Translations under genes and position numbers: made by a program | Shown here: one piece after another, positions 1 to 64,000 of the stretch | How positions within the stretch are numbered: the stretch's first letter is position 1 | Layout of the letters: every line of letters starts with the position of its first letter | Notes under the pieces: generated by a model | What the model saw: the letters and a program-made list of their open reading frames with translations, nothing else | Database searches by the model: none | What the model was told of the DNA's origin: nothing | Assembly: GCF_020886775.1 (NCBI RefSeq) | Contig: NZ_AP024525.1 | Span: 3,286,001-3,350,000, forward strand | DNA from: Sinomonas cyclohexanicum | GTDB lineage: Bacteria > Actinomycetota > Actinomycetes > Actinomycetales > Micrococcaceae | Reading direction: 5' to 3' | DNA length: 64,000 nt

Positions 1-1
1 C

Positions 2-826
2 GGGCTCGGGGCCCTCGGCGAGCAGCGCTGGATGGATGCCGTGGCCGCGGGGGTGTCGCGCATTGCGGCGGGCGAGCTCGAGAAGCTAGTGCTCGCGCGG
101 GACATCGTCGTGGAGGACGCCGGCGGCATCGCCCGCCCCGAGGTTCTGCGGCGGCTCACCCAGTCCTACGGGGACACATGGGTGTACGGCGTGGACGGGC
201 TGGTGGGCGCCACCCCGGAGATGCTCATCCAGGTCGCGGGTCGGACCGCGCAGGCCCGGGTCCTCGCCGGCACCCTGGACCGGCGCGAGGCGGACGGCAA
301 GGGCGTCGAGTACGCGGAACGGGTCCTGGCCGGCTCGCCGAAGCAGAGGCACGAGCACGAGATCGCCATCCAGTCGCTCACCACGGCCCTCGAGCCGTTC
401 TCCGAGGCCATGAACGCGCACGACGAGCCGTTCATCCTCGAACTGCCCAACGTGTTCCACCTCGCCTCGGACGTCAAGGCCGAGCTGGCCGACGTCGAGG
501 GGCACGTGCCGACCTCGCTGGCGCTCATCAACGCGCTGCATCCCACGGCGGCCGTGTGCGGCACGCCCACCGCGGTGGCCGGGGCCCTCATCCGCGAACT
601 CGAGGGCATGGACCGGGGGCCCTACGCCGGTCCCGTGGGCTGGCTGGACGCGGCGGGGAACGGCGAGTGGGGCATCGCGCTGCGCGGCGGGGTCATCGAG
701 TCACCGAGCGCCATGCGGCTGTACGCCGGCTGCGGGATCGTCGAGGCATCGGATCCGGCGGCGGAGCTCGCCGAGACGTGGGCGAAGTTCCGGCCGATGC
801 TCGAGGCGCTGGGCATCGAGCGCTGA
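2..826 (+). CDS. menF: Isochorismate synthase, C-terminal part (5' end outside window)
   Basis: Chorismate-binding enzyme that converts chorismate to isochorismate, the first step of menaquinone (or siderophore) synthesis. The frame is open from base 2, so the N-terminus lies outside the window; 274 residues are visible. Family hallmarks are seen: the KLVLARD segment near the visible start, then a GATPEML stretch, a LAGT segment, KQRHEHEIA, the HPTAAVCGTP motif, and GPYAGPVGW followed by ALRGG and YAGCGIV near the C-terminus. menD and menC occur within the next 9 kb, which favours a menaquinone role over a siderophore one. A short inverted repeat (GTGAC gcga GTCAC) follows about 12 bases after the stop and could be part of a weak terminator. 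Confidence 0.93.
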   Translation, partial: GLGALGEQRWMDAVAAGVSRIAAGELEKLVLARDIVVEDAGGIARPEVLRRLTQSYGDTWVYGVDGLVGATPEMLIQVAGRTAQARVLAGTLDRREADGKGVEYAERVLAGSPKQRHEHEIAIQSLTTALEPFSEAMNAHDEPFILELPNVFHLASDVKAELADVEGHVPTSLALINALHPTAAVCGTPTAVAGALIRELEGMDRGPYAGPVGWLDAAGNGEWGIALRGGVIESPSAMRLYAGCGIVEASDPAAELAETWAKFRPMLEALGIER

Positions 827-1028
827 GCCGCCACGGCGTGACGCGAGTCACCCGAGTCTGGGATCCCGGAAACCCGGTCGCACTACGGGCTTGATTCCCC
901 CTCCCGCATGTTGTCCAATGGTGAAACATAAGTTGCCTGTGATGCACATCTCATCTGGCCCGGACAGGGTTAGGATGGGACGTCGCATTAGCACTCCGGA
1001 CCCGTACCTGAGAAGTAAAGGTAGAGAT

Positions 1029-1970
1029 ATGACATTCTCCGCGAAGCTCGCGGCCAAGGGCGCTGCCGTCCTCGCCGTCGGTGCACTGGCCCTCACGGCC
1101 TGCACCAACGCCTCTGAGACCGGCGGCGGAGCGAAGCCCTCTGGCTCGTCCTCGGCGGCCTCGTTCGACCCGAGCACGGTGGCCAAGGACGATTCGCTCG
1201 CGTCGCAGGTCCCCGCCGCGATCAAGTCCAGCGGCACCCTCCGCGTGGGCTCCGACACGAGCTACGCCCCCGCCGAGTTCCTCGGCGGTGCCGACAACCA
1301 CACGGCCATGGGCTACGACGTGGACCTCGCGAAGGCGATCGGCGCAACGCTTGGCCTCAAGACGGACGTCCAGACGGCGGATTTCACGGGCATCCTCCCC
1401 GCGCTCGGCCCCAAGTACGACCTCGGCATCAGCTCCTTCACGATCAACAAGGAGCGGCTCCAGGCAGTCAACTTCGTGAGCTACTTCAACGCCGGCACGT
1501 CGTGGGCGGTCCAGAAGGGCAACCCGAAGAAGTTCTCGCTCGATGACGTCTGCGGAAAGACGATCGGCGTCCAGACCGGCACGGTCCAGGAGGACCCGGA
1601 CCTCAAGGACCGCAACGCGAAGTGCACCGCTGCCGGCAAGCCGGCCATCAACATCGTCTCGCTCAAGGCGCAGACGGACCTCAACACCCGCCTCGTGAAC
1701 GGCAGCCTCGACGCGATGGCCGCGGACTCGCCGATCATCGGCTACGCGATCCAGCAGACCAACGGCGCCGTCGAGAAGATCGGCGACACGTACGACGCGG
1801 CGCCGCAGGGCATCGCGGTCGCCAAGAGCGACACCGCGCTGGCCGATCTCATCCAGAAGGTCGTGACCAAGCTCATGGCCGATGGCACCTACAAGAAGAT
1901 CCTCGACACGTGGAACAACTCCGAGGGCGCCATCACCAAGTCTGAAGTCAACCCCACGCCTACCTCGTGA
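1029..1970 (+). CDS. Polar amino-acid ABC transporter substrate-binding lipoprotein
   Basis: Extracellular solute-binding protein family 3, 313 residues, which would capture an amino acid outside the membrane for the permease and ATPase encoded next. The start at 1029 is chosen because it gives a classical lipoprotein signal peptide (Lys6, hydrophobic run, lipobox LTAC with Cys25) and has an AAAGGTAG ribosome binding site just upstream; a longer upstream reading lacks both. After a Ser-rich linker come typical features: [30 protein letters not shown] and the [10 protein letters not shown] hinge segment. Its TGA overlaps the GTG of the permease (GTGA). Substrate specificity cannot be told from sequence; the family covers glutamate, glutamine, arginine and cystine. 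A -10-like TAGGAT lies at 971-976. Confidence 0.93.
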
Positions 1971-2980
1971 CTACCATGACCACTCATCGAACGGACACCC
2001 CAGAAGCCGTCAAGGGCGGCGCGCCGGAACTGATCAAGGCGGTCCCGGTGCGCCACCCGTGGCGGTGGGTGGGTGCGGCCGTCATCCTCATCATCGTGGC
2101 CCTGATCATCCAGAGCCTGGCCACGAATCCGAACTTCCACTGGGACACGTTCGCCCTGTACGTCCTGGACGTGAACGTGGTCCGGGGCGTCGGCTGGACG
2201 CTGCTGCTGACCATCCTGTCGATGGTCCTGGCGATCGCCCTAGCGGTCCTGCTGGCCTTCATGCGGCAGTCGGACAACCCGATCTTCCGCTGGTCCTCGT
2301 GGTTCTGGGTCTGGTTCTTCCGCGGCACCCCCGTGTACACCCAGCTCATCTTCTGGGGCCTGGTCTCGGTGCTCTACCCCAAGCTCAGCGTCGGCGTCCC
2401 CTTCGGCCCCGAGCTGTTCTCCTTCACCACCCAGGACCTCCTCAACGCCTTCTGGGCCGCGGTGCTGGGCCTGGGCCTGAACGAGTCCGCGTACCTCGCC
2501 GAGATCTTCCGCGCCGGCCTGAAGTCCGTGGACCGGGGCCAGATGGAGGCCGCCGAGGCCCTGGGCATGCGCCGGCAGAAGATCATGTGGCGCATCATCC
2601 TGCCCCAGGCCATGCGCGTGATCGTCCCCCCGACCGGCAACGAGACGATCGGCATGCTCAAGACCACCTCCCTGGTCCTGGCGGTGCCCTTCACCCTCGA
2701 CCTGACCTTCGTGACCAACACCCTCGCCAACCGCACGTACCTGCCCATCCCGCTGCTGGTCGTCGCCGCGTTCTGGTACCTGCTCGTCACCAGCATCCTC
2801 ATGGTCGGCCAGCACTACATCGAGAAGCACTACGGCAAGGGCGTGGACAACCTCGTCCCAGCCGCGACGGTGAACCCGGCAGCGGCCAAGGCCGCAGGCG
2901 CGGGCCTCGGCCCGGCCGGGGAAACCATGCCCGGCGGCCCCACCGTCACCGGCAACGACATCGAGGAGAGCGGACGATGA
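1967..2980 (+). CDS. Amino-acid ABC transporter permease
   Basis: Inner-membrane permease of the HisM/GlnP family, 337 residues. A hydrophobic segment follows an approximately 35-residue cytoplasmic N-terminus; the EAA loop that docks with the ATPase is clear ([11 protein letters not shown] followed by IILPQAMR), and the substrate-pathway segment [13 protein letters not shown] follows. The C-terminal 45 residues are Ala/Gly/Pro-rich and probably disordered. Starts with GTG overlapping the stop of the binding protein and ends ATGA-overlapped with the ATPase gene, so the three are translationally coupled. Only one permease gene is present, implying a homodimeric channel. Confidence 0.93.
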
Positions 2981-3783
2981 GCGCACCAGCCACCCAGGGC
3001 ACCCATCACCTCGCCCCCGGCGCCAAGGACCTGGTCAGGATCGAGGGCGTGCACAAGTACTTCGGCCAGCACCACGTGCTCCGGGGCATCGACATGACCG
3101 TCAAGAACGGTGAGGTCGCCGTGCTGATCGGCCCCTCCGGGTCCGGCAAGTCGACCCTCCTGCGCTGCATCAACCACCTCGAAACGATCAGTGCAGGGCG
3201 CATCAGCGTCGACGGGGAGCTCATCGGCTACCGCGAGCACGGCGGCAAGCTCCACGAGCTCACCGTCAAGGACATCGCCCGCCAGCGCCGCAACATCGGC
3301 ATGGTGTTCCAGCGGTTCAACCTCTTCGGCCACAAGACCGCCCTGGAGAACGTCATCGAGGCACCCACCCAGGTCAAGGGCCAGAGCAAGGCCACCGCGA
3401 AGAAGCGGGCGCTGGAGCTCCTCGACCAGGTCGGGCTGTCCGACCGGGCCAACCACTACCCGGCCCAGCTGTCCGGCGGCCAGCAGCAGCGTGTGGCCAT
3501 CGCCCGGGCACTGGCGATGGAGCCCGAGCTCATGCTCTTCGACGAGCCCACCTCTGCCCTGGACCCCGAGCTCGTCGGCGACGTCCTCAACGTCATGAAG
3601 GATCTCGCCAAGTCCGGCATGACCATGATCGTGGTCACCCACGAGATCGGATTCGCCCGCGAGGTCGGCGACACGCTCACGTTCATGGACGGCGGCGTCG
3701 TCGTCGAATCGGGCAACCCGCGGGACGTCATCGCCAACCCCCAGCACGAGCGCACCCAGGCCTTCCTCAGCAAGGTCCTCTGA
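2977..3783 (+). CDS. Amino-acid ABC transporter ATP-binding protein
   Basis: GlnQ/HisP-type ATPase of 268 residues that energises the importer. Walker [10 protein letters not shown] at about 52-60, the Q-loop region MVFQRFNLF, signature [15 protein letters not shown] and Walker [14 protein letters not shown] are all intact, as is the switch histidine (VVTHEIGFA). The start at 2977 overlaps the permease stop (ATGA) and gives the expected family length. Last gene of the three-gene importer; it runs tail-to-tail into menD, with a large repeat hairpin between. Confidence 0.95.
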
Positions 3784-3795
3784 GCACTCATCTCA

Positions 3796-3890
3796 CCGGG
3801 AAGTGACCCCTCAACCCAGACCCCTCAACCCAGGTTGAGGGGTCACTTCCCGGTTGAGGGGTCACTTCCCTGTTGAGGGGTCTTCCCCGT
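3796..3890. repeat. GGGGTCA-family palindromic repeat cluster (probable bidirectional terminator)
   Basis: Convergent spacer between the ABC ATPase and menD. Positions 3796-3816 and 3833-3853 are a perfect 21-bp inverted repeat (core GTTGAGGGGTCACTTCCC) separated by 16 bases that hold a further partial inverted copy; a third direct copy follows at 3852-3870 and a degenerate fourth to about 3885. The RNA hairpin from either strand would be very stable, so a role as bidirectional terminator is likely. Related units occur at 8455-8490, 11477-11620, 28968-29040 and 55984-56094. Confidence 0.85.
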
Positions 3891-3895
3891 GCGAA

Positions 3896-5602
3896 TCAGT
3901 TGTACCCGAGCCGGTCCTGCGGGGCGAGGGAATCCGCCACCGCCGCCTTGATCCGCTCGTGCAGCGCGCGCAGCCCGCTGCGGTCCACCCTGGCCTCGAT
4001 GATCTCGCGCCCCGCCCGCCGTGGGGCCGAGAGCGCGTCGGCGGCCTCCGCCGTCGTGCGCACGAGCGTGTGCCGCACCCCGTACGCCGCGGCGAGCGCG
4101 CGCAGGTCGGCGCGGTGCGGGGTGCCGAAGAGGCGCTCGACGGCGACCGCCGCGCCCGGGTGCCCTGGTTCGCCGCCCACGCGGCCGTGCTCGAGGAGGC
4201 CGAAGATCGCCCCGCCGGCGTCGTTGAGCACGACGACGCGCAGCTCGGGTTCCGCTTCCCCCTCGCCGAGGAGGAGCCCGCCGGCGTCGTGCAGGAGGGT
4301 CACGTCACCGAGGAACACGGTGGTCTCGACCCGGCGGCCGAGCCACAGGCCGCTGGCCGTGGAGACGGTGCCATCGATCCCCGACAGGCCGCGGTTGGCG
4401 AAGACGCGCGCGCCGGGCTGCGGAGCGGGGGGTGCCGCGAGGTCCACGTCCCGGATGCCGTTCGAGGAGCCCAGCATGAGCTGCCCGCGGGCGTTCTCCC
4501 ACACGAGCTGCGCGAGCCGCGGCCCGGTGAGGGTCCCGGTGCCGGCGAGCGTCCGGTCCACGGCCTCCTGGGCGGCGGCACCGGCGAGGAGCCACGCGTC
4601 GAGCCAGCCCTCGGCGCCCCGCCCGGCGAAGTCGGAGAGCACGTCGAGGTCCTCGATGAGCCGCTCGCGCCGCTTGCCCTCACGGAACCAGGCCGCCGGA
4701 CGCGCGTGGTACAGCGCGGTCTGGACGCCCTCGCGGGCCAGCAGCCTCGTGACCGGGCGGGACAGCGTGGGCCGCCCGAACAGGACCACCCGCTCGATCC
4801 GGTCCCCCGGCGAGGCGTCGAGCAGGAGCCGGTACGGGCCCACCGCGTGGCCTCCGAACCGGGCATTTGAACTCGGCTCCGCGAGCAGCGGCAGGCCGTG
4901 CGCGGCGGCGAACGCCTCCGCGAGCGGGCCCGCGCCGTGTCCCGCGAGGACCACGGTGCGGCGCGGGGGCAGTCCGCCCAGCGCTCCCACCGGCGGACGG
5001 CGGTATGCGTACGGCTGCACGGGCGGCGCGTCCCAGCCGCCCAGCGGCGGCTCCCACCCGTCGTCGGGCGCGAGCGGCTCGCGGAAGCACAGGTTCAGCT
5101 GGACGGGCCCCGCGGGCACGCCCTCGAGAGCGCCGGTCGCCGCGGAGAGGGCCGTGCGGACGGAGGACGACGGCGACGCGCCCGCCTGGACGCTCGCCGC
5201 GAACCGCACGTGGTCACCGAAGAGGTCGAACTGGTCCGTCGTCTGGTTCGCCCCCGTGCCGTGGAGTTCCTCGGGCCGGTCCGCCGAGAGCACGACGAGC
5301 GGGACCTCCGCATGGTTCGCCTCCATCACGGCGGGCACGAGGTTCCCGACCGCCGAGCCGCTCGTGGTGACGACCGCCGTCGGGCGCCCGGAGGAGAGCG
5401 CCGCGCCGAGCGCCGTGAAGCCGCCCGCCCGCTCGTCGATCCTGACCGCGAGCTCGAGGTGGCCGCGGCCCTCGGCCTCGGCGAGCGCATACGCGAGCGG
5501 CGCACTGCGGGACCCGGGGCACACGACGACACAGCGGACGCCGCCCGCGAGCAGCTCGTTGACTGCTTCGCGGGCGGCATCGAGGGAACTCAGGGGACTC
5601 AC
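3896..5602 (-). CDS. menD: 2-succinyl-5-enolpyruvyl-6-hydroxy-3-cyclohexene-1-carboxylate synthase
   Basis: ThDP-dependent enzyme joining isochorismate and 2-oxoglutarate in menaquinone synthesis; 568 residues, the usual length. Seen: N-terminal CPGSRSAPLAYA motif, RIDERAGGF, the TTSGSAVGNLVPAV stretch, LSADRPEE, and the C-terminal ThDP/Mg region ending in VVLNDAGGAIFGLLEHG. The GTG start at 5602 is chosen because the family's conserved N-terminus (SLDAAREAV) begins just after it. Immediately upstream is TACGAT at 5609-5614, six bases from the GTG, which suggests a leaderless transcript. Upstream in-frame sequence is Arg/Pro-rich and lacks family similarity. The substrate isochorismate would come from the synthase at the window start. 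Confidence 0.94.
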   Translation of the reverse strand: MSPLSSLDAAREAVNELLAGGVRCVVVCPGSRSAPLAYALAEAEGRGHLELAVRIDERAGGFTALGAALSSGRPTAVVTTSGSAVGNLVPAVMEANHAEVPLVVLSADRPEELHGTGANQTTDQFDLFGDHVRFAASVQAGASPSSSVRTALSAATGALEGVPAGPVQLNLCFREPLAPDDGWEPPLGGWDAPPVQPYAYRRPPVGALGGLPPRRTVVLAGHGAGPLAEAFAAAHGLPLLAEPSSNARFGGHAVGPYRLLLDASPGDRIERVVLFGRPTLSRPVTRLLAREGVQTALYHARPAAWFREGKRRERLIEDLDVLSDFAGRGAEGWLDAWLLAGAAAQEAVDRTLAGTGTLTGPRLAQLVWENARGQLMLGSSNGIRDVDLAAPPAPQPGARVFANRGLSGIDGTVSTASGLWLGRRVETTVFLGDVTLLHDAGGLLLGEGEAEPELRVVVLNDAGGAIFGLLEHGRVGGEPGHPGAAVAVERLFGTPHRADLRALAAAYGVRHTLVRTTAEAADALSAPRRAGREIIEARVDRSGLRALHERIKAAVADSLAPQDRLGYN

Positions 5603-5755
5603 CCTCCCATCGTAGGGTTTCGGGTGCGACGGGCCAGCCAATTCTTCGCGTGGACCGCTGGGAAGACCCGGACCACGGACGCGGGCGGGGGCGCACTGCG
5701 ACCAGCCGCGGCGGCGAGCCCGGGCGTTGTCGGATGGTGCTGGCAGACTGGCCCC

Positions 5756-8428
5756 ATGACGCCGCCCACGCCGTCCACCGCCGAGCACCGCCGCCTCGCC
5801 GAGTCCCCCGGCGCCACCGACCCGTGGCGCCTCTGGGGGCCCTACGTCTCCGGCCGGCAGTGGGGCACCGTCCGCGAGGACTACTCCGCCGACGGCAACG
5901 CCTGGGACTTCTTCCCGTTCGACCACGCCCACCGCCGCGCCTACCGATGGGGGGAGGACGGGATCGCGGGCCTATGTGACCGGTTTGGGTTCCTCAACCT
6001 CGGCGTGGCGCTGTGGAACGGGAAGGATGACCGGCTCAAGGAGCGCTACTTCGGCCTCACCAACGGGGAAGGGAACCACGGCGAGGACGTCAAGGAGCAC
6101 TGGTGGCAGCTCGACGCGACGCCCACCCACTCCTGGGCGAGGTCCCTGTACCGCTACCCCCAGGCCGCGTACCCATACGAGGACCTCGTGCACACCAACG
6201 GCACCCTGCCCCGCACCGCCGAGGAGTACGAGCTCTCCGACACCGGCATCCTCGCGGAGAACCGCTTCTTCGACATCGAGACCGTGCACGCGAAGGCCTC
6301 CCCCGACGACGTCTGCGTGACCGTCACCGCCACGAACCACGGGCCCGACCCGGCCCCGCTGGACCTCCTCGTCCAGCTGTGGTTCCGCAACACGTGGGCG
6401 TGGGGGCGCGACGACCGGGTCCCCACGATCCGCCGGCTCCGGGCGCCGGAGCTCTCCCCCGGCGGCGTCGTGGCCGTCGAGGCGAACCACGGGTTCCTGG
6501 GCCGCTACATCCTCGCCGCGGACTCGGGCGGGCCGCTGGGCGCGCCCGAGGCACTGTTCTGCGACAACGAGGGCAACAATGCCGCCCTCTTCGACGGTGG
6601 CGAGAACCGCTCGCCGCACCCGAAGGACGCGGTGGACGCCGCCGTCGTGCGCGGTGACCGCTCGCTGCTCAACCCGGCCGAGACCGGGACAAAGGCGGCA
6701 CTGCGGTGGCACGCGGACGCGGTTGCGCCCGGCGCGAGCGTGGCCGTCCGGCTGCGGCTCACCGGGGACATGCTGCCTGCGGACCCGTTCGGCGACGGGT
6801 TCAGCGACGTCCTCGCCGACCGCGAGCGCGAGGCGGACGAGTTCTACGCCGCCGTCATCCCAGAACGCACGACGGCGGCCGACGCCTTCGTGGCGCGGCG
6901 CGCCTTCGCGGGGCTGCTGTGGGGGAAGCAGCACTACCGGTACTCCGTGCGGGAGTGGCTCGAGGGCGATCCCGCCTCTCCCCCACCGCCCGCCCAGCGG
7001 CGCGGCCCGAGCGGCCGCAACACGTCGTGGCGCAACGTGGCCCTCGCGGACGTGATCAGCATGCCGGACGAATGGGAGTACCCGTGGTTCGCCTCGTGGG
7101 ACCTCGCGTTCCACTGCGTCGCCCTGGCCCATGTCGACGCGGACTTCGCGAAGGAGCAGCTCGTGCTGCTCTGCCGCGAGTGGGCCATGCACCCGGACGG
7201 GCAGCTGCCCGCGTACGAGTGGGCCTTCGGGGACGTCAACCCTCCCGTGCATGCGTGGGCCGCGTGGCAGGTGTACCAGCTCGACGGCGCCCGGGACACG
7301 GACTTCCTCATGCGGGTCTTCGCGAAGCTCCTGCTCAACTTCTCATGGTGGGTGAACCGCAAGGACGCGGACGGGTCCAACCTGTTCGAGGGCGGCTTCC
7401 TCGGGATGGACAACATCGGGCTCTTCGACCGGTCGAAGGACCTGCCCGCGGGGCACCGGCTGGAGCAGTCGGACGCGACGAGCTGGATGGGGTTCTACTG
7501 CCTCACCATGATGCGGATCGCGCTCGAGCTTGCCCGCGAGGACCGTGTGTGGGACGACCTCGCGACCAAGTTCCTCGAGCACTTCCTCGGCATCGCGGAG
7601 GCCATGGACACCTTCGGCAGCTCCGGGGTGTCCCTGTGGGACGAGAACGATGGCTTCTTCTACGACGTGCTGCTCGCCTCCGACGGGTCACAGCAGCTGC
7701 TGCCGGTGCGTTCCATGGTGGGTCTCCTGCCGCTCCTCGCCGTGGCGGTGGCCCCGGGGGCGGGCACGGACGCCGCGCCGGACTTCGTGCAGGCCCTGCA
7801 CTGGCTGCAGCGGCACCGGCCGGACGAGACGGACGCCCTCATCCGCGCCGGGGACGGCGGGGCGACCCTCGCGATCCTCCACGGCGACCGGCTCGAGCGG
7901 GTGCTGGCCCGGGTGTTCGACGAGGGCGAGTTCCTCTCGCCCTATGGGCTGCGGTCCGTCTCGGCCGCGTACCGCGAGCCGCTGACAGTGCAGGTCGCGG
8001 GACAGCCGATGTCCATCGCGTACCTTCCCGGCGAGTCCGACTCGGGCCTCTTCGGCGGGAACTCGAACTGGCGCGGGCCGGTGTGGTTCCCCGTGAACGT
8101 GCTCGTCGCGGACGCGCTCTCGGTCTACGCCCAGGGCTCCGGTGCCGGGCTCATGGTTGAGCTGCCCACGGGTTCGGGCCGGCGGATCCCGCTGGCGGAC
8201 GCAGCCCGCGAGCTCGAGGATCGGCTCGTGCGGCTGTTCCGGCCCGTTGCCGGGACGGACGGAAGCGGCCGCCGTCCGGGCACGCCGCGGCACCATCCGT
8301 CCGGACCGCTGTGGGACGCGCATCCCACGTTCAGCGAGTACTTCCACGGGGACACGGGCGTCGGGCTCGGGGCCTCGCACCAGACCGGCTGGACGGCCAT
8401 GGTGGCGCACCTCATCTGCCGCCGCTGA
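5756..8428 (+). CDS. GH63/MGH1-like glucosidase
   Basis: Large cytoplasmic protein of 890 residues resembling bacterial glycoside hydrolases with an (alpha/alpha)6 barrel, often annotated glucosidase or mannosylglycerate-hydrolase-like. Visible family stretches include the N-terminal GPYVSGRQWGTVREDY, DHAHRRAYRWGEDGI, the barrel segment YPWFASWDLAFH, YEWAFGDVNPPVHAWA, a DATSWMGFYCL stretch, and the C-terminal GNSNWRGPVWFPVN with HPTFSEYFHGDTG. No signal peptide. Start at 5756 is where similarity begins; CAGACT sits six bases before the ATG (possible leaderless -10). The exact substrate is unknown; alpha-glucosides are the best guess. Its stop reads TGACCCC, the core of the local repeat family. 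Confidence 0.82.
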   Translation: MTPPTPSTAEHRRLAESPGATDPWRLWGPYVSGRQWGTVREDYSADGNAWDFFPFDHAHRRAYRWGEDGIAGLCDRFGFLNLGVALWNGKDDRLKERYFGLTNGEGNHGEDVKEHWWQLDATPTHSWARSLYRYPQAAYPYEDLVHTNGTLPRTAEEYELSDTGILAENRFFDIETVHAKASPDDVCVTVTATNHGPDPAPLDLLVQLWFRNTWAWGRDDRVPTIRRLRAPELSPGGVVAVEANHGFLGRYILAADSGGPLGAPEALFCDNEGNNAALFDGGENRSPHPKDAVDAAVVRGDRSLLNPAETGTKAALRWHADAVAPGASVAVRLRLTGDMLPADPFGDGFSDVLADREREADEFYAAVIPERTTAADAFVARRAFAGLLWGKQHYRYSVREWLEGDPASPPPPAQRRGPSGRNTSWRNVALADVISMPDEWEYPWFASWDLAFHCVALAHVDADFAKEQLVLLCREWAMHPDGQLPAYEWAFGDVNPPVHAWAAWQVYQLDGARDTDFLMRVFAKLLLNFSWWVNRKDADGSNLFEGGFLGMDNIGLFDRSKDLPAGHRLEQSDATSWMGFYCLTMMRIALELAREDRVWDDLATKFLEHFLGIAEAMDTFGSSGVSLWDENDGFFYDVLLASDGSQQLLPVRSMVGLLPLLAVAVAPGAGTDAAPDFVQALHWLQRHRPDETDALIRAGDGGATLAILHGDRLERVLARVFDEGEFLSPYGLRSVSAAYREPLTVQVAGQPMSIAYLPGESDSGLFGGNSNWRGPVWFPVNVLVADALSVYAQGSGAGLMVELPTGSGRRIPLADAARELEDRLVRLFRPVAGTDGSGRRPGTPRHHPSGPLWDAHPTFSEYFHGDTGVGLGASHQTGWTAMVAHLICRR

Positions 8429-8454
8429 CCCCGGTTCTGAGGGGCACCTCCTGG

Positions 8455-8490
8455 GGGTCACCTCCTGCGGGTCACCCGCAGGATGTGACC
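8455..8490. terminator. Palindrome in convergent spacer (GGGGTCA family)
   Basis: Between convergent GH63 and menC genes. TCCTGCGGGT (8463-8472) and ACCCGCAGGA (8474-8483) form perfect 10-bp arms around a single C; with one mismatch the stem extends outward on both sides to GGTCAC...GTGACC. A degenerate GGGGTCACCTCC unit precedes it. Likely bidirectional terminator; the rest of the roughly 105-base spacer shows nothing else. Confidence 0.7.
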
Positions 8491-8534
8491 TCCAGAAGCT
8501 GACTCTTAGACGGGAGGGGGCGGGGATCAGGGGG

Positions 8535-9566
8535 TCAGGAGTGGCGGGCGGCGCCGGCGAGGACGGCGTGGCAGCGGCGGAGCCGCTCGAGCCACCACTG
8601 GCGCCGGTCGGCCGGCGCTGCGAACCGCTCGAGCAGCTCGGGATCCGGGGTCGCACGCTCCATGAGGGAGTCCGCCGGCAGGGAGCCGCCGTCCGGCACG
8701 AGGGGCGGGCGCACGACGTCGTGCGCGAACAGCGCGCCGGTACCCAGACCGCACGCGTGGGGCAGCGACGGGAGCGCGGCCGCGAGTGCGACGCCCGCGG
8801 CGAGCCCCACCGACGTGTCCAGCGCCGAGCTCACGACGGCGGGCAGCCCCGCCTCCCGCACGATCTCGAGCGCACGCCGGACCCCGCCGAGCGGCGCGGC
8901 CTTGACGATGATGAGGTCCGCGGCGCGGGCACGGGCCACTCGGAGGGGGTCGTCGGCCTTGCGGACGGCCTCGTCGGCGGCGATCCGCACGGGCGTGCCG
9001 CGGGCCTCGAGCAGCGCCCTGACCTCGGCGAGCCCGTTGATCCCGGGCACCGGCTGCTCGGCGTACTCGAGGCTGAACTCGCCGAGCCTGCTGAGGGCCT
9101 CGACGGCCTCGGCCACGCTCCACCCCGCGTTCGCGTCGACCCGCAGGTCCGCCTCGGGGAGGGCGTCGCGCACGGCGGCGACGCGCGCGACGTCGTCCGC
9201 GAGCGACTGGCCGCGCTCCGCGACCTTGACCTTCACGGCCTGCACGGGCCCGAACGCCGCGAGCACATCACGCACCTGGCCCGCCGGAACCGCCGGGACC
9301 GTCGCGTTCACGGGCACCCGCGCGCGCACGGGCTCGGGGAACCCCTCCCATGCGGCCTCGATCCCGGACGCGAGCCAGCGCGAGGCCTCGGCGTCGTCGT
9401 ACTCGAGGAACGGCGAGAACTCGCCCCACCCGGCCGGGCCGCGCAGCAGCAGCGCCTCCCGCTCGGTCACGCCGCGGAACCTCACGGTCATCGGCAGGCG
9501 CACGACGGCGATGCTCGCCTCGAGCTCGGAGAGGTCCGGCAGCGCAGGGGTCGGGGCAGTGCTCAT
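8535..9566 (-). CDS. menC: o-Succinylbenzoate synthase
   Basis: Enolase-superfamily dehydratase making o-succinylbenzoate from SHCHC in menaquinone synthesis; 343 residues. The catalytic set is visible: the KVK motif (Lys112/Lys114), metal ligands Asp144 (RVDANAGW), Glu167 (LEYAEQP) and Asp198 (AADEA), and the second catalytic Lys222 (IIVKAAPLGG). Start at 9566 overlaps the stop of the upstream metalloprotease (ATGA), so the two are translationally coupled. Its stop TGACCCC coincides with the GGGGTCA repeat core. Belongs functionally with menD and the isochorismate synthase, although the GH63 gene separates them. Confidence 0.94.
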   Translation of the reverse strand: MSTAPTPALPDLSELEASIAVVRLPMTVRFRGVTEREALLLRGPAGWGEFSPFLEYDDAEASRWLASGIEAAWEGFPEPVRARVPVNATVPAVPAGQVRDVLAAFGPVQAVKVKVAERGQSLADDVARVAAVRDALPEADLRVDANAGWSVAEAVEALSRLGEFSLEYAEQPVPGINGLAEVRALLEARGTPVRIAADEAVRKADDPLRVARARAADLIIVKAAPLGGVRRALEIVREAGLPAVVSSALDTSVGLAAGVALAAALPSLPHACGLGTGALFAHDVVRPPLVPDGGSLPADSLMERATPDPELLERFAAPADRRQWWLERLRRCHAVLAGAARHS

Positions 9567-10306
9567 GCGCCCACTGTAAGCACGGCGCCGGCGAGCGCGG
9601 CCCACGAGGCGACCCCCGCAAGCGCGATGACGGCCGCGAACGCGACGAGCCACACCGCCGAGGGCACACCGGTCTTGCGGGCCAGGATGTATGCGTCCGA
9701 GCTGCCGAGCTCGTGTCGCCGGCCGGTGTGGACGGTCACGACGTTCCACCAGTCGCGGGCCGCCCCGAGCACGAGCGCGAGGCCCACGGCGAGCGTGAGA
9801 TGGCCCTGGACGTCCGGCGGGACGGCCACCACCACTGCCACCACCGTGGCCAGCGCGCCGACGAGGATCAGCACGCCCGCGAGATTGCGGATAAACAGGA
9901 ACACCAGTGCCAACAGCACCACGGACACGGAGAGCGCGGCCCGTCCCCAGCCCGCCGCGGACGCCCACACGAGCGCCGCACCGACCACCGCCGGCGAAGG
10001 GTAGCCCCAGAACCCGAACCACACCGCGCGGCCGCGGCCCACACCGTGGGTGGTGCCGCCCTGGTCCAGGCGCAGGGTGATGCCGGTGACCCGCATGCCC
10101 GTGGCCAGGCCAGCGAACGCGTGCCCGAGCTCGTGCACGATCGTGACGAACCTCCCGAAGAACCGCCATAGCAGCGGCACCACACACAGGGCCGCGGCGG
10201 TGCCGAGCACGAGCGCGAGCTCCCACGGCGGCACCACGAGGGAGCCCGTGCGGGAGAACCCCTGCACGAACGCGTCGACGAACGTCTGCCACCACTGCTG
10301 CACCAC
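9563..10306 (-). CDS. Membrane M50-type metallopeptidase-like protein
   Basis: About 247-residue polytopic membrane protein with a HELGH zinc motif (residues 58-62 from this start) in the second hydrophobic segment and six or so predicted hydrophobic segments, fitting the M50B-like family of actinobacterial integral proteases or protease-like proteins. The GTG at 10306 is preferred: TACCCT lies seven bases before it (10314-10319), suggesting a leaderless mRNA; another GTG at 10369 would add 21 residues without family character. Its end overlaps the menC ATG by four bases. Whether it cleaves a membrane substrate such as an anti-sigma factor is unknown; no such gene is adjacent. Confidence 0.75.
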   Translation of the reverse strand: MVQQWWQTFVDAFVQGFSRTGSLVVPPWELALVLGTAAALCVVPLLWRFFGRFVTIVHELGHAFAGLATGMRVTGITLRLDQGGTTHGVGRGRAVWFGFWGYPSPAVVGAALVWASAAGWGRAALSVSVVLLALVFLFIRNLAGVLILVGALATVVAVVVAVPPDVQGHLTLAVGLALVLGAARDWWNVVTVHTGRRHELGSSDAYILARKTGVPSAVWLVAFAAVIALAGVASWAALAGAVLTVGA

Positions 10307-10363
10307 GCACTCGAGGGTAGTGGACGGGACTGGGAAGAGTCCGGCCCCATCCGTCACGGGACC

Positions 10364-10384
10364 GCACACGTGTCAGGTACACTG
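10364..10384 (+). promoter_or_regulatory. lacI promoter with LacI-type operator
   Basis: GCACACGTGTCAGG at 10364-10377 resembles the two operators before the fructoside operon (16365-16380 and 16397-16410), sharing the ACACGTGT core. It directly abuts TACACT (10378-10383), a -10-like box six bases before the ATG of the regulator. This suggests autoregulation of a leaderless transcript. Confidence 0.55.
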
Positions 10385-10389
10385 CGGCC

Positions 10390-11481
10390 ATGACCCGCAA
10401 GGCCACAGCCCTCGACGTCGCGCGCCGCGCCGGCGTGTCCCGCAGCGCCGTCTCGCTCGTGCTCAACGGGCGCGGAGACGGCAATGTGGCCAAGGAGGCG
10501 CAGGAGCGGATCCTCGCGGCCGCCGCGGAACTGAGCTACACGCCCAACACGATCGCGCGGAGCCTGCGGGACCAGCGCTCGCACGTCATCGGAGTCGTCT
10601 CCGACCAGGCGGTCACGAGCCCGTTCGACGGCGAGATCATCGCCGGCGCGGACGCCGTGGCCCGCAGCCGTGGCTTCGTGACGCTCGCGACCGACACCGA
10701 GCAGGACGCCGTTCGCGACCTCGACGCCGTGCGCACCCTGCTGGACCGCCAGGTCGACGGGCTCATCTACGTCACCGTGGGCCTGCACGAGCTGCATGTC
10801 CCGGACGGCATGCTCAGCGTCCCGTCGGCCCTCGCGAACTGCTACGCCTCGGCCGACTCCCCCGGCGCCGCCGCGGCCCTCCCCTCGATCCAGCCCGACG
10901 AGGTGGCCGGCGGGCGCGATGCTGCGGCCCACCTCATCGCGCTCGGCCACCGCCGCATCGCGTTCCTGGGCGGCGAGTACTCGTCCCCGGCGGTCGCGCT
11001 GCGCGAGACCGGGTTCCGGGCGGCAATGGCCGGGGCAGGCCTGCCGGTGCGCGAGGATTGGGTCATCGAGGCCGGGTGGGACATCGCGCCCGGGTACCGC
11101 GCGGCGTCGGCCCTGCTCTCGGCCCCCGCCGGCGAGCGCCCCACCGCCCTCCTCGCCGGCAACGACCGTGCCGCGATCGGCGTGGTCCTCGCCGCGGCGC
11201 ATCTCGGGCTCGAGGTCCCCCGCGACCTCTCGGTCATGGGCTACGACGACGAGCGCCGTGTCGCCGAGGTCATGGTCCCGCCGCTGAGCACGGTCGCGCT
11301 GCCCCTGCGGCGCATCGGCGAGGAGTCGATGCGCGCCGTCCTCGACGCGCTCGACTCCGGCACCTCCTCCGCGCCGCGGACGACGCCGGGCGGCGGCTCG
11401 GCCGCGCGGCCGGCGGTGCCGCTGCTGGTCCCCTGCCGGCTCGTGGAGCGCGAGTCGACTGGCCCCGTCCCCGCCCGTTGA
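10390..11481 (+). CDS. LacI-family transcriptional regulator
   Basis: 363-residue repressor-type regulator. N-terminal HTH with hinge is textbook LacI: TALDVARRAGVSRSAVSLVLNG followed by YTPNTIARSLR (shown here in separate stretches). The rest is a periplasmic-binding-protein-like sugar-sensing domain (HVIGVVSDQ, DGLIYVT, GHRRIAFLGG, AGNDRAAIGV, MGYDDE). Lies at the far end of, and convergent with, a fructoside ABC/GH32 operon; the shared palindrome before its own start and before the operon makes it the likely local regulator, sensing an imported fructoside or its product. The stop codon is embedded in the first TTGAGGGGTCA repeat unit downstream. Confidence 0.93.
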   Translation: MTRKATALDVARRAGVSRSAVSLVLNGRGDGNVAKEAQERILAAAAELSYTPNTIARSLRDQRSHVIGVVSDQAVTSPFDGEIIAGADAVARSRGFVTLATDTEQDAVRDLDAVRTLLDRQVDGLIYVTVGLHELHVPDGMLSVPSALANCYASADSPGAAAALPSIQPDEVAGGRDAAAHLIALGHRRIAFLGGEYSSPAVALRETGFRAAMAGAGLPVREDWVIEAGWDIAPGYRAASALLSAPAGERPTALLAGNDRAAIGVVLAAAHLGLEVPRDLSVMGYDDERRVAEVMVPPLSTVALPLRRIGEESMRAVLDALDSGTSSAPRTTPGGGSAARPAVPLLVPCRLVERESTGPVPAR

Positions 11482-11620
11482 GGGGTCACATCCCCCCTAC
11501 CCGGCCGGTCGAGGAGTCACGTCCACCCCGTCGAGGAGTCAGATCCGCCAGGCTCGGGAGTCGATGTCCTCACAATGGCCCTTGGGATCTGACCCCTCAA
11601 CAGGGTAGTGACCCCTCAAC
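11477..11620. repeat. GGGGTCA-family repeat cluster between convergent genes
   Basis: GTTGAGGGGTCA at 11477-11488 (containing the lacI stop codon), degenerate units GTCGAGGAGTCA near 11508 and 11530, and two inverted copies TGACCCCTCAAC at 11590-11601 and 11609-11620. The inverted copies can pair with the first unit across about 100 bases or with the degenerate middle units. Same family as 3796-3890. Probably serves as bidirectional terminator between lacI and the GH32 gene. Confidence 0.78.
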
Positions 11621-11627
11621 AGCGAGG

Positions 11628-12977
11628 CTAGGCGGGGATGGCGAGCGCCCAGGCCTGGACGCGAACCTCCGGGCCCAGCTCGAGCCGGTACTCCTCGGAT
11701 CCGGACGGGTACGCCCGGAGCGTCGTGGCGACACCGCCGGCCCGGTATACCTCGATAATCGAGGCGTCGAGCAGGACCCGCACCTCGCCGTCGGCGCAGA
11801 CCTGCCCCTCCCACACCAGCTGATCGCCCAGGAGGAGGCGCACGCTCCCGGAGCCGGTGAGCACCGCCTCGGCCTGGTCGGGCAGGGCGAGGCGAGGGGC
11901 GCCGTCGTGCGCGCCGGGCGCATCCGCTGCGACGAGCACCGACGCCCGGAGCGCGGCGAGCTCGGGCGCCGGCCGGAGCTCGACGGCGTCGCCGGCCACG
12001 CGCAGCTCGCGCGGGAACGTGAGCGCGCCGGACCAGCCGACCGCGTCGCACTCATCCTGCGTCCGCCCGAGCACCCCGGCCGGCGTGACCTCCTTCGCCC
12101 AGCCCCACACGAGGACCCGGTCGTCCGCCTGCACGGCCTGCGGGGCGTAGAACGAGCCGCCCAGATCGGACAGGCCGCAGGAGCGCGGGGCGAACACGGG
12201 CAGCCCGGTGAGGGCATCCAGCGCGAGCGAGCCCACGAGGTGGCCCACGCCCGTGAGCTGGTCGTCGAGCCACAGGGAGAACACGGCCGCCCACGAGCCA
12301 CCGGACCGGACGAGCTGCGGGCACTCCCAGATGTTCGCCTGCGGCAGCCCGGCCGCGACGGGGTCCTCCGACGTGAGCCACACGCCGTGGTACTCCCACG
12401 CGGTGAGGTCGTCGGCGCCGTAGAGGAGGATGGCGGCGTCGCCTGAGTCGAGCCCGGCGCCCTGGATCGCCCAGCGGTGCCCGGCGAACTCGAACAGAAA
12501 CGGGTCGCGGACCGCGATCACGCGGGGGTCGTCCGGCATTCCGGCCGCCACGACGCCGTCCTGCGTCCACTCGACGAGGTCGGCCGAACCGCGGGCGAGC
12601 ACGACCTGCGAGCGCCCGGACCCGTCCACCACCCCGGAGTACACGGCGGTGGGAACGCCTGCATCGAGGGTCGCGACGCCGGTCCAGCACCCGTAGGCGT
12701 CCGGCCCGCCGTACTGCGGGGCGAGGGCAAGCGGGTGGGCGTCCCACCGCACCAGATCAGCGGAGCTCACGTGGCCCCAGTGGATCCTGTGGTGCCGGGC
12801 CGACTCGGCGTTGTGCTGGAAGAACACGTGCCAGCGCCCGTCGGCGAATACGATCCCGTTCGGATCGTTGACCCATCCCTGAGCGGGGCGGGGGTGGAGC
12901 CGGGGGAAGGACCTGTCGGGGTGCGCGGCCGGCCCGGCAATCGGGACGGCGGAGGAGACGGGGGCAACGGAAGTCAT
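11628..12977 (-). CDS. Glycoside hydrolase family 32 beta-fructosidase
   Basis: Intracellular invertase/levanase-type enzyme of 449 residues that would release fructose from sucrose or fructo-oligosaccharides. GH32 signatures are present: nucleophile motif WVNDPNG, the VRDPFLF variant of the RDP motif that stabilises the transition state, and the acid/base motif WECPQL. A C-terminal beta-sandwich follows. No signal peptide, so cleavage follows import by the ABC transporter encoded directly upstream. Start at 12977 is where family similarity begins. Last gene of the SBP-permease-permease-GH32 operon, 11 bases after the second permease. Confidence 0.9.
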   Translation of the reverse strand: MTSVAPVSSAVPIAGPAAHPDRSFPRLHPRPAQGWVNDPNGIVFADGRWHVFFQHNAESARHHRIHWGHVSSADLVRWDAHPLALAPQYGGPDAYGCWTGVATLDAGVPTAVYSGVVDGSGRSQVVLARGSADLVEWTQDGVVAAGMPDDPRVIAVRDPFLFEFAGHRWAIQGAGLDSGDAAILLYGADDLTAWEYHGVWLTSEDPVAAGLPQANIWECPQLVRSGGSWAAVFSLWLDDQLTGVGHLVGSLALDALTGLPVFAPRSCGLSDLGGSFYAPQAVQADDRVLVWGWAKEVTPAGVLGRTQDECDAVGWSGALTFPRELRVAGDAVELRPAPELAALRASVLVAADAPGAHDGAPRLALPDQAEAVLTGSGSVRLLLGDQLVWEGQVCADGEVRVLLDASIIEVYRAGGVATTLRAYPSGSEEYRLELGPEVRVQAWALAIPA

Positions 12978-12988
12978 CAGAGTGCTTT

Positions 12989-13915
12989 CTACTTGCCGGC
13001 GCCGGCGGTGAGGCCGTCGCGGAGGGTCCGCTGGCCGATCAGGAAGACGATCAGCGCGGGGATCATGGACAGGACGACACCGGCGAGGACCACCGAGATG
13101 CTCCCCGTGCCCATGTTGCCCTGGAGGGACACGAGGCCGAGGGGCAGGGTGAAGTTCTGCTCGGAGATGGTCAGGATGAGGGGCCGGAAGAACTCGTTCC
13201 AGTGGAAGTTGAACGCGAGGATCCCCACGATCGCGAGGCCCGGCATGGCCAGTGGGGCGTAGACCGAGCGGAAGATCCGGAATGGTGACGCACCGTCGAT
13301 CGCGGCGGCCTCGGCGAGCTCCGCCGGCAGGCCCAGGAAGTACTGCCGCATGAGGAACGTGCCGAACGCGGTCGGGATGGCCGGGAGGATGAGGGCCAGG
13401 AGCGTGTCGGAGAGGCCCATGCCGCGGATGAGCATGAACACCGGCACGATCGTGACCTGCACCGGGACCATCATCGTGGCCAGGACGAGCGAGAACAGGG
13501 CGCCCTTGCCGCGGAACTTGAGGAACGCGAACGCGTACCCCGCGAGCGCCGCGGAGAACATCTGCCCGATCGCGATGAGCCCCGTGACGAGTGCGCTGTT
13601 GAGCACGAGCAGCCCCATGTCGACCTGCTTGAACACCTGCGCGTAGGAGGAGAAGTCGGGGTTCCAGGGGATGAACGAGGGCGGGAGCTTGAGCGAGTCC
13701 GCCGGCGGCCGCAGGGACGTGGACAGGGTCCACAGCACCGGGCCGAGGGTCAGCGCCGCAGCCAGGACGAGGATGGCGATGCGTCCGGTGAGGGACCAGT
13801 CGAGCGCACGACGGCGGCGCCTCGCCGGGGTGCTGGGGCTGCGGTCCTGCTGGGCGTGGCCCGTGCGGGCTCCGCGGTCGGAGGGGACAGGGACGGGAGT
13901 CGCGGTGGTGGTCAT
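12989..13915 (-). CDS. Carbohydrate ABC transporter permease (MalG-type)
   Basis: 308-residue membrane subunit with six predicted membrane segments and the EAA loop EAAAIDGASPFRIF followed by YAPLAMPGL, typical of MalG-like permeases. N-terminal approximately 40 residues are Arg/Ser-rich and cytoplasmic. The ATG at 13915 has a GTGAGG ribosome-binding element upstream; a GTG at 13927 that overlaps the preceding stop is an alternative. No ATPase gene is present in this operon, so a shared MsiK-like ATPase elsewhere is expected, as is common in actinobacteria (inference). Confidence 0.9.
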   Translation of the reverse strand: MTTTATPVPVPSDRGARTGHAQQDRSPSTPARRRRRALDWSLTGRIAILVLAAALTLGPVLWTLSTSLRPPADSLKLPPSFIPWNPDFSSYAQVFKQVDMGLLVLNSALVTGLIAIGQMFSAALAGYAFAFLKFRGKGALFSLVLATMMVPVQVTIVPVFMLIRGMGLSDTLLALILPAIPTAFGTFLMRQYFLGLPAELAEAAAIDGASPFRIFRSVYAPLAMPGLAIVGILAFNFHWNEFFRPLILTISEQNFTLPLGLVSLQGNMGTGSISVVLAGVVLSMIPALIVFLIGQRTLRDGLTAGAGK

Positions 13916-13923
13916 GGGGGGCC

Positions 13924-14895
13924 TCACTGGTAGAAGACGAAGCGCTTGCTGAGCCGGAACTGCAGGGCCGTGACGGCCATGATGACGAGCATGAGGACCA
14001 CGCCGATCGCGGAGGCCTTGCCGAACTGGAGCTGCTGGAAGGCGGTCTCGAAGATCACCATGACGGCCGTGCGGGTCGAATCGCCGGGCCCGCCGCGGGT
14101 GAGCACGTAGGGCTGGTCGAAGACCTGGAGGGCGTTGATGATCGCCATGACGGAGGCCACGAGGGTCGTGGGGCTGATGAGCGGCAGCGTCACGTGGCGG
14201 TGCTTGCGCCAGCCGGTCGCGCCGTCGAGGGAGGCGGCCTCATACGTCTCCTGCGGGATCGAGGACAGCGCCCCGAGGAAGAGGAGGAACGAGAACCCGA
14301 AGTTCTGCCATACGTAGACGAGGACCACCACGGTGGCGGAGCCGAACGGCGTCGTGAGCCACGGGACCGCGGGGATGCCGACCGTCCCGAGGAGCCAGTT
14401 GACCACGCCGAACTGTTCATTGAAGAGGTACTTCATGAAGATCGAGACGCTCGCCGCCGAGAGGATGAGCGGGAAGAAGAACGCGGAGCGGAAGAAGACG
14501 CGCAGCCAGTTCGGCAGCCGGTCCTGAATGAGCACCGCCAGGCCGAGCGCCACGCCGAGCTGGAGCACGACGGCGACGGCCACGAACGCGATCGTGTTGC
14601 CGAACGCGACGCGCACCGTCGGGTCCGAGGCCATCTCCGTGAAGTTGTCGAGGCCGGCGAACTGCGGGGGGCTGATGATGTCCCAGCGGAAGAACGCGAG
14701 GAGCACCGAGGCGACGATCGGGATGACGGTGAACACACCCATGCCCACGATCGTGGGGGCCAGGAACAGCCACGCCATGAGGCGGGAGCCGCGCGAGGCG
14801 CTCGGCGCGGTGGTGGGCCCGCCGGGGGCGCTGGCCCGGATTGCGGCGCGGCCCGCGCGGGCTCCTGCGCGGGGGCGGGCGGCGGTGGTGCTCAT
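13924..14895 (-). CDS. Carbohydrate ABC transporter permease (MalF-type)
   Basis: 323-residue sugar permease with a disordered Ala/Arg-rich N-terminus, first membrane helix near residue 40 (LMAWLFLAPTIVGMGVF) and the EAA loop YEAASLDGATGWRKHRHVTL. Start at 14895 is supported by the strong ribosome binding site AGGAGG and by ATGA overlap with the binding-protein gene. Partner of the next permease in forming the channel for a fructoside. Confidence 0.91.
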   Translation of the reverse strand: MSTTAARPRAGARAGRAAIRASAPGGPTTAPSASRGSRLMAWLFLAPTIVGMGVFTVIPIVASVLLAFFRWDIISPPQFAGLDNFTEMASDPTVRVAFGNTIAFVAVAVVLQLGVALGLAVLIQDRLPNWLRVFFRSAFFFPLILSAASVSIFMKYLFNEQFGVVNWLLGTVGIPAVPWLTTPFGSATVVVLVYVWQNFGFSFLLFLGALSSIPQETYEAASLDGATGWRKHRHVTLPLISPTTLVASVMAIINALQVFDQPYVLTRGGPGDSTRTAVMVIFETAFQQLQFGKASAIGVVLMLVIMAVTALQFRLSKRFVFYQ

Positions 14896-16325
14896 GCGGT
14901 CCTCCTGAGGGCCAGCTCGAGGTCGTTCTGGAGGGAGGCGAGGGCGCTCTTGAGCTGCTGCTCGTCCCCGCTCACGGCCAGAGAGACGTTCTTGATGAGG
15001 GCGGTCTCGACGGCCGCCTGCTGGGGCGGCGCCGGGATCGGGCCGGTCGTCGGGAACCGGTCGAGGGTGTCGTAGAAGACCTTCCAGTGGGCCGGCCCCT
15101 TGCCTGAGTACAGGGCCTCGTTGACCATGGAGCGGCGGGCGGGGGTCGTGGTCGGCGTGGAGAAGAGCAGTTCCATGGCCTCGCGCGAGGCGCTGAACTT
15201 GATCCACTCCCAAGCGGCGTCCTTGTCCTTCGCGGTTTTCATGATCGCGTAGCCGGCGGTGCCGAACTGGTGGCGCTGCGCCGCTGCCCCGGGGCCGGTG
15301 GCCCAGCGGGGGAAGAACTGGACGTCGAAGTCGTTCGGGCCCATGCCTGCGTCGGCGAGGCCCTGCACCCAGTAGCCGCCGGCGGGCGTGGCGCCGATGC
15401 GGCCCGAGGCGAAGAGGCCGACGAGCGAGTTGCCGCCGCCCTCCTCGGGCCGGACGCCGAGGCCGTCCTGCACGAGCCCCCGGAGGAAGTCGAAGGTCTC
15501 GTAGACCCGCGGGTCGTTCGCGTTGGGAGCCTCCCACAGGTACCCGCCGGAACGGGTGGCGCGGGAGGGGTCTGAGGCGTAGAAGCCGTCCCACAGCCAG
15601 TTCCCGCCGGTGGCGCGCTGCTCCGTGAGGACGGACGTGCCGTTCGCGTAGAGCCACGGGACCACGCCGCCGAAGAGCCGGTTGGTCCAGTAGTACGGGG
15701 TGAAGCCGCTCGGGTTGGCGCGCCGCATCGCGGAGAGCGCGGACCGGAAGTCGAGGTGGGTCCAGTCGTCGGCGGGGCGCGAGAGCCCCGCGGCCGCGAA
15801 GACCTTGGTGTTGTAGTACATGTCCGCGGCGTTCCAGTCCATCGGGAGCTGGTAGAGGCTCCCGCGGTACATGAACGCCTCGACGAGGCTCGGGTGGACG
15901 TCGGCGAAGTACTCGGCCATGACCGAGGCGTCGCGGCGGATGTAGTCGTCGAGGGGGTGCGCGAGCTTCTCGGCGAAGAGCTGCGCGCCCTCGGTGGCGA
16001 CGTAGACGACGTCGGGCGGGTTGCCCGCGGCGACCATGGTGAGGATCTTGCTGAAGAAGTCCTTCCAGTCCACGGCCTGGATGGCCTGGACGCGGACCTT
16101 GATCTCGGGGTGGAGGCGCCGGAACGCGTCGACCGCCTTCTGGCGGGCCGCGGCGTCGGCGGCCGTGCCGAGGATCGCGATGCTCAGGCTGCCGTCGTTG
16201 CGGCCGGGGATGTCGGTTCCTGTCAAGCGGGGCCACGAGGCCACAGTGGCTCCGAGGATCCCGACGCCCAGGGCCCCGAGCGCGGTGCGCCGCGAGATCT
16301 CGCGCAGTGTGAGCGAGTCGCCCAT
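14892..16325 (-). CDS. Extracellular sugar-binding protein of fructoside importer
   Basis: Solute-binding protein family 1, 477 residues. The N-terminus carries a twin-arginine-like export signal (ISRRTALGALGVGILGA), with no lipobox Cys, so it may be Tat-exported and anchored or released. Family features: LSIAILGTAADAAARQKAVD, a FRRLHPEIKVRV stretch, GYAIMKTAKDKDAAWEWIKF near the C-terminal lobe. The ATG at 16325 has AAGGAGAG upstream. First gene of the operon; two ACACGTGT operators lie 40-85 bases upstream. GH32 as the downstream enzyme points to sucrose, kestose or levan oligomers as ligand (inference). Confidence 0.9.
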   Translation of the reverse strand: MGDSLTLREISRRTALGALGVGILGATVASWPRLTGTDIPGRNDGSLSIAILGTAADAAARQKAVDAFRRLHPEIKVRVQAIQAVDWKDFFSKILTMVAAGNPPDVVYVATEGAQLFAEKLAHPLDDYIRRDASVMAEYFADVHPSLVEAFMYRGSLYQLPMDWNAADMYYNTKVFAAAGLSRPADDWTHLDFRSALSAMRRANPSGFTPYYWTNRLFGGVVPWLYANGTSVLTEQRATGGNWLWDGFYASDPSRATRSGGYLWEAPNANDPRVYETFDFLRGLVQDGLGVRPEEGGGNSLVGLFASGRIGATPAGGYWVQGLADAGMGPNDFDVQFFPRWATGPGAAAQRHQFGTAGYAIMKTAKDKDAAWEWIKFSASREAMELLFSTPTTTPARRSMVNEALYSGKGPAHWKVFYDTLDRFPTTGPIPAPPQQAAVETALIKNVSLAVSGDEQQLKSALASLQNDLELALRRTA

Positions 16326-16364
16326 GACTCTCCTTTTGATGGGTTCCGCGGCACCGAGGCCGCT

Positions 16365-16380
16365 CCTAACACGTGTTAGG
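16365..16380. promoter_or_regulatory. LacI-type operator, perfect palindrome
   Basis: CCTAACACGTGTTAGG is a perfect 16-bp palindrome 40 bases upstream of the sugar-binding protein start, in the divergent spacer with the PAP2 gene. Typical LacI-family symmetry with a central CG. A related sequence occurs in front of the LacI gene at 10364. Confidence 0.75.
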
Positions 16381-16396
16381 AATCGTAGATGTGACA

Positions 16397-16410
16397 CCTA
16401 ACACGTGTCA
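16397..16410. promoter_or_regulatory. Second LacI-type operator (one half degenerate)
   Basis: CCTAACACGTGTCA shares the first eleven bases of the palindrome at 16365. The centres of the two sites are about 32 bases apart, roughly three helical turns, which would allow binding on the same DNA face. The remainder of the 190-base divergent spacer shows no other feature apart from a CACGCT box before the PAP2 start. Confidence 0.6.
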
Positions 16411-16516
16411 AGTGGTTTCTGTTGCCTGCGTCACAGCAGGGTCTCCGCCACCCTTCCCACCGCCGCGGGACAGGGCGGAATGGCATGCGCCCGCGGGCTC
16501 GTGCCACGCTGGGACC

Positions 16517-17425
16517 ATGCCCGCCCGCCGTCCCGCGCCCAGTGGACCGTTCCTGCTCGCCGCGCTCATCGCGGCCGCCGCCTGCGCCGCGGTGTACTGG
16601 GCGTTCGTGCGCACGGCGGTCGGCCAAGGGCTCGACGAGCAGGCCCTGCTCGAGGCTGCGGCGATGTTCGGCGGCTGGAGCAGGACCAACCTCGCCGCGC
16701 TCAACTACCTCCCCGCCGCCTCCGCGGTGGCCGCCGCCGGGGTGCTGCTCTGGGCCGCGCTCGCACGACGCCGCCGGGCCGTCTCCGCGGTGGCCCTCGC
16801 CGCCGCGCTGGTCGCCAACGCCGCCGCCTACGCGCTCAAGCACTGGGTGTTCTCCCGGCCGGACCTCGGCTATGGCGTGTTCGGGGAGAACACGATGCCC
16901 TCCGGCCACACGACGCTCACGGCGTCGGCCGCGGCCGTGGTGTTCCTCGCGGTGGGCCCGCGCTGGCGCCCGGCCGCGGCCTTCGCGGGCGCCACGTACG
17001 CCGCGGCGAGCGGCCTCGCGATGCTCGTGAACCAGTGGCACCTCGCCGGGGACGTCGTCGACGCGCTGTTCCTCGTCGGTGCGGTCATGTGCCCGGCGTA
17101 CTGGCTGGTCCTGCGGCTCGAGCGTTCCGGGGCTGCGGGCACGCGTCTGGAGGACGCCCAGCGCCGCTGGCTCACTGCCTCGGTCCGCGCGTGCCTGATC
17201 GCGGCGGCCGTGGCCGCGGTCGCGCTCGCCCTCGCTCTGATCGTTCCGCACGCCGACAGGAGGGTGGGCACGGTCCCACAGTTCCTGGCCGCAGGCGGGG
17301 CGGCCGTCGTGGCCGCGGCGTACGCGGGCTCGGCGGGGGCGATCTGGCTCACCGGCCCGCGCACCGCAGCGGCTGAAGCGCACTTGGGAACTCCACAGCC
17401 CCGTGTGCGACGCTGGAGGGCATGA
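16517..17425 (+). CDS. PAP2-family membrane phosphatase (first of a tandem pair)
   Basis: 302-residue integral membrane lipid phosphatase-like protein. PAP2 motifs: KHWVFSRPD (KxxxxxxRP), PSGHTTL and NQWHLAGDVVDA (RxxxxxHxxxD variant in which the Arg position is Asn-Gln-Trp-His context). Several hydrophobic segments surround them, plus two extra C-terminal helices. Likely acts on a polyprenyl or phosphatidate phosphate at the outer face (inference). ATG at 16517 follows CACGCT by six bases, with no Shine-Dalgarno; upstream in-frame residues are not family-like. Its stop overlaps the next gene's ATG (ATGA). About half the sequence aligns visibly with the downstream paralogue. Confidence 0.85.
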   Translation: MPARRPAPSGPFLLAALIAAAACAAVYWAFVRTAVGQGLDEQALLEAAAMFGGWSRTNLAALNYLPAASAVAAAGVLLWAALARRRRAVSAVALAAALVANAAAYALKHWVFSRPDLGYGVFGENTMPSGHTTLTASAAAVVFLAVGPRWRPAAAFAGATYAAASGLAMLVNQWHLAGDVVDALFLVGAVMCPAYWLVLRLERSGAAGTRLEDAQRRWLTASVRACLIAAAVAAVALALALIVPHADRRVGTVPQFLAAGGAAVVAAAYAGSAGAIWLTGPRTAAAEAHLGTPQPRVRRWRA

Positions 17426-18345
17426 CCATCAGGGACCGCGACCGTCACGTGCCCCACGCCGCCCCCGCGCGGAGGCTGCCCGCAGCACCGCCGGCGCCGC
17501 TGGGCCCGTTCGTCGTCGCCTCCCTCGCCGCCGCGGCCGGGATCCTGGGCACGTACCTGTTCTTCGTCCGCACCACCACGGGCCAGTACATCGACGAGTC
17601 CGCCCTCGTCGAGGCCACGCAGCTGTACGGCGGCACGGCGGCGCGCGCCGCCCTGCGCTTCCTCGACTACCTCCCGGCGCTCTCGGTCGCCGCGGGTGCC
17701 TTGGCGCTCGGCTACGCGGCGCTCGTACGACGCCGGTGGCTCGCCTCCCTCGTGGCCCTCGCCGGCGCGGCCGGCGCCAACGTCGCCACGCAGGTGCTCA
17801 AGAACGACGTCCTGACGCGCCCGTTCCGCGGCGTCGAGACGATCACCGAGAACTCGCTCCCGTCCGGGCACACGACCCTCGCCGCGGCGGCCGCCGCGGC
17901 GGTGTTCCTCGTCGTGTCCCCGCGCTGGCGCCCGCTCGTGGCGTTCGCCGGGGGCACGTACGCCGTCGGGACCGGCGTCGCGACGCTCGTGAACCAGTGG
18001 CACCGGCCGGCGGACGTCGTGGCCGCGTTCCTCGTCGTGGCGGTGTTCATGGCCCCGGCGGCATGGGTCGTGCTCCGCACCGGGGCGAGCTGGAACACAT
18101 GGGACGGCTTCGGGAGCCACCCCGGGTCGTGGCGGCTGTGGGTCACGCTGCCAACGCTCGCGGGCCTGGTCGCGGCGGCGTTGGCCGTCGTGGAGCTCCT
18201 CCGCATCGCCCCGATCGCGGGCCAGGAGGTCAGCACCACCAACTACTTCTGGGCGGGATCGTCCTTCATCGTCATCAGCGGCTACCTCGTCGCCACGGCC
18301 GCGTCATGGCTGGTCGGATCCGCCGCGAGGCGCCATCCCGCGTGA
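17422..18345 (+). CDS. PAP2-family membrane phosphatase (second of a tandem pair)
   Basis: 307 residues, a paralogue of the preceding gene, with matching segments (FVRTTTGQYIDE against FVRTAVGQGLDE; SLPSGHTTLAAA; NQWHRPADVVAA). Motif KNDVLTRPF supplies the first PAP2 signature. Translationally coupled by ATGA overlap to the first copy, so the pair may form a heterodimer or act on related substrates (inference). The last 42 bases overlap the 3' end of the convergent MFS gene. Confidence 0.86.
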   Translation: MTIRDRDRHVPHAAPARRLPAAPPAPLGPFVVASLAAAAGILGTYLFFVRTTTGQYIDESALVEATQLYGGTAARAALRFLDYLPALSVAAGALALGYAALVRRRWLASLVALAGAAGANVATQVLKNDVLTRPFRGVETITENSLPSGHTTLAAAAAAAVFLVVSPRWRPLVAFAGGTYAVGTGVATLVNQWHRPADVVAAFLVVAVFMAPAAWVVLRTGASWNTWDGFGSHPGSWRLWVTLPTLAGLVAAALAVVELLRIAPIAGQEVSTTNYFWAGSSFIVISGYLVATAASWLVGSAARRHPA

Positions 18346-19581
18346 CGCCCCGCTCCGGCGTGACGCCCCGCTCCCGCCCGACGCTGCCGGCCCCGGGACG
18401 GCCTGCGCCCGCGGTACGCTCCACGCCAGAACGCCGGCCGCGGCGAGCCCGAGCAGCCCCGCGGCCCCGACCCCCACTCCGAGCGCCGAGGCCGCGGTGA
18501 CGGCGGAGAGCAGCACGGGACCGAGCGTGCTCCCGGAGTCCGCCATGAGCCGCCAGAGCCCCAGGAACTGCGCCCGGCCGTGGTCCGGCGAGAAGTCGGC
18601 GCCAAGCGTCATGATCATCCCGGAGCCGATCCCGTTGCCCAGCCCGAGCAGGCACGAGACGGCGAGGAACGGCCAGAACGCGGCCGTGAACGGCATCGCG
18701 ACGAGTGCCAGTCCCATGATCGTCATGGACGGGACCGCGACGGCCAGCCGTCCCCGCACGTCCATGAGCTTCCCGCCCGGGTAGAACAGCAGCAGGTCCA
18801 CGCCCCCGGCGATCCCGTAGACGAGCGAGGCCGTCGGCGCATCGAGCCCGAGGTGCTCGGCCCACAGCGGGATGACGACTTGGCGCGACTGCCGCACGGC
18901 CGAGACGAACAGGACCCCCAGGCCAACCGTGGCGAGGACCCTCCAATGGGTGGCCGCCACCCGCGCGAGGCGAGGCTGCGGCGCGCGGCCCTGCCCGGCG
19001 GCGTCGTCCTCGAGGTCCGGCATGAACAGCGCGACCGCCGCTGCCCCGGCGAACACGGCCGCCCCCACCCAGTACGCGCCGCGGAGGCCCCACAGCTGCA
19101 TGGCGCCGGCGCCGAGGAACGGGCCCAGGAACAGGCCGATCCGCAGCGTCCCGCCGAGGGTGGACAGGGCCCGGGCGCGGAACGCCGGCGGGACGGCCTC
19201 GGTGAGGTACTTCTGCCGGGCCAGGTTCGTGACGCTCGCGGCCATCCCGAGCACCACGAGCGCGGGCATGAACTGCCACAGCTCGGTGGCCAGGGCCGAG
19301 ACGGCAAGCGCGACGGCGCCCGCGGCCTGCGCGCCGACGATCGCCCACCGCTCTCCGAACCTGACCGTGAGGAGGGAGGCGGGCAGGTTGAAGACGAGCG
19401 AGCCGAGCCCGATCAGCGTGACCGTGAGCGCGGCAACCGCAACGGACCCGCCGAGGTCGCGCGCCGAGAGCGGGACAACAGGCAGGATCGCGCCCTCGCC
19501 GATCGAGAACAGCACCGACGGGCCGAAGGCCGGGACAGCGATCGAGAGCAGGGAGAAGCGCTCGTTGCCTGATCGAACCAC
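18304..19581 (-). CDS. MFS transporter
   Basis: 425-residue major facilitator with about twelve hydrophobic segments. Family-like features include the loop 2-3 region (FNLPASLLTVRFGERWAIV), LARQKYLTEAVPP and, in the second half, LLFYPGGKLMDVRGRLAVA. The C-terminal 30 residues are Gly/Ser/Arg-rich and coded in DNA that overlaps the PAP2 stop on the other strand. Starts with GTG; TAGAGT (19588-19593) lies six bases upstream, so a leaderless transcript is likely. Substrate unknown; drug or sugar efflux are both possible. Confidence 0.85.
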   Translation of the reverse strand: MVRSGNERFSLLSIAVPAFGPSVLFSIGEGAILPVVPLSARDLGGSVAVAALTVTLIGLGSLVFNLPASLLTVRFGERWAIVGAQAAGAVALAVSALATELWQFMPALVVLGMAASVTNLARQKYLTEAVPPAFRARALSTLGGTLRIGLFLGPFLGAGAMQLWGLRGAYWVGAAVFAGAAAVALFMPDLEDDAAGQGRAPQPRLARVAATHWRVLATVGLGVLFVSAVRQSRQVVIPLWAEHLGLDAPTASLVYGIAGGVDLLLFYPGGKLMDVRGRLAVAVPSMTIMGLALVAMPFTAAFWPFLAVSCLLGLGNGIGSGMIMTLGADFSPDHGRAQFLGLWRLMADSGSTLGPVLLSAVTAASALGVGVGAAGLLGLAAAGVLAWSVPRAQAVPGPAASGGSGASRRSGASRGMAPRGGSDQP

Positions 19582-19633
19582 TCCCCCACTCTAGGCCCAC
19601 GTGGCGCCGGCGCGTCGCCGGACGGGGGCGGGC

Positions 19634-21262
19634 CTACCGCTGGTAGCCCGACACGATCGCCGCGGCGATCTGCCGGTACGCCCGCCGCGTCGAGGGGCGG
19701 AGGCGGCCCAGATCAACGAGGTCGCCGTCCGCCATGGAGCGGTCATGCGGGACGGCCACGAGGGCGCGGCACATGCCTGAGAGGGTGGCCTCGATCGCTG
19801 CCTTGTCGACACGGGCGGAGACGTCGTCCTTGTCGGTCACCACCACGATGGCGCCCTGCGCGAGCCGGTCGTAGCCGTGTGCGGAGAGCCAGCGCAGCGT
19901 GTCCCGCGCCCGCTTCGCGCCGCTGACCGCGTAGCCCGCCACGACGACGATGTTGTCCGCGTCCTCGAGGATCCCGCGCATGGCCGGGCGGCTCACGCCG
20001 GTACCGCAGTCCGTGAGCGTGACGGCGAAGTGCCGTGCCACGAGGGCGTGCACGCGGCGGTAGTCCTCGGCGGTGAGCGAGTCGGAGAGTTCCGGGTCCT
20101 GCTCGCCCGCGAGGAGGTGGAGGCTGCCCGCGTGGTGGAGGTACCTCATGAGGTCCGCGCGCGATGTCACCGAGCTGAAGTCGCGCAGGAGACTCGTGAT
20201 CGAGTGCCGACGCTCCGACTCGTAGGCCCCCTCACCGAGCGCACGCTCCACGAGGTCGCCGGCGTCCGGGTTCGCGTCAATCGCGCAGGGCGGCTCAGGC
20301 CGCAGCTCCGCGAGCGTCAGGCCCACGCCCACGGTCGTGGACGTCTTGCCGATCCCGCCCTTGAGGGAGAGGAACGCCGTGTTCCAGTTGCCCTCGAGGC
20401 GCCGGGCGATCTGCTTCTCGAGCAGTTCCTCCTGGCGCTCCCCCTCGGACGGGCCGAGGTTCAGCGCGCCGCCCGTGAGCCGGTACAGGAACCCGCGGAA
20501 ACCGCCGGGCGGGGGCACCGGGGTCGAGCGGATGAACCCTGCGGGCGCCTCGACCGGCTCGGCCCGGGGCTGCAGTTCCCGCACCTGTTGCTGGGGTGTG
20601 CTCGCCAGGCTCCCCGTCACAGGCTGCTCGCGCACGACGGCGGGCGCCTCCTCCCGCTGGACGTGCCGGTGCGTGGGCCCCGGGGCGGCGGGCTCGGCGT
20701 GGGCTGCATGGTGCTGGGCCGGCGCTGGCGGCGCGGACGCTGGAGCCGGTGGGGGTGCTGGCGCGGCTGGGGCCTGGGCCGTCGGGGCCGGGGTGGGGGC
20801 CGACGGCGCCGAGGTGGGGGCAGGGGGCGCCGAAGTCGGGGCTGACGCAACGGAAGTCGGAGCCGAGGGGGTGCGGGTCGGCGGGGTTGGGACCAGCGAG
20901 GTTGGAGCCGTCTGGGGCCTCGGCGCCGCGGGCCGGGCGGCCGGTGGTGCCGTGGGACGCGGCGGCGCGGCGTTGGCGGCGCCCGCGACCGGTGAGGCAT
21001 CGGCCGGTCGGGGTCCGGCCGGGCGAGCTGGTGCCGCCGGTTCGGCTGCGGCGACCGGAGCGGAAGACGGAGGTATGGGTGGAGGCGCGTGGCCGCCGTC
21101 GTGCGTCGGGTCGGGTGCGGACTGCAGTCCAGGCGCCGCGGCGGGACCAACTGATGGCCCGTCGGGGCGGCGGGCGGCCTCCTGCTCCTCCCGGAGGCGC
21201 CGCGCCTCGCGGCGGGTCATCGGAACGGGTGGCGGGGCCTGCTCCCCAGCTGGCGTCTCCAT
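19634..21262 (-). CDS. MinD/ParA-like ATPase with long proline-rich N-terminus (EspI-like)
   Basis: 542 residues. Residues 1-240 are Pro/Ala/Thr/Ser-rich low complexity with APTSAPPAPTS-type repeats. A linker follows and then a SIMIBI-class ATPase beginning at about 295 with a deviant Walker A KGGIGKTSTT (Lys301), DANPDAGDLVER switch region, and LTDCGTGVS. This layout resembles EspI/SCO5717-type proteins associated with type VII secretion, but no WXG100, EccC or other ESX gene is in the window. The start follows a METPAGEQ start codon 39 bases after the hydrolase gene, in a same-strand run that begins with the bkd genes. Role unknown. Confidence 0.82.
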   Translation of the reverse strand: METPAGEQAPPPVPMTRREARRLREEQEAARRPDGPSVGPAAAPGLQSAPDPTHDGGHAPPPIPPSSAPVAAAEPAAPARPAGPRPADASPVAGAANAAPPRPTAPPAARPAAPRPQTAPTSLVPTPPTRTPSAPTSVASAPTSAPPAPTSAPSAPTPAPTAQAPAAPAPPPAPASAPPAPAQHHAAHAEPAAPGPTHRHVQREEAPAVVREQPVTGSLASTPQQQVRELQPRAEPVEAPAGFIRSTPVPPPGGFRGFLYRLTGGALNLGPSEGERQEELLEKQIARRLEGNWNTAFLSLKGGIGKTSTTVGVGLTLAELRPEPPCAIDANPDAGDLVERALGEGAYESERRHSITSLLRDFSSVTSRADLMRYLHHAGSLHLLAGEQDPELSDSLTAEDYRRVHALVARHFAVTLTDCGTGVSRPAMRGILEDADNIVVVAGYAVSGAKRARDTLRWLSAHGYDRLAQGAIVVVTDKDDVSARVDKAAIEATLSGMCRALVAVPHDRSMADGDLVDLGRLRPSTRRAYRQIAAAIVSGYQR

Positions 21263-21301
21263 GTGCTGCCCCTTAGGGTCCTCGGCGGCTACCTGAGGCG
21301 G

Positions 21302-22165
21302 TCAGCTCAGGCTGGAGGCCTTGAGCCGCTGGATGAACAGGCGCGACTGCTCCGGGCCGTACGGGAGGATGGGGACGGCCTTCGTGGCGTCGTCCGGGGT
21401 CTCCCGCGTGGCCTGCACGGCCGAGCGCACCGCCGTGGCCATCGTATCGGCCATGGTGCGCACGAACGCGTCGCTGCACAGGCCGCCGTGACCGGGCACG
21501 AGGTTCTCGTATCGGTTGCGCAGCGCCGAGATGTGCCGCAGCGCATCCGCCCACTCCTCCGGGAACGAGTCCCCGAACTGCGGGTACGCGCCCTCCTCGA
21601 CGAGGTCCCCGGCGAACAGCGTCGAGGGGGTGCCGACGAGCAGGTCCCCGTCGGTGTGGCCGCGGCCGAGGTAGAACAGGGTCGCAGAGGTGCCGCCGAG
21701 GTCCACGAGCACGGGCTGGTCGCGCACGATCGCGGTGGGCACCACGATCTCGGTGCTCTCCCCCTCGCCCGCTGCCATCTCCGGCTCGGCCCCGGCGACG
21801 GCCGGGCGCTGCGCCCCGGCGTTCTCCGCGATCTCCGCCGCCGCGTTCTCGTGAGCGTAGAACTCCGTGGCGCCCGCCGCGGCGAAGACGGCGTTGCCGA
21901 AGAAGTGGTCGTAGTGCGCGTGGGTGTTCACCACGACGAGCGGCAGGTCCGTCTTCTCCCGCACCGCGGCGAGGATCTCGGCCCCCTGGCGCGGACCCTG
22001 CCCCGTGTCCACCACGAGGGCACGGTCCTTCCCCACCACGAGCCCCACATTGAGCCTCAGTGGCTCCGTGGCCAGGACATAGGTGTTCGCTCCGAGATCC
22101 TGCCATGCAGCCACTTGTGTGCCGTCCTTCCGTGGGCGTTCCGGGGTTGCCCCCGATTCTGCCAT
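21302..22165 (-). CDS. MBL-fold metallo-hydrolase
   Basis: 287-residue cytosolic metallo-beta-lactamase-fold protein. Zinc motif THAHYDH and later metal ligands in GRGHTDGDLLV and VPGHGGLCSD are intact, so it should be an active hydrolase; the precise substrate (thioester, lactone or quinone-like) is not evident. Begins five bases after the stop of the acyltransferase gene, so it is probably co-transcribed with the bkd genes. A glyoxalase-II or thioesterase-like function in clearing acyl-CoA side products would fit the context, but this is speculation. Confidence 0.85.
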   Translation of the reverse strand: MAESGATPERPRKDGTQVAAWQDLGANTYVLATEPLRLNVGLVVGKDRALVVDTGQGPRQGAEILAAVREKTDLPLVVVNTHAHYDHFFGNAVFAAAGATEFYAHENAAAEIAENAGAQRPAVAGAEPEMAAGEGESTEIVVPTAIVRDQPVLVDLGGTSATLFYLGRGHTDGDLLVGTPSTLFAGDLVEEGAYPQFGDSFPEEWADALRHISALRNRYENLVPGHGGLCSDAFVRTMADTMATAVRSAVQATRETPDDATKAVPILPYGPEQSRLFIQRLKASSLS

Positions 22166-22170
22166 GAGGC

Positions 22171-23610
22171 CTACAGGTCCGCGAGGACGCTGCCGGGCCG
22201 CTCGACCGCGTCGGCCACGAAGCGGAGGAACCCGCCCGCGGTGCCGCCGTCACACACCCGGTGGTCGAACGTGAGGGTCAGCTGGACGACCTTGCGGACC
22301 TTCAGCTCGCCGTCCACGGCCCACGGACGGTCGATGATCCGGCCCACGCCGAGGATGGCCGCCTCGGGGTAGTTGATGATCGCCGCGCTGCCGTCCACGC
22401 CGAACACACCGTAGTTGTTCAGGGTGAAGGTGCCGCCGGTGAGGTCCGCGGGGCTGGCCTTGCCATCCCTGGCCAGCGCCGTGAGGCGGCGGAGCTCGGC
22501 GTCGAGCTGGCGGGCACTCAGCGTGTGGGCGCCGCGGATGGCGGGGACCACGAGGCCGCGCTCGGTCTGGGCCGCGAAACCGAGGTTGACGCCGTCGAAC
22601 CCGACGATCTCCTGGCCGTCCTGCGTCTGCTCGATGCGGGTGTTGAGCTCCGGGAACCTCGTGAGGCCCGCGAGAACGAACCGCGCGATGAACGCAAGCA
22701 GGCTCGGCGTGTTCTGCGGGTCGCGGCGCTTGAGGTCGTGGCGCAACTCGACGAGCGCCGTGGCGTCCGCGTCGACCCAGACCGTGGCCTCGGGGATCTC
22801 CGTGCGGGACCGGACCATGGCCTGGGCGACCGCCTTGCGCACGCCGGTGACAGGGGTGCGGGCCGCGATGCCGAGACCTGTCTTCGCGTCCACCTCCCCC
22901 GCCGAGGTGGGGGTCCTGTCCGCCGACGCGGGGGTCCTGTCCGCAGAGACCGGAGCGGCAGACTCCACGTCGCGGCGCATGATGAGACCGTCCGGCCCGG
23001 TCCCGGCCACGTGCGCGAGCGAGACATTCAGTTCCCTCGCCAGGCGTCGCACGATCGGTGAGACGACGCGCACGGCGCGGGCGGGCGCCGTCGTGCGCTC
23101 GGGCTCGCGTTCTGCGGGGGCGGACGACGCCGCGGCCCCCTTGCGCCGTCGGGTGCGGCCGCCAGAGGTTCCCCCGGGGGTGCCGTAGCCGATGAGGACG
23201 TTGCCGGAGCCGGACTCCTTCGCGGGCTCCTTGGCCCCGGCGCGCTCCTCGGTGCGGTAGGCCTCGCGGGCGGGGGACCCCACCTCGGCGTCACCGGACC
23301 CCACCTCGGCGTCACCGGACCCCACTTCGGCGTTACCGGACCCCACCTCGGCGATGGTGATGAGGGGGGCGCCCACGTCGAGGGTCTGGCCCGCCTCGCC
23401 GTGCAGCACGGCGACGGTCCCGCCGAACGGCGTCGGAACCTCGACGATGGCCTTGGCCGTCTCGACCTCCGCGATCGGCTGGTCCACGGCCACGGTGTCG
23501 CCCACGGCCACGAGCCACCGCACGAGCTCGGCCTCGGTGAGGCCCTCCCCGAGATCGGGGAGCGCGAACGTCTTCTGGGCTGAGTTCTGGGCAGTCACGG
23601 CGGTCGCCAT
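22171..23610 (-). CDS. bkdC: Branched-chain 2-oxo acid dehydrogenase E2 (dihydrolipoyl acyltransferase)
   Basis: 479-residue E2. One N-terminal lipoyl domain with the lipoylated Lys53 (VETAKAIVEV), a linker with a 7-residue tandem repeat (EVGSGDA units), a peripheral subunit-binding domain (SPIVRRLARELNVSLAHVAG), a second repeat-bearing linker (RTPASADRTPTSA), and the catalytic domain ending with DHRVCDGG, with active-site His about residue 450. Follows E1beta with a one-base gap. Makes branched-chain acyl-CoA for catabolism or for iso/anteiso fatty acid primers. Pyruvate specificity cannot be excluded, but the Lrp neighbour and separate E1alpha/beta favour branched substrates. Confidence 0.9.
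   Translation of the reverse strand: MATAVTAQNSAQKTFALPDLGEGLTEAELVRWLVAVGDTVAVDQPIAEVETAKAIVEVPTPFGGTVAVLHGEAGQTLDVGAPLITIAEVGSGNAEVGSGDAEVGSGDAEVGSPAREAYRTEERAGAKEPAKESGSGNVLIGYGTPGGTSGGRTRRRKGAAASSAPAEREPERTTAPARAVRVVSPIVRRLARELNVSLAHVAGTGPDGLIMRRDVESAAPVSADRTPASADRTPTSAGEVDAKTGLGIAARTPVTGVRKAVAQAMVRSRTEIPEATVWVDADATALVELRHDLKRRDPQNTPSLLAFIARFVLAGLTRFPELNTRIEQTQDGQEIVGFDGVNLGFAAQTERGLVVPAIRGAHTLSARQLDAELRRLTALARDGKASPADLTGGTFTLNNYGVFGVDGSAAIINYPEAAILGVGRIIDRPWAVDGELKVRKVVQLTLTFDHRVCDGGTAGGFLRFVADAVERPGSVLADL
23276..23352. repeat. 21-bp tandem repeat in the E2 linker
   Basis: Four near-perfect copies of a 21-bp unit (GACCCCACCTCGGCGTCACC on the plus strand) encode four EVGSG(D/N)A heptapeptides in the linker between lipoyl and subunit-binding domains. 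The unit keeps the frame, so copy-number change would alter only linker length. Confidence 0.85.
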
Positions 23611-23611
23611 G

Positions 23612-24718
23612 TCAGTCCTCCCACTGCAGGTCGTCGAGGGCGTCGAGGATGCGGTCGACGCTGGGCAGGTAGTAGTGCTCGAGCTTGGGCGGCGGGAACG
23701 GGATGTCGAACCCTGTCACGCGGCGCACGGGCGCGGCGAGCGAGTGGAAGCAGCGTTCCTGGACCCGCGCCACGATCTCGGACGCGACGGAGGCGAAGCC
23801 CGCGGCCTCCGCGACCACGACGGCGCGGCCCGTCTTGCGCACGGACGCGCACACGGTCTCGTCGTCGAATGGGACGATCGTGCGGACGTCGACCACCTCG
23901 ACCGAGCGGCCCTCCGCCGCGGCGGCCTCGGCGGCGGCGAGCGCGGTCGAGACGGTCGGGCCGTAGGCGATGAGGGTCGCGTCCGTGCCCGGGCGGGCGA
24001 CCGCCGCGGCGCCGTCCACGCTCAGCCGCCGCGCGCCGTCGTGCGCGGACGCGGCCGCCGAGGCAGAAGCAGCAGCAGAACCAGCGCCGCCGAACTCGGC
24101 CCGGAGTGCCTCGAGGTCCACGAGGTCCTTGGACCAGTAGAGCTTCTTCGGCTCCATGAACACGACCGGGTCGTCGGAGGCGATGGCCTCGCGGAGCGTG
24201 CGGTACGCGTCCGTGACGGTCGCGGGGGCGAAGACCTTCAGGCCCGGGGTGTGGGCGTAGTAGGCCTCGGAGGAGTCGCAGTGGTGCTCCACCCCACCGA
24301 TCCCCCCGGCGAACGGGATGCGGATCACGATCGGCAGGCGGACCTTGCCGCGCGTGCGGTTGTGCATCTTGGCGATGTGGCTGGCGATCTGCTCGAACGC
24401 CGGGTAGGCGAACGCGTCGAACTGCATCTCGATGACCGGGCGCAGGCCGTTCATGGCCATCCCGAGCGACATGCCGGCGATCCCGGACTCAGCCAGCGGG
24501 GTGTCGAAGCAGCGCGCCGCCCCGAACTCCTTCTGCAGCCCGTCCGTGATGCGGAAGACGCCGCCCAGGGTGCCGACGTCCTCGCCGAACACGACGACGT
24601 TCTGATCGGCCCGCATGGCGTCGGCCATGGCGGTGGTCAGGGCCTTGGCGAAGGTGAGGGCCTCGGGGCCGCCCTTCGCGGTGGCGCGGGCCTCGGCGGC
24701 CTCGGCAACCGTGCTCAT
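23612..24718 (-). CDS. bkdB: Branched-chain 2-oxo acid dehydrogenase E1 beta
   Basis: 368 residues. E1beta features: TFAKALTTAMADAM, VVFGEDVGTLGGVFR, FDTPLAESGIAGMSLGMA, GGIGGVEHHCDSSEAY and the C-terminal RRVTGFDIPFP. Pairs with the adjacent E1alpha to form the ThDP-dependent decarboxylase. An insert of about 30 Ala/Ser-rich residues (GGAGSAAASASAAASAHDG) lies between the two halves and is probably a disordered loop. Two bases separate its start from the E1alpha stop. Confidence 0.92.
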   Translation of the reverse strand: MSTVAEAAEARATAKGGPEALTFAKALTTAMADAMRADQNVVVFGEDVGTLGGVFRITDGLQKEFGAARCFDTPLAESGIAGMSLGMAMNGLRPVIEMQFDAFAYPAFEQIASHIAKMHNRTRGKVRLPIVIRIPFAGGIGGVEHHCDSSEAYYAHTPGLKVFAPATVTDAYRTLREAIASDDPVVFMEPKKLYWSKDLVDLEALRAEFGGAGSAAASASAAASAHDGARRLSVDGAAAVARPGTDATLIAYGPTVSTALAAAEAAAAEGRSVEVVDVRTIVPFDDETVCASVRKTGRAVVVAEAAGFASVASEIVARVQERCFHSLAAPVRRVTGFDIPFPPPKLEHYYLPSVDRILDALDDLQWED

Positions 24719-24720
24719 GG

Positions 24721-25884
24721 TCAGTGCTCCTCTCGGGAAAGCTCGTCGGCCAGCTGGGCGGACTGCTCGCGCAGCTGCGGGGTGGGCTCGGTGTAGACGA
24801 ACCGGAAGAGATCCAGGGGGTCCACATCGGTCTCGGAGCCCAGGCCGTCGCGCAGCTGGCGGGCCGTCTCCTCAGCGTCCGCGGCGAAGGCGGCCTCCGC
24901 CCCGTCGGTCAGGGTGCCGTCAGCGCGGAGGTACTCGCGCATGCGCTTGAGCGGGTCCTTGAGCGCCCACGCCTCGACCTCCGCATCCTTGCGGTAACGC
25001 GTCGCGTCGTCGGCGTTCGTGTGCGCCTGCATGCGGTACGTGTACGCCTCGACGAGCAGCGGGCCCGAGCCGGCCCGCGCCAGGCGCACGGCACGGTCCA
25101 GCACGGCGAGGAGCGCCACGAGGTCGTTGCCGTCTACCCGCTCGCCGGCCATGCCGTAGCCGATCGCCTTGTGCGCGAGCGAGGGGGCCACCGTCTGGTG
25201 GGCCAGCGGAACGGAGATGGCGTACTGGTTGTTCTGGACGAAGAACACCACCGGCAGGCTGAACACGGCGGCGAAGTTGAGGGCCTCGTGGAAGTCGCCC
25301 TCGCTCGTGGCGCCGTCGCCGCACATCGCGAGGACCACGGTGTCCTCGCCGCGGAGCTTCGCCGCGTGGGCAACACCGACCGCGTGGAGGAGCTGGGTGG
25401 TCAGGGGCGTGGACTGGATGCCGACCTTGTGCTCGTGCGGGTCGTAGCCGCCGTGCCAATCGCCGCGGAACAGGGTCATGGTCTCGACCGGGTCGACGCC
25501 GCGGGTCATGACGGCGACCGAATCGCGGTACGTGGGGAACATCCAGTCGCCCTCGGACAGGCAGAGCGCGGCGGCGACCTGGCAGGCCTCCTGGCCGTGG
25601 CTGGACGGGTAGACCGCCATGCGGCCCTGCCGGACGAGCGCGGAGTTCTGGTCGTTCACGCGGCGGCCGATCACGAGGCGGCGGTACGCCTCGAGCAGCT
25701 CCGAGCTCGCGGGGATCGGGTAGTCGTGGCCCGGGGCCGAGCCGCGCTCATCCTCGGGGCGCAGCGTTCCGCGCTCGTCGAGGATCTGGATCTGGGGCAC
25801 GCGGCCATGCACGGGGAGCATGTAGTCCTCGATGCTGATCCCGAAGCTGCGGATGGCCTCCTGTGCCTCTGCGGGAAGGGTCAT
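24721..25884 (-). CDS. bkdA: Branched-chain 2-oxo acid dehydrogenase E1 alpha
   Basis: 387 residues. ThDP-binding motif is clear (GDGATSEGDFHEALN ... NNQYAIS), preceded by SSHGQEACQVAAALCL and followed by YRMQAHTNADDATRYR, where the phosphorylation-loop-equivalent histidine lies. The ATG at 25884 has a strong AAGGAGGAG ribosome binding site; a longer in-frame extension upstream reads through the promoter region and is rejected. First gene of the bkd run, divergent from an Lrp-type regulator. Confidence 0.93.
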   Translation of the reverse strand: MTLPAEAQEAIRSFGISIEDYMLPVHGRVPQIQILDERGTLRPEDERGSAPGHDYPIPASSELLEAYRRLVIGRRVNDQNSALVRQGRMAVYPSSHGQEACQVAAALCLSEGDWMFPTYRDSVAVMTRGVDPVETMTLFRGDWHGGYDPHEHKVGIQSTPLTTQLLHAVGVAHAAKLRGEDTVVLAMCGDGATSEGDFHEALNFAAVFSLPVVFFVQNNQYAISVPLAHQTVAPSLAHKAIGYGMAGERVDGNDLVALLAVLDRAVRLARAGSGPLLVEAYTYRMQAHTNADDATRYRKDAEVEAWALKDPLKRMREYLRADGTLTDGAEAAFAADAEETARQLRDGLGSETDVDPLDLFRFVYTEPTPQLREQSAQLADELSREEH

Positions 25885-25972
25885 GGCTCCTCCTTGGTAC
25901 GGCGCTGGACTTTCCTCAAGTATCCGCGTTTGTAGCCATTCGTATGCGGGAAATGGGAAGATCATGGAAAAG

Positions 25973-26012
25973 TGGTGCCAAATCCTGTCGTATTGAAGAC
26001 GAAATGGCACCA
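25973..26012. promoter_or_regulatory. Inverted repeat in bkd/Lrp divergent spacer
   Basis: TGGTGCCA (25973-25980) and TGGCACCA (26005-26012) are perfect 8-bp arms separated by 24 bases in the 150-base spacer between bkdA and the Lrp gene. Their centres are 32 bases apart, about three helical turns, suiting a multimeric Lrp-type regulator that bends DNA. Binding is inferred from position only. Confidence 0.55.
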
Positions 26013-26036
26013 TGACGTGGATCACAGGAGGTCTGC

Positions 26037-26522
26037 ATGGACGATCTGTACGCCGGCCCCGGGGCGTCCCGGCGCCCCGCCGAGCCGCGGCCGCTCGACG
26101 ACGTGGACCGCGCCATCCTCGCCCAGCTCACCGAGGACGCCCGCCGGTCCGTCACGACCATCGCCGAGAACGTCCACGTCTCCCGCGCGCACGCCTACAA
26201 CCGGATTGCAAAGCTCCAGGCGGACGGGGTGATCACCAAGTTCACCGCGCTCGTGGACCCGCTCCGCGCGGGGCTGCGCTCGAGCGCCTACGTGACCCTC
26301 AAGGTGCGCCAGCAGACGTGGCGCGACCTGCGCGAGCGCCTCCGGACCATCCCGGAAGTCCACCACATCGCGCTCGTGGGCGGCGACTTCGACGTCATCA
26401 TCCTCGTGCGCGCCGTGGACAACACCGATCTGCGCCGCGTCGTGTTCGACCAGCTGCAGAACATGCCGGGCGTCCTGGACACCCAGACGTTCCTCGTCTT
26501 CGAGGACCTCGACACCCGCTGA
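26037..26522 (+). CDS. Lrp/AsnC-family transcriptional regulator (BkdR-like)
   Basis: 161 residues: HTH at about 20-65 (DDVDRAILAQLTEDARRS ... VSRAHAYNRIAKLQADGVI) and a C-terminal RAM ligand-binding domain (VHHIALVGGDFDVIILV). AGGAGG precedes the ATG. Divergent from the branched-chain dehydrogenase operon, which makes it a strong candidate for a branched-chain amino-acid responsive activator of that operon. Stop TGACCCCC; gadB converges 25 bases later across a C/G-rich spacer. Confidence 0.9.
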   Translation: MDDLYAGPGASRRPAEPRPLDDVDRAILAQLTEDARRSVTTIAENVHVSRAHAYNRIAKLQADGVITKFTALVDPLRAGLRSSAYVTLKVRQQTWRDLRERLRTIPEVHHIALVGGDFDVIILVRAVDNTDLRRVVFDQLQNMPGVLDTQTFLVFEDLDTR

Positions 26523-26547
26523 CCCCCGGCGGGGCGGAGGGGCCGCC

Positions 26548-27981
26548 TCAGTGGTGGAAGGCCTCCGCCGGGCCCGGGTCGGGGAACGGCGTCTCGGCGG
26601 CGTCGAGGAAGGCCACGGCCGCGCGGAGATCGTCGAGGAAGCTCGCTGCCAGATCGCGGGTGAAGCCGTTGCGGACCACGATCCGCTGCACCGTCAGGTC
26701 GGCGAGGCCGTCCGGCATGGGGTACGCGGGCACGAGCCAGCCGTTCATCCGCAGCCGGTCCGAGAGGTGGTGCAGGTTCCACTTGTCGGTGTGGCCCTGC
26801 GCAAGGCTCCACGCGAAGACGGGAATGTCGGAGCCGTCGTTCCACAGCTCGAACGCGTCCATGGCGCCGATCTCCCCGGCCAGATACTCGGCGACGTCCC
26901 GGCACGCGCCGTGCACCGCGCGGTACCCCTCGAAGCCGAGCCGCAAGAACAGGTAGTACTGCAGGAGCACCTGGGCCCCGGGCCGGGAGAAGTTGAGCGC
27001 GAACGTGGGCATGTCCCCGCCGAGGTAGCTCACGTGGAACACGAGGTCGTCCGGCAGCGCGGCCGCGTCCCGCCACACGACCCACCCGAGGCCCGGGTAC
27101 ACGAGTCCGTACTTGTGGCCGGACGTGTTGATGGATGCCACGCGGGGCAGGCGGAAGTCCCACTCGAGCTCGGGGGCGAGGAACGGCGCGATCATGGCGC
27201 CGGAGGCGCCGTCCACGTGGATCGGCACGTCGAAGCCGGTCGAGGCCTGGATCGCGTCCAGGGCCCGCGAGATCTCGGCGACCGGCTCGTACATGCCGGT
27301 GTACGTCACGCCCATGATCGCCACCACGCCGATCGTGTTCTCATCGACATACCCCTCGAGCCCGTGCCCGTCGAGGACCCGGTGCTCGCGCGAGATCGGC
27401 ACGAACCGCGGCTCCACGTCCCAGTAGTTGCAGAACTTCTCCCAGCACACTTGGACGGCCGAGCTCATCACGAGGTTCGGCCGGTCCGCGGGCCTGCCCG
27501 CGGCACGCCGGGCGTGCTGCCACCGGCGCTTGAGCGCGAGCCCGGCCAGCATGCAGGCCTCGGAGGAGCCGATCGTGGATGTCCCGACGGCGTGCTCGGG
27601 CTCGGGCGCGTTCCACAGGTCGGCGAGCATGCGCCAGCACCGGTGCTCGATCTCGGCGGTCTTGGGGTACTCGTCCTTGTCGATCATGTTCTTGTCGACG
27701 GTCTCGGCGTAGAGCCGCGCGGCCTCGGGTTCCATCCACGTGCCCACGAACGTCGCGAGGTTGAGCCGGGCGTTTCCGTCCAGCATCGCGTCGTCGTGGA
27801 CCACCTGGTACGCGGTGCCGGGCAGGCTCTCGTCCTGGGGAAGGGTGAACCGCGGGAACTCGGTGGCCTCCCCCGGCCTGCTGAACAGCGGGTTGAGGTC
27901 GATGTCGCCCTCCGCCGCGGCGTGCGCGCTCCGGCCGCGGCCGTGGGAGGAGGGGTGGAAGGACGATCGTGTGGCGGACAC
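26548..27981 (-). CDS. gadB: Glutamate decarboxylase
   Basis: PLP-dependent enzyme converting glutamate to GABA with proton consumption; 477 residues, close to the usual length. Seen: NLATFVGTWMEPEA, the IGSSEACMLAGLALKRRW segment, HVDGASGAMIAPF, and the PLP lysine motif SINTSGHKYG, followed by YPGLGWVVWRD. Starts with GTG preceded by AGGAG. The N-terminal 40 residues contain a Ser/His-rich extension. No glutamate/GABA antiporter is adjacent; the amino-acid permease at 44-45.7 kb is a remote candidate. Acid resistance or GABA metabolism are both possible roles. Confidence 0.92.
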   Translation of the reverse strand: MSATRSSFHPSSHGRGRSAHAAAEGDIDLNPLFSRPGEATEFPRFTLPQDESLPGTAYQVVHDDAMLDGNARLNLATFVGTWMEPEAARLYAETVDKNMIDKDEYPKTAEIEHRCWRMLADLWNAPEPEHAVGTSTIGSSEACMLAGLALKRRWQHARRAAGRPADRPNLVMSSAVQVCWEKFCNYWDVEPRFVPISREHRVLDGHGLEGYVDENTIGVVAIMGVTYTGMYEPVAEISRALDAIQASTGFDVPIHVDGASGAMIAPFLAPELEWDFRLPRVASINTSGHKYGLVYPGLGWVVWRDAAALPDDLVFHVSYLGGDMPTFALNFSRPGAQVLLQYYLFLRLGFEGYRAVHGACRDVAEYLAGEIGAMDAFELWNDGSDIPVFAWSLAQGHTDKWNLHHLSDRLRMNGWLVPAYPMPDGLADLTVQRIVVRNGFTRDLAASFLDDLRAAVAFLDAAETPFPDPGPAEAFHH

Positions 27982-28142
27982 GTCGGGGCTCCTGTCGGGT
28001 CGCGTCGAGGTCGCTGCGCGGCACGGCCTGCGGCGGCCAGCCGGGCACTGCCCACGCTACCGGCCACGGCGGGGGGACGTCGAGGAACCGGGAGGCCACG
28101 GACGTGCGATGGTTGGAGCAGGAGTGAATGCGAGGAGGGGCT

Positions 28143-28943
28143 ATGTCCGGCAACGACGCTGCCAGCGACTCCGCCAGTACCGATGGCGGTGCCGCACCCC
28201 GCGGCCGCCCGCCGTGGGTGTGGGTGCTGCTCGCTGCGTGCGTGGTCGTCGCTGTGGGCGTGGTCGTCGCGATCGCCGGCCTTTTCATGGCGCCGTCGCC
28301 CCAGCCGCCGCCCGCGGAGGCGCCGTCGTCCGCGGCGGCCGGCGGGACGCCGTCGTCCGCCGAGAACGCGTCCGCGTACGGGCTCGGCGACCCGCTCCCG
28401 TTCACCGCGCCACCGGTGTGGCACGCGGCCCCGAGCGCCGAGTACCGCCTCACCGCCGCCGCCGGCGAGCTGCACTACGTCTCCGACTCGGGCTGCAGCC
28501 TCTCGTTCCGGGTCGGACCGCTGCACCCGCGCACCGCCTCGCCGTCACCCTCGGGCACAGCACGCACGACGCCGGGCGCCTCCTCGGCGGGCCCCTCGCC
28601 GACGGCGTCGCCCGCCAGTGACCCGGAGACGGCGGCCACACGGGGTGCCCTGGCCGACGCGATCGCGGCGGTGCGTGCCTCTGCGACGGGCGAGGGCGTG
28701 AGCGACGAGGGGTCGATCGTGGTCGCCACCCTCGACTCGCTCACGGGTCCGCTCGTGGACATGGCCGGGGCGGCGTTGAAGGTCGCGAACGCGGACGGCA
28801 CGGTCACGTATGCCCGTCTGGGCGTGCGTGCCGTGCCGTCGGCGCAGTCTGTGGTGTCGATCGTGGTGGAGTGCCCGTCGCCCGAGGCGGCCGCGACGGC
28901 GATGAACCACGCGAGCGTCCACGCCTACCTCGCGGCCAACTAG
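28143..28943 (+). CDS. Membrane-anchored hypothetical protein
   Basis: 266 residues with no recognised domain. A 25-residue disordered N-terminus precedes one membrane helix (WVWVLLAACVVVAVGVVVAI), followed by a Pro/Ala/Ser-rich stalk and an extracellular part of about 190 residues with two Cys (SGCSL; VECPS) that might form a disulfide. The middle contains a second Ser/Pro/Thr-rich linker. The ATG at 28143 has GAGGAGGGG immediately upstream, which settles the start over an in-frame ATG 15 bases earlier. Looks like a monotopic surface-exposed protein; function unknown. Confidence 0.75.
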   Translation: MSGNDAASDSASTDGGAAPRGRPPWVWVLLAACVVVAVGVVVAIAGLFMAPSPQPPPAEAPSSAAAGGTPSSAENASAYGLGDPLPFTAPPVWHAAPSAEYRLTAAAGELHYVSDSGCSLSFRVGPLHPRTASPSPSGTARTTPGASSAGPSPTASPASDPETAATRGALADAIAAVRASATGEGVSDEGSIVVATLDSLTGPLVDMAGAALKVANADGTVTYARLGVRAVPSAQSVVSIVVECPSPEAAATAMNHASVHAYLAAN

Positions 28944-28967
28944 CAGTACCGGACCCCACAACAAGCA

Positions 28968-29040
28968 GCCAGAGACCCCACGATGTTGCGGGGTCTCTGG
29001 CTGGCAGTTGCGGGGTCTCTGGCTGGCAGTTGCGGGGTCA
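28968..29040. repeat. GGGGTC hairpin and 22-bp tandem repeat between convergent genes
   Basis: GCCAGAGACCCC (28968-28979) pairs perfectly with GGGGTCTCTGGC (28990-29001) around a 10-base loop: a strong bidirectional terminator. The right arm is part of a 22-bp unit present twice in tandem (28986-29007 and 29008-29029) and a third partial copy to 29040 whose GGGGTCA contains the stop codon of the isomerase gene. Confidence 0.85.
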
Positions 29041-29820
29041 GCGGCCGGCGAAGACCGGCTTGCGCTTCTCCTGGAAGGCCTTGAAGCCCTCGGCGTAGTC
29101 CTCGGACTCGCACAGGGCTGCCTGGGCCTTGTTCTCGGCCTCCATGGACTCCCAGAGCCCGAGCCGGCGGTCACGGACCTGCGCCACAAGCTCCTTGGAG
29201 GCGACGAACGCGCCGGTAGCGCCGCCGGCGACGCGGCCGACGATCTCGCGGGTCCGCTCCAGGAGCTCCTCCGCGGGGAACGCGCGGGAGAACATCCCGG
29301 AGCGGACCGCGTCGGCGCCGCTCATGAGCTCTGCCGTGTACACGAGGTCCAGCGCGCGGTGCATGCCGAGGCGCTCGGTGAAGTACCAGTGCCCGCCCGA
29401 GTCGAGCGTGGCGCCCAGGTTCGCGAACGGCGAGCCGATCTTCGCGTTCTCCGCCACGTACACCACGTCGGTGGCGAGCAGCAGGCCGAGGCCCACGCCG
29501 AGCGTGGCCCCCTGCGCCGCGGCGAAGGTGGGCGCGGGGAACGCGGCCATCTTCTGCATGAGCGGCGTCACGAGGCCGCCGAGGTAGCCGAGCACGTCGT
29601 CGTCCGCGGGCACCACGCCCGAGATGTCGCGCCCGGCGCAGAACGCGCGGCCCTCGCCGCGCAGGAGCAGCGCCCGCACCTCGCCGCGGGAGGCGGCGGC
29701 AGCGGCGTCATCGTAAGCGGAGGAGAGCTCCGCGAGCGCGGCCTCATCCAGGGCGTTGAGCTTCTCGGGCGCGTCGAGGACGACCTCGGCGACGCCGCCG
29801 GCGATGGTCAGGGTGATCAT
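29038..29820 (-). CDS. Enoyl-CoA hydratase/isomerase, PaaG-like
   Basis: 260-residue crotonase-fold enzyme. Oxyanion-hole segments GRAFCAGRDISG and AAQGATLGVGLGL are visible, and the acidic residue in GATLDSGGHW sits where PaaG-type isomerases carry their catalytic Asp. The second hydratase glutamate (EExxxx in hydratases) is not obvious, favouring an isomerase that converts ring-epoxyphenylacetyl-CoA to the oxepin. Last gene of the paaABCDE run, 17 bases after paaE. paaF/paaZ homologues are not in the window. Stop lies inside a GGGGTCA repeat. Confidence 0.82.
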   Translation of the reverse strand: MITLTIAGGVAEVVLDAPEKLNALDEAALAELSSAYDDAAAAASRGEVRALLLRGEGRAFCAGRDISGVVPADDDVLGYLGGLVTPLMQKMAAFPAPTFAAAQGATLGVGLGLLLATDVVYVAENAKIGSPFANLGATLDSGGHWYFTERLGMHRALDLVYTAELMSGADAVRSGMFSRAFPAEELLERTREIVGRVAGGATGAFVASKELVAQVRDRRLGLWESMEAENKAQAALCESEDYAEGFKAFQEKRKPVFAGR

Positions 29821-29837
29821 GGGCGCTCTCTCCCCGG

Positions 29838-31073
29838 TCACGCGTCGAAGTCGACGGACACGGCGTCCGAGGTCGGGTGCGACTGGCACGTGAGGACGTA
29901 CCCGCGCTCGATCTCGTCGGGCTCGAGCGCGTAGTTCTCGGTCATCTCGACGGTTCCGGAGACGAGCTTCGCGCGGCACGTGCCGCACACACCGCCTGCG
30001 CACGCGAACGGCACGTCGGGGCGCACCCGGAGGGCTGCGTTGAGGATCGTCTCGTTCGCGGAGACCGGGCTCTTCACGACCCCCTGGAGGCCGTCGAGCC
30101 TGAACTCGATCTCGATGTTCTTCCCGCTCGGGTCCTCGATGACCGGGCGGCCGATGTTGCCCTCGAGATTGCCTGGCGTGCCGGTCGTGAACAGCTCGTA
30201 GCGGACCTTCTCCGGCTCCACGCCGCGGCCGGAGAGGGTGTCGCGGACCAGCTGGACGAGCTCGAACGGGCCGCAGAGGAACCACTCGTCGACGTCGTCG
30301 GCGTGGATCACAGTGTTGAGCAGGGTGGTGAGCTTCTCGGCGTCGACCCGGCCGGAGAGCAGGGGCGAGATCCGCTGCTCGCGCGAGAGCACGTGGTGCA
30401 GCGCGAAGCGGGACGGGTAGCGGTCCTTGAGGTCGGCGAGCTCCTCGACGAACATGACGTCCATCGCGGCCTTGTTGGCGTAGATGAGGTCGAACCGGAC
30501 GTTGTCATCGGCGGCCAGGACGGTGCGGGCGATCGCCATGATCGGCGTGATCCCCGAGCCGGCGGCGACGGCCACAAACGTGTGCTCAATGTCCGTGTTG
30601 ATGCTCGAGGGGTCGTTGAGCCCGGTCATCTTGTGCTTGGAGATGAACGCGCCGGCGGGGCTCATGACGTCCAGGACCTCGCCCGGCGCCAGGCTCTCGT
30701 TGGCCCAGGTCGAGAAGACGCCGCCGAGGTCCTTCTTGACCGCGACGCGGATCTCGCTCGAGCCGTCCTCGAAGCGGCGCGGCGCGGCGCAGATCGAGTA
30801 GGAGCGGCGGACCTCGCGGACCTCGCCGCCCTGGTTCGGGTCGGCCAGGTCCTTGCGGAGGGCCACGTACTGGCCGGGGATGTAGTCGTACTCGTCGGCG
30901 AGCGCGGCGGGGACGGCGAACGTCACCTCGATGGAGTCGTTGGTGAGGCGGCGCACCTCGGACACCTCGAGCGGGTGGAACGACGCACGACGGCGCGTGG
31001 TCCCCTCTCCGCTCTCCTCCTCCGGGACGTTGGAGTCGGGGTGGGCCTGCGTCTCATGGAGCTGATCAGTCAT
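29838..31073 (-). CDS. paaE: Phenylacetyl-CoA epoxidase reductase subunit
   Basis: 411-residue flavin/iron-sulfur reductase that passes NADPH electrons to the PaaAC oxygenase core. Ferredoxin-reductase FAD-binding domain with RRSYSICAAP, NAD(P) domain with VAVAAGSGITPIMAIARTV and FLCGPFELV, then a plant-type [2Fe-2S] domain (CAGGVCGTCRAKL ... VLTCQ). The N-terminal 30 residues form an acidic extension. Abuts paaD with no gap (ATG directly after its TAG, read on the minus strand). Confidence 0.94.
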   Translation of the reverse strand: MTDQLHETQAHPDSNVPEEESGEGTTRRRASFHPLEVSEVRRLTNDSIEVTFAVPAALADEYDYIPGQYVALRKDLADPNQGGEVREVRRSYSICAAPRRFEDGSSEIRVAVKKDLGGVFSTWANESLAPGEVLDVMSPAGAFISKHKMTGLNDPSSINTDIEHTFVAVAAGSGITPIMAIARTVLAADDNVRFDLIYANKAAMDVMFVEELADLKDRYPSRFALHHVLSREQRISPLLSGRVDAEKLTTLLNTVIHADDVDEWFLCGPFELVQLVRDTLSGRGVEPEKVRYELFTTGTPGNLEGNIGRPVIEDPSGKNIEIEFRLDGLQGVVKSPVSANETILNAALRVRPDVPFACAGGVCGTCRAKLVSGTVEMTENYALEPDEIERGYVLTCQSHPTSDAVSVDFDA

Positions 31074-31559
31074 CTAGAGCACCTTGAAGTAGTCGAAGGG
31101 TTCGTGGCAGTCCTGGCACACGTAGAGCGCCTTGCAGGACGTGGAGCCGAAGCGGGACATCTCCCGGGTGTTGAGCGAGTGGCACTGGGGGCACTTGACC
31201 GCCAGACCGAGCTTGATGGGCCCGGCCGCCGCCTTGCCCGTCGGAGGCGCGATGCCGTACTCGGCGAGCTTGGCCTTGCCCTCCTCGGTCATCCAGTCAG
31301 TGGTCCAGGCCGGGGAGAGCACGAGGTCGACCTCGACCTTCTCGTGCCCGGCTTTGGCGAACACCGTGGCGAGGTCCGCGCGGATCGCGTCCATTGCGGG
31401 GCATCCCGAGTAGGTCGGGGTGATGGTGAGGCGGACGGTGCCGTCCGCCTCGAGGTGCCCGTCCCGCAGGATGCCGAGGTCCGCGATGGACAGCACGGGG
31501 ATCTCGGGGTCGGTCACGGTGGCCGCGAGCGCGCGGACCTCGTCATCGGTGGTGATCAT
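31074..31559 (-). CDS. paaD: Phenylacetate degradation protein PaaD (Fe-S assembly/zinc-ribbon subunit)
   Basis: 161 residues with an N-terminal MIP18/DUF59-type domain (VTDPEIPVLSIADLGILRD, TPTYSGCPAMDAIRADL) and a C-terminal zinc ribbon (CPQCHS ... CKALYVCQDCHEP). Needed for an active epoxidase, probably through Fe-S maturation of PaaE. Start at 31559 chosen for family length; an in-frame upstream extension into paaC is rejected. Ten bases follow paaC. Confidence 0.92.
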   Translation of the reverse strand: MITTDDEVRALAATVTDPEIPVLSIADLGILRDGHLEADGTVRLTITPTYSGCPAMDAIRADLATVFAKAGHEKVEVDLVLSPAWTTDWMTEEGKAKLAEYGIAPPTGKAAAGPIKLGLAVKCPQCHSLNTREMSRFGSTSCKALYVCQDCHEPFDYFKVL

Positions 31560-31569
31560 GGGTGCTGCC

Positions 31570-32430
31570 TTACCAGGTGGCGCCCGGGTGCTTGCGGGCG
31601 AGGACCTGCATCTCGGCGAGGATGTACCCGAGGTGCTCGGTGTGCTCGCCGCGCCGGCCGCCGCCGCGAGCGCGGGGGAGGTTGGGGAGGGTGAGGGTAG
31701 CCTCGTCGAGGACCTCGGCGATGTGCTTGTCGAAGGTCTCGCGCAGGCTTGAGGGGCGCACCCCGGCGTTGCCGACGGCGTCGATGAGCTCATCGTCCTC
31801 GAACAGCTCGTCCACGTACGGCCACACGAGCTCGAGGGCCGCCTGCATGCGGGCGTGCGACTCCTCGGTGCCGTCGCCGAGGCGAAGGGTCCACTGGATG
31901 GCGTGGTCGCGGTGGTAGTCGACCTCCTTGAGCGCCTTGGCGGCGATCGCGGCGAGGGTCTTGTCGCTCGAGTCCAGAAGCTCGGTGTAGAGCAGGTACT
32001 GGAAGATGGACATGACGAGCTGGCGGGCGATCGTGACGCCGAAGTCACCGTTGGGCTGCTCGACCATCCAGGCGCAGCGGAACTCCTCTTCCTCGCGCCA
32101 GTAGGCGAGGTCGTCCTCGGTCTTGTCCCACGCGTGGCCCGCGTAGGAGAGGAACGAGCGGGCGTGGCCGAGGGTGTCGAGGGCGATGTTGCCGAGGGCG
32201 ATGTCCTCCTCGAGCTCCGGGGCGCGGGAGATCCAGTGGCTCAGGCGCTGGGCCAGGATGAGCGAGTCATCGCCGAGGCGCAGGGCATACTGGGCGACCT
32301 CCTCGCTGGGCTTCTCCGGGGCGATCGCGATGTCCTCGGGGCGCAGCGCGTTGCCGGGGGTGACGCGCGTGGCCGACGCCGCGGCGTCGCCAAAGGAGTC
32401 CAGGCTATGGTCCGGGGCGTGAGTCGTCAC
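31570..32430 (-). CDS. paaC: Phenylacetyl-CoA epoxidase structural subunit
   Basis: 286 residues, non-catalytic partner of PaaA in the ferritin-like oxygenase core. Family segments: QYALRLGDDSLILAQRLSHW, LGNIALDTLGHARSFL, EEFRCAWMVEQPNGDF and KEVDYHRDHAIQW. The metal site is incomplete, as expected for PaaC. Starts with a GTG overlapping the paaB stop (GTGA), indicating coupled translation. The C-terminal region has an Arg/Gly-rich insertion (ARGGGRRGEH). Confidence 0.93.
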   Translation of the reverse strand: MTTHAPDHSLDSFGDAAASATRVTPGNALRPEDIAIAPEKPSEEVAQYALRLGDDSLILAQRLSHWISRAPELEEDIALGNIALDTLGHARSFLSYAGHAWDKTEDDLAYWREEEEFRCAWMVEQPNGDFGVTIARQLVMSIFQYLLYTELLDSSDKTLAAIAAKALKEVDYHRDHAIQWTLRLGDGTEESHARMQAALELVWPYVDELFEDDELIDAVGNAGVRPSSLRETFDKHIAEVLDEATLTLPNLPRARGGGRRGEHTEHLGYILAEMQVLARKHPGATW

Positions 32431-32720
32431 AGGTGCTTCACGCCCTCACTCTTGGTGTAGTACGTCGCGTGGCGGTAGTCCTTGCCCTGCGGCGACTCGA
32501 AGTAGGCGCCCTTGGAGTCGGGGTCCGAGGAGGCGATGGCGTCCGAGGGCACGACCCAGATGGACACGCCCTCGTTGCGGCGGGTGTAGAGGTCACGCGC
32601 GTTGCGCAGCGCCATCGCCGCGTCGGGTGCGTGGAGGGACCCGGCGTGCACGTGGGAGAGGCCACGGCTGGACCGCACAAAGACCTCCCAGAGGGGCCAG
32701 ATGTTGCTCTGCTCGCTCAT
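32427..32720 (-). CDS. paaB: Phenylacetyl-CoA epoxidase small subunit
   Basis: 97-residue subunit bridging PaaAC heterodimers. Compact single domain with WPLWEVFVRSSRGLSHVHAG, ARDLYTRRNEGVSIWVV and DYRHATYYTKSEGV, matching the family throughout and of typical length. Stop of paaA and start of paaB are directly adjacent (TAA then ATG on the minus strand). Confidence 0.95.
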   Translation of the reverse strand: MSEQSNIWPLWEVFVRSSRGLSHVHAGSLHAPDAAMALRNARDLYTRRNEGVSIWVVPSDAIASSDPDSKGAYFESPQGKDYRHATYYTKSEGVKHL

Positions 32721-33743
32721 TTAGGCGGCTCCGATCTCTTCTGCGGCGCGCTTCGCGGCCTGCTTGTTGGCGTACGCACGTGCGGCCTCGCGGACCCACG
32801 TTCCGTTCTCGTGTGCCTCGCGGCGGCGGGCCATGCGCTGGGCATTGCACGGGCCCTTGCCCGAAATGACGTCCTTGAATTCCTGCCAGTCGAGCTCCAT
32901 GTGGATCCACTTGCCGGCGGCCTCGTCGTAGTGGAGCTCGGGGTCCGGCAGGGTCAGGCCGAGGACCTTGACCTGCTCAGCGATCATGCCGACGAACCGC
33001 TGGCGCAGCTCGTCGTTGGAGAAGCGCTTGATGTTCCAGGCCATGGACTGCTTCGAGTTGGGCGAGTCGTCGTCCGGCGGGCCGAACATCATGAGGGCCG
33101 GCGCGTAGAAGCGGTCGACGGCGTCCTGCGCCATCTGCTTCTGGGCGGGGGTGCCGTTGGAGAGCTCGAGGAGGATCTCGAAGCCCTGGCGCTGGTGGAA
33201 GGACTCTTCCTTGCAGATGCGCACCATGGCGCGGCCGTAGGGGCCGTAGCTCGCGCGGCAGAGCGGCACCTGGTTGGCGATCGCGGCGCCGTCCACGAGC
33301 CAGCCGATCGCACCCATGTCCGCCCACGTGCGCGCAGGGTAGTTGAAGATCGAGGAGTACTTGGCCTTGCCGTCGAGGAGCTGCTGGTTCATCACGTCCC
33401 GCGGGGTGCCGAGGGTCTCGGCCGCCGAGTACAGGTACAGGCCGTGGCCGGCCTCGTCCTGGACCTTGGCCATGAGGATCGCCTTGCGCTTGAGGCTCGG
33501 GGCGCGGGTGATCCAGTTCGCCTCGGGCTGCATCCCGATGATCTCGGAGTGCGCGTGCTGCGAGACCTGGCGTGTCAGGGTCTTGCGGTAGGCCGCAGGC
33601 ATCCAGTCGCGGGGCTCGATGCGCGAGTCCTCGGCGATGACGCGATCAAAGTAGGCCTGTCCCGCAATGTCCTCAGCCGACGGGGCCTCATCGCCCTGTC
33701 CCGGCTGGGGCTGGGGCACGGACTGCAGATTCGCAGCTGCCAT
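32721..33743 (-). CDS. paaA: Phenylacetyl-CoA epoxidase catalytic subunit
   Basis: 340-residue di-iron oxygenase subunit that epoxidises the aromatic ring of phenylacetyl-CoA. Two ExxH iron-binding motifs are visible: DEAGH and EESFH. Other matches include [20 protein letters not shown] and [13 protein letters not shown]. The ATG is preceded by AGGAGGAG. First gene of the paaABCDE-paaG run. An operator-like sequence lies 20-37 bases upstream that is shared with the separate paaI-paaK locus. Confidence 0.96.
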
Positions 33744-33762
33744 GTCTCCTCCTCATAAATAA

Positions 33763-33780
33763 TTACCGACCGTTCGTTCA
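33763..33780 (-). promoter_or_regulatory. PaaR-type operator before paaA
   Basis: TGAACGAACGGTCGGTAA on the minus strand, 20 bases upstream of the paaA start codon. It shares GAACnnTCGGTAA with the site before paaI at 49191-49207 (exact GAAC, a two-base difference, then exact TCGGTAA). Its position suits a repressor site; a TetR regulator is encoded after paaK. Confidence 0.65.
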
Positions 33781-33846
33781 GAATATGGGAGCGCCTTCCG
33801 AGCGTCAAGCGCGCGGGGCCGCGAGTAACTGGGAGCGCGCACCTCG

Positions 33847-33875
33847 TTGACCGACGAATGGCCGGAATCTAGCCT
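33847..33875 (+). promoter_or_regulatory. Promoter of the subtilase gene
   Basis: TTGACC (33847-33852) and TAGCCT (33870-33875) with 17-base spacing form a good housekeeping-type promoter. The predicted transcript starts near 33882, inside the short palindrome ACAT TCG ATGT (33882-33892), leaving an 85-base leader. Confidence 0.6.
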
Positions 33876-33913
33876 CTTATTACATTCGATGTACAAACGG
33901 CACCCCTGCACCC

Positions 33914-33973
33914 ATGAGCCGCCACCAGACCGCACCCATCACCCTGCGCATCACCCGTGAGGACCAGCCATGA
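33914..33973 (+). CDS. Candidate 19-codon leader ORF overlapping the subtilase start
   Basis: ATG at 33914 opens 19 codons (MSRHQTAPITLRITREDQP) that end in TGA overlapping the subtilase ATG by four bases (ATGA). No Shine-Dalgarno sequence precedes it. It may be a translated leader that couples translation to the protease, or chance; only its position in the predicted leader and the exact ATGA junction argue for it. Confidence 0.3.
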   Translation: MSRHQTAPITLRITREDQP

Positions 33974-35190
33974 ACACGAAGATCAGAGCACCGCGCCTCG
34001 TGGTGCTCCGCGCCCCCGCCCTCCATGCGACCCGCGATCCCTTCGACGGCCCGCGCGCCCGCGGGCTCGGCCCCGCCGTCGAGGCAGCGGAGGCGGCCGC
34101 CTCGGCGACCATCGAGATCGAGGATCGCGCCACGCCGCAGACCGTCGGCGCCCTCCACAGCGACCCGACAGTGCTCGGCTACGCACCCGTGATGCCGGTC
34201 AAGCTCATCGAGCCGTTCGACGCGCCCGACGCCGCGGCCGCGCCCACCGCTTGGGGCGTCGCCGCGGTCGGCGCGGACACCTCCCCGTTCACGGGCGCGG
34301 GCGTGACCGTCGCCGTCCTCGACACGGGCATCGACGCAGACCATCCCGCCTTCACGGGCGTCCAGCTCGTCACCCAGGACTTTACCGGGGCCGGCAGCGC
34401 CGAGGACGACCACGGGCACGGTACCCACTGCGCCGGCACCATCCTGGGGCGGGACCTCGCCGGCGAGAGGATCGGCGTGGCCCGCGGCGTCACGAGGGCA
34501 CTGATCGGCAAGGTCTTGGGCGGTCCCAGTGGCGGCGGCAGCGACACGCTCGCCACCGCGATGATGTGGGCGGCGGACAACGGCGCCAACGTCATCTCCA
34601 TGTCCCTGGGGATCGACTTCCCCGGCTGGGTCCAGGAGCTCGTCACCACGAACGGCCTGCCCATCCCAGCGGCGACCTCGATCGCCCTCGAGGACTACCG
34701 CGCGAACATCCGGCTCTTCGAGCAGGTGGCCAACCTGCTCAATGCGCGCGCGGCCGTCGCGCAGACCACCCTCGTCGTGGCTGCCGCAGGCAACGAGAGT
34801 GAGCGCGGGGGCTCCCCCGCCTACACGATCAACGTCTCTCCCCCGGCCGCCGCGTACGGCGTGCTCTCGGTCGCAGCCCTCGGCCAGGGGGCCGACGGCC
34901 TCGCAGTCGCCCCGTTCTCCAACACGCTCGCCACGGTGGCCGGCCCGGGGGTCGGGATCAAGAGTGCGTGGCTGAACGGGGGCACCAAGACGATCAGCGG
35001 CACGAGCATGGCCACTCCGCACGTCGCCGGCGTGACAGCGCTGTGGGCCGAGAAGCTCCTCGCCCAGGGGCCGCTCAGTCCCGTGCTGCTGCAGTCCAAG
35101 CTTGTCGCCTCCGCCACCACCGACGGCCTGGCCGCCGGGAGCACGCCGGTGGACGTGGGGGCGGGGATCGTGAGGGCTCCACAGGCATAG
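33970..35190 (+). CDS. S8-family subtilisin-like serine protease without signal peptide
   Basis: 406 residues. Catalytic triad is intact: Asp118 (VAVLDTGID), His150 (HGHGTHCAG) and Ser346 (ISGTSMATPHVAG), with oxyanion Asn275 (AAAGNES). Residues 1-95 hold an N-terminal region (SATIEIEDRA, ALHSDPTVLGYAP) that resembles a short propeptide or inhibitor-like domain, but no hydrophobic signal sequence is present, so the enzyme is either cytoplasmic or exported by another route. A 50-residue insertion containing VQELVTTNGLPIPAATS lies between His and Ser. ATG chosen from the ATGA junction with a candidate 19-codon leader ORF. Confidence 0.88.
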   Translation: MNTKIRAPRLVVLRAPALHATRDPFDGPRARGLGPAVEAAEAAASATIEIEDRATPQTVGALHSDPTVLGYAPVMPVKLIEPFDAPDAAAAPTAWGVAAVGADTSPFTGAGVTVAVLDTGIDADHPAFTGVQLVTQDFTGAGSAEDDHGHGTHCAGTILGRDLAGERIGVARGVTRALIGKVLGGPSGGGSDTLATAMMWAADNGANVISMSLGIDFPGWVQELVTTNGLPIPAATSIALEDYRANIRLFEQVANLLNARAAVAQTTLVVAAAGNESERGGSPAYTINVSPPAAAYGVLSVAALGQGADGLAVAPFSNTLATVAGPGVGIKSAWLNGGTKTISGTSMATPHVAGVTALWAEKLLAQGPLSPVLLQSKLVASATTDGLAAGSTPVDVGAGIVRAPQA

Positions 35191-35223
35191 CCCCGCACGC
35201 ACAGGACCAACAGACGGAAGGCC

Positions 35224-35281
35224 GCCGGGGGAGGCCCCTGGACCCTTGCTAGGCCGGGGGAGGCCCCTGGACCCTTGCTAG
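35224..35281. repeat. Perfect 29-bp tandem duplication ahead of lepB
   Basis: Positions 35224-35252 and 35253-35281 are identical 29-bp units directly abutting. The distal copy ends in TTGCTAG and, with the next bases, creates the TAGGGT -10-like box (35279-35284) six bases before the lepB GTG. Each unit also contains a GGGGAGGCCCC inverted repeat. Looks like a recent promoter-proximal duplication. Confidence 0.85.
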
Positions 35282-35290
35282 GGTGTTCCG

Positions 35291-36001
35291 GTGAAGCTCC
35301 CCCGCCGCCGCCCTCTGCCCCTGTGGGCTGCGGTGCTGCTCAACGTCGCGATCGGCCTGCTCGTGGTAGGCCTCGTGCAGACCTTCGTGGTCAAGATCGG
35401 CCGGATCCCGTCCGGTTCGATGGAACAGACCCTCCAGAGCACCGAGGGCGGCGGCGACCGCATCCTGGTCAACCGGCTCGCGTACGCGGGCGGTGCCCCT
35501 CCGCACCCGGGTGACATCGTCGCCGTCGTGCGTCCCTCCACCTGGCCGGGCGCGCTGCCCCCGGCGGGGAGCCCGCTCACGGCGCTCGTGCGCGGGTTCG
35601 GCGACCTGACGGGGATCGGCCCGTCCAACGAGGACTACATCGTCAAGAGGGTCGCGGCCGTTGGCGGCCAGCGGATCAGCTGCTGCGACCCCCAGGGGCG
35701 CCTGCTGCTCGACGGCAAGCCCGTCGACGAGCCGTACGTCTACGAGGACCTGCCCTTCGAGCCGGGCGGGCTGGACTGCACGACGGCGGTCCGGTCGCCC
35801 CGCTGCTTCCCCGAGACCCTCGTCCCCGACGGACAACTCGTGCTGCTCGGCGACCACCGGTCCAACTCCGAGGACTCTGTCGCGGACTGCCGGTACCCCG
35901 GAGCGCCCCAGACGTGCGTGCGCACCGTGTCCGACTCGGCGGTCGTGGGCCAGGTGTTCTTCCGCGTCTGGCCGCTCGACCGAATCGGCGTACCCCACTA
36001 G
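35291..36001 (+). CDS. lepB: Signal peptidase I
   Basis: 236-residue type I leader peptidase. One N-terminal membrane anchor (LWAAVLLNVAIGLLVVGLV), then nucleophile Ser43 (IPSGSMEQTL), general base Lys119 (YIVKRVAAVGG) and the LLGDHRSNSEDS box. It contains two pairs of Cys (SCCD; DCTT ... RCF; DCRY), suggesting disulfides on the outer face, unusual for the family. GTG start; TAGGGT six bases upstream indicates a leaderless message. Co-directional with the subtilase before and the tyrosine phosphatase after it. Confidence 0.92.
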   Translation: MKLPRRRPLPLWAAVLLNVAIGLLVVGLVQTFVVKIGRIPSGSMEQTLQSTEGGGDRILVNRLAYAGGAPPHPGDIVAVVRPSTWPGALPPAGSPLTALVRGFGDLTGIGPSNEDYIVKRVAAVGGQRISCCDPQGRLLLDGKPVDEPYVYEDLPFEPGGLDCTTAVRSPRCFPETLVPDGQLVLLGDHRSNSEDSVADCRYPGAPQTCVRTVSDSAVVGQVFFRVWPLDRIGVPH

Positions 36002-36068
36002 AGCCGGCTGGGCGGCGCTCAAGCCCACGGCGGCCCGTTGCAGGGCAGACGGTGCTAGGTTGGCTGGA

Positions 36069-36671
36069 ATGGCCGAGGAACCGTTCCGCATCCTGGTGGT
36101 GTGCACCGGGAACGTCTGCCGCTCGCCGCTCGCGGGGGCAGTGCTCCGTGATGCCCTCGCCGAGATCGCCCCCGGCGCCTTCGAGGTCGAGAGCGCGGGC
36201 ACACGCGCCCTGGTCGGCGAACCGGCCCAGCCTGAGTCAGCCGCGATCGCGTCGAGTCTCGGCTCGACCCTCGAGGGATTCACGGCGCGCCAGCTCACCG
36301 AGCCCATGATCGAGAGGGCTGATCTGGTCCTTGTCCTCGCGCACCGGCACCGTGACGCTGTCCTTCGCCTGCAGCCCGCGCTGAAGCGCACGTTCACTCT
36401 GCGCGAGTTCGCCAGGATCCTGGCAGCGCTCCCCGTCGACGCCGACGAGCGGGCGCTCGCGCACCGCGGCGAGTCCCCCGAGGCGTGGCGGCGTCTCGTC
36501 TCGCGCGCGTGGGATGCCAAGGCCACCGCGGGAGCGTCGCACGGCGACCCCGCCGACGAGGTCGTGGATCCCTATCGTCTCGGACCCGAGGTGTGGTCGA
36601 AGATGACCGACGAGCTGGTGCCCGCGCTCGAGGTCATCTTCGGGCGCGCCGACATCCTCATCCGCGGCTGA
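36069..36671 (+). CDS. Low-molecular-weight protein-tyrosine phosphatase
   Basis: 200-residue phosphatase. P-loop CTGNVCRS gives nucleophile Cys12 and Arg18; the acid-loop DPYRLG near the C-terminus supplies the catalytic Asp. Slightly longer than the usual 150-160 residues because of an insert around residues 115-160. Faces, tail to tail, a Wzz/BY-kinase gene 27 bases downstream, the expected partner in a tyrosine phosphorylation cycle controlling exopolysaccharide export. TAGGTT seven bases before the ATG suggests leaderless transcription. Stop reads TGACCCC. Confidence 0.9.
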   Translation: MAEEPFRILVVCTGNVCRSPLAGAVLRDALAEIAPGAFEVESAGTRALVGEPAQPESAAIASSLGSTLEGFTARQLTEPMIERADLVLVLAHRHRDAVLRLQPALKRTFTLREFARILAALPVDADERALAHRGESPEAWRRLVSRAWDAKATAGASHGDPADEVVDPYRLGPEVWSKMTDELVPALEVIFGRADILIRG

Positions 36672-36698
36672 CCCCCGGGCCTCACCCCTCCGCTGACA

Positions 36699-38945
36699 TC
36701 ACCCGGCGGAGCGGCGGCCGCGCAGCTGCGCGGGCAGCCACATCTCGGTCCCGTCCTCGGCGAGCGGCGCAACGGGCTCCGCGGATGGCGCGTCCTGCGG
36801 CTCCTCCTGGACCGGTGCATGGAGCGGGATCGCGGAGATGATCGGCTGCGGCCGCGTGCTCGTGAAGCGCAGGCCGTCGTGCGAGCGGTCGTGGCGCGGA
36901 TGCGGGCCCTCGCGGAGCGTCTCGTGCTGTGCCTCGAGTGGGGCTGGAGCCGCTGCGAGACGCACTTCGTCGAGGTGTGCGCGGCTTTGCTCTGCCTCGG
37001 CGACGCGCATCCCAGAGGGGGCCTCATCCACGGCCGGTTCAGCGGCGTCCCGGTCAGAAGAGTCGTCCAGGGCCGTATGGCTCCCGTGCACCGACGTCAC
37101 GAGCTGCGGAGCGGGGAACGCGCTGGCCGAGCGCGGCTCCGCGTATGCCGGCTCCGAGGCGAGGACCGGCTCGGACACGTACGGCTCCGGGGTGTACGCC
37201 GGCTCCGACACGTGGACCGGCTCGGCCACGTACGCCGGCTCCGGGGTGTACGCCGGCTCCGACACGTGGACCGGCTCGGACACATACGGCTCCGGGGTGT
37301 ACGCCGGCTCCGACACGTGGACCGGCTCGGCCACGTACGCCGGCTCCGGGGTGTACGCCGGCTCCGAGGTATGGACCGGTTCCGACGCGTACGCGGGCTC
37401 AAGGGCGACGGGCACCTCGACCGCCTCGGCCGGGACAGCCGCCGTGCGCACCTTCGCGGCCTTGCCCTTGGGGCCCTTGCCCTTGGAAGAGTTGCGTCCC
37501 CCCGGGACTTTCTCGCGGCCGCGCTGGTGCTCCGAGTAGGTTCCGTAATAGCCGTACGTGTACGACTCGGGACCCTTGGTCGAGACGCCGTTGAGGATGA
37601 CACCCAGGATCTTGCCGCGGACGCGGTCGAGGTTGCGCACCGCGCGCTCGAGGCCGTCCGTGGTGGTCTTACCGGCTCGGGAGACGATGATCGTGCCGTC
37701 GGCAGCCCGCGAGAGCACGGCGGCGTCGGTCACCGGCAGGAGTGGTGGCGCGTCCACGAGCACCACGGCGTCCTCGGCGAGATGGGCGAGCAGGTTCTTC
37801 ATCATGCGCGAACCGAGCAGCTCCGACGGGTTGGGCGGGATGCGTCCAGCGCCGAGCACCTTCAGGTTCGGCACGCCCGCGTAGGTCTGGAGCACGTCCT
37901 CCACGGACGCGCGCCCCGCCAGCACGTCAGTGAGCCCCACGCCGGGGACCACGTCGAAGACATCGTGCACGGTCGGGCGGCGGAGGTCGGCGTCGACCAC
38001 GACGACATCCTCGCCCGCCGAGGCCATCGCGGCGGCGAGGTTGCCGATGACCGTCGACTTGCCTTCGGAGGGCACAGAGCTCGTGACGAGGATGATGCGC
38101 GGCGGGTTGTCCACGTCGATGAACTGGAGGTTGGTCCGCAGCTCGCGCAGGGCCTCGCCCATGGCGTGGCTCCCGCGTGCGCCCGAGCTGGGGGCCTCGA
38201 GGATGCGGCTGCCCTCGGCGAGCCGCGCATCCGTCGGGAGCGTGCCGATCACGGGGTGGCCGGACGTCCGCTCCGCGTCGGTCGCCGTGCGGATGCGGCG
38301 GTCGAGGTAGCCGCGAAGCAGGGCGTAGCCGAGTCCGAGCAGCAGGCCCGCGCCGCCGCCGATCCCAAGCGCGAGCTTGAGGTTCGGAGAGACGGGCGCG
38401 CCAGGAAGCGCGGCCTTGGCCAGCGGGACGACACGCACGGCCGGCTCGGCGGTCGAGGAACTCGAACTCGCGAGCTCGAGCTCACGGACCTGGGCTGCAA
38501 GCGCCACGACCCAGTCGTCCGCAACCTTCTGGGCGAGGACCGGGTCGGTCGAGTGGGCGGTCACGTGGATCTCCGCGGTGTCCGCGGGGACGGAGACCGT
38601 CACGCCGCCGGCGATGGCTCCCCCGGACAGCGGCAGGCCAAGGTCCTTGACCACGCGGTCGGCCACCAGGAGCGACTCGGCGACGGACTTGTACGACTTC
38701 ACCTTCGCCTTCGCGAGGTTGTCCCCCGCGAGCGAGAGGCCGAGGTTGTCCGCGCCGCCGGCCACCACGATGCCGCTCGAATCGGCCGCGTACACTTTGG
38801 GCTGGATGAGGTACCACCCGAAGGCGAGTGCCGTGGCCGCGGCGACGAACGCGATGATGCCGATCCAATAGCGGCGGGCAAGACGGAGGCCGTCCGCCAG
38901 AGTCAGCGAATTGCCGGCCTGCTGGCCCTCGGGCTCGTGTTCCAC
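36699..38945 (-). CDS. Polysaccharide co-polymerase / bacterial tyrosine kinase with repeat tail
   Basis: 748 residues, about 250 longer than typical actinobacterial Wzz/BY-kinases. Two membrane helices (about 28-48 and 190-212) flank a Wzz-like extracellular loop. The kinase domain has Walker A SSVPSEGKST (289-298), Walker A' VVVDADLRRP and Walker B AVVLVDAPP. The normal Tyr cluster SYTYGYYGTYS follows at about 461-471. After a Lys/Gly-rich stretch comes a Tyr-, Glu- and Pro-rich tail (515-603) with alternating units such as SEPAYTPEPAYVAEPVHV, then a disordered end. GTG start. Likely controls exopolysaccharide chain length with the adjacent phosphatase; the extra tail may offer more phosphotyrosine sites (inference). 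Confidence 0.9.
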   Translation of the reverse strand: MEHEPEGQQAGNSLTLADGLRLARRYWIGIIAFVAAATALAFGWYLIQPKVYAADSSGIVVAGGADNLGLSLAGDNLAKAKVKSYKSVAESLLVADRVVKDLGLPLSGGAIAGGVTVSVPADTAEIHVTAHSTDPVLAQKVADDWVVALAAQVRELELASSSSSTAEPAVRVVPLAKAALPGAPVSPNLKLALGIGGGAGLLLGLGYALLRGYLDRRIRTATDAERTSGHPVIGTLPTDARLAEGSRILEAPSSGARGSHAMGEALRELRTNLQFIDVDNPPRIILVTSSVPSEGKSTVIGNLAAAMASAGEDVVVVDADLRRPTVHDVFDVVPGVGLTDVLAGRASVEDVLQTYAGVPNLKVLGAGRIPPNPSELLGSRMMKNLLAHLAEDAVVLVDAPPLLPVTDAAVLSRAADGTIIVSRAGKTTTDGLERAVRNLDRVRGKILGVILNGVSTKGPESYTYGYYGTYSEHQRGREKVPGGRNSSKGKGPKGKAAKVRTAAVPAEAVEVPVALEPAYASEPVHTSEPAYTPEPAYVAEPVHVSEPAYTPEPYVSEPVHVSEPAYTPEPAYVAEPVHVSEPAYTPEPYVSEPVLASEPAYAEPRSASAFPAPQLVTSVHGSHTALDDSSDRDAAEPAVDEAPSGMRVAEAEQSRAHLDEVRLAAAPAPLEAQHETLREGPHPRHDRSHDGLRFTSTRPQPIISAIPLHAPVQEEPQDAPSAEPVAPLAEDGTEMWLPAQLRGRRSAG
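37140..37400. repeat. Coding tandem repeat in the BY-kinase tail
   Basis: Imperfect tandem units of roughly 51-54 bp (for example the recurring GTACGCCGGCTCCGGGGTG and GACACGTGGACCGGCTCGG blocks) encode the EPAY/EPVH/EPYV repeats. High identity between units at DNA level, including silent positions, points to recent expansion by slippage or recombination. Confidence 0.85.
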
Positions 38946-39065
38946 GCTCGTCTCTCCCCATCGTCGTGGCCCGCGAGGGGCACAGGTGATCAGGGTGAGT
39001 CTACCGGAGCGCGCGGAACGGCGACGAAACGGCCCTTCCCGCGACGCCGAGCCCGCCGGCCGCCG

Positions 39066-40265
39066 TCAGTCCCCGAGCTCAACCAGGCCCCGCTGCTCGA
39101 GCTCAGACAGCGCCGCCGCCAGGATCGGCGCGAAGCCCCCAGGGAGGCCGATGGTCGCCTCGAGCCGGGCCGCGAGCTCCGCCCGGCTGATCCCGCCAGC
39201 GCCCGTGGTTCCCGCGAGGGCCACCCACACCGCGGGCGCGATCCCTCCGAGCCTGACCAGGGTCGACCCGCTGAGCACGAGGACGTCGGGGCAGTCCGGG
39301 TCACCGCTCGGGACCTCGACCGCGTCCACGGCCTCGCGTCGGCGCACCGCCGCGGCGGCGAGGTGACCGGGCGGGGTGACCGGCCCGGCGTCGTGCGCGC
39401 TGCGCCAGGCCCGTGGCAGCGGCTCGCGGGCGAGCAGCGCGGGGAGGACGTCGGCTAGCTGGTGAGCCTCCGTGTACCGCACGCGGACGGCGCCGCCGCA
39501 CTCGTCGAGGATCCCGCACAGCCATGCGAGCGGCCGCTCGATCCGGGCGAGCGCGGACGTCTGCGGGGCCAGGTCCACGAGGGCGTCGGCGTGCCCGACC
39601 GGTTCCACAGCGGCCGCGTCGAGGCCCGCCTGCCGCTCGAGGAGCACGACGGCGCCGAGCCTCGCCTCCGCGGATGCCAGGGTGAGCCCGAGCTCGTCGG
39701 GTCCCCGCTGGACCTTGGGCGCCGGTGCCGGGGCGTCGATGACCGACAGCGGCTTCGGGTACGGCAGGATGCGGCCCGAGCGCTCTATCGCGACCGTCTC
39801 GTCGCTCACGTACCCGAAGTGCGTGGCGAGGACCCTGGTCGCGGTGGTCTTGCCCATCCCCGAGCGGGCCACGAGCGCCAAGGTCCGCCCCGTCACGGGG
39901 TCCGCGAGGCCGGACGCGTGCAGCATCATGAGCTCACCGGCCCGCTGCTCGATGGCCGCGACCGTCAGGAGCGAAGTCAGCTCGGAGGCGAACTCCGCGA
40001 ACGTCTCGCCCTCCGCGGCGAACGGCGCGGCGCGGCCGACGGCGAGCACCGCCCTCACGGGAGCCGTTCCAGAATCGTGGGGCTCGGCACCGGCCAGTGG
40101 GTCACTCCCGAGGCCGGAGGCCGGGTCGGCCCCGCCGGTCGGGTCCTCGGCGCGGCAGCGGGACCACGCGTCCGCGAGCTTCGCGGCGTCCTCGGGGCCG
40201 ATGCCCCGGTCCCAACGCACGGCGGCAGGCACGCCGAAGAGCATCAGGTGCAGGGGTGCCGTCAT
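39066..40265 (-). CDS. HPr-kinase-like P-loop protein with C-terminal PqqD-like domain
   Basis: 399 residues. Residues about 100-300 resemble the HPr kinase/phosphorylase or PEP-carboxykinase-type P-loop fold: MMLHASGLAD followed by Walker A ARSGMGKT (133-140), TRVLATHFGYVSDETVAI (metal/acidic residues) and PYPKPLSVID. Residues about 315-399 look like a second, winged-helix PqqD/RRE-type domain (VLVLSGSTLVRLGGIAPAVW ... LSELEQRGLVE). ATGA-coupled to the free PqqD-like gene upstream. Such pairs sit near exopolysaccharide genes in other bacteria (HprK-related kinase families); the substrate is unknown. It is probably not the carbon-catabolite HPr kinase, since the PTS genes lie 20 kb away. Confidence 0.65.
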   Translation of the reverse strand: MTAPLHLMLFGVPAAVRWDRGIGPEDAAKLADAWSRCRAEDPTGGADPASGLGSDPLAGAEPHDSGTAPVRAVLAVGRAAPFAAEGETFAEFASELTSLLTVAAIEQRAGELMMLHASGLADPVTGRTLALVARSGMGKTTATRVLATHFGYVSDETVAIERSGRILPYPKPLSVIDAPAPAPKVQRGPDELGLTLASAEARLGAVVLLERQAGLDAAAVEPVGHADALVDLAPQTSALARIERPLAWLCGILDECGGAVRVRYTEAHQLADVLPALLAREPLPRAWRSAHDAGPVTPPGHLAAAAVRRREAVDAVEVPSGDPDCPDVLVLSGSTLVRLGGIAPAVWVALAGTTGAGGISRAELAARLEATIGLPGGFAPILAAALSELEQRGLVELGD

Positions 40266-40585
40266 GCGTCGGACCCCGCTGCGCTGCCGGCCTCGCCGGA
40301 GGCGTCCTCGATGAGCCCGCGTGCGGCGAGTTCGGCGAGGAAGCGGTCGACCTCACGGCCGATCTCGTCGCTGAGCGGGGTCCCGGGGCCGGCGCCGTAC
40401 TCGGCCGCGAGGTCGGCCCGGATCCCGTCCTGGGTGCGGATCCCGTCCACGAGGCACCAGATCCGCGCGGCGGAATCCGTCAGGACGAGGGGGCGGTCAG
40501 CGTCGAGGTGGAGGACGGCTGCACGTGCGCCGTCTTCGGAGACGACCTCCGCGACGCGGCGTCCCCGGCGCCAGATGCGTGCCAT
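40262..40585 (-). CDS. PqqD-like (RRE-fold) small protein
   Basis: 107 residues matching the PqqD/RiPP-recognition-element pattern: an N-terminal beta strand region (AVLHLDADRPLVL), LTDSAARIWCLVDG (the hallmark of PqqD-like winged helices), then helices ending FLAELAARGLIED. Family members bind peptide substrates for modifying enzymes. No radical SAM enzyme, lasso cyclase or precursor peptide is found nearby, so its client may be the fused HPrK-like partner or an envelope protein. ATG at 40585, coupled to the kinase-like gene by ATGA. Confidence 0.72.
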   Translation of the reverse strand: MARIWRRGRRVAEVVSEDGARAAVLHLDADRPLVLTDSAARIWCLVDGIRTQDGIRADLAAEYGAGPGTPLSDEIGREVDRFLAELAARGLIEDASGEAGSAAGSDA

Positions 40586-40741
40586 GCGTCCCCTCGTTCA
40601 CTCGGCGATTCAGTCCGCGGTTCCTTGCGCGGTTCATTGCGCGCGGGTTGTCCCGGCGTCATCCCGCCGCGCTCGGATCGGGCAGACGGGGGTCACGTTG
40701 ATACTATCCACAAACGCAATGACACAGAGTGAGGACCTTCC

Positions 40742-41827
40742 GTGAGCCAGCCCGGACAGCGCCCGGACACTGTCGATGACCTTCTCGACGGGCCCGCACG
40801 GCCGCCGAAGCGCAAGCGTCGGGCCGGGCTCATCGTGCTCTTCTCGGCCATCGGCGTCGTGGTCCTCGCAGCGGTCGCCGCGATCGTGTACTTGGCCAAC
40901 GTTGCCGGGACGTTCGATTCGAAGACCGAGAAGATCGCGAACGCGTTCCCCCAGGAGGCCGCCCGTCCCTCGGCGACCCCGGCACCCAACGGCAAGACCC
41001 CTGTCAACATCCTCCTGGTGGGGTCCGACAGCCGCGGGGCGACCGTCAGCCAGGCCGAGTCCGGCGCGGCGTCGGACCAGCGCTCGGACACGATGATGCT
41101 CGTCCACATCCCGGCGGACCGGAAGGAGGCCTACGTCGTCTCGATCATGCGCGACCTCTGGGTGCCGATCCCGGGACACGGCTCGGCGAAGATCAACGCT
41201 GCCCTCGCCTACGGCGGGGTGCCGCTCATGGTCGAGACCGTCGAGTCCCTCCTCCACCAGCGGATCGACCACGTCGCATTCATCGACTTCGACGGCTTCA
41301 AGGGCCTCACAGACGCTGTGGGGGGTGTCACGGTGAATGTCACACGCCCGTTCGCCTCGACGATGGCCGAGAACCCTGGCCTGGCATTCACAGCGGGGCC
41401 GATGCACATGGACGGGAAGACCGCGTTCGCGTTCGTCCACGAGCGCTACGCCTTCGCCGACGGCGACTACCAGCGGGTCCGCAACCAGCAGGCATTCCTC
41501 AAGGCCCTCATGACCCAGATCATCAAGCCGGAGACGCTCGCCAACCCCGTCACGGTGAGCCAGATCGTCAGCCAGTTCTCGCCGTTCCTCACCGTTGACT
41601 CGGGCCTCGACTCGAAGGCGGTCGCCGGGCTGGCGCTCGAGATGAAGGACGTCCGGCCGTCGGGCGTGGTGAGCTTCACGCTGCCCACCTCGGGGGTCGG
41701 GACGTCCTCGGACGGGCAGTCGATCGTGAACCTCGACCAGGGGGCCACCGACGCGCTCGCCGAGGCGATGGCCCAGGGGACCGTCCCGCAGTACGTGGCC
41801 CAGCGGAACCTGCAGAACGGGAACTGA
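40742..41827 (+). CDS. LytR-CpsA-Psr family cell-wall glycopolymer ligase
   Basis: 361 residues, single N-terminal membrane helix (AGLIVLFSAIGVVVLAAVAA) and an extracytoplasmic LCP domain with conserved pyrophosphate-binding segments: VGSDSRG, RSDTMMLVHI, MRDLWVPIPG, KINAALAYGG and the VHERYAFADGDYQRVRNQQ stretch. Transfers undecaprenyl-linked polymers to peptidoglycan or arabinogalactan-like acceptors. GTG start with GAGGA nearby; a TACTAT box at 40703-40708 gives a plausible promoter. Divergent from the PqqD gene, fitting an envelope polymer locus. Confidence 0.92.
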   Translation: MSQPGQRPDTVDDLLDGPARPPKRKRRAGLIVLFSAIGVVVLAAVAAIVYLANVAGTFDSKTEKIANAFPQEAARPSATPAPNGKTPVNILLVGSDSRGATVSQAESGAASDQRSDTMMLVHIPADRKEAYVVSIMRDLWVPIPGHGSAKINAALAYGGVPLMVETVESLLHQRIDHVAFIDFDGFKGLTDAVGGVTVNVTRPFASTMAENPGLAFTAGPMHMDGKTAFAFVHERYAFADGDYQRVRNQQAFLKALMTQIIKPETLANPVTVSQIVSQFSPFLTVDSGLDSKAVAGLALEMKDVRPSGVVSFTLPTSGVGTSSDGQSIVNLDQGATDALAEAMAQGTVPQYVAQRNLQNGN

Positions 41828-41859
41828 GAACTGTCGGATCGGCCCGCTAGGGTGGGGCC

Positions 41860-44103
41860 ATGACTCAAGCTCCCCTTGCTGGGCCTGGTGTGCCGGCCGC
41901 ACCCGTCGCGAAGAAGGTCCCCGCACCGCGCACCCGCCATGGCGACACGTTCGTGGACCCGTACGAGTGGCTGCGCGACAAGGAGAGCCCGGACGTCGTC
42001 GCCCATCTGACGGCGGAGAACGCGTACACCGACGCCGTCACCGCCAGCCAGCAGGCCCTTCGCGAGGCGATCTTCGAGGAGATCAAGCGCCGTACCCAGG
42101 AGACTGACCTCTCCGTCCCGGCCCGCAAGGACGGCTGGTGGTACTACTCCCGCATGGTCGAGGGGCAGCAGTACCCCATCTACTGCCGCGTCAAGGCCGC
42201 CGACCCTGCCAGTGGCACGCACGACAGCGGCGCCCCCGCTGGAGGCGGTGTCGCAGAGTGGACCCCGCCCGCCGTCGTGCCTGGCACGCCGGTCCCGGGC
42301 GAGGAGGTGCTCCTCGACGGCAACGCCGAGGCGGAGGGGCACCCGTTCTTCGCGCTCGGCGGCGCGGCCGTCACGCGCGACGGGAACCTGTACGCCTACT
42401 CGGTGGACAATGCCGGGGACGAGACCTTCACGCTGCGCATCAGGGACCTCCGCACGGGTGAGCACCTGCCCGAGACGATCGAGCACGTGTTCTACGGGCT
42501 CGAGTTCGCGCCCGACGGGTCCCGGCTGTTCTACATGGTCGCCGACGACTCGTGGCGGCCCTACCAGGTGCGCGTGCACGTCCTCGGCACGCCCGTGGAG
42601 CAGGACTCGGTCCTGTACCAGGAGGACGACGTCGCGCAGTGGACCGGGATCGACCTCTCCTCGGACCGGCGCTGGCTGCTCGTCTCGGTGGGCAACTCTG
42701 AGTATTCCGAGACGCGCATGCTCGACCTCGTGGCGCCCGGCTCGGAGCTCGAGCTGGTGCTGGGCCGCGACGAGCGGATCCTCCACACGGCCGAGCCGTT
42801 CGAGCAGGCCGGCCGCACGCGCGTGCTGCTGACGCACAACGGCCGGCCGCGCGGGCCGGAGGGTGCGGCACCCAACAACATGCTCTCCCTCGTGGATCTG
42901 GGCGAGTTCGCCAAGCCGCTCGACGAGCAGGAGTGGACCACGCTCGTGGCCCACAGCGACGCGGTCAAGGTCGAGGGTGCCGACGTCAGCGCGACACACC
43001 TCATCGTCTCGCTGCGCCGGGACACCATCTCCACCGTCCGGTTCGCGCCCCTCGCGGACGCCGTCGATGCGGCGGAGGCCGGAAGGGTGCCGTCGTTCGT
43101 GGAGCCTTCCTTCGGGGAGGAGCTCTACACGGCCGGCGGCGGCACCACGGAGTACGCGGCGCCCGTGGCGCGGCTGTCCTTCACCTCCTACTTCACCCCG
43201 CCGCGGGTCTACGACTACGTGCTCGCCACGGGAGAGCTGCTGCTGCGCAAGGAGACGCCGGTGCTCGGCGGGTACAGCCCGGCGGACTACGTGGCGGAGC
43301 GTGCCTGGGCGACGGCCGACGACGGCACTCGCGTCCCGCTCTCGGTGCTGCGGCGGGCTTCGGTGCAGCCGGACGGGACCAACCCGGCGCTCGTGTACGG
43401 GTACGGGTCCTACGAGGTGAGCATGGACCCGGGCTTCGCGATCCCGCGGCTGAGCCTGCTGGACCGGGGGTTCGTGTTCGTGATCGCGCACGTCCGGGGA
43501 GGCGGCGAGCTCGGGCGGCACTGGTATGAGGACGGCAAGAAGCTCGCGAAGAAGAACACGTTCACTGACTTCGTCGCGGCCACCGACTGGGTCACCTCGT
43601 CGGGGTGGGCGGACCCGAAGCGGATCGCGTGCATGGGCGGGTCCGCCGGGGGGCTGCTCATCGGGGCGGTGCTCAATCTCGCGCCGGAGAAGTACGCCGC
43701 CGCGGTGGCGCAGGTGCCTTTCGTCGACGCTCTCACCACGATCCTCGACCCCGAGCTGCCGCTCTCAGCGCTGGAGTGGGAGGAGTGGGGAAACCCGATC
43801 GAGGACGCGGAGGTGTACTCGTACATGAAGTCGTACTCGCCGTACGAGAACGTCCACGCCGCCCCATACCCGAAGGTCGCGGCGGTGACGAGCTTCAATG
43901 ACACCCGCGTCCTCTATGTGGAGCCCGCGAAGTGGGTGCAGGCGCTGCGCCAGTCCACGACGTCCGGGGAGCCGATCGTGCTCAAGACGGAGATGGATGC
44001 AGGGCACGGCGGGGCGTCGGGCCGGTACGAGGCGTGGAAGGACCGTGCCTGGGACTACGCGTTCATTGCGGACGCCCTCGGCGCGACGGACCTCATCCCC
44101 TAG
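41860..44103 (+). CDS. Oligopeptidase B (S9A prolyl-oligopeptidase family)
   Basis: 747-residue cytoplasmic serine peptidase that trims short peptides, usually after Arg/Lys. N-terminal beta-propeller, starting with the family signature VDPYEWLRDKESPDV, and a C-terminal alpha/beta hydrolase with catalytic Ser in GGSAGGLLIG, Asp in SFNDTRV and His in DAGHGG. The ATG at 41860 is preceded by TAGGGT at 41848-41853 with a six-base gap (leaderless). Little hydrophobicity at the N-terminus, so no export. Independent of the LCP gene before it. Confidence 0.93.
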   Translation: MTQAPLAGPGVPAAPVAKKVPAPRTRHGDTFVDPYEWLRDKESPDVVAHLTAENAYTDAVTASQQALREAIFEEIKRRTQETDLSVPARKDGWWYYSRMVEGQQYPIYCRVKAADPASGTHDSGAPAGGGVAEWTPPAVVPGTPVPGEEVLLDGNAEAEGHPFFALGGAAVTRDGNLYAYSVDNAGDETFTLRIRDLRTGEHLPETIEHVFYGLEFAPDGSRLFYMVADDSWRPYQVRVHVLGTPVEQDSVLYQEDDVAQWTGIDLSSDRRWLLVSVGNSEYSETRMLDLVAPGSELELVLGRDERILHTAEPFEQAGRTRVLLTHNGRPRGPEGAAPNNMLSLVDLGEFAKPLDEQEWTTLVAHSDAVKVEGADVSATHLIVSLRRDTISTVRFAPLADAVDAAEAGRVPSFVEPSFGEELYTAGGGTTEYAAPVARLSFTSYFTPPRVYDYVLATGELLLRKETPVLGGYSPADYVAERAWATADDGTRVPLSVLRRASVQPDGTNPALVYGYGSYEVSMDPGFAIPRLSLLDRGFVFVIAHVRGGGELGRHWYEDGKKLAKKNTFTDFVAATDWVTSSGWADPKRIACMGGSAGGLLIGAVLNLAPEKYAAAVAQVPFVDALTTILDPELPLSALEWEEWGNPIEDAEVYSYMKSYSPYENVHAAPYPKVAAVTSFNDTRVLYVEPAKWVQALRQSTTSGEPIVLKTEMDAGHGGASGRYEAWKDRAWDYAFIADALGATDLIP

Positions 44104-44144
44104 CGCCGAGATCGGCGTCCGGGGACCAGACCTCGGCGCAAGGT

Positions 44145-44186
44145 GGCTAGGCGCGGGCGTCGACGCGGCTAGGCGCGGGCGTCGAC
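44145..44186. repeat. Short tandem repeat at permease 3' end
   Basis: Two copies of a 20-bp unit containing GGCTAGGCGCGGGCGTCGAC lie side by side; the second includes the permease stop codon (CTA on this strand) and last codons. Upstream, GCGCCGAG (44104-44111) and CTCGGCGC form a loose stem, probably the terminator of the convergent peptidase gene. Confidence 0.6.
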
Positions 44187-45659
44187 TCGGTCGTCGTCGT
44201 GGGCCCCGGACGCCTCCGCCGACGCCTCCGCCGCCGCGCGTGCGGCCTCGCGGCGCTTCACGAGGAGCCATCCGAGCCACAGCAGGACGGCCAGGACGGG
44301 GACGCACAGGATCGTGTACAGGCCAATCGGGTAGACATCGCCGGTGGCCTTATCGGTCATGGTGTCGAACGCGATGAGCACGGTGATGGCCGCCAGCGCG
44401 GCGAGCCCAAGCCAGCTGGTCCACGGCGAGCCCGGCATCGGCAGCGACGAGGCGCCCGGGCCCCTCTTCTTCCGGAGCATGAGCTGGCACGCGAAGATCG
44501 AGCCCCACGTGAAGATCACGCCGATCGATGCGGTGTTCAGGGCGAGGTCGAACGCGTGGGTGCCCCCGGCCCAGATGTTCACGAGGATCCCCACGAAGTA
44601 CACGGCGGCGATGGCGAGGATCGCCGCGTAGGGGACGTGCCGCTTGGACATGCGCGTGAGCCAGTGCGGCGCGTGTCCGTTGGACGCCATGGTGCGGAAG
44701 ATGCGCCCGATCGAGTACAGGCCGGTGTTGGAGGAGCTGAGGGCGGCGGTGATGACCACGAGGTTCATCACGTCGCCGATCCACCCGGCGCCGAGCTGGT
44801 CGAACACGGTCACGAACGGGCTCACGCCGGCCTTGTACTGGTCGGAGGGCAGGAGCATCGCCAGGAGCAGGACGGACCCAACGTAGAACACGACGATGCG
44901 CAGCACCACGGCGCGGATCGCCCGCGGGACCTCGCGCTGCGGGTCCTGCATCTCCCCGGCGGTGATGCCCACGAGCTCGATGGCGTTGTACGCGAAGATC
45001 ACGGCGTTCAGCACGAGGATCATCACGAAGAAGCCGTGCGGGAACATGCCTCCGTCGCCCGCCAGGAGGTTCGCGGGAGAGGCGTGGGTGGACCCGACCT
45101 GGGTGTTCATCACGACCATGACGGTGCCCGCGACGAGGAACAGGCTGATGGCGGTGACCTTGAGCACCGAGGCCCAGAACTCGAACTCGCCGAATGCCTT
45201 GACGCTGAGGAGGTTGACGGCGACGAGCAGCGCGAGGGCGCACAGTGCCGACGCCTCGACCGGTACGTTCGGGAAAAAGTACTGGAAGTACAGGCCGATC
45301 GCCAGCAGCTCGGCAATGCCGGTCATGGCCCAGTTCACGAAGTACATCCATCCGGAAAGGTACGCGCCCTTGGGCCCGAACATCTCCCCGGCGTAGCTCA
45401 CGAACGAGCCGGACGTCTGGCGGTACATCACCAGCTCGCCGAGCGCCCGCATGAGCAGGTACGCGATGGCCCCCGCGATCGCGTAGGAGAACACCAGCGC
45501 CGGGCCGGTCGAGGCGAGGCGCCCTCCCGCACCCATGAAGAGGCCGACGCCGATCGCGCCGCCCATCGCGATCATCTGCACGTGGCGACGGCTGAGGGCC
45601 TTCTCGTAGCCCTCCGCAGACACGGCGGCGGGGGCGGAAGAGTGGTGGTGTTGCTTCAC
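44169..45659 (-). CDS. Amino-acid permease (APC superfamily, AAT family)
   Basis: 496 residues, about twelve hydrophobic segments. The N-terminal family signature LSRRHVQMIAMGGAIGVGLF is present, followed by GELVMYRQTSGSFVSYAGE and YNAIELVGITAGEMQDPQ. Closest in style to CycA/AnsP/GabP importers; D-Ala/Ser/Gly, asparagine or GABA are possible. The GTG at 45659 is preferred: AAGGA lies seven bases upstream, and the extension to 45722 covers a TACACT -10-like box. C-terminal 30 residues are Ala/Glu/Asp-rich. The gadB gene makes GABA one speculative substrate. Confidence 0.88.
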   Translation of the reverse strand: MKQHHHSSAPAAVSAEGYEKALSRRHVQMIAMGGAIGVGLFMGAGGRLASTGPALVFSYAIAGAIAYLLMRALGELVMYRQTSGSFVSYAGEMFGPKGAYLSGWMYFVNWAMTGIAELLAIGLYFQYFFPNVPVEASALCALALLVAVNLLSVKAFGEFEFWASVLKVTAISLFLVAGTVMVVMNTQVGSTHASPANLLAGDGGMFPHGFFVMILVLNAVIFAYNAIELVGITAGEMQDPQREVPRAIRAVVLRIVVFYVGSVLLLAMLLPSDQYKAGVSPFVTVFDQLGAGWIGDVMNLVVITAALSSSNTGLYSIGRIFRTMASNGHAPHWLTRMSKRHVPYAAILAIAAVYFVGILVNIWAGGTHAFDLALNTASIGVIFTWGSIFACQLMLRKKRGPGASSLPMPGSPWTSWLGLAALAAITVLIAFDTMTDKATGDVYPIGLYTILCVPVLAVLLWLGWLLVKRREAARAAAEASAEASGAHDDDRVDARA

Positions 45660-45775
45660 AAGGGTCCTTCGGGGAGACTCGGCCACGCCTGACGGCCGCG
45701 GGCCGCCGATCAGTGTAAGCACGGTCAGTGTGCTTCAGATCTCCCGTGTGGCGCACGTCTCGCGTGATGCGCGCC

Positions 45776-46960
45776 TCACCCGGCGCGCACGACGGCGGCT
45801 GTCGCCTCCGCGATCGCCCTCTCCTCGTCGGTGGGAACCACGAGCAGGGGGATCACGGATTCGGGGGCCGAGATGACCCGGGGCTCCTTCGAGCGGACCG
45901 CGTTGAGGGCATCGTCGAGCACCACGCCGAGCGCGCCGAGCCGCGCAGCGACGCGCGCCCGGAACGGCACCGAGTTCTCCCCGATCCCGGCCGTGAACAC
46001 GATGGCCTTCGCCCCGCCGACCGCGACGTGGTACCCGCCGATGTACTTCGCGAGCCGGTAGGACGCGACGTCGAGCGCCACCTCGGCACGCCGGTCCCCG
46101 CCTTCGGCGGCCTCGACAACGGTGCGCATGTCATTGGACCCGGCGAGCGCCTTGAGCCCGGACTCGCGGTTGAGGATGGCGTCGATCTCGTCCGCCGAGT
46201 GCCCCTGCCGGGCGAGGAACACGAGGATGGACGGGTCGAGGTCGCCGGAACGCGTGCCCATGACGAGCCCCTCGAGCGGGGTGAACCCCATGGACGTGTC
46301 CACGCTCTTCCCGCCCTGCACGGCGGTCGCGGACACGCCGTTGCCGAGGTGGAGCACGACGCCGTCGAACTCCTCCGCGGGCACGTCCAAGAAGGCGGCG
46401 GCCCGCCGCGCGACGTACTCGTGCGAGGTCCCGTGGAAGCCGTACCGGCGGATCCCGTGATGTGTGTAGAACCAGTTGGGCACGGCGTACCGCCACGCGT
46501 GCTCGGGGATGGTGCGGTGGTAGGCGGTGTCGAACACTGCGACCTGGGGGATGTCCGGCCACTTCTCGGCGATGGCCCGCAGCCCGAGGACGTTGGCGGG
46601 GTTGTGCAGGGGCGCGAGCGGGTTGAGCCGCTCGATGGCCCTGATGATCTCGTTGTTGGCCAGCACTGGCTCGGCGAACCGCTCGCCGCCGTGCACCACG
46701 CGATGCCCGACCGCGTCGACTCGGCGCCCGCCGAGGACGGCGGCGAGGGCGTCGTCGACCTCCGTCAGGGCGGCCGCGTGGTCGGCGGGGCCGCCGTCGA
46801 ACCCGATGCGCTCGACGAGGCCCTCGGTGAGGACGGCACCGGTGCCCGCGAGCTCGGCGGGCGTCGCCCCCTCGGGCGAGGCCGCGCGGTCGTGCGCGTC
46901 GACCTCGCGCAGCTGGTACTTGAGCGAGGAGGATCCGGAGTTGATGACGAGGACGAGCAC
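45776..46960 (-). CDS. ackA: Acetate kinase
   Basis: 394 residues, normal length. ASKHA-fold signatures: VLVINSGSSSLKYQL, GHRVVHGGERF, YGFHGTSHEYV, VVLHLGNGVS and GLVMGTRSGDLDP, plus FTAGIGENS near the C-terminus. Converts acetyl phosphate and ADP to acetate and ATP (or the reverse for acetate assimilation). GTG start, nine bases after the pta stop, so co-transcribed with pta. Confidence 0.96.
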   Translation of the reverse strand: MLVLVINSGSSSLKYQLREVDAHDRAASPEGATPAELAGTGAVLTEGLVERIGFDGGPADHAAALTEVDDALAAVLGGRRVDAVGHRVVHGGERFAEPVLANNEIIRAIERLNPLAPLHNPANVLGLRAIAEKWPDIPQVAVFDTAYHRTIPEHAWRYAVPNWFYTHHGIRRYGFHGTSHEYVARRAAAFLDVPAEEFDGVVLHLGNGVSATAVQGGKSVDTSMGFTPLEGLVMGTRSGDLDPSILVFLARQGHSADEIDAILNRESGLKALAGSNDMRTVVEAAEGGDRRAEVALDVASYRLAKYIGGYHVAVGGAKAIVFTAGIGENSVPFRARVAARLGALGVVLDDALNAVRSKEPRVISAPESVIPLLVVPTDEERAIAEATAAVVRAG

Positions 46961-46969
46961 GTGTGACTC

Positions 46970-49072
46970 CTAGGCGGTTGCTGCAGTGACGGTTGCTGCA
47001 GTGGCCTGCTGCGCTTGGATGGCGGTGATCGCGACCGTGTTGACGATGTCCTCGACGGTGCACCCGCGGGACAGGTCGTTGACGGGCTTGTTCAGGCCCT
47101 GCAGGACGGGCCCGACGGCGACCGCGCCGGCGGACTGCTGGACCGCCTTGTACGTGTTGTTGCCGGTGTTGAGGTCCGGGAAGATGAACACGGTCGCCTG
47201 CCCCGCGACGTCCGAGCCGGGAAGCTTGGTCGCCGCGATCGAGGCGTCCACGGCGGCGTCGTACTGGATCGGGCCCTCGACGGCGAGCTCCGGCCGCCGC
47301 GAGCGCACGAGCTCGGTGGCCCGCCGCACCTTGTCCACGGATTCGCCGAACCCGGACCCGCCGGTCGAGTAGGAGAGCATCGCGACGCGGGGGTCCACGC
47401 CGAACTGCGCGGCCGTCTCCGCGGACGCGAGCGCGATGTCCGCGAGCTGCTCCTCGCTGGGGTCCGGGTTGACGGCGCAGTCCCCGTACACGAGCACGCG
47501 GTCCTCCATGAGCATGAGGAACACGGAGGAGACGATCTTCACCCCGGGCCGCGTCTTGACGAACTCGAGCGCGGGCCGGATGGTGTGCGCCGTCGTGTGG
47601 GCCGCGCCGGAGACCATGCCGTCCACGATCCCGAGCTGGACCATCATCGTGCCGAAGTAGGAGACGTCCAGCATCGTCTCGAGGGCCTTGGCGAGGTCCA
47701 CGCCGCGGTGCGCACGCAGCCGCGCGTACTCCTCGGCGAACCTCTCCCGCAGCTCGGAGGTCGCGGGGTCCACGATGTCGATGCCGCCCAGCGCGATGCC
47801 GTTCGCGGCCGCGAGCTCCCGGACCGTGCTCTCGTTCCCCAGGAGCATGAGGTCGCAGACGTCGCGCCGGTGCAGGATGTCCGCGGCGCGCAGGATGCGC
47901 ACGTCGGTGCCCTCGGGCAGGACGATGCGCTTGCGCTGCGTCCGCGCGCGTCCGATGAGCTCGTGCAGGAACCGCAGGGGGGTCATGGTCTCGGGGCGGG
48001 GCAGGTCGAGCCGGCCGACGAGCTCGGCGTCGTCCACGTGCTTGGCCCAGGCGCCGAGGGCGGACGCCACCTTGCGCCGGTGGCCGGTCCAGATCTCGCT
48101 GCGGACCTCGGCGACGCCGCGCGCCGCGTGGTATGTGTCGTCGTCGTAGGCGAAGACGGGGAACGGCGCCTGCGCGAGCAGCGGCAGGACGTGCGGATCC
48201 GGGGCGAGGCCGCCCGTGAGGACCATCGCCGCCGGGACGGGGAACTCGGGCGAGAACGTCGAGGCGAGCGCTCCGACCATGATGTCGGCCCGGTCCCCGG
48301 GGACGATCACGAGGTCGCCGTCCTCGAGCGCCCCGATGAAGTTCGCGACGCTCATGGCGGCGACCTTGACCCCGCGCACCTCGCGCTCCATGTCCGCCGT
48401 GCCCGCGAGCTGGCGCAGCCTCAGCGCCCCGCCGATCTCCCCCGTGGTGGGCCGCGAGATCTCGGCGAGCTCCGGGACGATGTACACGGGCAGGTGGTGG
48501 ACGCCTGGACGCATGACGGCGCCGATCTCGCCGATCTGCTCGGGGTCCGCGCGGTTGACCATCATCGCGAGCAGGCTGCAGCGAGCGGCGGCCAGCTCCT
48601 TGCGGGCCACATCGACGGCGTCCGCGATCTCGGCAGGCGTCCGCTCGCGCCCGCTGACCACCGCGATGATGGGACAGCCGAGATCGTTGGCCAGGCGGGC
48701 GTTGAGCGAGAACTCCACGGCGGAGTCCTGCCCGGTCAGGTCCGTCCCCTCCACGATGACGATGTCCACGAGGGCGGCGATCTCGGCGTAGACCTCGACG
48801 CAGCGGGAGTCGATCTCCTCGCGCTTGCCCGCCGCGAGGAGTCGCCGCACCTCGCGCGCGGTGAGCCCGCCGCGGCACACGGTGGGGGACAGCGCGAACC
48901 GGGAGCGCATGAGCGCCACCATGGGGTCGGTATCCGGGGAGTCGCCGGTGACGATGGGTCGGAAGAACCCGATCCTCCCGGTGCGCGCGTGCAGCGCCTC
49001 GGCCACCCCGAGCGCTACGAGCGACTTCCCCGATCCGGGGGTCGTCGCGCTGACGTAGATGCCTCGTGACAT
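46970..49072 (-). CDS. pta: Phosphate acetyltransferase
   Basis: 700-residue long-form Pta. N-terminal P-loop domain (SATTPGSGKSLVALGV) resembling dethiobiotin synthetase, a central DRTGG regulatory domain (about 215-330) and the C-terminal catalytic domain with IVLPEGTDVRILRAAD, MVSGAAHTTAHTIRPAL and STGGSGFGESVDKVR. Makes acetyl phosphate from acetyl-CoA. ATG at 49072 with GAGGAG upstream; the region above is promoter. Divergent from paaI. Confidence 0.95.
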   Translation of the reverse strand: MSRGIYVSATTPGSGKSLVALGVAEALHARTGRIGFFRPIVTGDSPDTDPMVALMRSRFALSPTVCRGGLTAREVRRLLAAGKREEIDSRCVEVYAEIAALVDIVIVEGTDLTGQDSAVEFSLNARLANDLGCPIIAVVSGRERTPAEIADAVDVARKELAAARCSLLAMMVNRADPEQIGEIGAVMRPGVHHLPVYIVPELAEISRPTTGEIGGALRLRQLAGTADMEREVRGVKVAAMSVANFIGALEDGDLVIVPGDRADIMVGALASTFSPEFPVPAAMVLTGGLAPDPHVLPLLAQAPFPVFAYDDDTYHAARGVAEVRSEIWTGHRRKVASALGAWAKHVDDAELVGRLDLPRPETMTPLRFLHELIGRARTQRKRIVLPEGTDVRILRAADILHRRDVCDLMLLGNESTVRELAAANGIALGGIDIVDPATSELRERFAEEYARLRAHRGVDLAKALETMLDVSYFGTMMVQLGIVDGMVSGAAHTTAHTIRPALEFVKTRPGVKIVSSVFLMLMEDRVLVYGDCAVNPDPSEEQLADIALASAETAAQFGVDPRVAMLSYSTGGSGFGESVDKVRRATELVRSRRPELAVEGPIQYDAAVDASIAATKLPGSDVAGQATVFIFPDLNTGNNTYKAVQQSAGAVAVGPVLQGLNKPVNDLSRGCTVEDIVNTVAITAIQAQQATAATVTAATA

Positions 49073-49190
49073 GGGCGCTCCTCGGGGTTCCAGCGGCCTG
49101 ACCGTCCAAGTCTCACACGCCCCCACGGGCGTCCGCAGGGTGGACGCGCAGGGTGTGCGCCTTGACACATCCGGGCCTCATGGGATTACC

Positions 49191-49207
49191 TAATGAACAT
49201 TCGGTAA
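49191..49207 (+). promoter_or_regulatory. PaaR-type operator before paaI
   Basis: TAATGAACATTCGGTAA, sharing GAACnnTCGGTAA with the site before paaA. It lies about 20 bases upstream of the paaI ATG and 24 bases downstream of TTGACA (49162-49167), so it would overlap the -10 region or transcript start. Confidence 0.6.
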
Positions 49208-49228
49208 AGAATTGCGAGAGGTGTCCCC

Positions 49229-49690
49229 ATGAGCGATGTTGCTCCCGCCCACACGCTGGCCCACCCGATCCTCACGGACGACTACGCCACCGAGTGGATG
49301 GGCCTGAAGGTCCTCGAACTCGGCGACGGCACCGCCACGGTCGCCACGACTCTCCGCCGCGAGATGCTCAACGGATTCGGGATCGCCCATGGCGGGATGC
49401 TGTTCGCCATCGCCGACTCCGCCTTCGCGCTCGCGTGCAACCCGCACAGCCCCGCCGAGGACCACAGCACCGTCACCGTCGCCTCCGGAGTGGACGTGAA
49501 CTTCCTGGCCCCGGCCCACGAGGGCGAGACCATCACGGCCATCGCCGGCCGCCGCGCCCAGGCCGGCCGCAGCGGCGTCTACGACGTCCAGGTCTTCGCC
49601 TCCCCCGCCGGCACCGCGCACACCGCCGAGGCCCCCGGGCGGCTCGTCGCGGAGTTCCGCGGCCGCTCGCGGACCATCCCCCAGCGCTAG
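49229..49690 (+). CDS. paaI: Hotdog-fold phenylacetate thioesterase
   Basis: 153 residues, hotdog fold. GIAHGGMLFAIADSAFALA contains the HGG...D active-site pattern, with the conserved SGVDVNFLAPAHEG strand afterwards. Hydrolyses stalled hydroxylated or oxepin phenylacetyl-CoA to release CoA, a protective role in the paa pathway. GAGAGG upstream supports the ATG. Starts the paaI-paaK-paaR run, separated from paaABCDE by about 15 kb. Confidence 0.9.
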   Translation: MSDVAPAHTLAHPILTDDYATEWMGLKVLELGDGTATVATTLRREMLNGFGIAHGGMLFAIADSAFALACNPHSPAEDHSTVTVASGVDVNFLAPAHEGETITAIAGRRAQAGRSGVYDVQVFASPAGTAHTAEAPGRLVAEFRGRSRTIPQR

Positions 49691-49738
49691 TCCGCGCGGC
49701 AGACGCGCGCCGGGGACAAGTCGCCGAGGCCAGACAAG

Positions 49739-49766
49739 GCACGACGGCGACCACTCGCCGTCGTGC
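49739..49766. terminator. Long hairpin in paaI-paaK spacer built of two 11-mer motifs
   Basis: GCACGACGGCGA (49739-49750) and TCGCCGTCGTGC (49755-49766) form a perfect 12-bp stem with a CCAC loop. Not followed by a T-run, so it may attenuate or stabilise the paaI message rather than fully terminate. The right arm contains the window-wide GCCGTCGTGCG motif, and the left arm its complement with one mismatch. Confidence 0.7.
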
Positions 49767-49829
49767 GCACCTCGCCTCCGCCGCCCCCGCCCGTCCCACC
49801 CCACCCTGCCCCAGCCCCAGCCCAACGAA

Positions 49830-51200
49830 GTGAGCATCGCCGTGACCCAGACCGCTTCCGCCCCCCAGACCCCGAGCTCTTCGAATTCCTCGGCCTTCGG
49901 CCCCGCCGTCCTCGACGCCGAGGAGACGATGAGCCGGGACCAGATCGAGGCCCTCCAGCTGACCCGGCTGAAGGAGACCGTCAAGTACGCCTACGAGCGC
50001 GTGCCGCACTACACGCGCAAGTTCGACGAGGCCGGGGTCCGCCCCGAGGACCTCAAGGAGCTCGACGACCTCGCGAAGTTCCCCTACACCACGAAGGAGG
50101 ACCTCCGCGAGGAGTACCCGTTCGGCATGTTCGCCGTGCCGATGAACGAGGTCACGCGCATCCACGCATCCTCCGGCACCACGGGCCGCCCCACCGTCGT
50201 GGCGTACACCAAGCAGGACCTCGAGAACTGGGCCACCATCGTGGCCCGCTGCTTCCGCGCCTCCGGCGTCCGCCCGGGCATGAAGGTCCACAACGCGTAC
50301 GGCTACGGCCTCTTCACCGGCGGCCTCGGCGCGCACTCGGGCATCGAGAAGCTCGGCGCAACGGTCATCCCGATGTCCGGCGGCCAGACCGAGAAGCAGA
50401 TCCAGCTCATCGAGGACTTCGCCCCGGACGCGATCTGCTGCACGCCGACCTACCTCCTCACCATCGGCGACGCGATGATCCACAAGGGCCTCGACCCCCG
50501 CAAGACGTCCCTCAAGTACGCCGTGCTCGGTGCCGAGCCGTGGACCAACGAGATGCGGGCGGAACTCGAGGAGATGTTCGGCATCAAGGCGTGCGACATC
50601 TACGGCCTCTCCGAGGTCATGGGCCCGGGCGTTGCCGGCGAGGCAGTCGAGACGCAGGACGGCTCCACCATCTGGGAGGACCACTTCCGCCCGGAGATCG
50701 TGGACCCGTTCGACCTCACCAAGACCAAGTCCGACGGCGAGACCGGCGAACTCGTCTTCACGTCCCTGACGAAGAAGGCCCTGCCGATCATCCGGTACCG
50801 CACCAAGGACCTCTCCTCCCTGCTCCCGGGCACCGCGCGCCCCGGCCACCGCCGCATGGGCCGCATCTCCGGCCGCACCGACGACATGATCATCCTGCGC
50901 GGGGTGAACATGTTCCCGTCCCAGATCGAGGAGATCGCGCTGCGGATCCCGGAACTGAGCCCGCACTTCCAGCTCATCCTCACCCGCCCCGCGGGCCAGC
51001 GGATGGACTCGCTCACGGTGAAGATCGAGCCGCGCGACGGCACGACGCCGGAGCAGCGCCAGGCCGCCGCGGCGAACCTCAAGCACGCGATCAAGGTCAA
51101 CGTCGGCTCGTCCTGCACGATCGACGTCGTGGAGCCCGGCTCGCTCGAGCGCTCCAACGGCAAGCTCCGCCGGATCTTCGACCTGCGCGACCAGGCCTAA
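49830..51200 (+). CDS. paaK: Phenylacetate-CoA ligase
   Basis: 456 residues, AMP-forming ligase that activates phenylacetate, supplying substrate for the PaaABCDE epoxidase. Motifs: EALQLTRLKETVKYAYERVP, phosphate-binding HASSGTTGRPTVV, GAEPWTNEMRAE, YRTKDLSSL and GRTDDMIILRGVNMFPSQIE. Start uncertain: GTG at 49830 is used, but GTG at 49842 (VTQTAS) is equally good. The 140-base gap after paaI contains the stem-loop described separately. Confidence 0.95.
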   Translation: MSIAVTQTASAPQTPSSSNSSAFGPAVLDAEETMSRDQIEALQLTRLKETVKYAYERVPHYTRKFDEAGVRPEDLKELDDLAKFPYTTKEDLREEYPFGMFAVPMNEVTRIHASSGTTGRPTVVAYTKQDLENWATIVARCFRASGVRPGMKVHNAYGYGLFTGGLGAHSGIEKLGATVIPMSGGQTEKQIQLIEDFAPDAICCTPTYLLTIGDAMIHKGLDPRKTSLKYAVLGAEPWTNEMRAELEEMFGIKACDIYGLSEVMGPGVAGEAVETQDGSTIWEDHFRPEIVDPFDLTKTKSDGETGELVFTSLTKKALPIIRYRTKDLSSLLPGTARPGHRRMGRISGRTDDMIILRGVNMFPSQIEEIALRIPELSPHFQLILTRPAGQRMDSLTVKIEPRDGTTPEQRQAAAANLKHAIKVNVGSSCTIDVVEPGSLERSNGKLRRIFDLRDQA

Positions 51201-51210
51201 GCTGGACCCC

Positions 51211-51843
51211 ATGCCCTCAGCCTCAGCAACCTCCACCGCGCGCGCCGGTTCCTCCACGGGCCGGCGCGGGCGGCCGGGATACGACCAGCAGTCCGTGCTC
51301 AACATCGCGGTCGAGGTCTTCAACCGGCACGGGTACGACGCGACGAGCATGGGGATCCTCGCCGAGAACCTCGGCATCTCGAAGTCCGCGATCTACCACC
51401 ACGTCCCGTCGAAGGAGGACCTCCTCGCGCTCGCGCTCGAGGAGGCCCTCGGCGGCCTCGAGTCGGTGTGGGACGCGCCCGACTCGCAGTCGGGAACCGC
51501 CGAGCACCGCCTCGAGTTCGTGGTCCGCTCGACCGTCCACGTGCTCACCGACAGGCTCCCGTTCGTCACGCTCCTGCTGCGCCTGCGCGGCAACACCGAA
51601 ACGGAGCGGGCGGCCCTGGAACGCCGCCGCAGCTTCGACCGCAAGGTAGCCGAGCTCATCGCGGAGGCCCGTGCGGAGGGCACCGTCCGGACGGACATCG
51701 ACCCGCGCACCGTGGCCCGCCTGCTGTTCGGCACGATCAACTCGATCGTCGAGTGGTACCGCCCCGGGGGCTCCCTCACTCCCGCGAAGCTCGCCGACGA
51801 CGTCGTGGCCGTGCTCTTCGACGGGCTGCACACACGCAGCTGA
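51211..51843 (+). CDS. TetR-family regulator, likely PaaR
   Basis: 210 residues. HTH: VLNIAVEVFNRHGYDATSMG then ENLGISKSAIYHHVPSKEDLL; the C-terminal ligand domain (VVRSTVHVLTDRLPFVTLLLRL) suits an acyl-CoA effector. Lies after paaK; its likely targets share GAACnnTCGGTAA before paaA and paaI. TAAGCT seven bases before the ATG overlaps the paaK stop and may give it a private leaderless promoter. Phenylacetyl-CoA as inducer is inferred from characterised PaaR-type TetR proteins. Confidence 0.85.
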   Translation: MPSASATSTARAGSSTGRRGRPGYDQQSVLNIAVEVFNRHGYDATSMGILAENLGISKSAIYHHVPSKEDLLALALEEALGGLESVWDAPDSQSGTAEHRLEFVVRSTVHVLTDRLPFVTLLLRLRGNTETERAALERRRSFDRKVAELIAEARAEGTVRTDIDPRTVARLLFGTINSIVEWYRPGGSLTPAKLADDVVAVLFDGLHTRS

Positions 51844-51856
51844 GCGGCTCCCTCGA

Positions 51857-51876
51857 AGCAAGAGTGAACTCTTGCT
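51857..51876. terminator. Palindrome after the TetR gene
   Basis: AGCAAGAGT-GA-ACTCTTGCT, perfect 9-bp arms with two central bases, 14 bases after the stop. Either a short terminator stem or an operator for the following secreted phosphoesterase, whose start is 108 bases further on. The rest of that spacer shows no clear box. Confidence 0.5.
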
Positions 51877-51984
51877 GAATTGATGGCCAACTCGGGAACT
51901 TCCGGGACTTTGGCCACATAGTGTCGGTGCGGGGAAACACTCGCACCCTCGGGGTCACCATCCGCCTCGAGAAAGCACAACCTG

Positions 51985-53688
51985 ATGTCGAAGTTCAGCA
52001 TCCGTGCCGCGGCCGCGGCGAGCGCCTTGGGCCTCGCCGCCGCCACGGCCGGAGGTGTCGTCGCCGCGCAGGCGTCGTCGTCCACCGCCACACCCATCAA
52101 GCACGTCGTTGTCATCTTCGGCGAGAACGTCTCATTCGACCACTACTTCGCCACGTACCCGAACGCGGCCAACACCCCCGGCGAGAAGATCCAGGGCACC
52201 GGCGCGGCGGCGTCGGCCTTCGCCGCGGCGCCCACCACGCCAAAGAACATCAACACGCTGCAGAACGCCGGCCTGCTCGCGCCGAACAACCCCAACGCCT
52301 CCCAGCCTGCGCGGCTCACGCCCAGCCAGGCCGTGACGTGCGACCAGAACCACGAGTACACCGCCGAGCAGAAGGCATACAACGGCGGGCTCATGGACAA
52401 GTTCGTCGAGAACACCAGCACCGACGCGTGCGGCGCGGCGGGCGACCCGCGGTACCGGGCGCCGGGCCTGACGATGGACTACTACGACGGCAACACCGTC
52501 ACGGGCCTGTGGAACTACGCCCAGCACTTCGCGATGAGCGACAACAGCTTCTCCGACACGTTCGGCCCGTCCACGCCGGGCGCGCTCAACCTCGTGGCCG
52601 GCCAGACGCACGGCGTGACGAGCGTCGACCCGTTCACGGGCAAGCAGACCGCCACACCTGACGCGTACACGGTCAAGTCTGCGGATGCGGCCGGTGTCGG
52701 CACCGTCACGGGCGATCCTGACCCGGCGTACGACGACTGCTCCGACAGCAGCCACGCCAAGAACTACGCCCTCGCGGCGATGAGCGGCAAGAACGTCGGC
52801 GACCTCCTCAACACCAAGGGCGTCTCGTGGGGCTGGTTCCAGGGCGGCTTCACCCCGCAGGACACCAAGAACATCAAGGGCACCGACTACGCCCAGTGCA
52901 CGACGACGCACACCAACGTCGCCGGCGTCTCCTCGACGGACTACAACCCGCACCACGAGCCGTTCCAGTACTACGCCTCGACTGCGAACCCCAAGCACCT
53001 TCCCCCGGCAAACGACGCCGAGATCGGCCACAGCGGCCAGGCGAACCACCAGTACGACCTCACCTCCTTCGACAAGGTCGTGAACACGGACAACATGCCG
53101 GCCGTGTCCTTCCTCAAGGCGCCCAACTACCAGGACGGCCACGCCTCCTACTCGGACCCGATCGACGAGCAGGCCTTCATCGTCAACGAGGTCAACGCGA
53201 TCCAGAAGTCCAAGAACTGGGACTCCACGGCGATCGTCCTGGCCTACGACGACTCCGACGGCTGGTACGACCACGTCGCCACGAAGGTGCTCAACGCGTC
53301 CAACGACTCCACGAACGACGCCGCGTGGTGCCGTGACGCTGCGGCCGCCGGCGCGCCGATCCTCGGCGGCTACGCGGACCGTTGCGGCCCCGGCCCCCGC
53401 CAGCCGCTCCTCGTGGTCTCCCCCTACGCGAAGGCCAACTTCGTGGACCACACGGTGACGCAGCAGTCCTCGATCCTGCGCTTCATCGAGGACAACTGGG
53501 GCCTCGGCAGGCTCGGCGACGGCTCGTTCGACGCGATCGCCGGATCGCTCGGGAACATGTTCAATTTCAACGCCCAACCGCGCCGCGACGGCCTGATCCT
53601 CGACCCGGCCAGCGGCCAGGTGGTCCAGGCCGCGTACTGCACCGGCAACAACGGCGCCCACCTGGGCCAGGGCGGATCGTGCCGCTGA
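51985..53688 (+). CDS. Secreted phosphoesterase (phospholipase C / acid phosphatase superfamily)
   Basis: 567 residues. A signal peptide (about 30 residues, SIRAAAAASALGLAAATAGG, cleaved near AQA) precedes the catalytic domain. Superfamily marks: HVVVIFGENVSFDHYFATYP (metal ligands and substrate pocket), FSDTFGPSTPG, and the later YDDSDGWYDHV metal motif. Could be phospholipase C or AcpA-like phosphatase for phosphate scavenging; no Tat-type twin arginine, so Sec export. Several Cys pairs in the mature part. Ends just before a strong terminator. Confidence 0.86.
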   Translation: MSKFSIRAAAAASALGLAAATAGGVVAAQASSSTATPIKHVVVIFGENVSFDHYFATYPNAANTPGEKIQGTGAAASAFAAAPTTPKNINTLQNAGLLAPNNPNASQPARLTPSQAVTCDQNHEYTAEQKAYNGGLMDKFVENTSTDACGAAGDPRYRAPGLTMDYYDGNTVTGLWNYAQHFAMSDNSFSDTFGPSTPGALNLVAGQTHGVTSVDPFTGKQTATPDAYTVKSADAAGVGTVTGDPDPAYDDCSDSSHAKNYALAAMSGKNVGDLLNTKGVSWGWFQGGFTPQDTKNIKGTDYAQCTTTHTNVAGVSSTDYNPHHEPFQYYASTANPKHLPPANDAEIGHSGQANHQYDLTSFDKVVNTDNMPAVSFLKAPNYQDGHASYSDPIDEQAFIVNEVNAIQKSKNWDSTAIVLAYDDSDGWYDHVATKVLNASNDSTNDAAWCRDAAAAGAPILGGYADRCGPGPRQPLLVVSPYAKANFVDHTVTQQSSILRFIEDNWGLGRLGDGSFDAIAGSLGNMFNFNAQPRRDGLILDPASGQVVQAAYCTGNNGAHLGQGGSCR

Positions 53689-53733
53689 CCCGCTGAGGCG
53701 CCGGCCACCCGGCTGGCCTGGCCCCCGGCTGAC

Positions 53734-53767
53734 ATGGCCCCCGGCGCGCGTTCGCTCCGGGGGCCAT
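53734..53767 (+). terminator. Strong hairpin terminator
   Basis: ATGGCCCCCGG (53734-53744) pairs with CCGGGGGCCAT (53757-53767) around a 12-base loop, 45 bases after the phosphoesterase stop. Very stable and without a T-run, as common in high-G+C genomes. Confidence 0.75.
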
Positions 53768-53801
53768 TGCCATCGGCCGCTCCCGGGGCCACGCTGGCCT
53801 C

Positions 53802-54626
53802 ATGGCAGTCAGGATCTCCCACGAACTCAGGCGCCTCGTCCCGCAGCTCCGCTACGAACCCACCCCCAAGCGGCTGCGCGCCCGGCTCGGCGAGGCCACC
53901 GTGCTCGACTCGCGCCGCGCCGTCGTGCTCTGGGAGCCCGAGCGATACCTGCCCGTCCACGCGGTGCCCGAGGGCGACGTCGCCGCCCGCCTCGAGCCCC
54001 TCGGCGCCGACGAGCCGCCCCGCCCCCCGGCGGATCCGCCGAGCTCGCCGTACCCCTTCTCGCCCCACACGGCCGACGGCGAGCGGCTCACTGTCGTTGT
54101 GGGCGGCGCGGGCGGCGAGACGCGCGTGAGCGACGCCGCATTCCGGCTTGCCGACCCGGACCTGGCGGGCTACATCGCGTTCGACACCGACGCGTTCTCA
54201 TGGTCCGAGGAGGACGAGCAGATCATCGGGCACCCGCGGGACCCCTTCAGCCGGATCGACATGCGCGCCACCGGCGCGCGCATGCGCGTGGAGCTGGGCG
54301 GGGTGGTGCTCGCCGAGTCGTCCGAGACGGTGCGGCTCTTCGAGGGGCGCCTGCCGCCGCGCACGTACTTCCGGCCAGCGGACGTGCACTGGGAGCGCCT
54401 CGCGCCGGACCCCCTGCGGACGATCTGCCCGTACAAGGGAGTGGCCGTGTACTGGGCGGCGCCGGGCCTCGGCGACGGACGGCCCGTCGCGTGGAGCTAC
54501 GGACCCCCCGAAACCACCTTCCCCGAGATGGCCCAGATCCACGGGCTGATCGCGTTCTTCGACGAGCGCGTCGACACCTTCGCGGACGGCGTTCCGGTGG
54601 CGCGCCCGCGGACGGCTTGGGCGTAG
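53802..54626 (+). CDS. DUF427-family protein with two repeated domains
   Basis: 274 residues. Two DUF427 copies can be seen: the first around LGEATVLDSRRAVVLWEPERYLP (split here), the second around VELGGVVLAESSETVRLFEG with RTYFRPADVHWERL and CPYKGVAVYW. An HIxDxE-like enzymatic site is not clear. Function unknown; cytosolic. CACGCT six bases before the ATG and no Shine-Dalgarno hint at a leaderless start. Confidence 0.8.
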   Translation: MAVRISHELRRLVPQLRYEPTPKRLRARLGEATVLDSRRAVVLWEPERYLPVHAVPEGDVAARLEPLGADEPPRPPADPPSSPYPFSPHTADGERLTVVVGGAGGETRVSDAAFRLADPDLAGYIAFDTDAFSWSEEDEQIIGHPRDPFSRIDMRATGARMRVELGGVVLAESSETVRLFEGRLPPRTYFRPADVHWERLAPDPLRTICPYKGVAVYWAAPGLGDGRPVAWSYGPPETTFPEMAQIHGLIAFFDERVDTFADGVPVARPRTAWA

Positions 54627-54662
54627 CCCGCGGACGAGGACGGCAACGTGTTGCCACCCGCC

Positions 54663-54732
54663 TTGGCTTATCCCGGCGGCCGACCTATAGTCGAAAGGTG
54701 ACCTGCATCTCAACGGCGCGATGCAGGTTTTT
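54663..54732 (+). promoter_or_regulatory. Promoter followed at once by a terminator-like hairpin in the gdh leader
   Basis: TTGGCT (54663-54668) and TATAGT (54686-54691) are 17 bases apart. The predicted start, near 54698, is three bases before ACCTGCATC (54701-54709), which pairs with GATGCAGGT (54720-54728) over a ten-base loop and is followed by TTTTT. The structure is an intrinsic terminator placed inside the leader, 37 bases before the sugar dehydrogenase ATG. Either it ends upstream transcription and the promoter is fortuitous, or it attenuates the gene. Confidence 0.6.
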
Positions 54733-54764
54733 CACTGCCCATTTCCAGCGAGGCATGTGAGAGT

Positions 54765-55907
54765 ATGCCCTCCGTTCCGCGCCGCGTGGTCCTCCGCGGC
54801 TCGCTCGCCCTCCTCTGGGTGAGCACGACGGCGGGCGCGGCCGCGGCGCTCGGCGGGTGCACGGCGTCGTCCGCCCCGCGCGACGCGACCAGTGCGCCGG
54901 CGAGTGCCGGCCCGTCGCTGGGGCCCGGGCCGGCGCAGGGGCCGCGCGTCACCGGCACGGTTGCCGACGGGCTCGACACACCATGGTCCATCGCGTTCCT
55001 GCCGGACGGCACCGCGCTCATATCGGAGCGGGGCACCGGGCGGATCCTCGAGATCCCCTCCGCCGGCGGAGCCCCGCGCGAGGTGGCGCGGATCGCCGTG
55101 CGGACCGACACGAGCGAGGGCGGGCTCCTGGGCCTCGCGCCGTCACCGAGGTTCGCCGAGGACGGCATGCTGTTCGCGTACTACACCGGCGCGGGCGGGA
55201 ACCGGGTGGCCGCGCTGCACTGGGACGGGCGGGCCCTCGGCGGCGAACGCGTGCTCGTGGACGGGATCCCGGCCGCGGCGATCCACAACGGCGGCCGGAT
55301 CAAGGTCGGGCCGGATGGGCTGCTGTACATCGGCACGGGGGACGCGACCCGGCAGGCCGCCGCCCAGGACCGCGGAAGCCTGTCGGGCAAGGTGCTGCGC
55401 GTGGGGCTCGACGGCGCGCCCGCGCCCGGGAACCCGTTCGGCACCCGGGTGTACACGTACGGGCACCGCAATGTGCAGGGCCTCGCGTGGGATTCGGGCG
55501 GGCGCCTGTGGGCGAGCGAGCTTGGACCGGACCGCGACGACGAGCTCAACCTCCTCATGCCCGGGTCGCAGTACGGCTGGCCGGACGTCACGGGGGCACG
55601 GAGCGCCAACGGCAGCGTCCCGGCCGTGCATGTCTGGCCGTCGACGGCGGACGCGTCTCCGAGCGCCCTCGCGATCGTCGACGACGTCGCGTACGTCGCG
55701 TGCCTGCGCGGCGAGCGGCTGTGGCGGATCCCCCTGCCCGCGCCCGGCAAGCCCGTGCCGGCTGGCGGGACCCTGCCGGGCGCCGCGGAGTTCTTCCGCG
55801 GGCAGTACGGACGCCTGCGGGACGTGGTGCAGGTGCCGGGCAAGCGCGAACTGTGGCTCGCGACGAATGAGGGGACGCAGTCCCGCATCCTCGCCGTGAC
55901 GATCTGA
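54765..55907 (+). CDS. PQQ-type glucose/sorbosone dehydrogenase lipoprotein
   Basis: 380 residues. Signal region RRVVLRGSLALLWVS with twin arginine and a lipobox (ALGGC, Cys32). The rest is a six-bladed beta-propeller of the soluble aldose sugar dehydrogenase family: DTPWSIAFLPDGTALISERG, IHNGGRIKVGPDGLLYIGTG, YTYGHRNVQGLAWDSGGRLW, and SELGPDRDDELNLL, in which the His and Arg residues for PQQ and substrate are visible. Oxidises sugars outside the membrane. PQQ synthesis genes are not in the window; the PqqD-like protein at 40 kb is unrelated. Leader hairpin described separately. Confidence 0.88.
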   Translation: MPSVPRRVVLRGSLALLWVSTTAGAAAALGGCTASSAPRDATSAPASAGPSLGPGPAQGPRVTGTVADGLDTPWSIAFLPDGTALISERGTGRILEIPSAGGAPREVARIAVRTDTSEGGLLGLAPSPRFAEDGMLFAYYTGAGGNRVAALHWDGRALGGERVLVDGIPAAAIHNGGRIKVGPDGLLYIGTGDATRQAAAQDRGSLSGKVLRVGLDGAPAPGNPFGTRVYTYGHRNVQGLAWDSGGRLWASELGPDRDDELNLLMPGSQYGWPDVTGARSANGSVPAVHVWPSTADASPSALAIVDDVAYVACLRGERLWRIPLPAPGKPVPAGGTLPGAAEFFRGQYGRLRDVVQVPGKRELWLATNEGTQSRILAVTI

Positions 55908-55923
55908 TCACCCACCCTGCTGA

Positions 55924-55961
55924 CGCGAAGGTTCGAAGAACCTTCGCGCACCATGGTGCGC
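55924..55961. terminator. Hairpin plus 16-bp palindrome after the sugar dehydrogenase
   Basis: CGCGAAGGTTC (55924-55934) and GAACCTTCGCG (55938-55948) form an 11-bp stem with a GAA loop. Directly overlapping its 3' end is the perfect palindrome GCGCACCATGGTGCGC (55946-55961). Probable terminator between convergent genes. Confidence 0.7.
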
Positions 55962-55983
55962 CCCGCAGGCGGCGCCCCCCGCT

Positions 55984-56094
55984 GAAGGGTCACTTCCCCC
56001 ATGACGGGTCACTTCCCACTGGCCAATGTCAGGACATGGACCAGGGGGAAGTGACCCCTCAGCCCGGAAGTGACCCCCCAACGTCGGAGGGTCA
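55984..56094. repeat. GGGGTCA-family repeat cluster ending in mtlD
   Basis: GAAGGGTCACTTCCCCC (55984-56000) faces GGGGGAAGTGACCCCTC (56044-56060); a second pair is formed by GGGTCACTTCCC (56006-56017) and GGAAGTGACCC (from 56066). The last unit includes the mtlD stop codon in GAGGGTCA. Same family and orientation pattern as 3796-3890. Confidence 0.82.
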
Positions 56095-57303
56095 GTCCGG
56101 CTGGGCCGCCCGCGCCTCCTTCACGAGGGCCGCGACCGCGTCGTGCAGCGGGTGGTCCGGGCCCAGCCCTGTGAGCTCCTCCGCGACGGCCTCGTCGGAC
56201 GCGTCCCCGCCCAGGATGGCCTGGAGGCGGGCGGCCTCGTCGTCGTCGGGCGCGTCGAAGGCAAGCGCCGCGCGCATGGCCGTGAGCAGCGCATCCGCGG
56301 GCAGCCCGCGCTCGGCCAGCTCGGCGGCGGGTCCCACGAACCGCTCGTGCCGCGACAGCTTGCGCAGCGGCGCGCGGCCCACGCGCTCCACCGTGTCGGG
56401 CAGCTCCGGGTTCGCGAAGCGCCCGAGGATCTTCTCCACGTACGCCTGCTGCTGCTCCGGCGCGAAGCCGTACTTGGCCACAAGCAGCGCCTTGGTCTCG
56501 GCTAGGACTGCCTCGACCTTGGCGCGGACCTCGGGAATGGCGAGCGCGTCCGAGATCTTCTCCGCCCCCGCCAGCCGCCCGAAGTAGGCGGCGGACGCGT
56601 GGCCCGTGTTGACCGTGAAGAGCTTGCGCTCGATGTACGGCCCGAGCGAGTCCACCCACGTCACGCCGGGGATGTCCGGGACGTCGTCCCCGAAGGGCTC
56701 CTGCTCGATCGCCCACTCGAAGTACGGTTCGACCCGCACGTCGAGGCCCGCACCAGGGTCCTGCCCGGGCACGATCCGGTCCACGGCGGTGTTGGCGAAC
56801 ACGGCGCGGGCGTCCACGTCGGCGTCGTCGAGCCCCTCCCCCTTCGCTGCGGCGCGGACCTGCTCCTCGAGGATGTCCGTGGCGTTGATCGCGTTCTCGC
56901 ACGCCATGACTGCGAGCGGGCCGGCGCCGGCCGGGCGCGCGGCGATCCCGCGCGCGATGACCGGCGCCACGAACTTGAGGATGTTGGGCCCGACGGCGGT
57001 CGTCACCACGTCCGCGGCGGCGATCCGTTCGACGAGCTCGGCCTCGTCCGTGGCCGAGTTGACGCCCACGTACCCGTCCACGAGATGGTCGACGCCGCCC
57101 TCCCCCACCTCGTGCACGGTGTACGAGGAGGTGGCGTTGATCGCGTCGATGAGCGGCGCGGCGACGTCCGCGAACACGAGGCGGTACCCGGCGTCGTGCA
57201 GGAGCAGGCCGACGAACCCGCGCCCGATGTTCCCTGCGCCGAAGTGGACGGCGGTCCGCTGCCCGGCGCCTCCCTGCCCAGCCTCCTGGGGTGCGGCGCT
57301 CAC
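56092..57303 (-). CDS. mtlD: Mannitol-1-phosphate 5-dehydrogenase
   Basis: 403 residues. NAD-binding [14 protein letters not shown] near the N-terminus, then [43 protein letters not shown] and the catalytic segment [17 protein letters not shown]. Oxidises mannitol-1-phosphate delivered by the PTS to fructose-6-phosphate. GTG start overlaps the mtlA stop (GTGA), so translationally coupled. Last gene of the tetR-mtlA-mtlD run. Confidence 0.93.
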
Positions 57304-59321
57304 GCGTTGACCTTCCCGAGGATGTCGAGCACCTCGTCGACCGTCGCGGCGGACTCGAGGCGCGCCACCTGCTCCTTGTCGCCGAAGACCTTGGCGATCT
57401 TGGCGAGGATGCCGAGGTGCTCCTTGCCCTTGCCGGCGATCCCGACCACGAACTTCACGGGCTTGCCGTTCCAGTCCACGGGCGCGTCGTAGCGGATGAA
57501 CGTCACCGCAGAGGCCTGGATGTGGTCCTTCGCCTCGTTCGTGCCGTGCGGGATCGCGAGGAAGTTGCCCATGTAGGTCGAGACGGACGTCTCGCGCTCG
57601 TGCATCGAGGCGATGTACGCGTCGTCGACGGCGCCGGCCTCCTTCAGAAGGCGGCCCGCCTCATCGATCGCGCCGCCCATGTCCGGGGCGGTGGTGCCGA
57701 GGAGGATGGATTCGCGCCGCAGCACATCCTTGGTCTCCTCGTGCACGTGCGGGACGGGGACGTGCGACGCCGCGGCCTCGACTTCGGAAGCGGGCTCGGC
57801 CTTGGCGGGGACCCCCTCGAACGGGGTGGGTTCGGTCGCGGCCTGCTCGTCCAGGAGCGCGACGATCTCGTCGTACTTGGGGCTGCCCATGAAGTTGTCC
57901 ACCGTGACGATCTGCGCGCTCGGTGTCTTCTCCTCGGCCCGCAGGGCGAGGTCCTGGTGGACCACCACCATGTCGTAGGTGTCGGTCAGGGCCGAGATGG
58001 CCTTGTTGACCACCGTGACGTCCTTGTGGCCGGCGGCCTTGATCTTGTTGCGGAGCACAGAGGCGCCCATCGCGGAGGAGCCCATGCCGGCGTCGCACGC
58101 GAAGACGATGTTCTTGATGTCGGTCGCGAGGGCCACGCCTGCACCGCCCGCGGCACCGGCGCCGAGGACGCTCGAGGCCATGGACTTCTTGCCCTTCATG
58201 CCCTCCATCTGCGCGGTCGCGGCGGCGAGGTCCCCCTCGCCCCTGTCCTTGGACGCGCGCAGGATGATCGAGGCGATGACGAACGAGACCGCGCACGCAA
58301 GGATGACCGACAGGATCACGCCGAAATAGCTGTCCTTCGCGGTCTGGGCCAGCACCGCGATGATCGAGCCCGGGGCCGCCGGGGCGACGAGGCCGGAGTG
58401 GGTGACGGCGAGGGTCGCGATGCCGGTCATGCCGCCGGCCATGGTGGCGAGGATGAGGATCGGGCGCATGAGCACGTACGGGAAGTAGATCTCGTGGATG
58501 CCGCCGATGAAGTGGATGAGCGCCGCACCGGGGGCCGAGGCCTTGGCCGCGCCGCGTCCGAAGAACATGTAGGCGAGCAGGATCCCCAGGCCGGGGCCGG
58601 GGTTGGCCTCGAGCAGGAACAGGATCGACTTGCCCTGCTCGAGCGACTGCTGCGTGCCGAGCGGGGTGAGGACGCCATGGTTGATGGCGTTGTTGAGGAA
58701 GAGGACCTTCGCGGGCTCGATGAAGATCGAGGTGAGTGGGAGGAGTCCGTTGTTGACGAGGAACTGGACCACGTTGCCCGCTTGCTCCGTGAACCACGTC
58801 ACGACGGGGCTGATCGCGTAGAACCCGAAGAGCGCCAGGATGGCGCCCCAGATGCCGGCGGAAAAGTTGTTGACGAGCATCTCGAAGCCGGGCTTGATCT
58901 TCCCGTCCCAGATCGCGTCGATCTTCTTCATGGTCCAGCCGCCCAGCGGGCCCATGATCATGGCGCCGATGAACATCGGGATGCCCGCACCGAGGATGAC
59001 GCCCATGGTGCCGATGGCGCCGACCACGCCGCCGCGCACGTCGTAGACGGCCTTGCCGCCCGTGTACGCGATGAGCAGCGGGAGGAGATAGGTGATCATG
59101 GGCCCGACGAGGCCCACGTAGGGCTTGCCGTCCGGCCCGTTGCCGAAGCCGCCGAGGGCGCCGACGGGGAGCCAGCCCTTCTCGATGAAGAGGGCGGTGA
59201 TGAGGCCCCAGGCGATGAATGCGCCGATGTTCGGCATGATCATGCCTGAGAGGAACGTGCCGAACTTCTGCACCCCGGCCCGGGCCGTGTGCATGCGCGA
59301 CGGCGCTGCTGTGGTCGACAT
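57300..59321 (-). CDS. mtlA: PTS mannitol transporter EIICBA
   Basis: 673 residues in the order IIC (about 1-370, with [15 protein letters not shown]), IIB ([16 protein letters not shown], phosphocysteine) and IIA ([11 protein letters not shown], phosphohistidine), connected by Ala/Pro linkers. Transports and phosphorylates mannitol with phosphate from HPr encoded at 62.2 kb. Start at 59321 preceded by CAGGATCC; 51 bases follow the TetR gene. Confidence 0.94.
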
Positions 59322-59372
59322 GGTGGATCCTGCTTTCGCTCAGGACGCAGCGCAGGGCTGCTGGGTTGGGGA

Positions 59373-60251
59373 TCAGCCCGCGCTCGGCGGCCTCGCCGGG
59401 CTCTGGGGCGCCGAGGGCGCGCTCGAGAGCCGGTGGAGCCATTCGAGGAAGAGCTTCATCTCGGTGCCGGACAGCTGGTCCGGGTGCGAGGACTGGAGCG
59501 TGGCGTTGAGGGCAATGGCAGCGGCGACATAGCTCGGCTGCCCTCCTTCTGCCGCTGGCGCCCCGGCGTAGGGTGCATCGACGATGCTGGGGTCCGTGAG
59601 CACGGAACGGAGCACGGCGTCCCGCGTCTGGGTGGACAGGGCGGATGCGACGAGCGCGTCCGGGGAGAGGCCCCCTTCGGGGTGGTCACCAGCGGGGGCG
59701 CCTTCGGTGGCGTCCGCGATGAGCATGAGGGTGACCCCGATGTTCGAGGCGAGGACCGCCCGCGCAGCCTCGACGGGGCGCACCGCGAGCTGGCCCGCGG
59801 CGGCGAGCCGGCTGAGCTCGCTCTCGAGGAGGCGCTCGGCTTCGATCACGACGGCGGACCGCCGGCTCGTGCCGGTGTTGCCGAACATGAGCATGTACAG
59901 CTGGGCGTGGGTGACGCCGAACCGGACGTGGACATCCCAGAGCCGCTTGACGTCCTCGACGGGGATGTCCGAGCGCGCCATGGTGCCCTCGCTCTCGAGG
60001 AACTCCTCGAAGCCGCGCGCGACGACGGCCTCCATGAGCCCGTCCTTGTCCCCGAAGTGGTGGTACAGGGTGGGCGCGGTGACGCCCGCCTTCTCCGTGA
60101 TCTGGCGGGTCGAGACGGGTTGCCCGCCGGATCCTGCCACAAGCTCCATCGCCGCCTCGATGAGGCGATCCTTGGGGGAACGCACGACGGCGGGCTGCGG
60201 CGGCGCGCTCGCCACCGCGCCTTCCGCTCGCATCGCCGCATCGTCACGCAT
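59373..60251 (-). CDS. TetR-family regulator of the mannitol PTS locus
   Basis: 292 residues, long for TetR because of an extended ligand domain. HTH: DRLIEAAMELVAGSGGQPVS then RQITEKAGVTAPTLYHHFGD. The start at 60251 has TAGCGT seven bases upstream, a leaderless arrangement, while the longer reading covers the operator region. Divergent from ptsI and upstream of mtlA-mtlD on the same strand. Two TATAGCnnnGCTATA palindromes lie in the divergent spacer, making it an autoregulating controller of both mtl and the general PTS genes (inference). Mannitol systems in better-known bacteria use other regulator families. Confidence 0.86.
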   Translation of the reverse strand: MRDDAAMRAEGAVASAPPQPAVVRSPKDRLIEAAMELVAGSGGQPVSTRQITEKAGVTAPTLYHHFGDKDGLMEAVVARGFEEFLESEGTMARSDIPVEDVKRLWDVHVRFGVTHAQLYMLMFGNTGTSRRSAVVIEAERLLESELSRLAAAGQLAVRPVEAARAVLASNIGVTLMLIADATEGAPAGDHPEGGLSPDALVASALSTQTRDAVLRSVLTDPSIVDAPYAGAPAAEGGQPSYVAAAIALNATLQSSHPDQLSGTEMKLFLEWLHRLSSAPSAPQSPARPPSAG

Positions 60252-60269
60252 GGCCGCTACGCTAACCGA

Positions 60270-60284
60270 TATAGCAACGCTATA
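60270..60284. promoter_or_regulatory. TetR operator 1
   Basis: TATAGC AAC GCTATA, a perfect palindrome with 6-bp arms in a G+C-rich setting. Its edge is 19 bases before the TetR start codon, overlapping its likely -35 area. Confidence 0.75.
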
Positions 60285-60338
60285 CAAGACCCGCCTGTGG
60301 CTTGAGTCACAGGGAATGGCCCACGGGGCCCGGCTAGC

Positions 60339-60353
60339 TATAGCACTGCTATA
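60339..60353. promoter_or_regulatory. TetR operator 2
   Basis: TATAGC ACT GCTATA, the same arms as operator 1 with centres 69 bases apart. It is 65 bases before the ptsI ATG and sits near a GCTATGGTAGC half-related sequence. Two identical arms with different centres strongly imply one regulator. Confidence 0.78.
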
Positions 60354-60417
60354 GGGGCTATGGTAGCGAAAATCACATTCTCGGCCGTTGGCACGGCCTC
60401 CCCCGGAAGGACCTTTC

Positions 60418-62127
60418 ATGGAGCAGTTTCACGGTGTCGGCGTCACTCCGGGGCGTGTGGTGGGGCGGGTGCGGCAGATGCCGGCGCCGGTCGCGGAGCC
60501 GCCGGCCGGGGCTCGTCCTGGGGGCACCGCGGTCGAGCTCGAGGCGGAGCGGATCAGGGCCGCGTCCACGTCGGTCCAGACGGCGCTGAAGGAGCGTGCC
60601 GCGATGGCCTCGGGGGATGCCAGGGGCGTGCTGGAGGCGACGGCGCTGATGGCGGCGGATCCGATGCTGGTCAAGGGCGCGGTGAAGCTGCTGGCCCCGT
60701 CCCAGGACGGCGTGGCGCGGACGGCGGAGCGGGCCGTGTGGGAGTCCGGGGCAGCGGTGGCGGAGAAGCTGAAGTCCCTCGGCGGGTACATGGCCGAGCG
60801 CGCCGCGGACGTCCTGGACGTGCGCTCCCGGATCGTGGCCGAGCTCCGGGGCCTTCCGGCACCGGGGATCCCAGAGTCGGACGAGCCGTTCGTGCTCGCT
60901 GCCGAAGACCTGGCCCCGGCCGACACCGCGACGCTGGACCCGGCCAAGGTCATCGCGCTGATCACCTCAGGCGGCGGGCCCCAGTCGCACACCGCGATCC
61001 TTGCCCGCGCCCTGGGCCTGCCCGCAGTGGTCGCCGCGGCCGGAGTGGACCGCCTCGCGGACGGCACGGCCGTCTTCGTGGACGGCGGGGCTGGCACCGT
61101 CGCGACCGACCCCGGCCGGGCCGAGTCGGACGCCGCCGCGGCGTGGACCGAGCAGGCCGCGGCCCTGGCCCAGTTCACGGGCACGAATGTGCTCGCCGAC
61201 GGGCATGTGCTCCCCCTGCTGGCCAACGTCGCCACCGGGAGGGACGCCGCCGCGGCGGCCGCGGCCGGTGCCGAGGGCGTGGGCCTGCTGCGCACCGAGT
61301 TCGCCTTCTTGGACCGCGACACCGAGCCCACCCACGAGGAACAGGTCGCTGCCTACGGTGCCGTGTTCGAGCACTTCGCCGGGAAGAAGGTCGTCATCCG
61401 CACGCTCGACGCCGGCGCCGACAAGCCGCTGCCCTTCCTCACCAACACCGACGAGCCCAACCCCGCCCTGGGCGTGCGCGGCTACCGCACCGATTGGACC
61501 TCCCCGGGCGTGCTGGCCCGCCAGCTCGCCGCCATCGCCGCCGCGGCCGCGGCCCACGAGGCCGACGTGTGGGTCATGGCCCCCATGATCGCCACGGCCG
61601 AGGAAGCCGACCACTTCGTGGACCTGGCCGCCCAGGCCGGTCTGGCCACGGCCGGGGTCATGGTCGAGGTCCCCTCCGCGGCCCTCTCCTCCGCCCACCT
61701 CCTGCGCCGGGCCGCGTTCGCTTCCCTCGGCACCAACGACCTCACGCAGTACGCGATGGCTGCTGACCGCATGCTCGGCCCCCTCGCGCACCTGAACAAC
61801 CCGTGGCAGCCAGCCGTCCTCGCGCTGATCAAGGCCACGTGCGACGGCGCCGCGGCGGCCGAGGCAGCCACCGGGACCCCCAAGCCCGTAGGCGTCTGCG
61901 GCGAGTCCGCCGCCGATCCCGCCCTGGCCGTCGTGCTCGCCGGGCTCGGCGTCACGAGCCTGTCCATGACCTCCCGGTCCCTCGCTGCGGTCAACGCCGT
62001 CCTGAAGACCGTCACCCTCGACCAGGCCAAAGCCCTTGCAGCTCAGGCCCTCGCCGAGCCCACCGCGGAGGAGGCCCGCGACAGGGTCCGTGCGGCCCTG
62101 CCGGCCCTCGGCACGCTCGGCCTCTAG
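60418..62127 (+). CDS. ptsI: PTS enzyme I (phosphoenolpyruvate-protein phosphotransferase)
   Basis: 569 residues. Phosphohistidine His191 in TSGGGPQSHTAI; PEP-binding segments GLLRTEFAFLDRD, VIRTLDAGADKPLPFL, GTNDLTQYAMAADR and active-site Cys in VGVCGESAADP. Passes phosphate from PEP to HPr. The ATG at 60418 is chosen for GGAAGGA upstream and the family N-terminus (FHGVGVTPG). Divergent from the TetR-mtl genes and sharing operators with them, which suggests induction together with mannitol uptake. Confidence 0.95.
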   Translation: MEQFHGVGVTPGRVVGRVRQMPAPVAEPPAGARPGGTAVELEAERIRAASTSVQTALKERAAMASGDARGVLEATALMAADPMLVKGAVKLLAPSQDGVARTAERAVWESGAAVAEKLKSLGGYMAERAADVLDVRSRIVAELRGLPAPGIPESDEPFVLAAEDLAPADTATLDPAKVIALITSGGGPQSHTAILARALGLPAVVAAAGVDRLADGTAVFVDGGAGTVATDPGRAESDAAAAWTEQAAALAQFTGTNVLADGHVLPLLANVATGRDAAAAAAAGAEGVGLLRTEFAFLDRDTEPTHEEQVAAYGAVFEHFAGKKVVIRTLDAGADKPLPFLTNTDEPNPALGVRGYRTDWTSPGVLARQLAAIAAAAAAHEADVWVMAPMIATAEEADHFVDLAAQAGLATAGVMVEVPSAALSSAHLLRRAAFASLGTNDLTQYAMAADRMLGPLAHLNNPWQPAVLALIKATCDGAAAAEAATGTPKPVGVCGESAADPALAVVLAGLGVTSLSMTSRSLAAVNAVLKTVTLDQAKALAAQALAEPTAEEARDRVRAALPALGTLGL

Positions 62128-62173
62128 CATCAACCCCACCAACACCGGACCGCCGAACACCAAGGAGCACCAC

Positions 62174-62449
62174 ATGGCAGAACGCACCGCTACGATCGGC
62201 TCACGCGTGGGCCTGCACGCCCGCCCGGCCGCGATCTTCGCCGAGGCCGCCGGCGAGGCCGGCCTCGAGGTCACGATCGCGAAGGCCGGAGAACCCGCGG
62301 ACGAGGCCATGGACGCCTCCAGCATCCTCTCCCTCATGAGCCTCGGCGCCGAATACGGCCAGCAGGTCATCCTCCGCGCCGAAGGCCCCGGCGCCGAAGA
62401 GGCCCTCGACAGGCTCGTCACCGTCCTCGAAACCGACCACGACGCATAG
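62174..62449 (+). CDS. ptsH: Phosphocarrier protein HPr
   Basis: 91 residues. Phosphohistidine His15 in RVGLHARPAA; the regulatory-serine region is DASSILSLMSLG, as in other HPr proteins. AAGGAG precedes the ATG. Receives phosphate from the enzyme I encoded 47 bases upstream and passes it to EIIA of MtlA. Its TAG overlaps by one base the GTG of the next gene. Confidence 0.95.
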   Translation: MAERTATIGSRVGLHARPAAIFAEAAGEAGLEVTIAKAGEPADEAMDASSILSLMSLGAEYGQQVILRAEGPGAEEALDRLVTVLETDHDA

Positions 62450-63282
62450 TGCACCCCGTGGACAGGGCGCACGCCATCTTCCTCGATGTGGACGGCACGT
62501 ACGCGGACCACGGGATCGTCCCCGAGGGCCACGTGCGGGCCGTCCGCGCCGCCCGCGAGCGGGGCCACCGCGTGCTGCTGTGCACCGGCCGCCCTGTGTC
62601 GATGCTGCCCGAGAGCATTCTCGGCGCGGGCTTCGATGGGCTTGTGGCCAGCGCGGGGGCCTATGTCGAGGTGGACGGAACGGTGCTCGTCGACCGGCGG
62701 TTCCCCGACCGGCTCGCCGTCAGGACGGTCGAGGTCCTCGACCGGCACCGCGCGGTCTATGTGCTCGAGGCCAAGGAGTCTCTGTACGTACCGCCGACCG
62801 CGGAGGCGCGACTGCGCGACATCCTCCGCGAGCACTTCCGGCACGCCCCCGGCGGCCGCGCGACGGGCTCCTCCGCCATCCTCGATTCGCTGCGCGCCGA
62901 TCCTCCCGCGGCCGGCTTCGCGAAGGTCTCGGTCTTCGACTCCGCGATCCCCGTGAAGGGCATCGCGGAGGAGATCGGCGGCGCGGTCGACGTCGTCGAG
63001 AACTCCATCGCCCAAGAGGGCCGCAACGCCGGAGAGGTGTTCCAGCGCGGGATCAGCAAGGCGGACGGCCTCGCGGCCGTCATGGAGCATCTCGGCATTG
63101 CCCGCGAGGACACGGTCGCGGTGGGCGACGGCGCCAACGACCTCGAGATGATCGCGTTCGCCGGGATCGGCGTCGCGATCGAGGGCTCGGCCCCGGAACT
63201 CCTCGCCGTCGCGGACGCGACCGCCGCGGGCCCGCGGGAGGAAGGCCTCGTCGCCGCGTTCGCCGCGCTTGGGCTGGCCTGA
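62449..63282 (+). CDS. HAD-superfamily Cof-type phosphatase
   Basis: 277 residues. HAD motifs: I in FLDVDGTYADHG (nucleophile Asp and acid/base Asp), II in LLCTGRP, a Lys in KADGLAAVM, and IV in VAVGDGANDLEMI. Cof-type cap domain in the middle. Likely dephosphorylates sugar phosphates; downstream of ptsH, so perhaps relieves sugar-phosphate stress during PTS uptake (inference). GTG at 62449 overlaps the ptsH stop; a GTG at 62458 is an alternative. Confidence 0.85.
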   Translation: MHPVDRAHAIFLDVDGTYADHGIVPEGHVRAVRAARERGHRVLLCTGRPVSMLPESILGAGFDGLVASAGAYVEVDGTVLVDRRFPDRLAVRTVEVLDRHRAVYVLEAKESLYVPPTAEARLRDILREHFRHAPGGRATGSSAILDSLRADPPAAGFAKVSVFDSAIPVKGIAEEIGGAVDVVENSIAQEGRNAGEVFQRGISKADGLAAVMEHLGIAREDTVAVGDGANDLEMIAFAGIGVAIEGSAPELLAVADATAAGPREEGLVAAFAALGLA

Positions 63283-63289
63283 GCATGCG

Positions 63290-63316
63290 TTGACCGTGGG
63301 CCCCCGTTGATAGGGT
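63290..63316 (+). promoter_or_regulatory. Promoter of lactonase gene
   Basis: TTGACC (63290-63295) and TAGGGT (63311-63316) with 15 bases between; spacing is short but the boxes are the best in this gap. A 5' leader of about 25 bases with GAGGAGGA leads to the ATG. Confidence 0.5.
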
Positions 63317-63348
63317 GGCGCCGCAGGCTGGATCGAGGAGGACCGGGT

Positions 63349-64000
63349 ATGACCACGACGTTCGTCTACATCGCGTGCGCAGGCGGGGGCGGCGCCGTCG
63401 ACGCCTTCGCGCTGGACCCCGAGTCCGGGACGCTTGAGCCCCTCACCCGTGTCGAGGTGGGGGGACGGGTCTCGGCCCTCGCGCTCGATCCCGCCGGAAT
63501 CCTGTACGCCGGCGTGAACGGGACCCCCAACCGCACGGTCGCCCTGTCCCTGGACCCGGCGACGGGCGCCGCGTCCCCTGCCGGCGAGCGGGACGTGCCC
63601 GTGACCACGTGCTTCCTCTCGCTCGCCGGGGACGGCTCGGGCGGCCAGTCGCTGTACAGCGCCTCGTACCACGAGGGCGTCACGGTCGGCTACGCGGCGC
63701 CGCTGGAGCCGGGCGCCCCGGTGACGGAGTACAATTCCGGCCCCAACAGCCACTGCGCCGTCCCGAGCCCGGACGGCGCGTACGTCTACGCGGCTTCCCT
63801 CGGGGCCGACCGGATCTCATGGTTCGCTGCCCCGCCGACCACGGGCCGCGGCGAGGCAGCCACGGGAGGCGGCCAGCCCGCCGTCGTGCGTCCCGTGGGA
63901 ACGGTGGACGCCGCGCCGGGTTCTGGTCCGCGGTTCCTCCGCCACACCGAGGACGGCCGCCGCGCCTACGTGGTCCACGAGCGGACCGGGACCGTGGATG
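63349..64000 (+). CDS. 6-Phosphogluconolactonase-like beta-propeller (3' end outside window)
   Basis: 217 codons are visible before the window ends, without a stop. The reading has the repeated-blade pattern of the YbhE/Pgl lactonase family: FVYIACAGGGGAVDAFALDP, the SYHEGVTVGYAAP blade, SGPNSHCAVPSPDGAYVYAA, and GPRFLRHTEDGRRAYVVHE. The GAGGAGG ribosome binding site fixes the ATG. Would hydrolyse 6-phosphogluconolactone in the oxidative pentose phosphate pathway; other sugar lactones are possible. Confidence 0.82.
   Translation, partial: MTTTFVYIACAGGGGAVDAFALDPESGTLEPLTRVEVGGRVSALALDPAGILYAGVNGTPNRTVALSLDPATGAASPAGERDVPVTTCFLSLAGDGSGGQSLYSASYHEGVTVGYAAPLEPGAPVTEYNSGPNSHCAVPSPDGAYVYAASLGADRISWFAAPPTTGRGEAATGGGQPAVVRPVGTVDAAPGSGPRFLRHTEDGRRAYVVHERTGTVD

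Follow-up and report, generated by a model that had tools for sequence, protein, structure and literature searches.

A putative RRE-guided kinase pair encoded in Sinomonas cyclohexanicum and its candidate Tat-exported substrates

Two overlapping genes, encoding a PqqD-like protein and an HprK-like kinase, were located in a 64,000-nucleotide stretch of the Sinomonas cyclohexanicum genome (hereafter, the window). With moderate confidence, they are interpreted as providing substrate recognition and kinase activity at the heart of a pathway for RRE-guided protein phosphorylation, the substrates of which would be Tat-exported surface proteins encoded in trans in Sinomonas. That the partners of the kinase are proteins carrying an RRE-type WxxPx[VI] motif in their Tat signal peptide is strongly supported by comparative genomics. 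The pair probably phosphorylates this surface-protein family just ahead of export, a proposal based on which genomes carry the pair and on what adjoins it. Among the open-access papers listed in literature searches, none dealt with an RRE or an HprK-like kinase that modifies Tat substrates. If correct, this reading would extend RRE-guided chemistry beyond small peptide natural products to ordinary exported proteins, and would explain the presence of HprK-like kinases and PqqD proteins in polysaccharide loci that lack the usual RiPP enzymes. As it names particular proteins as candidate substrates, a single residue as the candidate site and a candidate for the protease, the question of the kinase target becomes testable in a laboratory actinobacterium.

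Results

The pqqD-like and hprK-like reading frames share bases 40262-40265 as ATGA (Table 1). The 107-aa PqqD protein matched PF05402 with an E-value of 1.1e-10 and 42.1 bits, against a gathering score of 23.4, and was the only protein of the 4.41 Mb, single-contig genome to match this family at E<=0.001. When a profile of 12 PqqD sequences was ranked against the PDB, TbiB1 came first, followed by PbaB1, PqqCD and LppB. The AlphaFold (AF2) model of the protein (mean pLDDT 90) displayed the winged helix-turn-helix fold of an RRE, with TbiB1 and PqqCD as its top PDB matches and the structure of TbiB1 with bound leader as the best of these (TMq 0.70, rmsd 1.6). By sequence and modelled fold, the protein is classed here as an RRE of the lasso/LPP type, TbiB1 being the closest match of both profile and model. 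Coordinates, PF05402 match and model agree with a sequence-only reading of this DNA, which had described a free PqqD/RRE protein overlapping a larger gene.

No Pfam family, HPrK included, exceeded its cut-off on the 399-aa kinase. The NCBIfam model HprK_rel_A (TIGR04352) reached an E-value of 1.1e-4 and 21.5 bits against a curated cut-off of 200, and PqqD_rel_X (TIGR04353) gave a weak match to the C terminus (E=0.025). Both protein types of the HPr-rel-A system (TIGR04352 and TIGR04353) are thus recognizable by weak profile matches, but the scores lie far under both curated cut-offs, and the kinase is here fused to an RRE. Over the C terminus, a profile of 28 kinase sequences matched LppB (9x8z, E=5e-6), TbiB1 (5v1u, E=1.8e-4) and PbaB1 (9x90, E=1.2e-3) in the PDB, the remaining matches of the profile being mostly to P-loops (ABC transporters and other ATPases). 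By these profile matches, the C-terminal domain is assigned as a second RRE, likewise of the lasso/LPP type. The AlphaFold model of the kinase (mean pLDDT 93, pTM 0.90) retrieved PEPCK and HPrK/P by Foldseek (best E 6e-4), and in the VIA structure comparison 50 of 50 among the matches listed were PEPCK (Z up to 14.2, rmsd 4.3, 239 aligned residues). From alignment and model, the kinase body is assigned to the HPrK/PEPCK fold, and its P-loop is intact. The earlier description of an HPrK-like P-loop protein with a second PqqD-like C terminus is borne out by the fold model and the LppB/TbiB1 profile matches, and structure prediction of each protein alone recovered both the RRE and the HPrK/PEPCK fold, the joint absence of which that reading had named as refuting.

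Across 14 kinase homologues, His116, the P-loop, Asp155-Glu156 and Lys171-Pro-Leu-Ser were invariant; over 28 homologues, the invariant residues included His116, Gly136, Gly138, Lys139, Thr141 and Asp155-Glu156. His116 is located at what we take to be the position of the conserved His of HPrK, and HPrK has Asp-Asp where this kinase has Asp155-Glu156. At E<1e-30, 15 of 58 genomes (its own included) encode the kinase, which, together with the invariant residues among the 14 homologues, argues that the gene pair is not a product of chance.

Table 1. Features of the kinase locus, in window positions
Feature	Position	Strand	Basis
pqqD-like gene, free RRE protein, 107 aa	40262-40585	-	PF05402, profile, AlphaFold model
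PqqD/RRE domain within the 107-aa protein	40310-40516	-	PF05402 match
HprK-like kinase with C-terminal RRE domain, 399 aa	39066-40265	-	ORF, NCBIfam, alignment, profile, model
Walker A ARSGMGKT, residues 133-140	39846-39869	-	Sequence, alignments of 14 and 28 homologues
His116, invariant	39918-39920	-	Alignments of 14 and 28 homologues
Asp155-Glu156, invariant, candidate catalytic/metal residues	39798-39803	-	Alignments of 14 and 28 homologues
C-terminal RRE domain, approximately residues 308-397, boundaries approximate	39075-39344	-	LppB 9x8z and TbiB1 5v1u profile matches, secondary structure
Signal peptidase I, third of the genome, proposed leader/signal peptidase	35291-36001	+	Profile scan, homologue survey
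LMW protein tyrosine phosphatase	36069-36671	+	PF01451 (scanned from 36078); start from gene calling
Wzz/BY-kinase	36699-38945	-	Profile scan; gene order common to the window and 7 more Sinomonas loci
LCP glycopolymer ligase, divergent from pqqD	40742-41827	+	PF03816; kept neighbour in Sinomonas

A classical HPr kinase acting on Ser46 of HPr is a reading that we practically discount. A PTS HPr gene is present in the window (62174-62449, PF00381), approximately 22 kb from the kinase, and by eye its product has a serine at about the position of Ser46, as placed by what we take to be the Ser46 motif. This proximity was judged coincidental, and HPr was rejected as an unlikely substrate given the patchy distribution of the kinase (15/58 genomes), the two RREs and the lack of a Pfam HPrK match. 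The protein resembles HPr kinase/phosphorylase in its P-loop kinase fold, but differs from it in having no Pfam HPrK match, in the attached RRE and in that HPr is an unlikely target.

The neighbouring genes were all as the sequence-only reading had named them: a profile scan recovered the Wzz/BY-kinase, the LCP protein, the tyrosine phosphatase and the signal peptidase. The Wzz/BY-kinase gene has the same direction as pqqD-hprK and probably forms one operon with it, while a role of the LCP protein in the kinase pathway is an unproven candidate association in Sinomonas. The kinase was present in eight of 15 Sinomonas genomes, and in all eight the block had the order signal peptidase, LMW phosphatase, Wzz/BY-kinase, kinase, PqqD and LCP, flanked by paa genes and a prolyl oligopeptidase (8/8). 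Three signal peptidases I are encoded in the genome, of which two are adjacent to each other and presumably housekeeping; the third is the window copy, with sigpep_I_bact as its best NCBIfam match. Close homologues of this third enzyme (E<1e-50, the next match being at 3e-33) were found in 11 of 15 kinase-positive genomes versus none of 43 kinase-negative genomes, cases that are not independent since eight of the 11 represent the syntenic Sinomonas block, so that the co-occurrence arises in part because both genes belong to one gene block.

Two further features of this region were recorded. A gene for a mycosin-like S8 protease (33970-35190) lies between the paa genes and the signal peptidase gene, and looks specific to the present strain or its close kin, as none of the genes in the loci used for comparison grouped with it. 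In a long extension at the C terminus of the Wzz/BY-kinase (37143-37400), imperfect 54/105-bp repeats encode SEPAYTPEPAYVAEPVHV-type Tyr-rich units. By a simple pattern, 13 such units were counted in the window, one in locus L047 and none in the other 12 Sinomonas loci, which partly duplicate the same genomes; further sites of phosphorylation may be present in this tail.

A second kinase, 42% identical to the window kinase, is encoded at 3.02 Mb of the same genome. Its locus (L030, 3376-19995) also has a Wzz/BY-kinase of its own, along with a phosphatase-like protein and a surface protein of the choice-of-anchor G type. Two PF14907 nucleotidyltransferases are encoded there as well; they are the only two PF14907 matches of the genome, none being found at the window locus. 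Acyltransferase- and glycosyltransferase-like genes were also noted there by eye.

In other Actinobacteria, the kinase gene often adjoins a gene for a small Tat-exported protein. The signals of these partners follow the consensus RR-x-x-x-[KR]-G-A-A-W-[ST]-x-P-[AV]-[IV], which contains WxxPx[VI]; this motif sits within the hydrophobic core of the signal. In the present genome, Tat-WxxP signals were found on the choice-of-anchor G protein of the second kinase locus and on a 173-aa protein encoded at approximately 3.054 Mb. A six-frame search for RR..WxxP found no Tat-WxxP gene in the window, and none was found within 5 kb of the kinase in window-type Sinomonas loci; this location of the Sinomonas substrates in trans counts against the proposal that Tat-WxxP proteins are the substrates. 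Small [Y/W]xxP reading frames at 33-46 kb were considered as a locally encoded precursor and rejected, the matches being judged wrong-frame or inside other genes.

The distribution of these signals was followed with a profile (A2) of 17 Tat-WxxP N-termini, none of them from Sinomonas, at a threshold of E<=1e-5; in the 58 genomes, this value is flanked by an empty interval from 4.9e-6 to 1.1e-4. Matches were obtained in 15 of 15 kinase-positive genomes (own genome included) versus one of 43 kinase-negative genomes. In a class set of 394 genomes, 18 of the 19 with a strong kinase match (E<=1e-70) had an A2 match, against five of the 375 others, and in a family set of 395 genomes the corresponding figures were 107/109 and 8/286, with 93/95 among the kinase-positive genomes absent from the earlier sets. 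In the class and family sets, four first-look candidates were scored per genome for the kinase and at most 18 for A2, so that absences there may be misses. The genome sets overlap, some member genomes supplied A2, and the co-occurrence P values ignore phylogeny. The comparison that controls best for ancestry is that within Sinomonas, where A2 matched in 8/8 kinase-positive versus 0/7 kinase-negative genomes (Fisher 1.6e-4, uncorrected for ancestry). Ordinary Tat signals (E<=1) gave 10-15 matches in the kinase-positive and 6-11 in the kinase-negative Sinomonas genomes; the latter, though with somewhat fewer matches, are therefore not short of Tat substrates.

The register of the motif was read from 119 distinct A2 matches, of which 98 had E<1e-6 and a Trp found by pattern; near-duplicates are among the signals counted. 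Of the 98 aligned signals, 95% had Pro at W+3 and 99% had it at W+12. After four signals from kinase-negative exceptions had been set aside, 77 of the remaining 94 had Ser at W+17 and 14 had it at W+18, hence 91 at either position; of the four set aside, one had Ser at +17, one had Thr and two had neither. The distance from RR to Trp was 9 in 88 of the 94 signals, 8 in one and 12 in five, and these last five had Ser at W+17 (three) or W+18 (two). The Trp-Ser register was thus kept at RR-Trp spacings of 9, 12 and, in the family described next, 15. The candidate Ser is positioned at or just past the expected signal-peptidase site (A-x-A, read by eye), and the constant Trp-Ser distance could partly reflect signal-peptide geometry.

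Family f38, in which only weak kinase matches were obtained and which contributed nothing to A2, served as an out-of-sample case. A Tat protein adjoined pqqD-hprK in nine of nine f38 kinase loci (G113, G144, G166, G177, G207, G216, G252, G261 and G269), with a signal in which RR is followed by W[TVA]xP[TA][VI]. All nine proteins had an RR-Trp distance of 15, with Ser at W+17 in seven and at W+19 in two. A blind check was made on six weak A2 matches in f38 genomes scored as kinase-negative in the class set (G129, G226, G244 and G285). All three matches with WxxP (G129, G226, G285) had pqqD adjacent, with the kinase detected in two cases, and all three Trp-less matches (G129, G244, G285) were without adjacent pqqD or kinase. 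In a weak-kinase genome of yet another family (G088), a WxxP Tat protein also adjoined pqqD-hprK, its nearest Ser being at about W+19. No Tat-WxxP partner was seen in the weak-kinase genomes G118, G128 and G133 (two loci) of other families, and this counts against the substrate proposal.

It could be argued that WxxP is a mere lineage-specific feature of Tat signals, serving for example the signal peptidase, and that its co-occurrence with the kinase stems from ancestry or co-transfer. The location of the motif within the hydrophobic core and the eight family-set genomes with WxxP but no detected kinase would fit such an origin. It is nonetheless strongly doubted: the Trp-Pro-Ser register stays constant at RR-Trp distances of 9, 12 and 15, WxxP was found in none of 21 readable generic Tat signals (among 30 control loci listed), motif and kinase vary together inside one genus, and of the six weak f38 matches only the three with WxxP had pqqD adjacent.

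Genomes with one part alone count against Tat-WxxP proteins as substrates. A2 matches without a detected kinase occurred in the eight family-set genomes and, in the class set, in G045, G202, G290, G370 and G410, the G202 match being without Trp; the kinase occurred without an A2 match in G361, G534 and G602. Of the exceptions, which also include G474, G487, G496 and G737, four were looked at (G490, G581, G667 and G746), and no kinase was seen in the stretches around their Tat-WxxP genes; genome G746 is 65% complete. The RRE residue F-4, a position proposed to contribute to the discrimination between Trp and Tyr leaders, was Q in seven, E in two (the window's included) and D in three of 12 sequences when the alignment was read by eye, and this mixture likewise counts against the proposal.

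Within 47 named kinase loci, a Tat-WxxP gene was located within 5 kb in 20, a figure that is not independent since many of these loci supplied A2. A free PqqD gene was found in 17, an LMW phosphatase in 14, a window-type signal peptidase in 11, LCP in eight, PF14907 in seven and VanZ in six. A co-occurrence with EPS genes, suggested earlier as a check, was observed, a Wzz/BY-kinase lying within 9 kb in 26 of the 47. Sixteen loci, some of them ending at contig ends, had none of the eight tested partner families, which again counts against the substrate proposal; Janibacter, Leifsonia and Ornithinimicrobium are among them.

That the kinase acts on the neighbouring Wzz/BY-kinase and LCP proteins and so regulates EPS assembly, its RREs being merely docking domains, is held to be unlikely. 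The 26 loci with a nearby Wzz/BY-kinase and the shared direction of pqqD, hprK and wzz-BYK in Sinomonas are what it would predict, yet the other 21 loci showed no Wzz/BY-kinase over 9 kb or as far as the contig end, the WxxP motif family follows the kinase from one genome to the next, and [Y/W]xxP leaders are what such RREs bind (PMC13381572). The idea of protein or peptide phosphorylation linked to the cell surface, put forward in the sequence-only reading, which named no substrate, finds support, whereas the genome-wide evidence favours Tat-exported proteins over Wzz/LCP as its targets.

Among the kinase homologues without tested partners, those of Janibacter and Leifsonia (L086, L089, L090, L091, L093; L069, L072, L077, L087) lie in conserved contexts. 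In some partnerless loci (e.g., L063, L071, L076, L079, L080), a small RRE-type gene was noted 3' of the kinase gene.

Discussion

The closest parallel is the LPP (linear polyphosphorylated peptide) pathway (LppA/B/K/S/N) reported from Bacillota in 2026. There, discrete RREs are reported to bind [Y/W]xxPx[L/V/I/F/A] leaders, LppB being the RRE that binds [Y/W]xxP, LppK phosphorylates Ser3 of the core and LppS cleaves; the leader is removed by a SipW-like signal peptidase with the assistance of the RRE (PMC13381572). The same paper places LPP clusters in capsule loci and states that LPPs are Bacillota-restricted, with precursors of 35-200 aa, a SipW-like SpI and an MsbA-like transporter (PMC13381572). 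The present system shares with it a discrete lasso-type RRE together with an HprK-like kinase, a signal-peptidase-like protease, a capsule-locus setting, an NTP transferase (here in the paralogous locus alone) and a [Y/W]xxPx[V/L] motif followed by Ser, at +17/+18 here and at +18 in LPP as counted from the published numbering (PMC13381572). It differs in its occurrence in Actinobacteria, in that exported proteins carry the motif inside a Tat signal, in a signal peptidase with the bacterial model as its best NCBIfam match (the LPP enzyme being of the SipW-like, archaeal type), in an additional RRE that forms part of the kinase and in the lack of a PF14907 NTP transferase in the window cluster. 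No convincing small precursor with the YxxPxVLxHQxIxFETxxS leader of LPP was found at 33-46 kb, and the partners have a Tat-signal WxxP instead. The sequence-only reading had stated that no RiPP machinery is present, which is correct only in part. No lasso macrolactam cyclase or B2 cysteine leader peptidase was found among the seven scanned window proteins or noticed in the gene lists, but RiPP machinery is not simply absent, since an RRE, an HprK-like kinase and a signal-peptidase-like protease constitute the LPP core (PMC13381572).

HprK-like kinases are also known from lasso peptide pathways: PadeK, ThcoK and PsmK phosphorylate a Ser of lasso precursors (paeninodin/pseudomycoidin), and PsmN is reported to add hexose onto the phosphorylated Ser of pseudomycoidin (PMC9266682). 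By analogy, the system described here would share with these an HprK-like kinase, a precursor Ser and an RRE-containing pathway, but the candidate Ser adjoins the signal-peptide site, whereas the lasso Ser is C-terminal. A kinase that phosphorylates a small molecule or sugar for the polymer, linked to Tat-WxxP proteins indirectly through a common surface-polymer trait, is thought quite improbable. The HPrK/PEPCK fold does include small-molecule enzymes, the VIA matches listed were all PEPCK and polymer genes are often near the kinase; however, if the substrate were not a peptide, the two RRE domains would be difficult to account for; the partners carry the RRE motif, and LppK, PadeK and PsmK are described as peptide kinases of this type (PMC13381572, PMC9266682).

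For the preferred reading, phosphorylation of Tat-WxxP proteins, the following course is envisaged. In the cytoplasm, the RRE would hold the WxxP motif while the kinase phosphorylates the conserved Ser (Trp+17, sometimes +18/+19). Tat exports proteins already folded inside the cell, and this route therefore suits a cytoplasmic modification step. After export by Tat, the dedicated signal peptidase I would free the protein, leaving phospho-Ser near its new N terminus. One might speculate that the surface protein is attached through this mark to the polymer of the neighbouring Wzz/LCP genes. Where a PF14907 enzyme is encoded, the phosphate may be extended, by analogy with PsmN in pseudomycoidin (PMC9266682). 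As a tentative wider proposal, a widespread actinobacterial system is possible in which one and the same peptide serves as Tat signal and RiPP-type leader and an N-terminal phospho-Ser links surface proteins to extracellular polysaccharide; sugar or nucleotide transfer onto the phosphate by PF14907 enzymes in some loci is an equally tentative component of this joint proposal.

For 62 complete Tat-WxxP proteins, the mature part was 78-495 aa long, with a median of 146; two of the 62 had a hydrophobic tail and six a loose LPxTG-like tail match. It is not claimed that the N-terminal mark substitutes for a membrane anchor as a covalent attachment, because eight of the nine f38 proteins carry LPxTG. 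One Tat-WxxP protein (L067, 12756-13736) has a TQXA domain, which we take to be a feature of thioester surface adhesins. In Nocardioides, a 481-486 aa PF14907 protein is encoded directly after the kinase (L062, 9708-11153; L070, 9603-11063), and the 130-140 N-terminal residues ahead of its domain appear RRE-like by eye.
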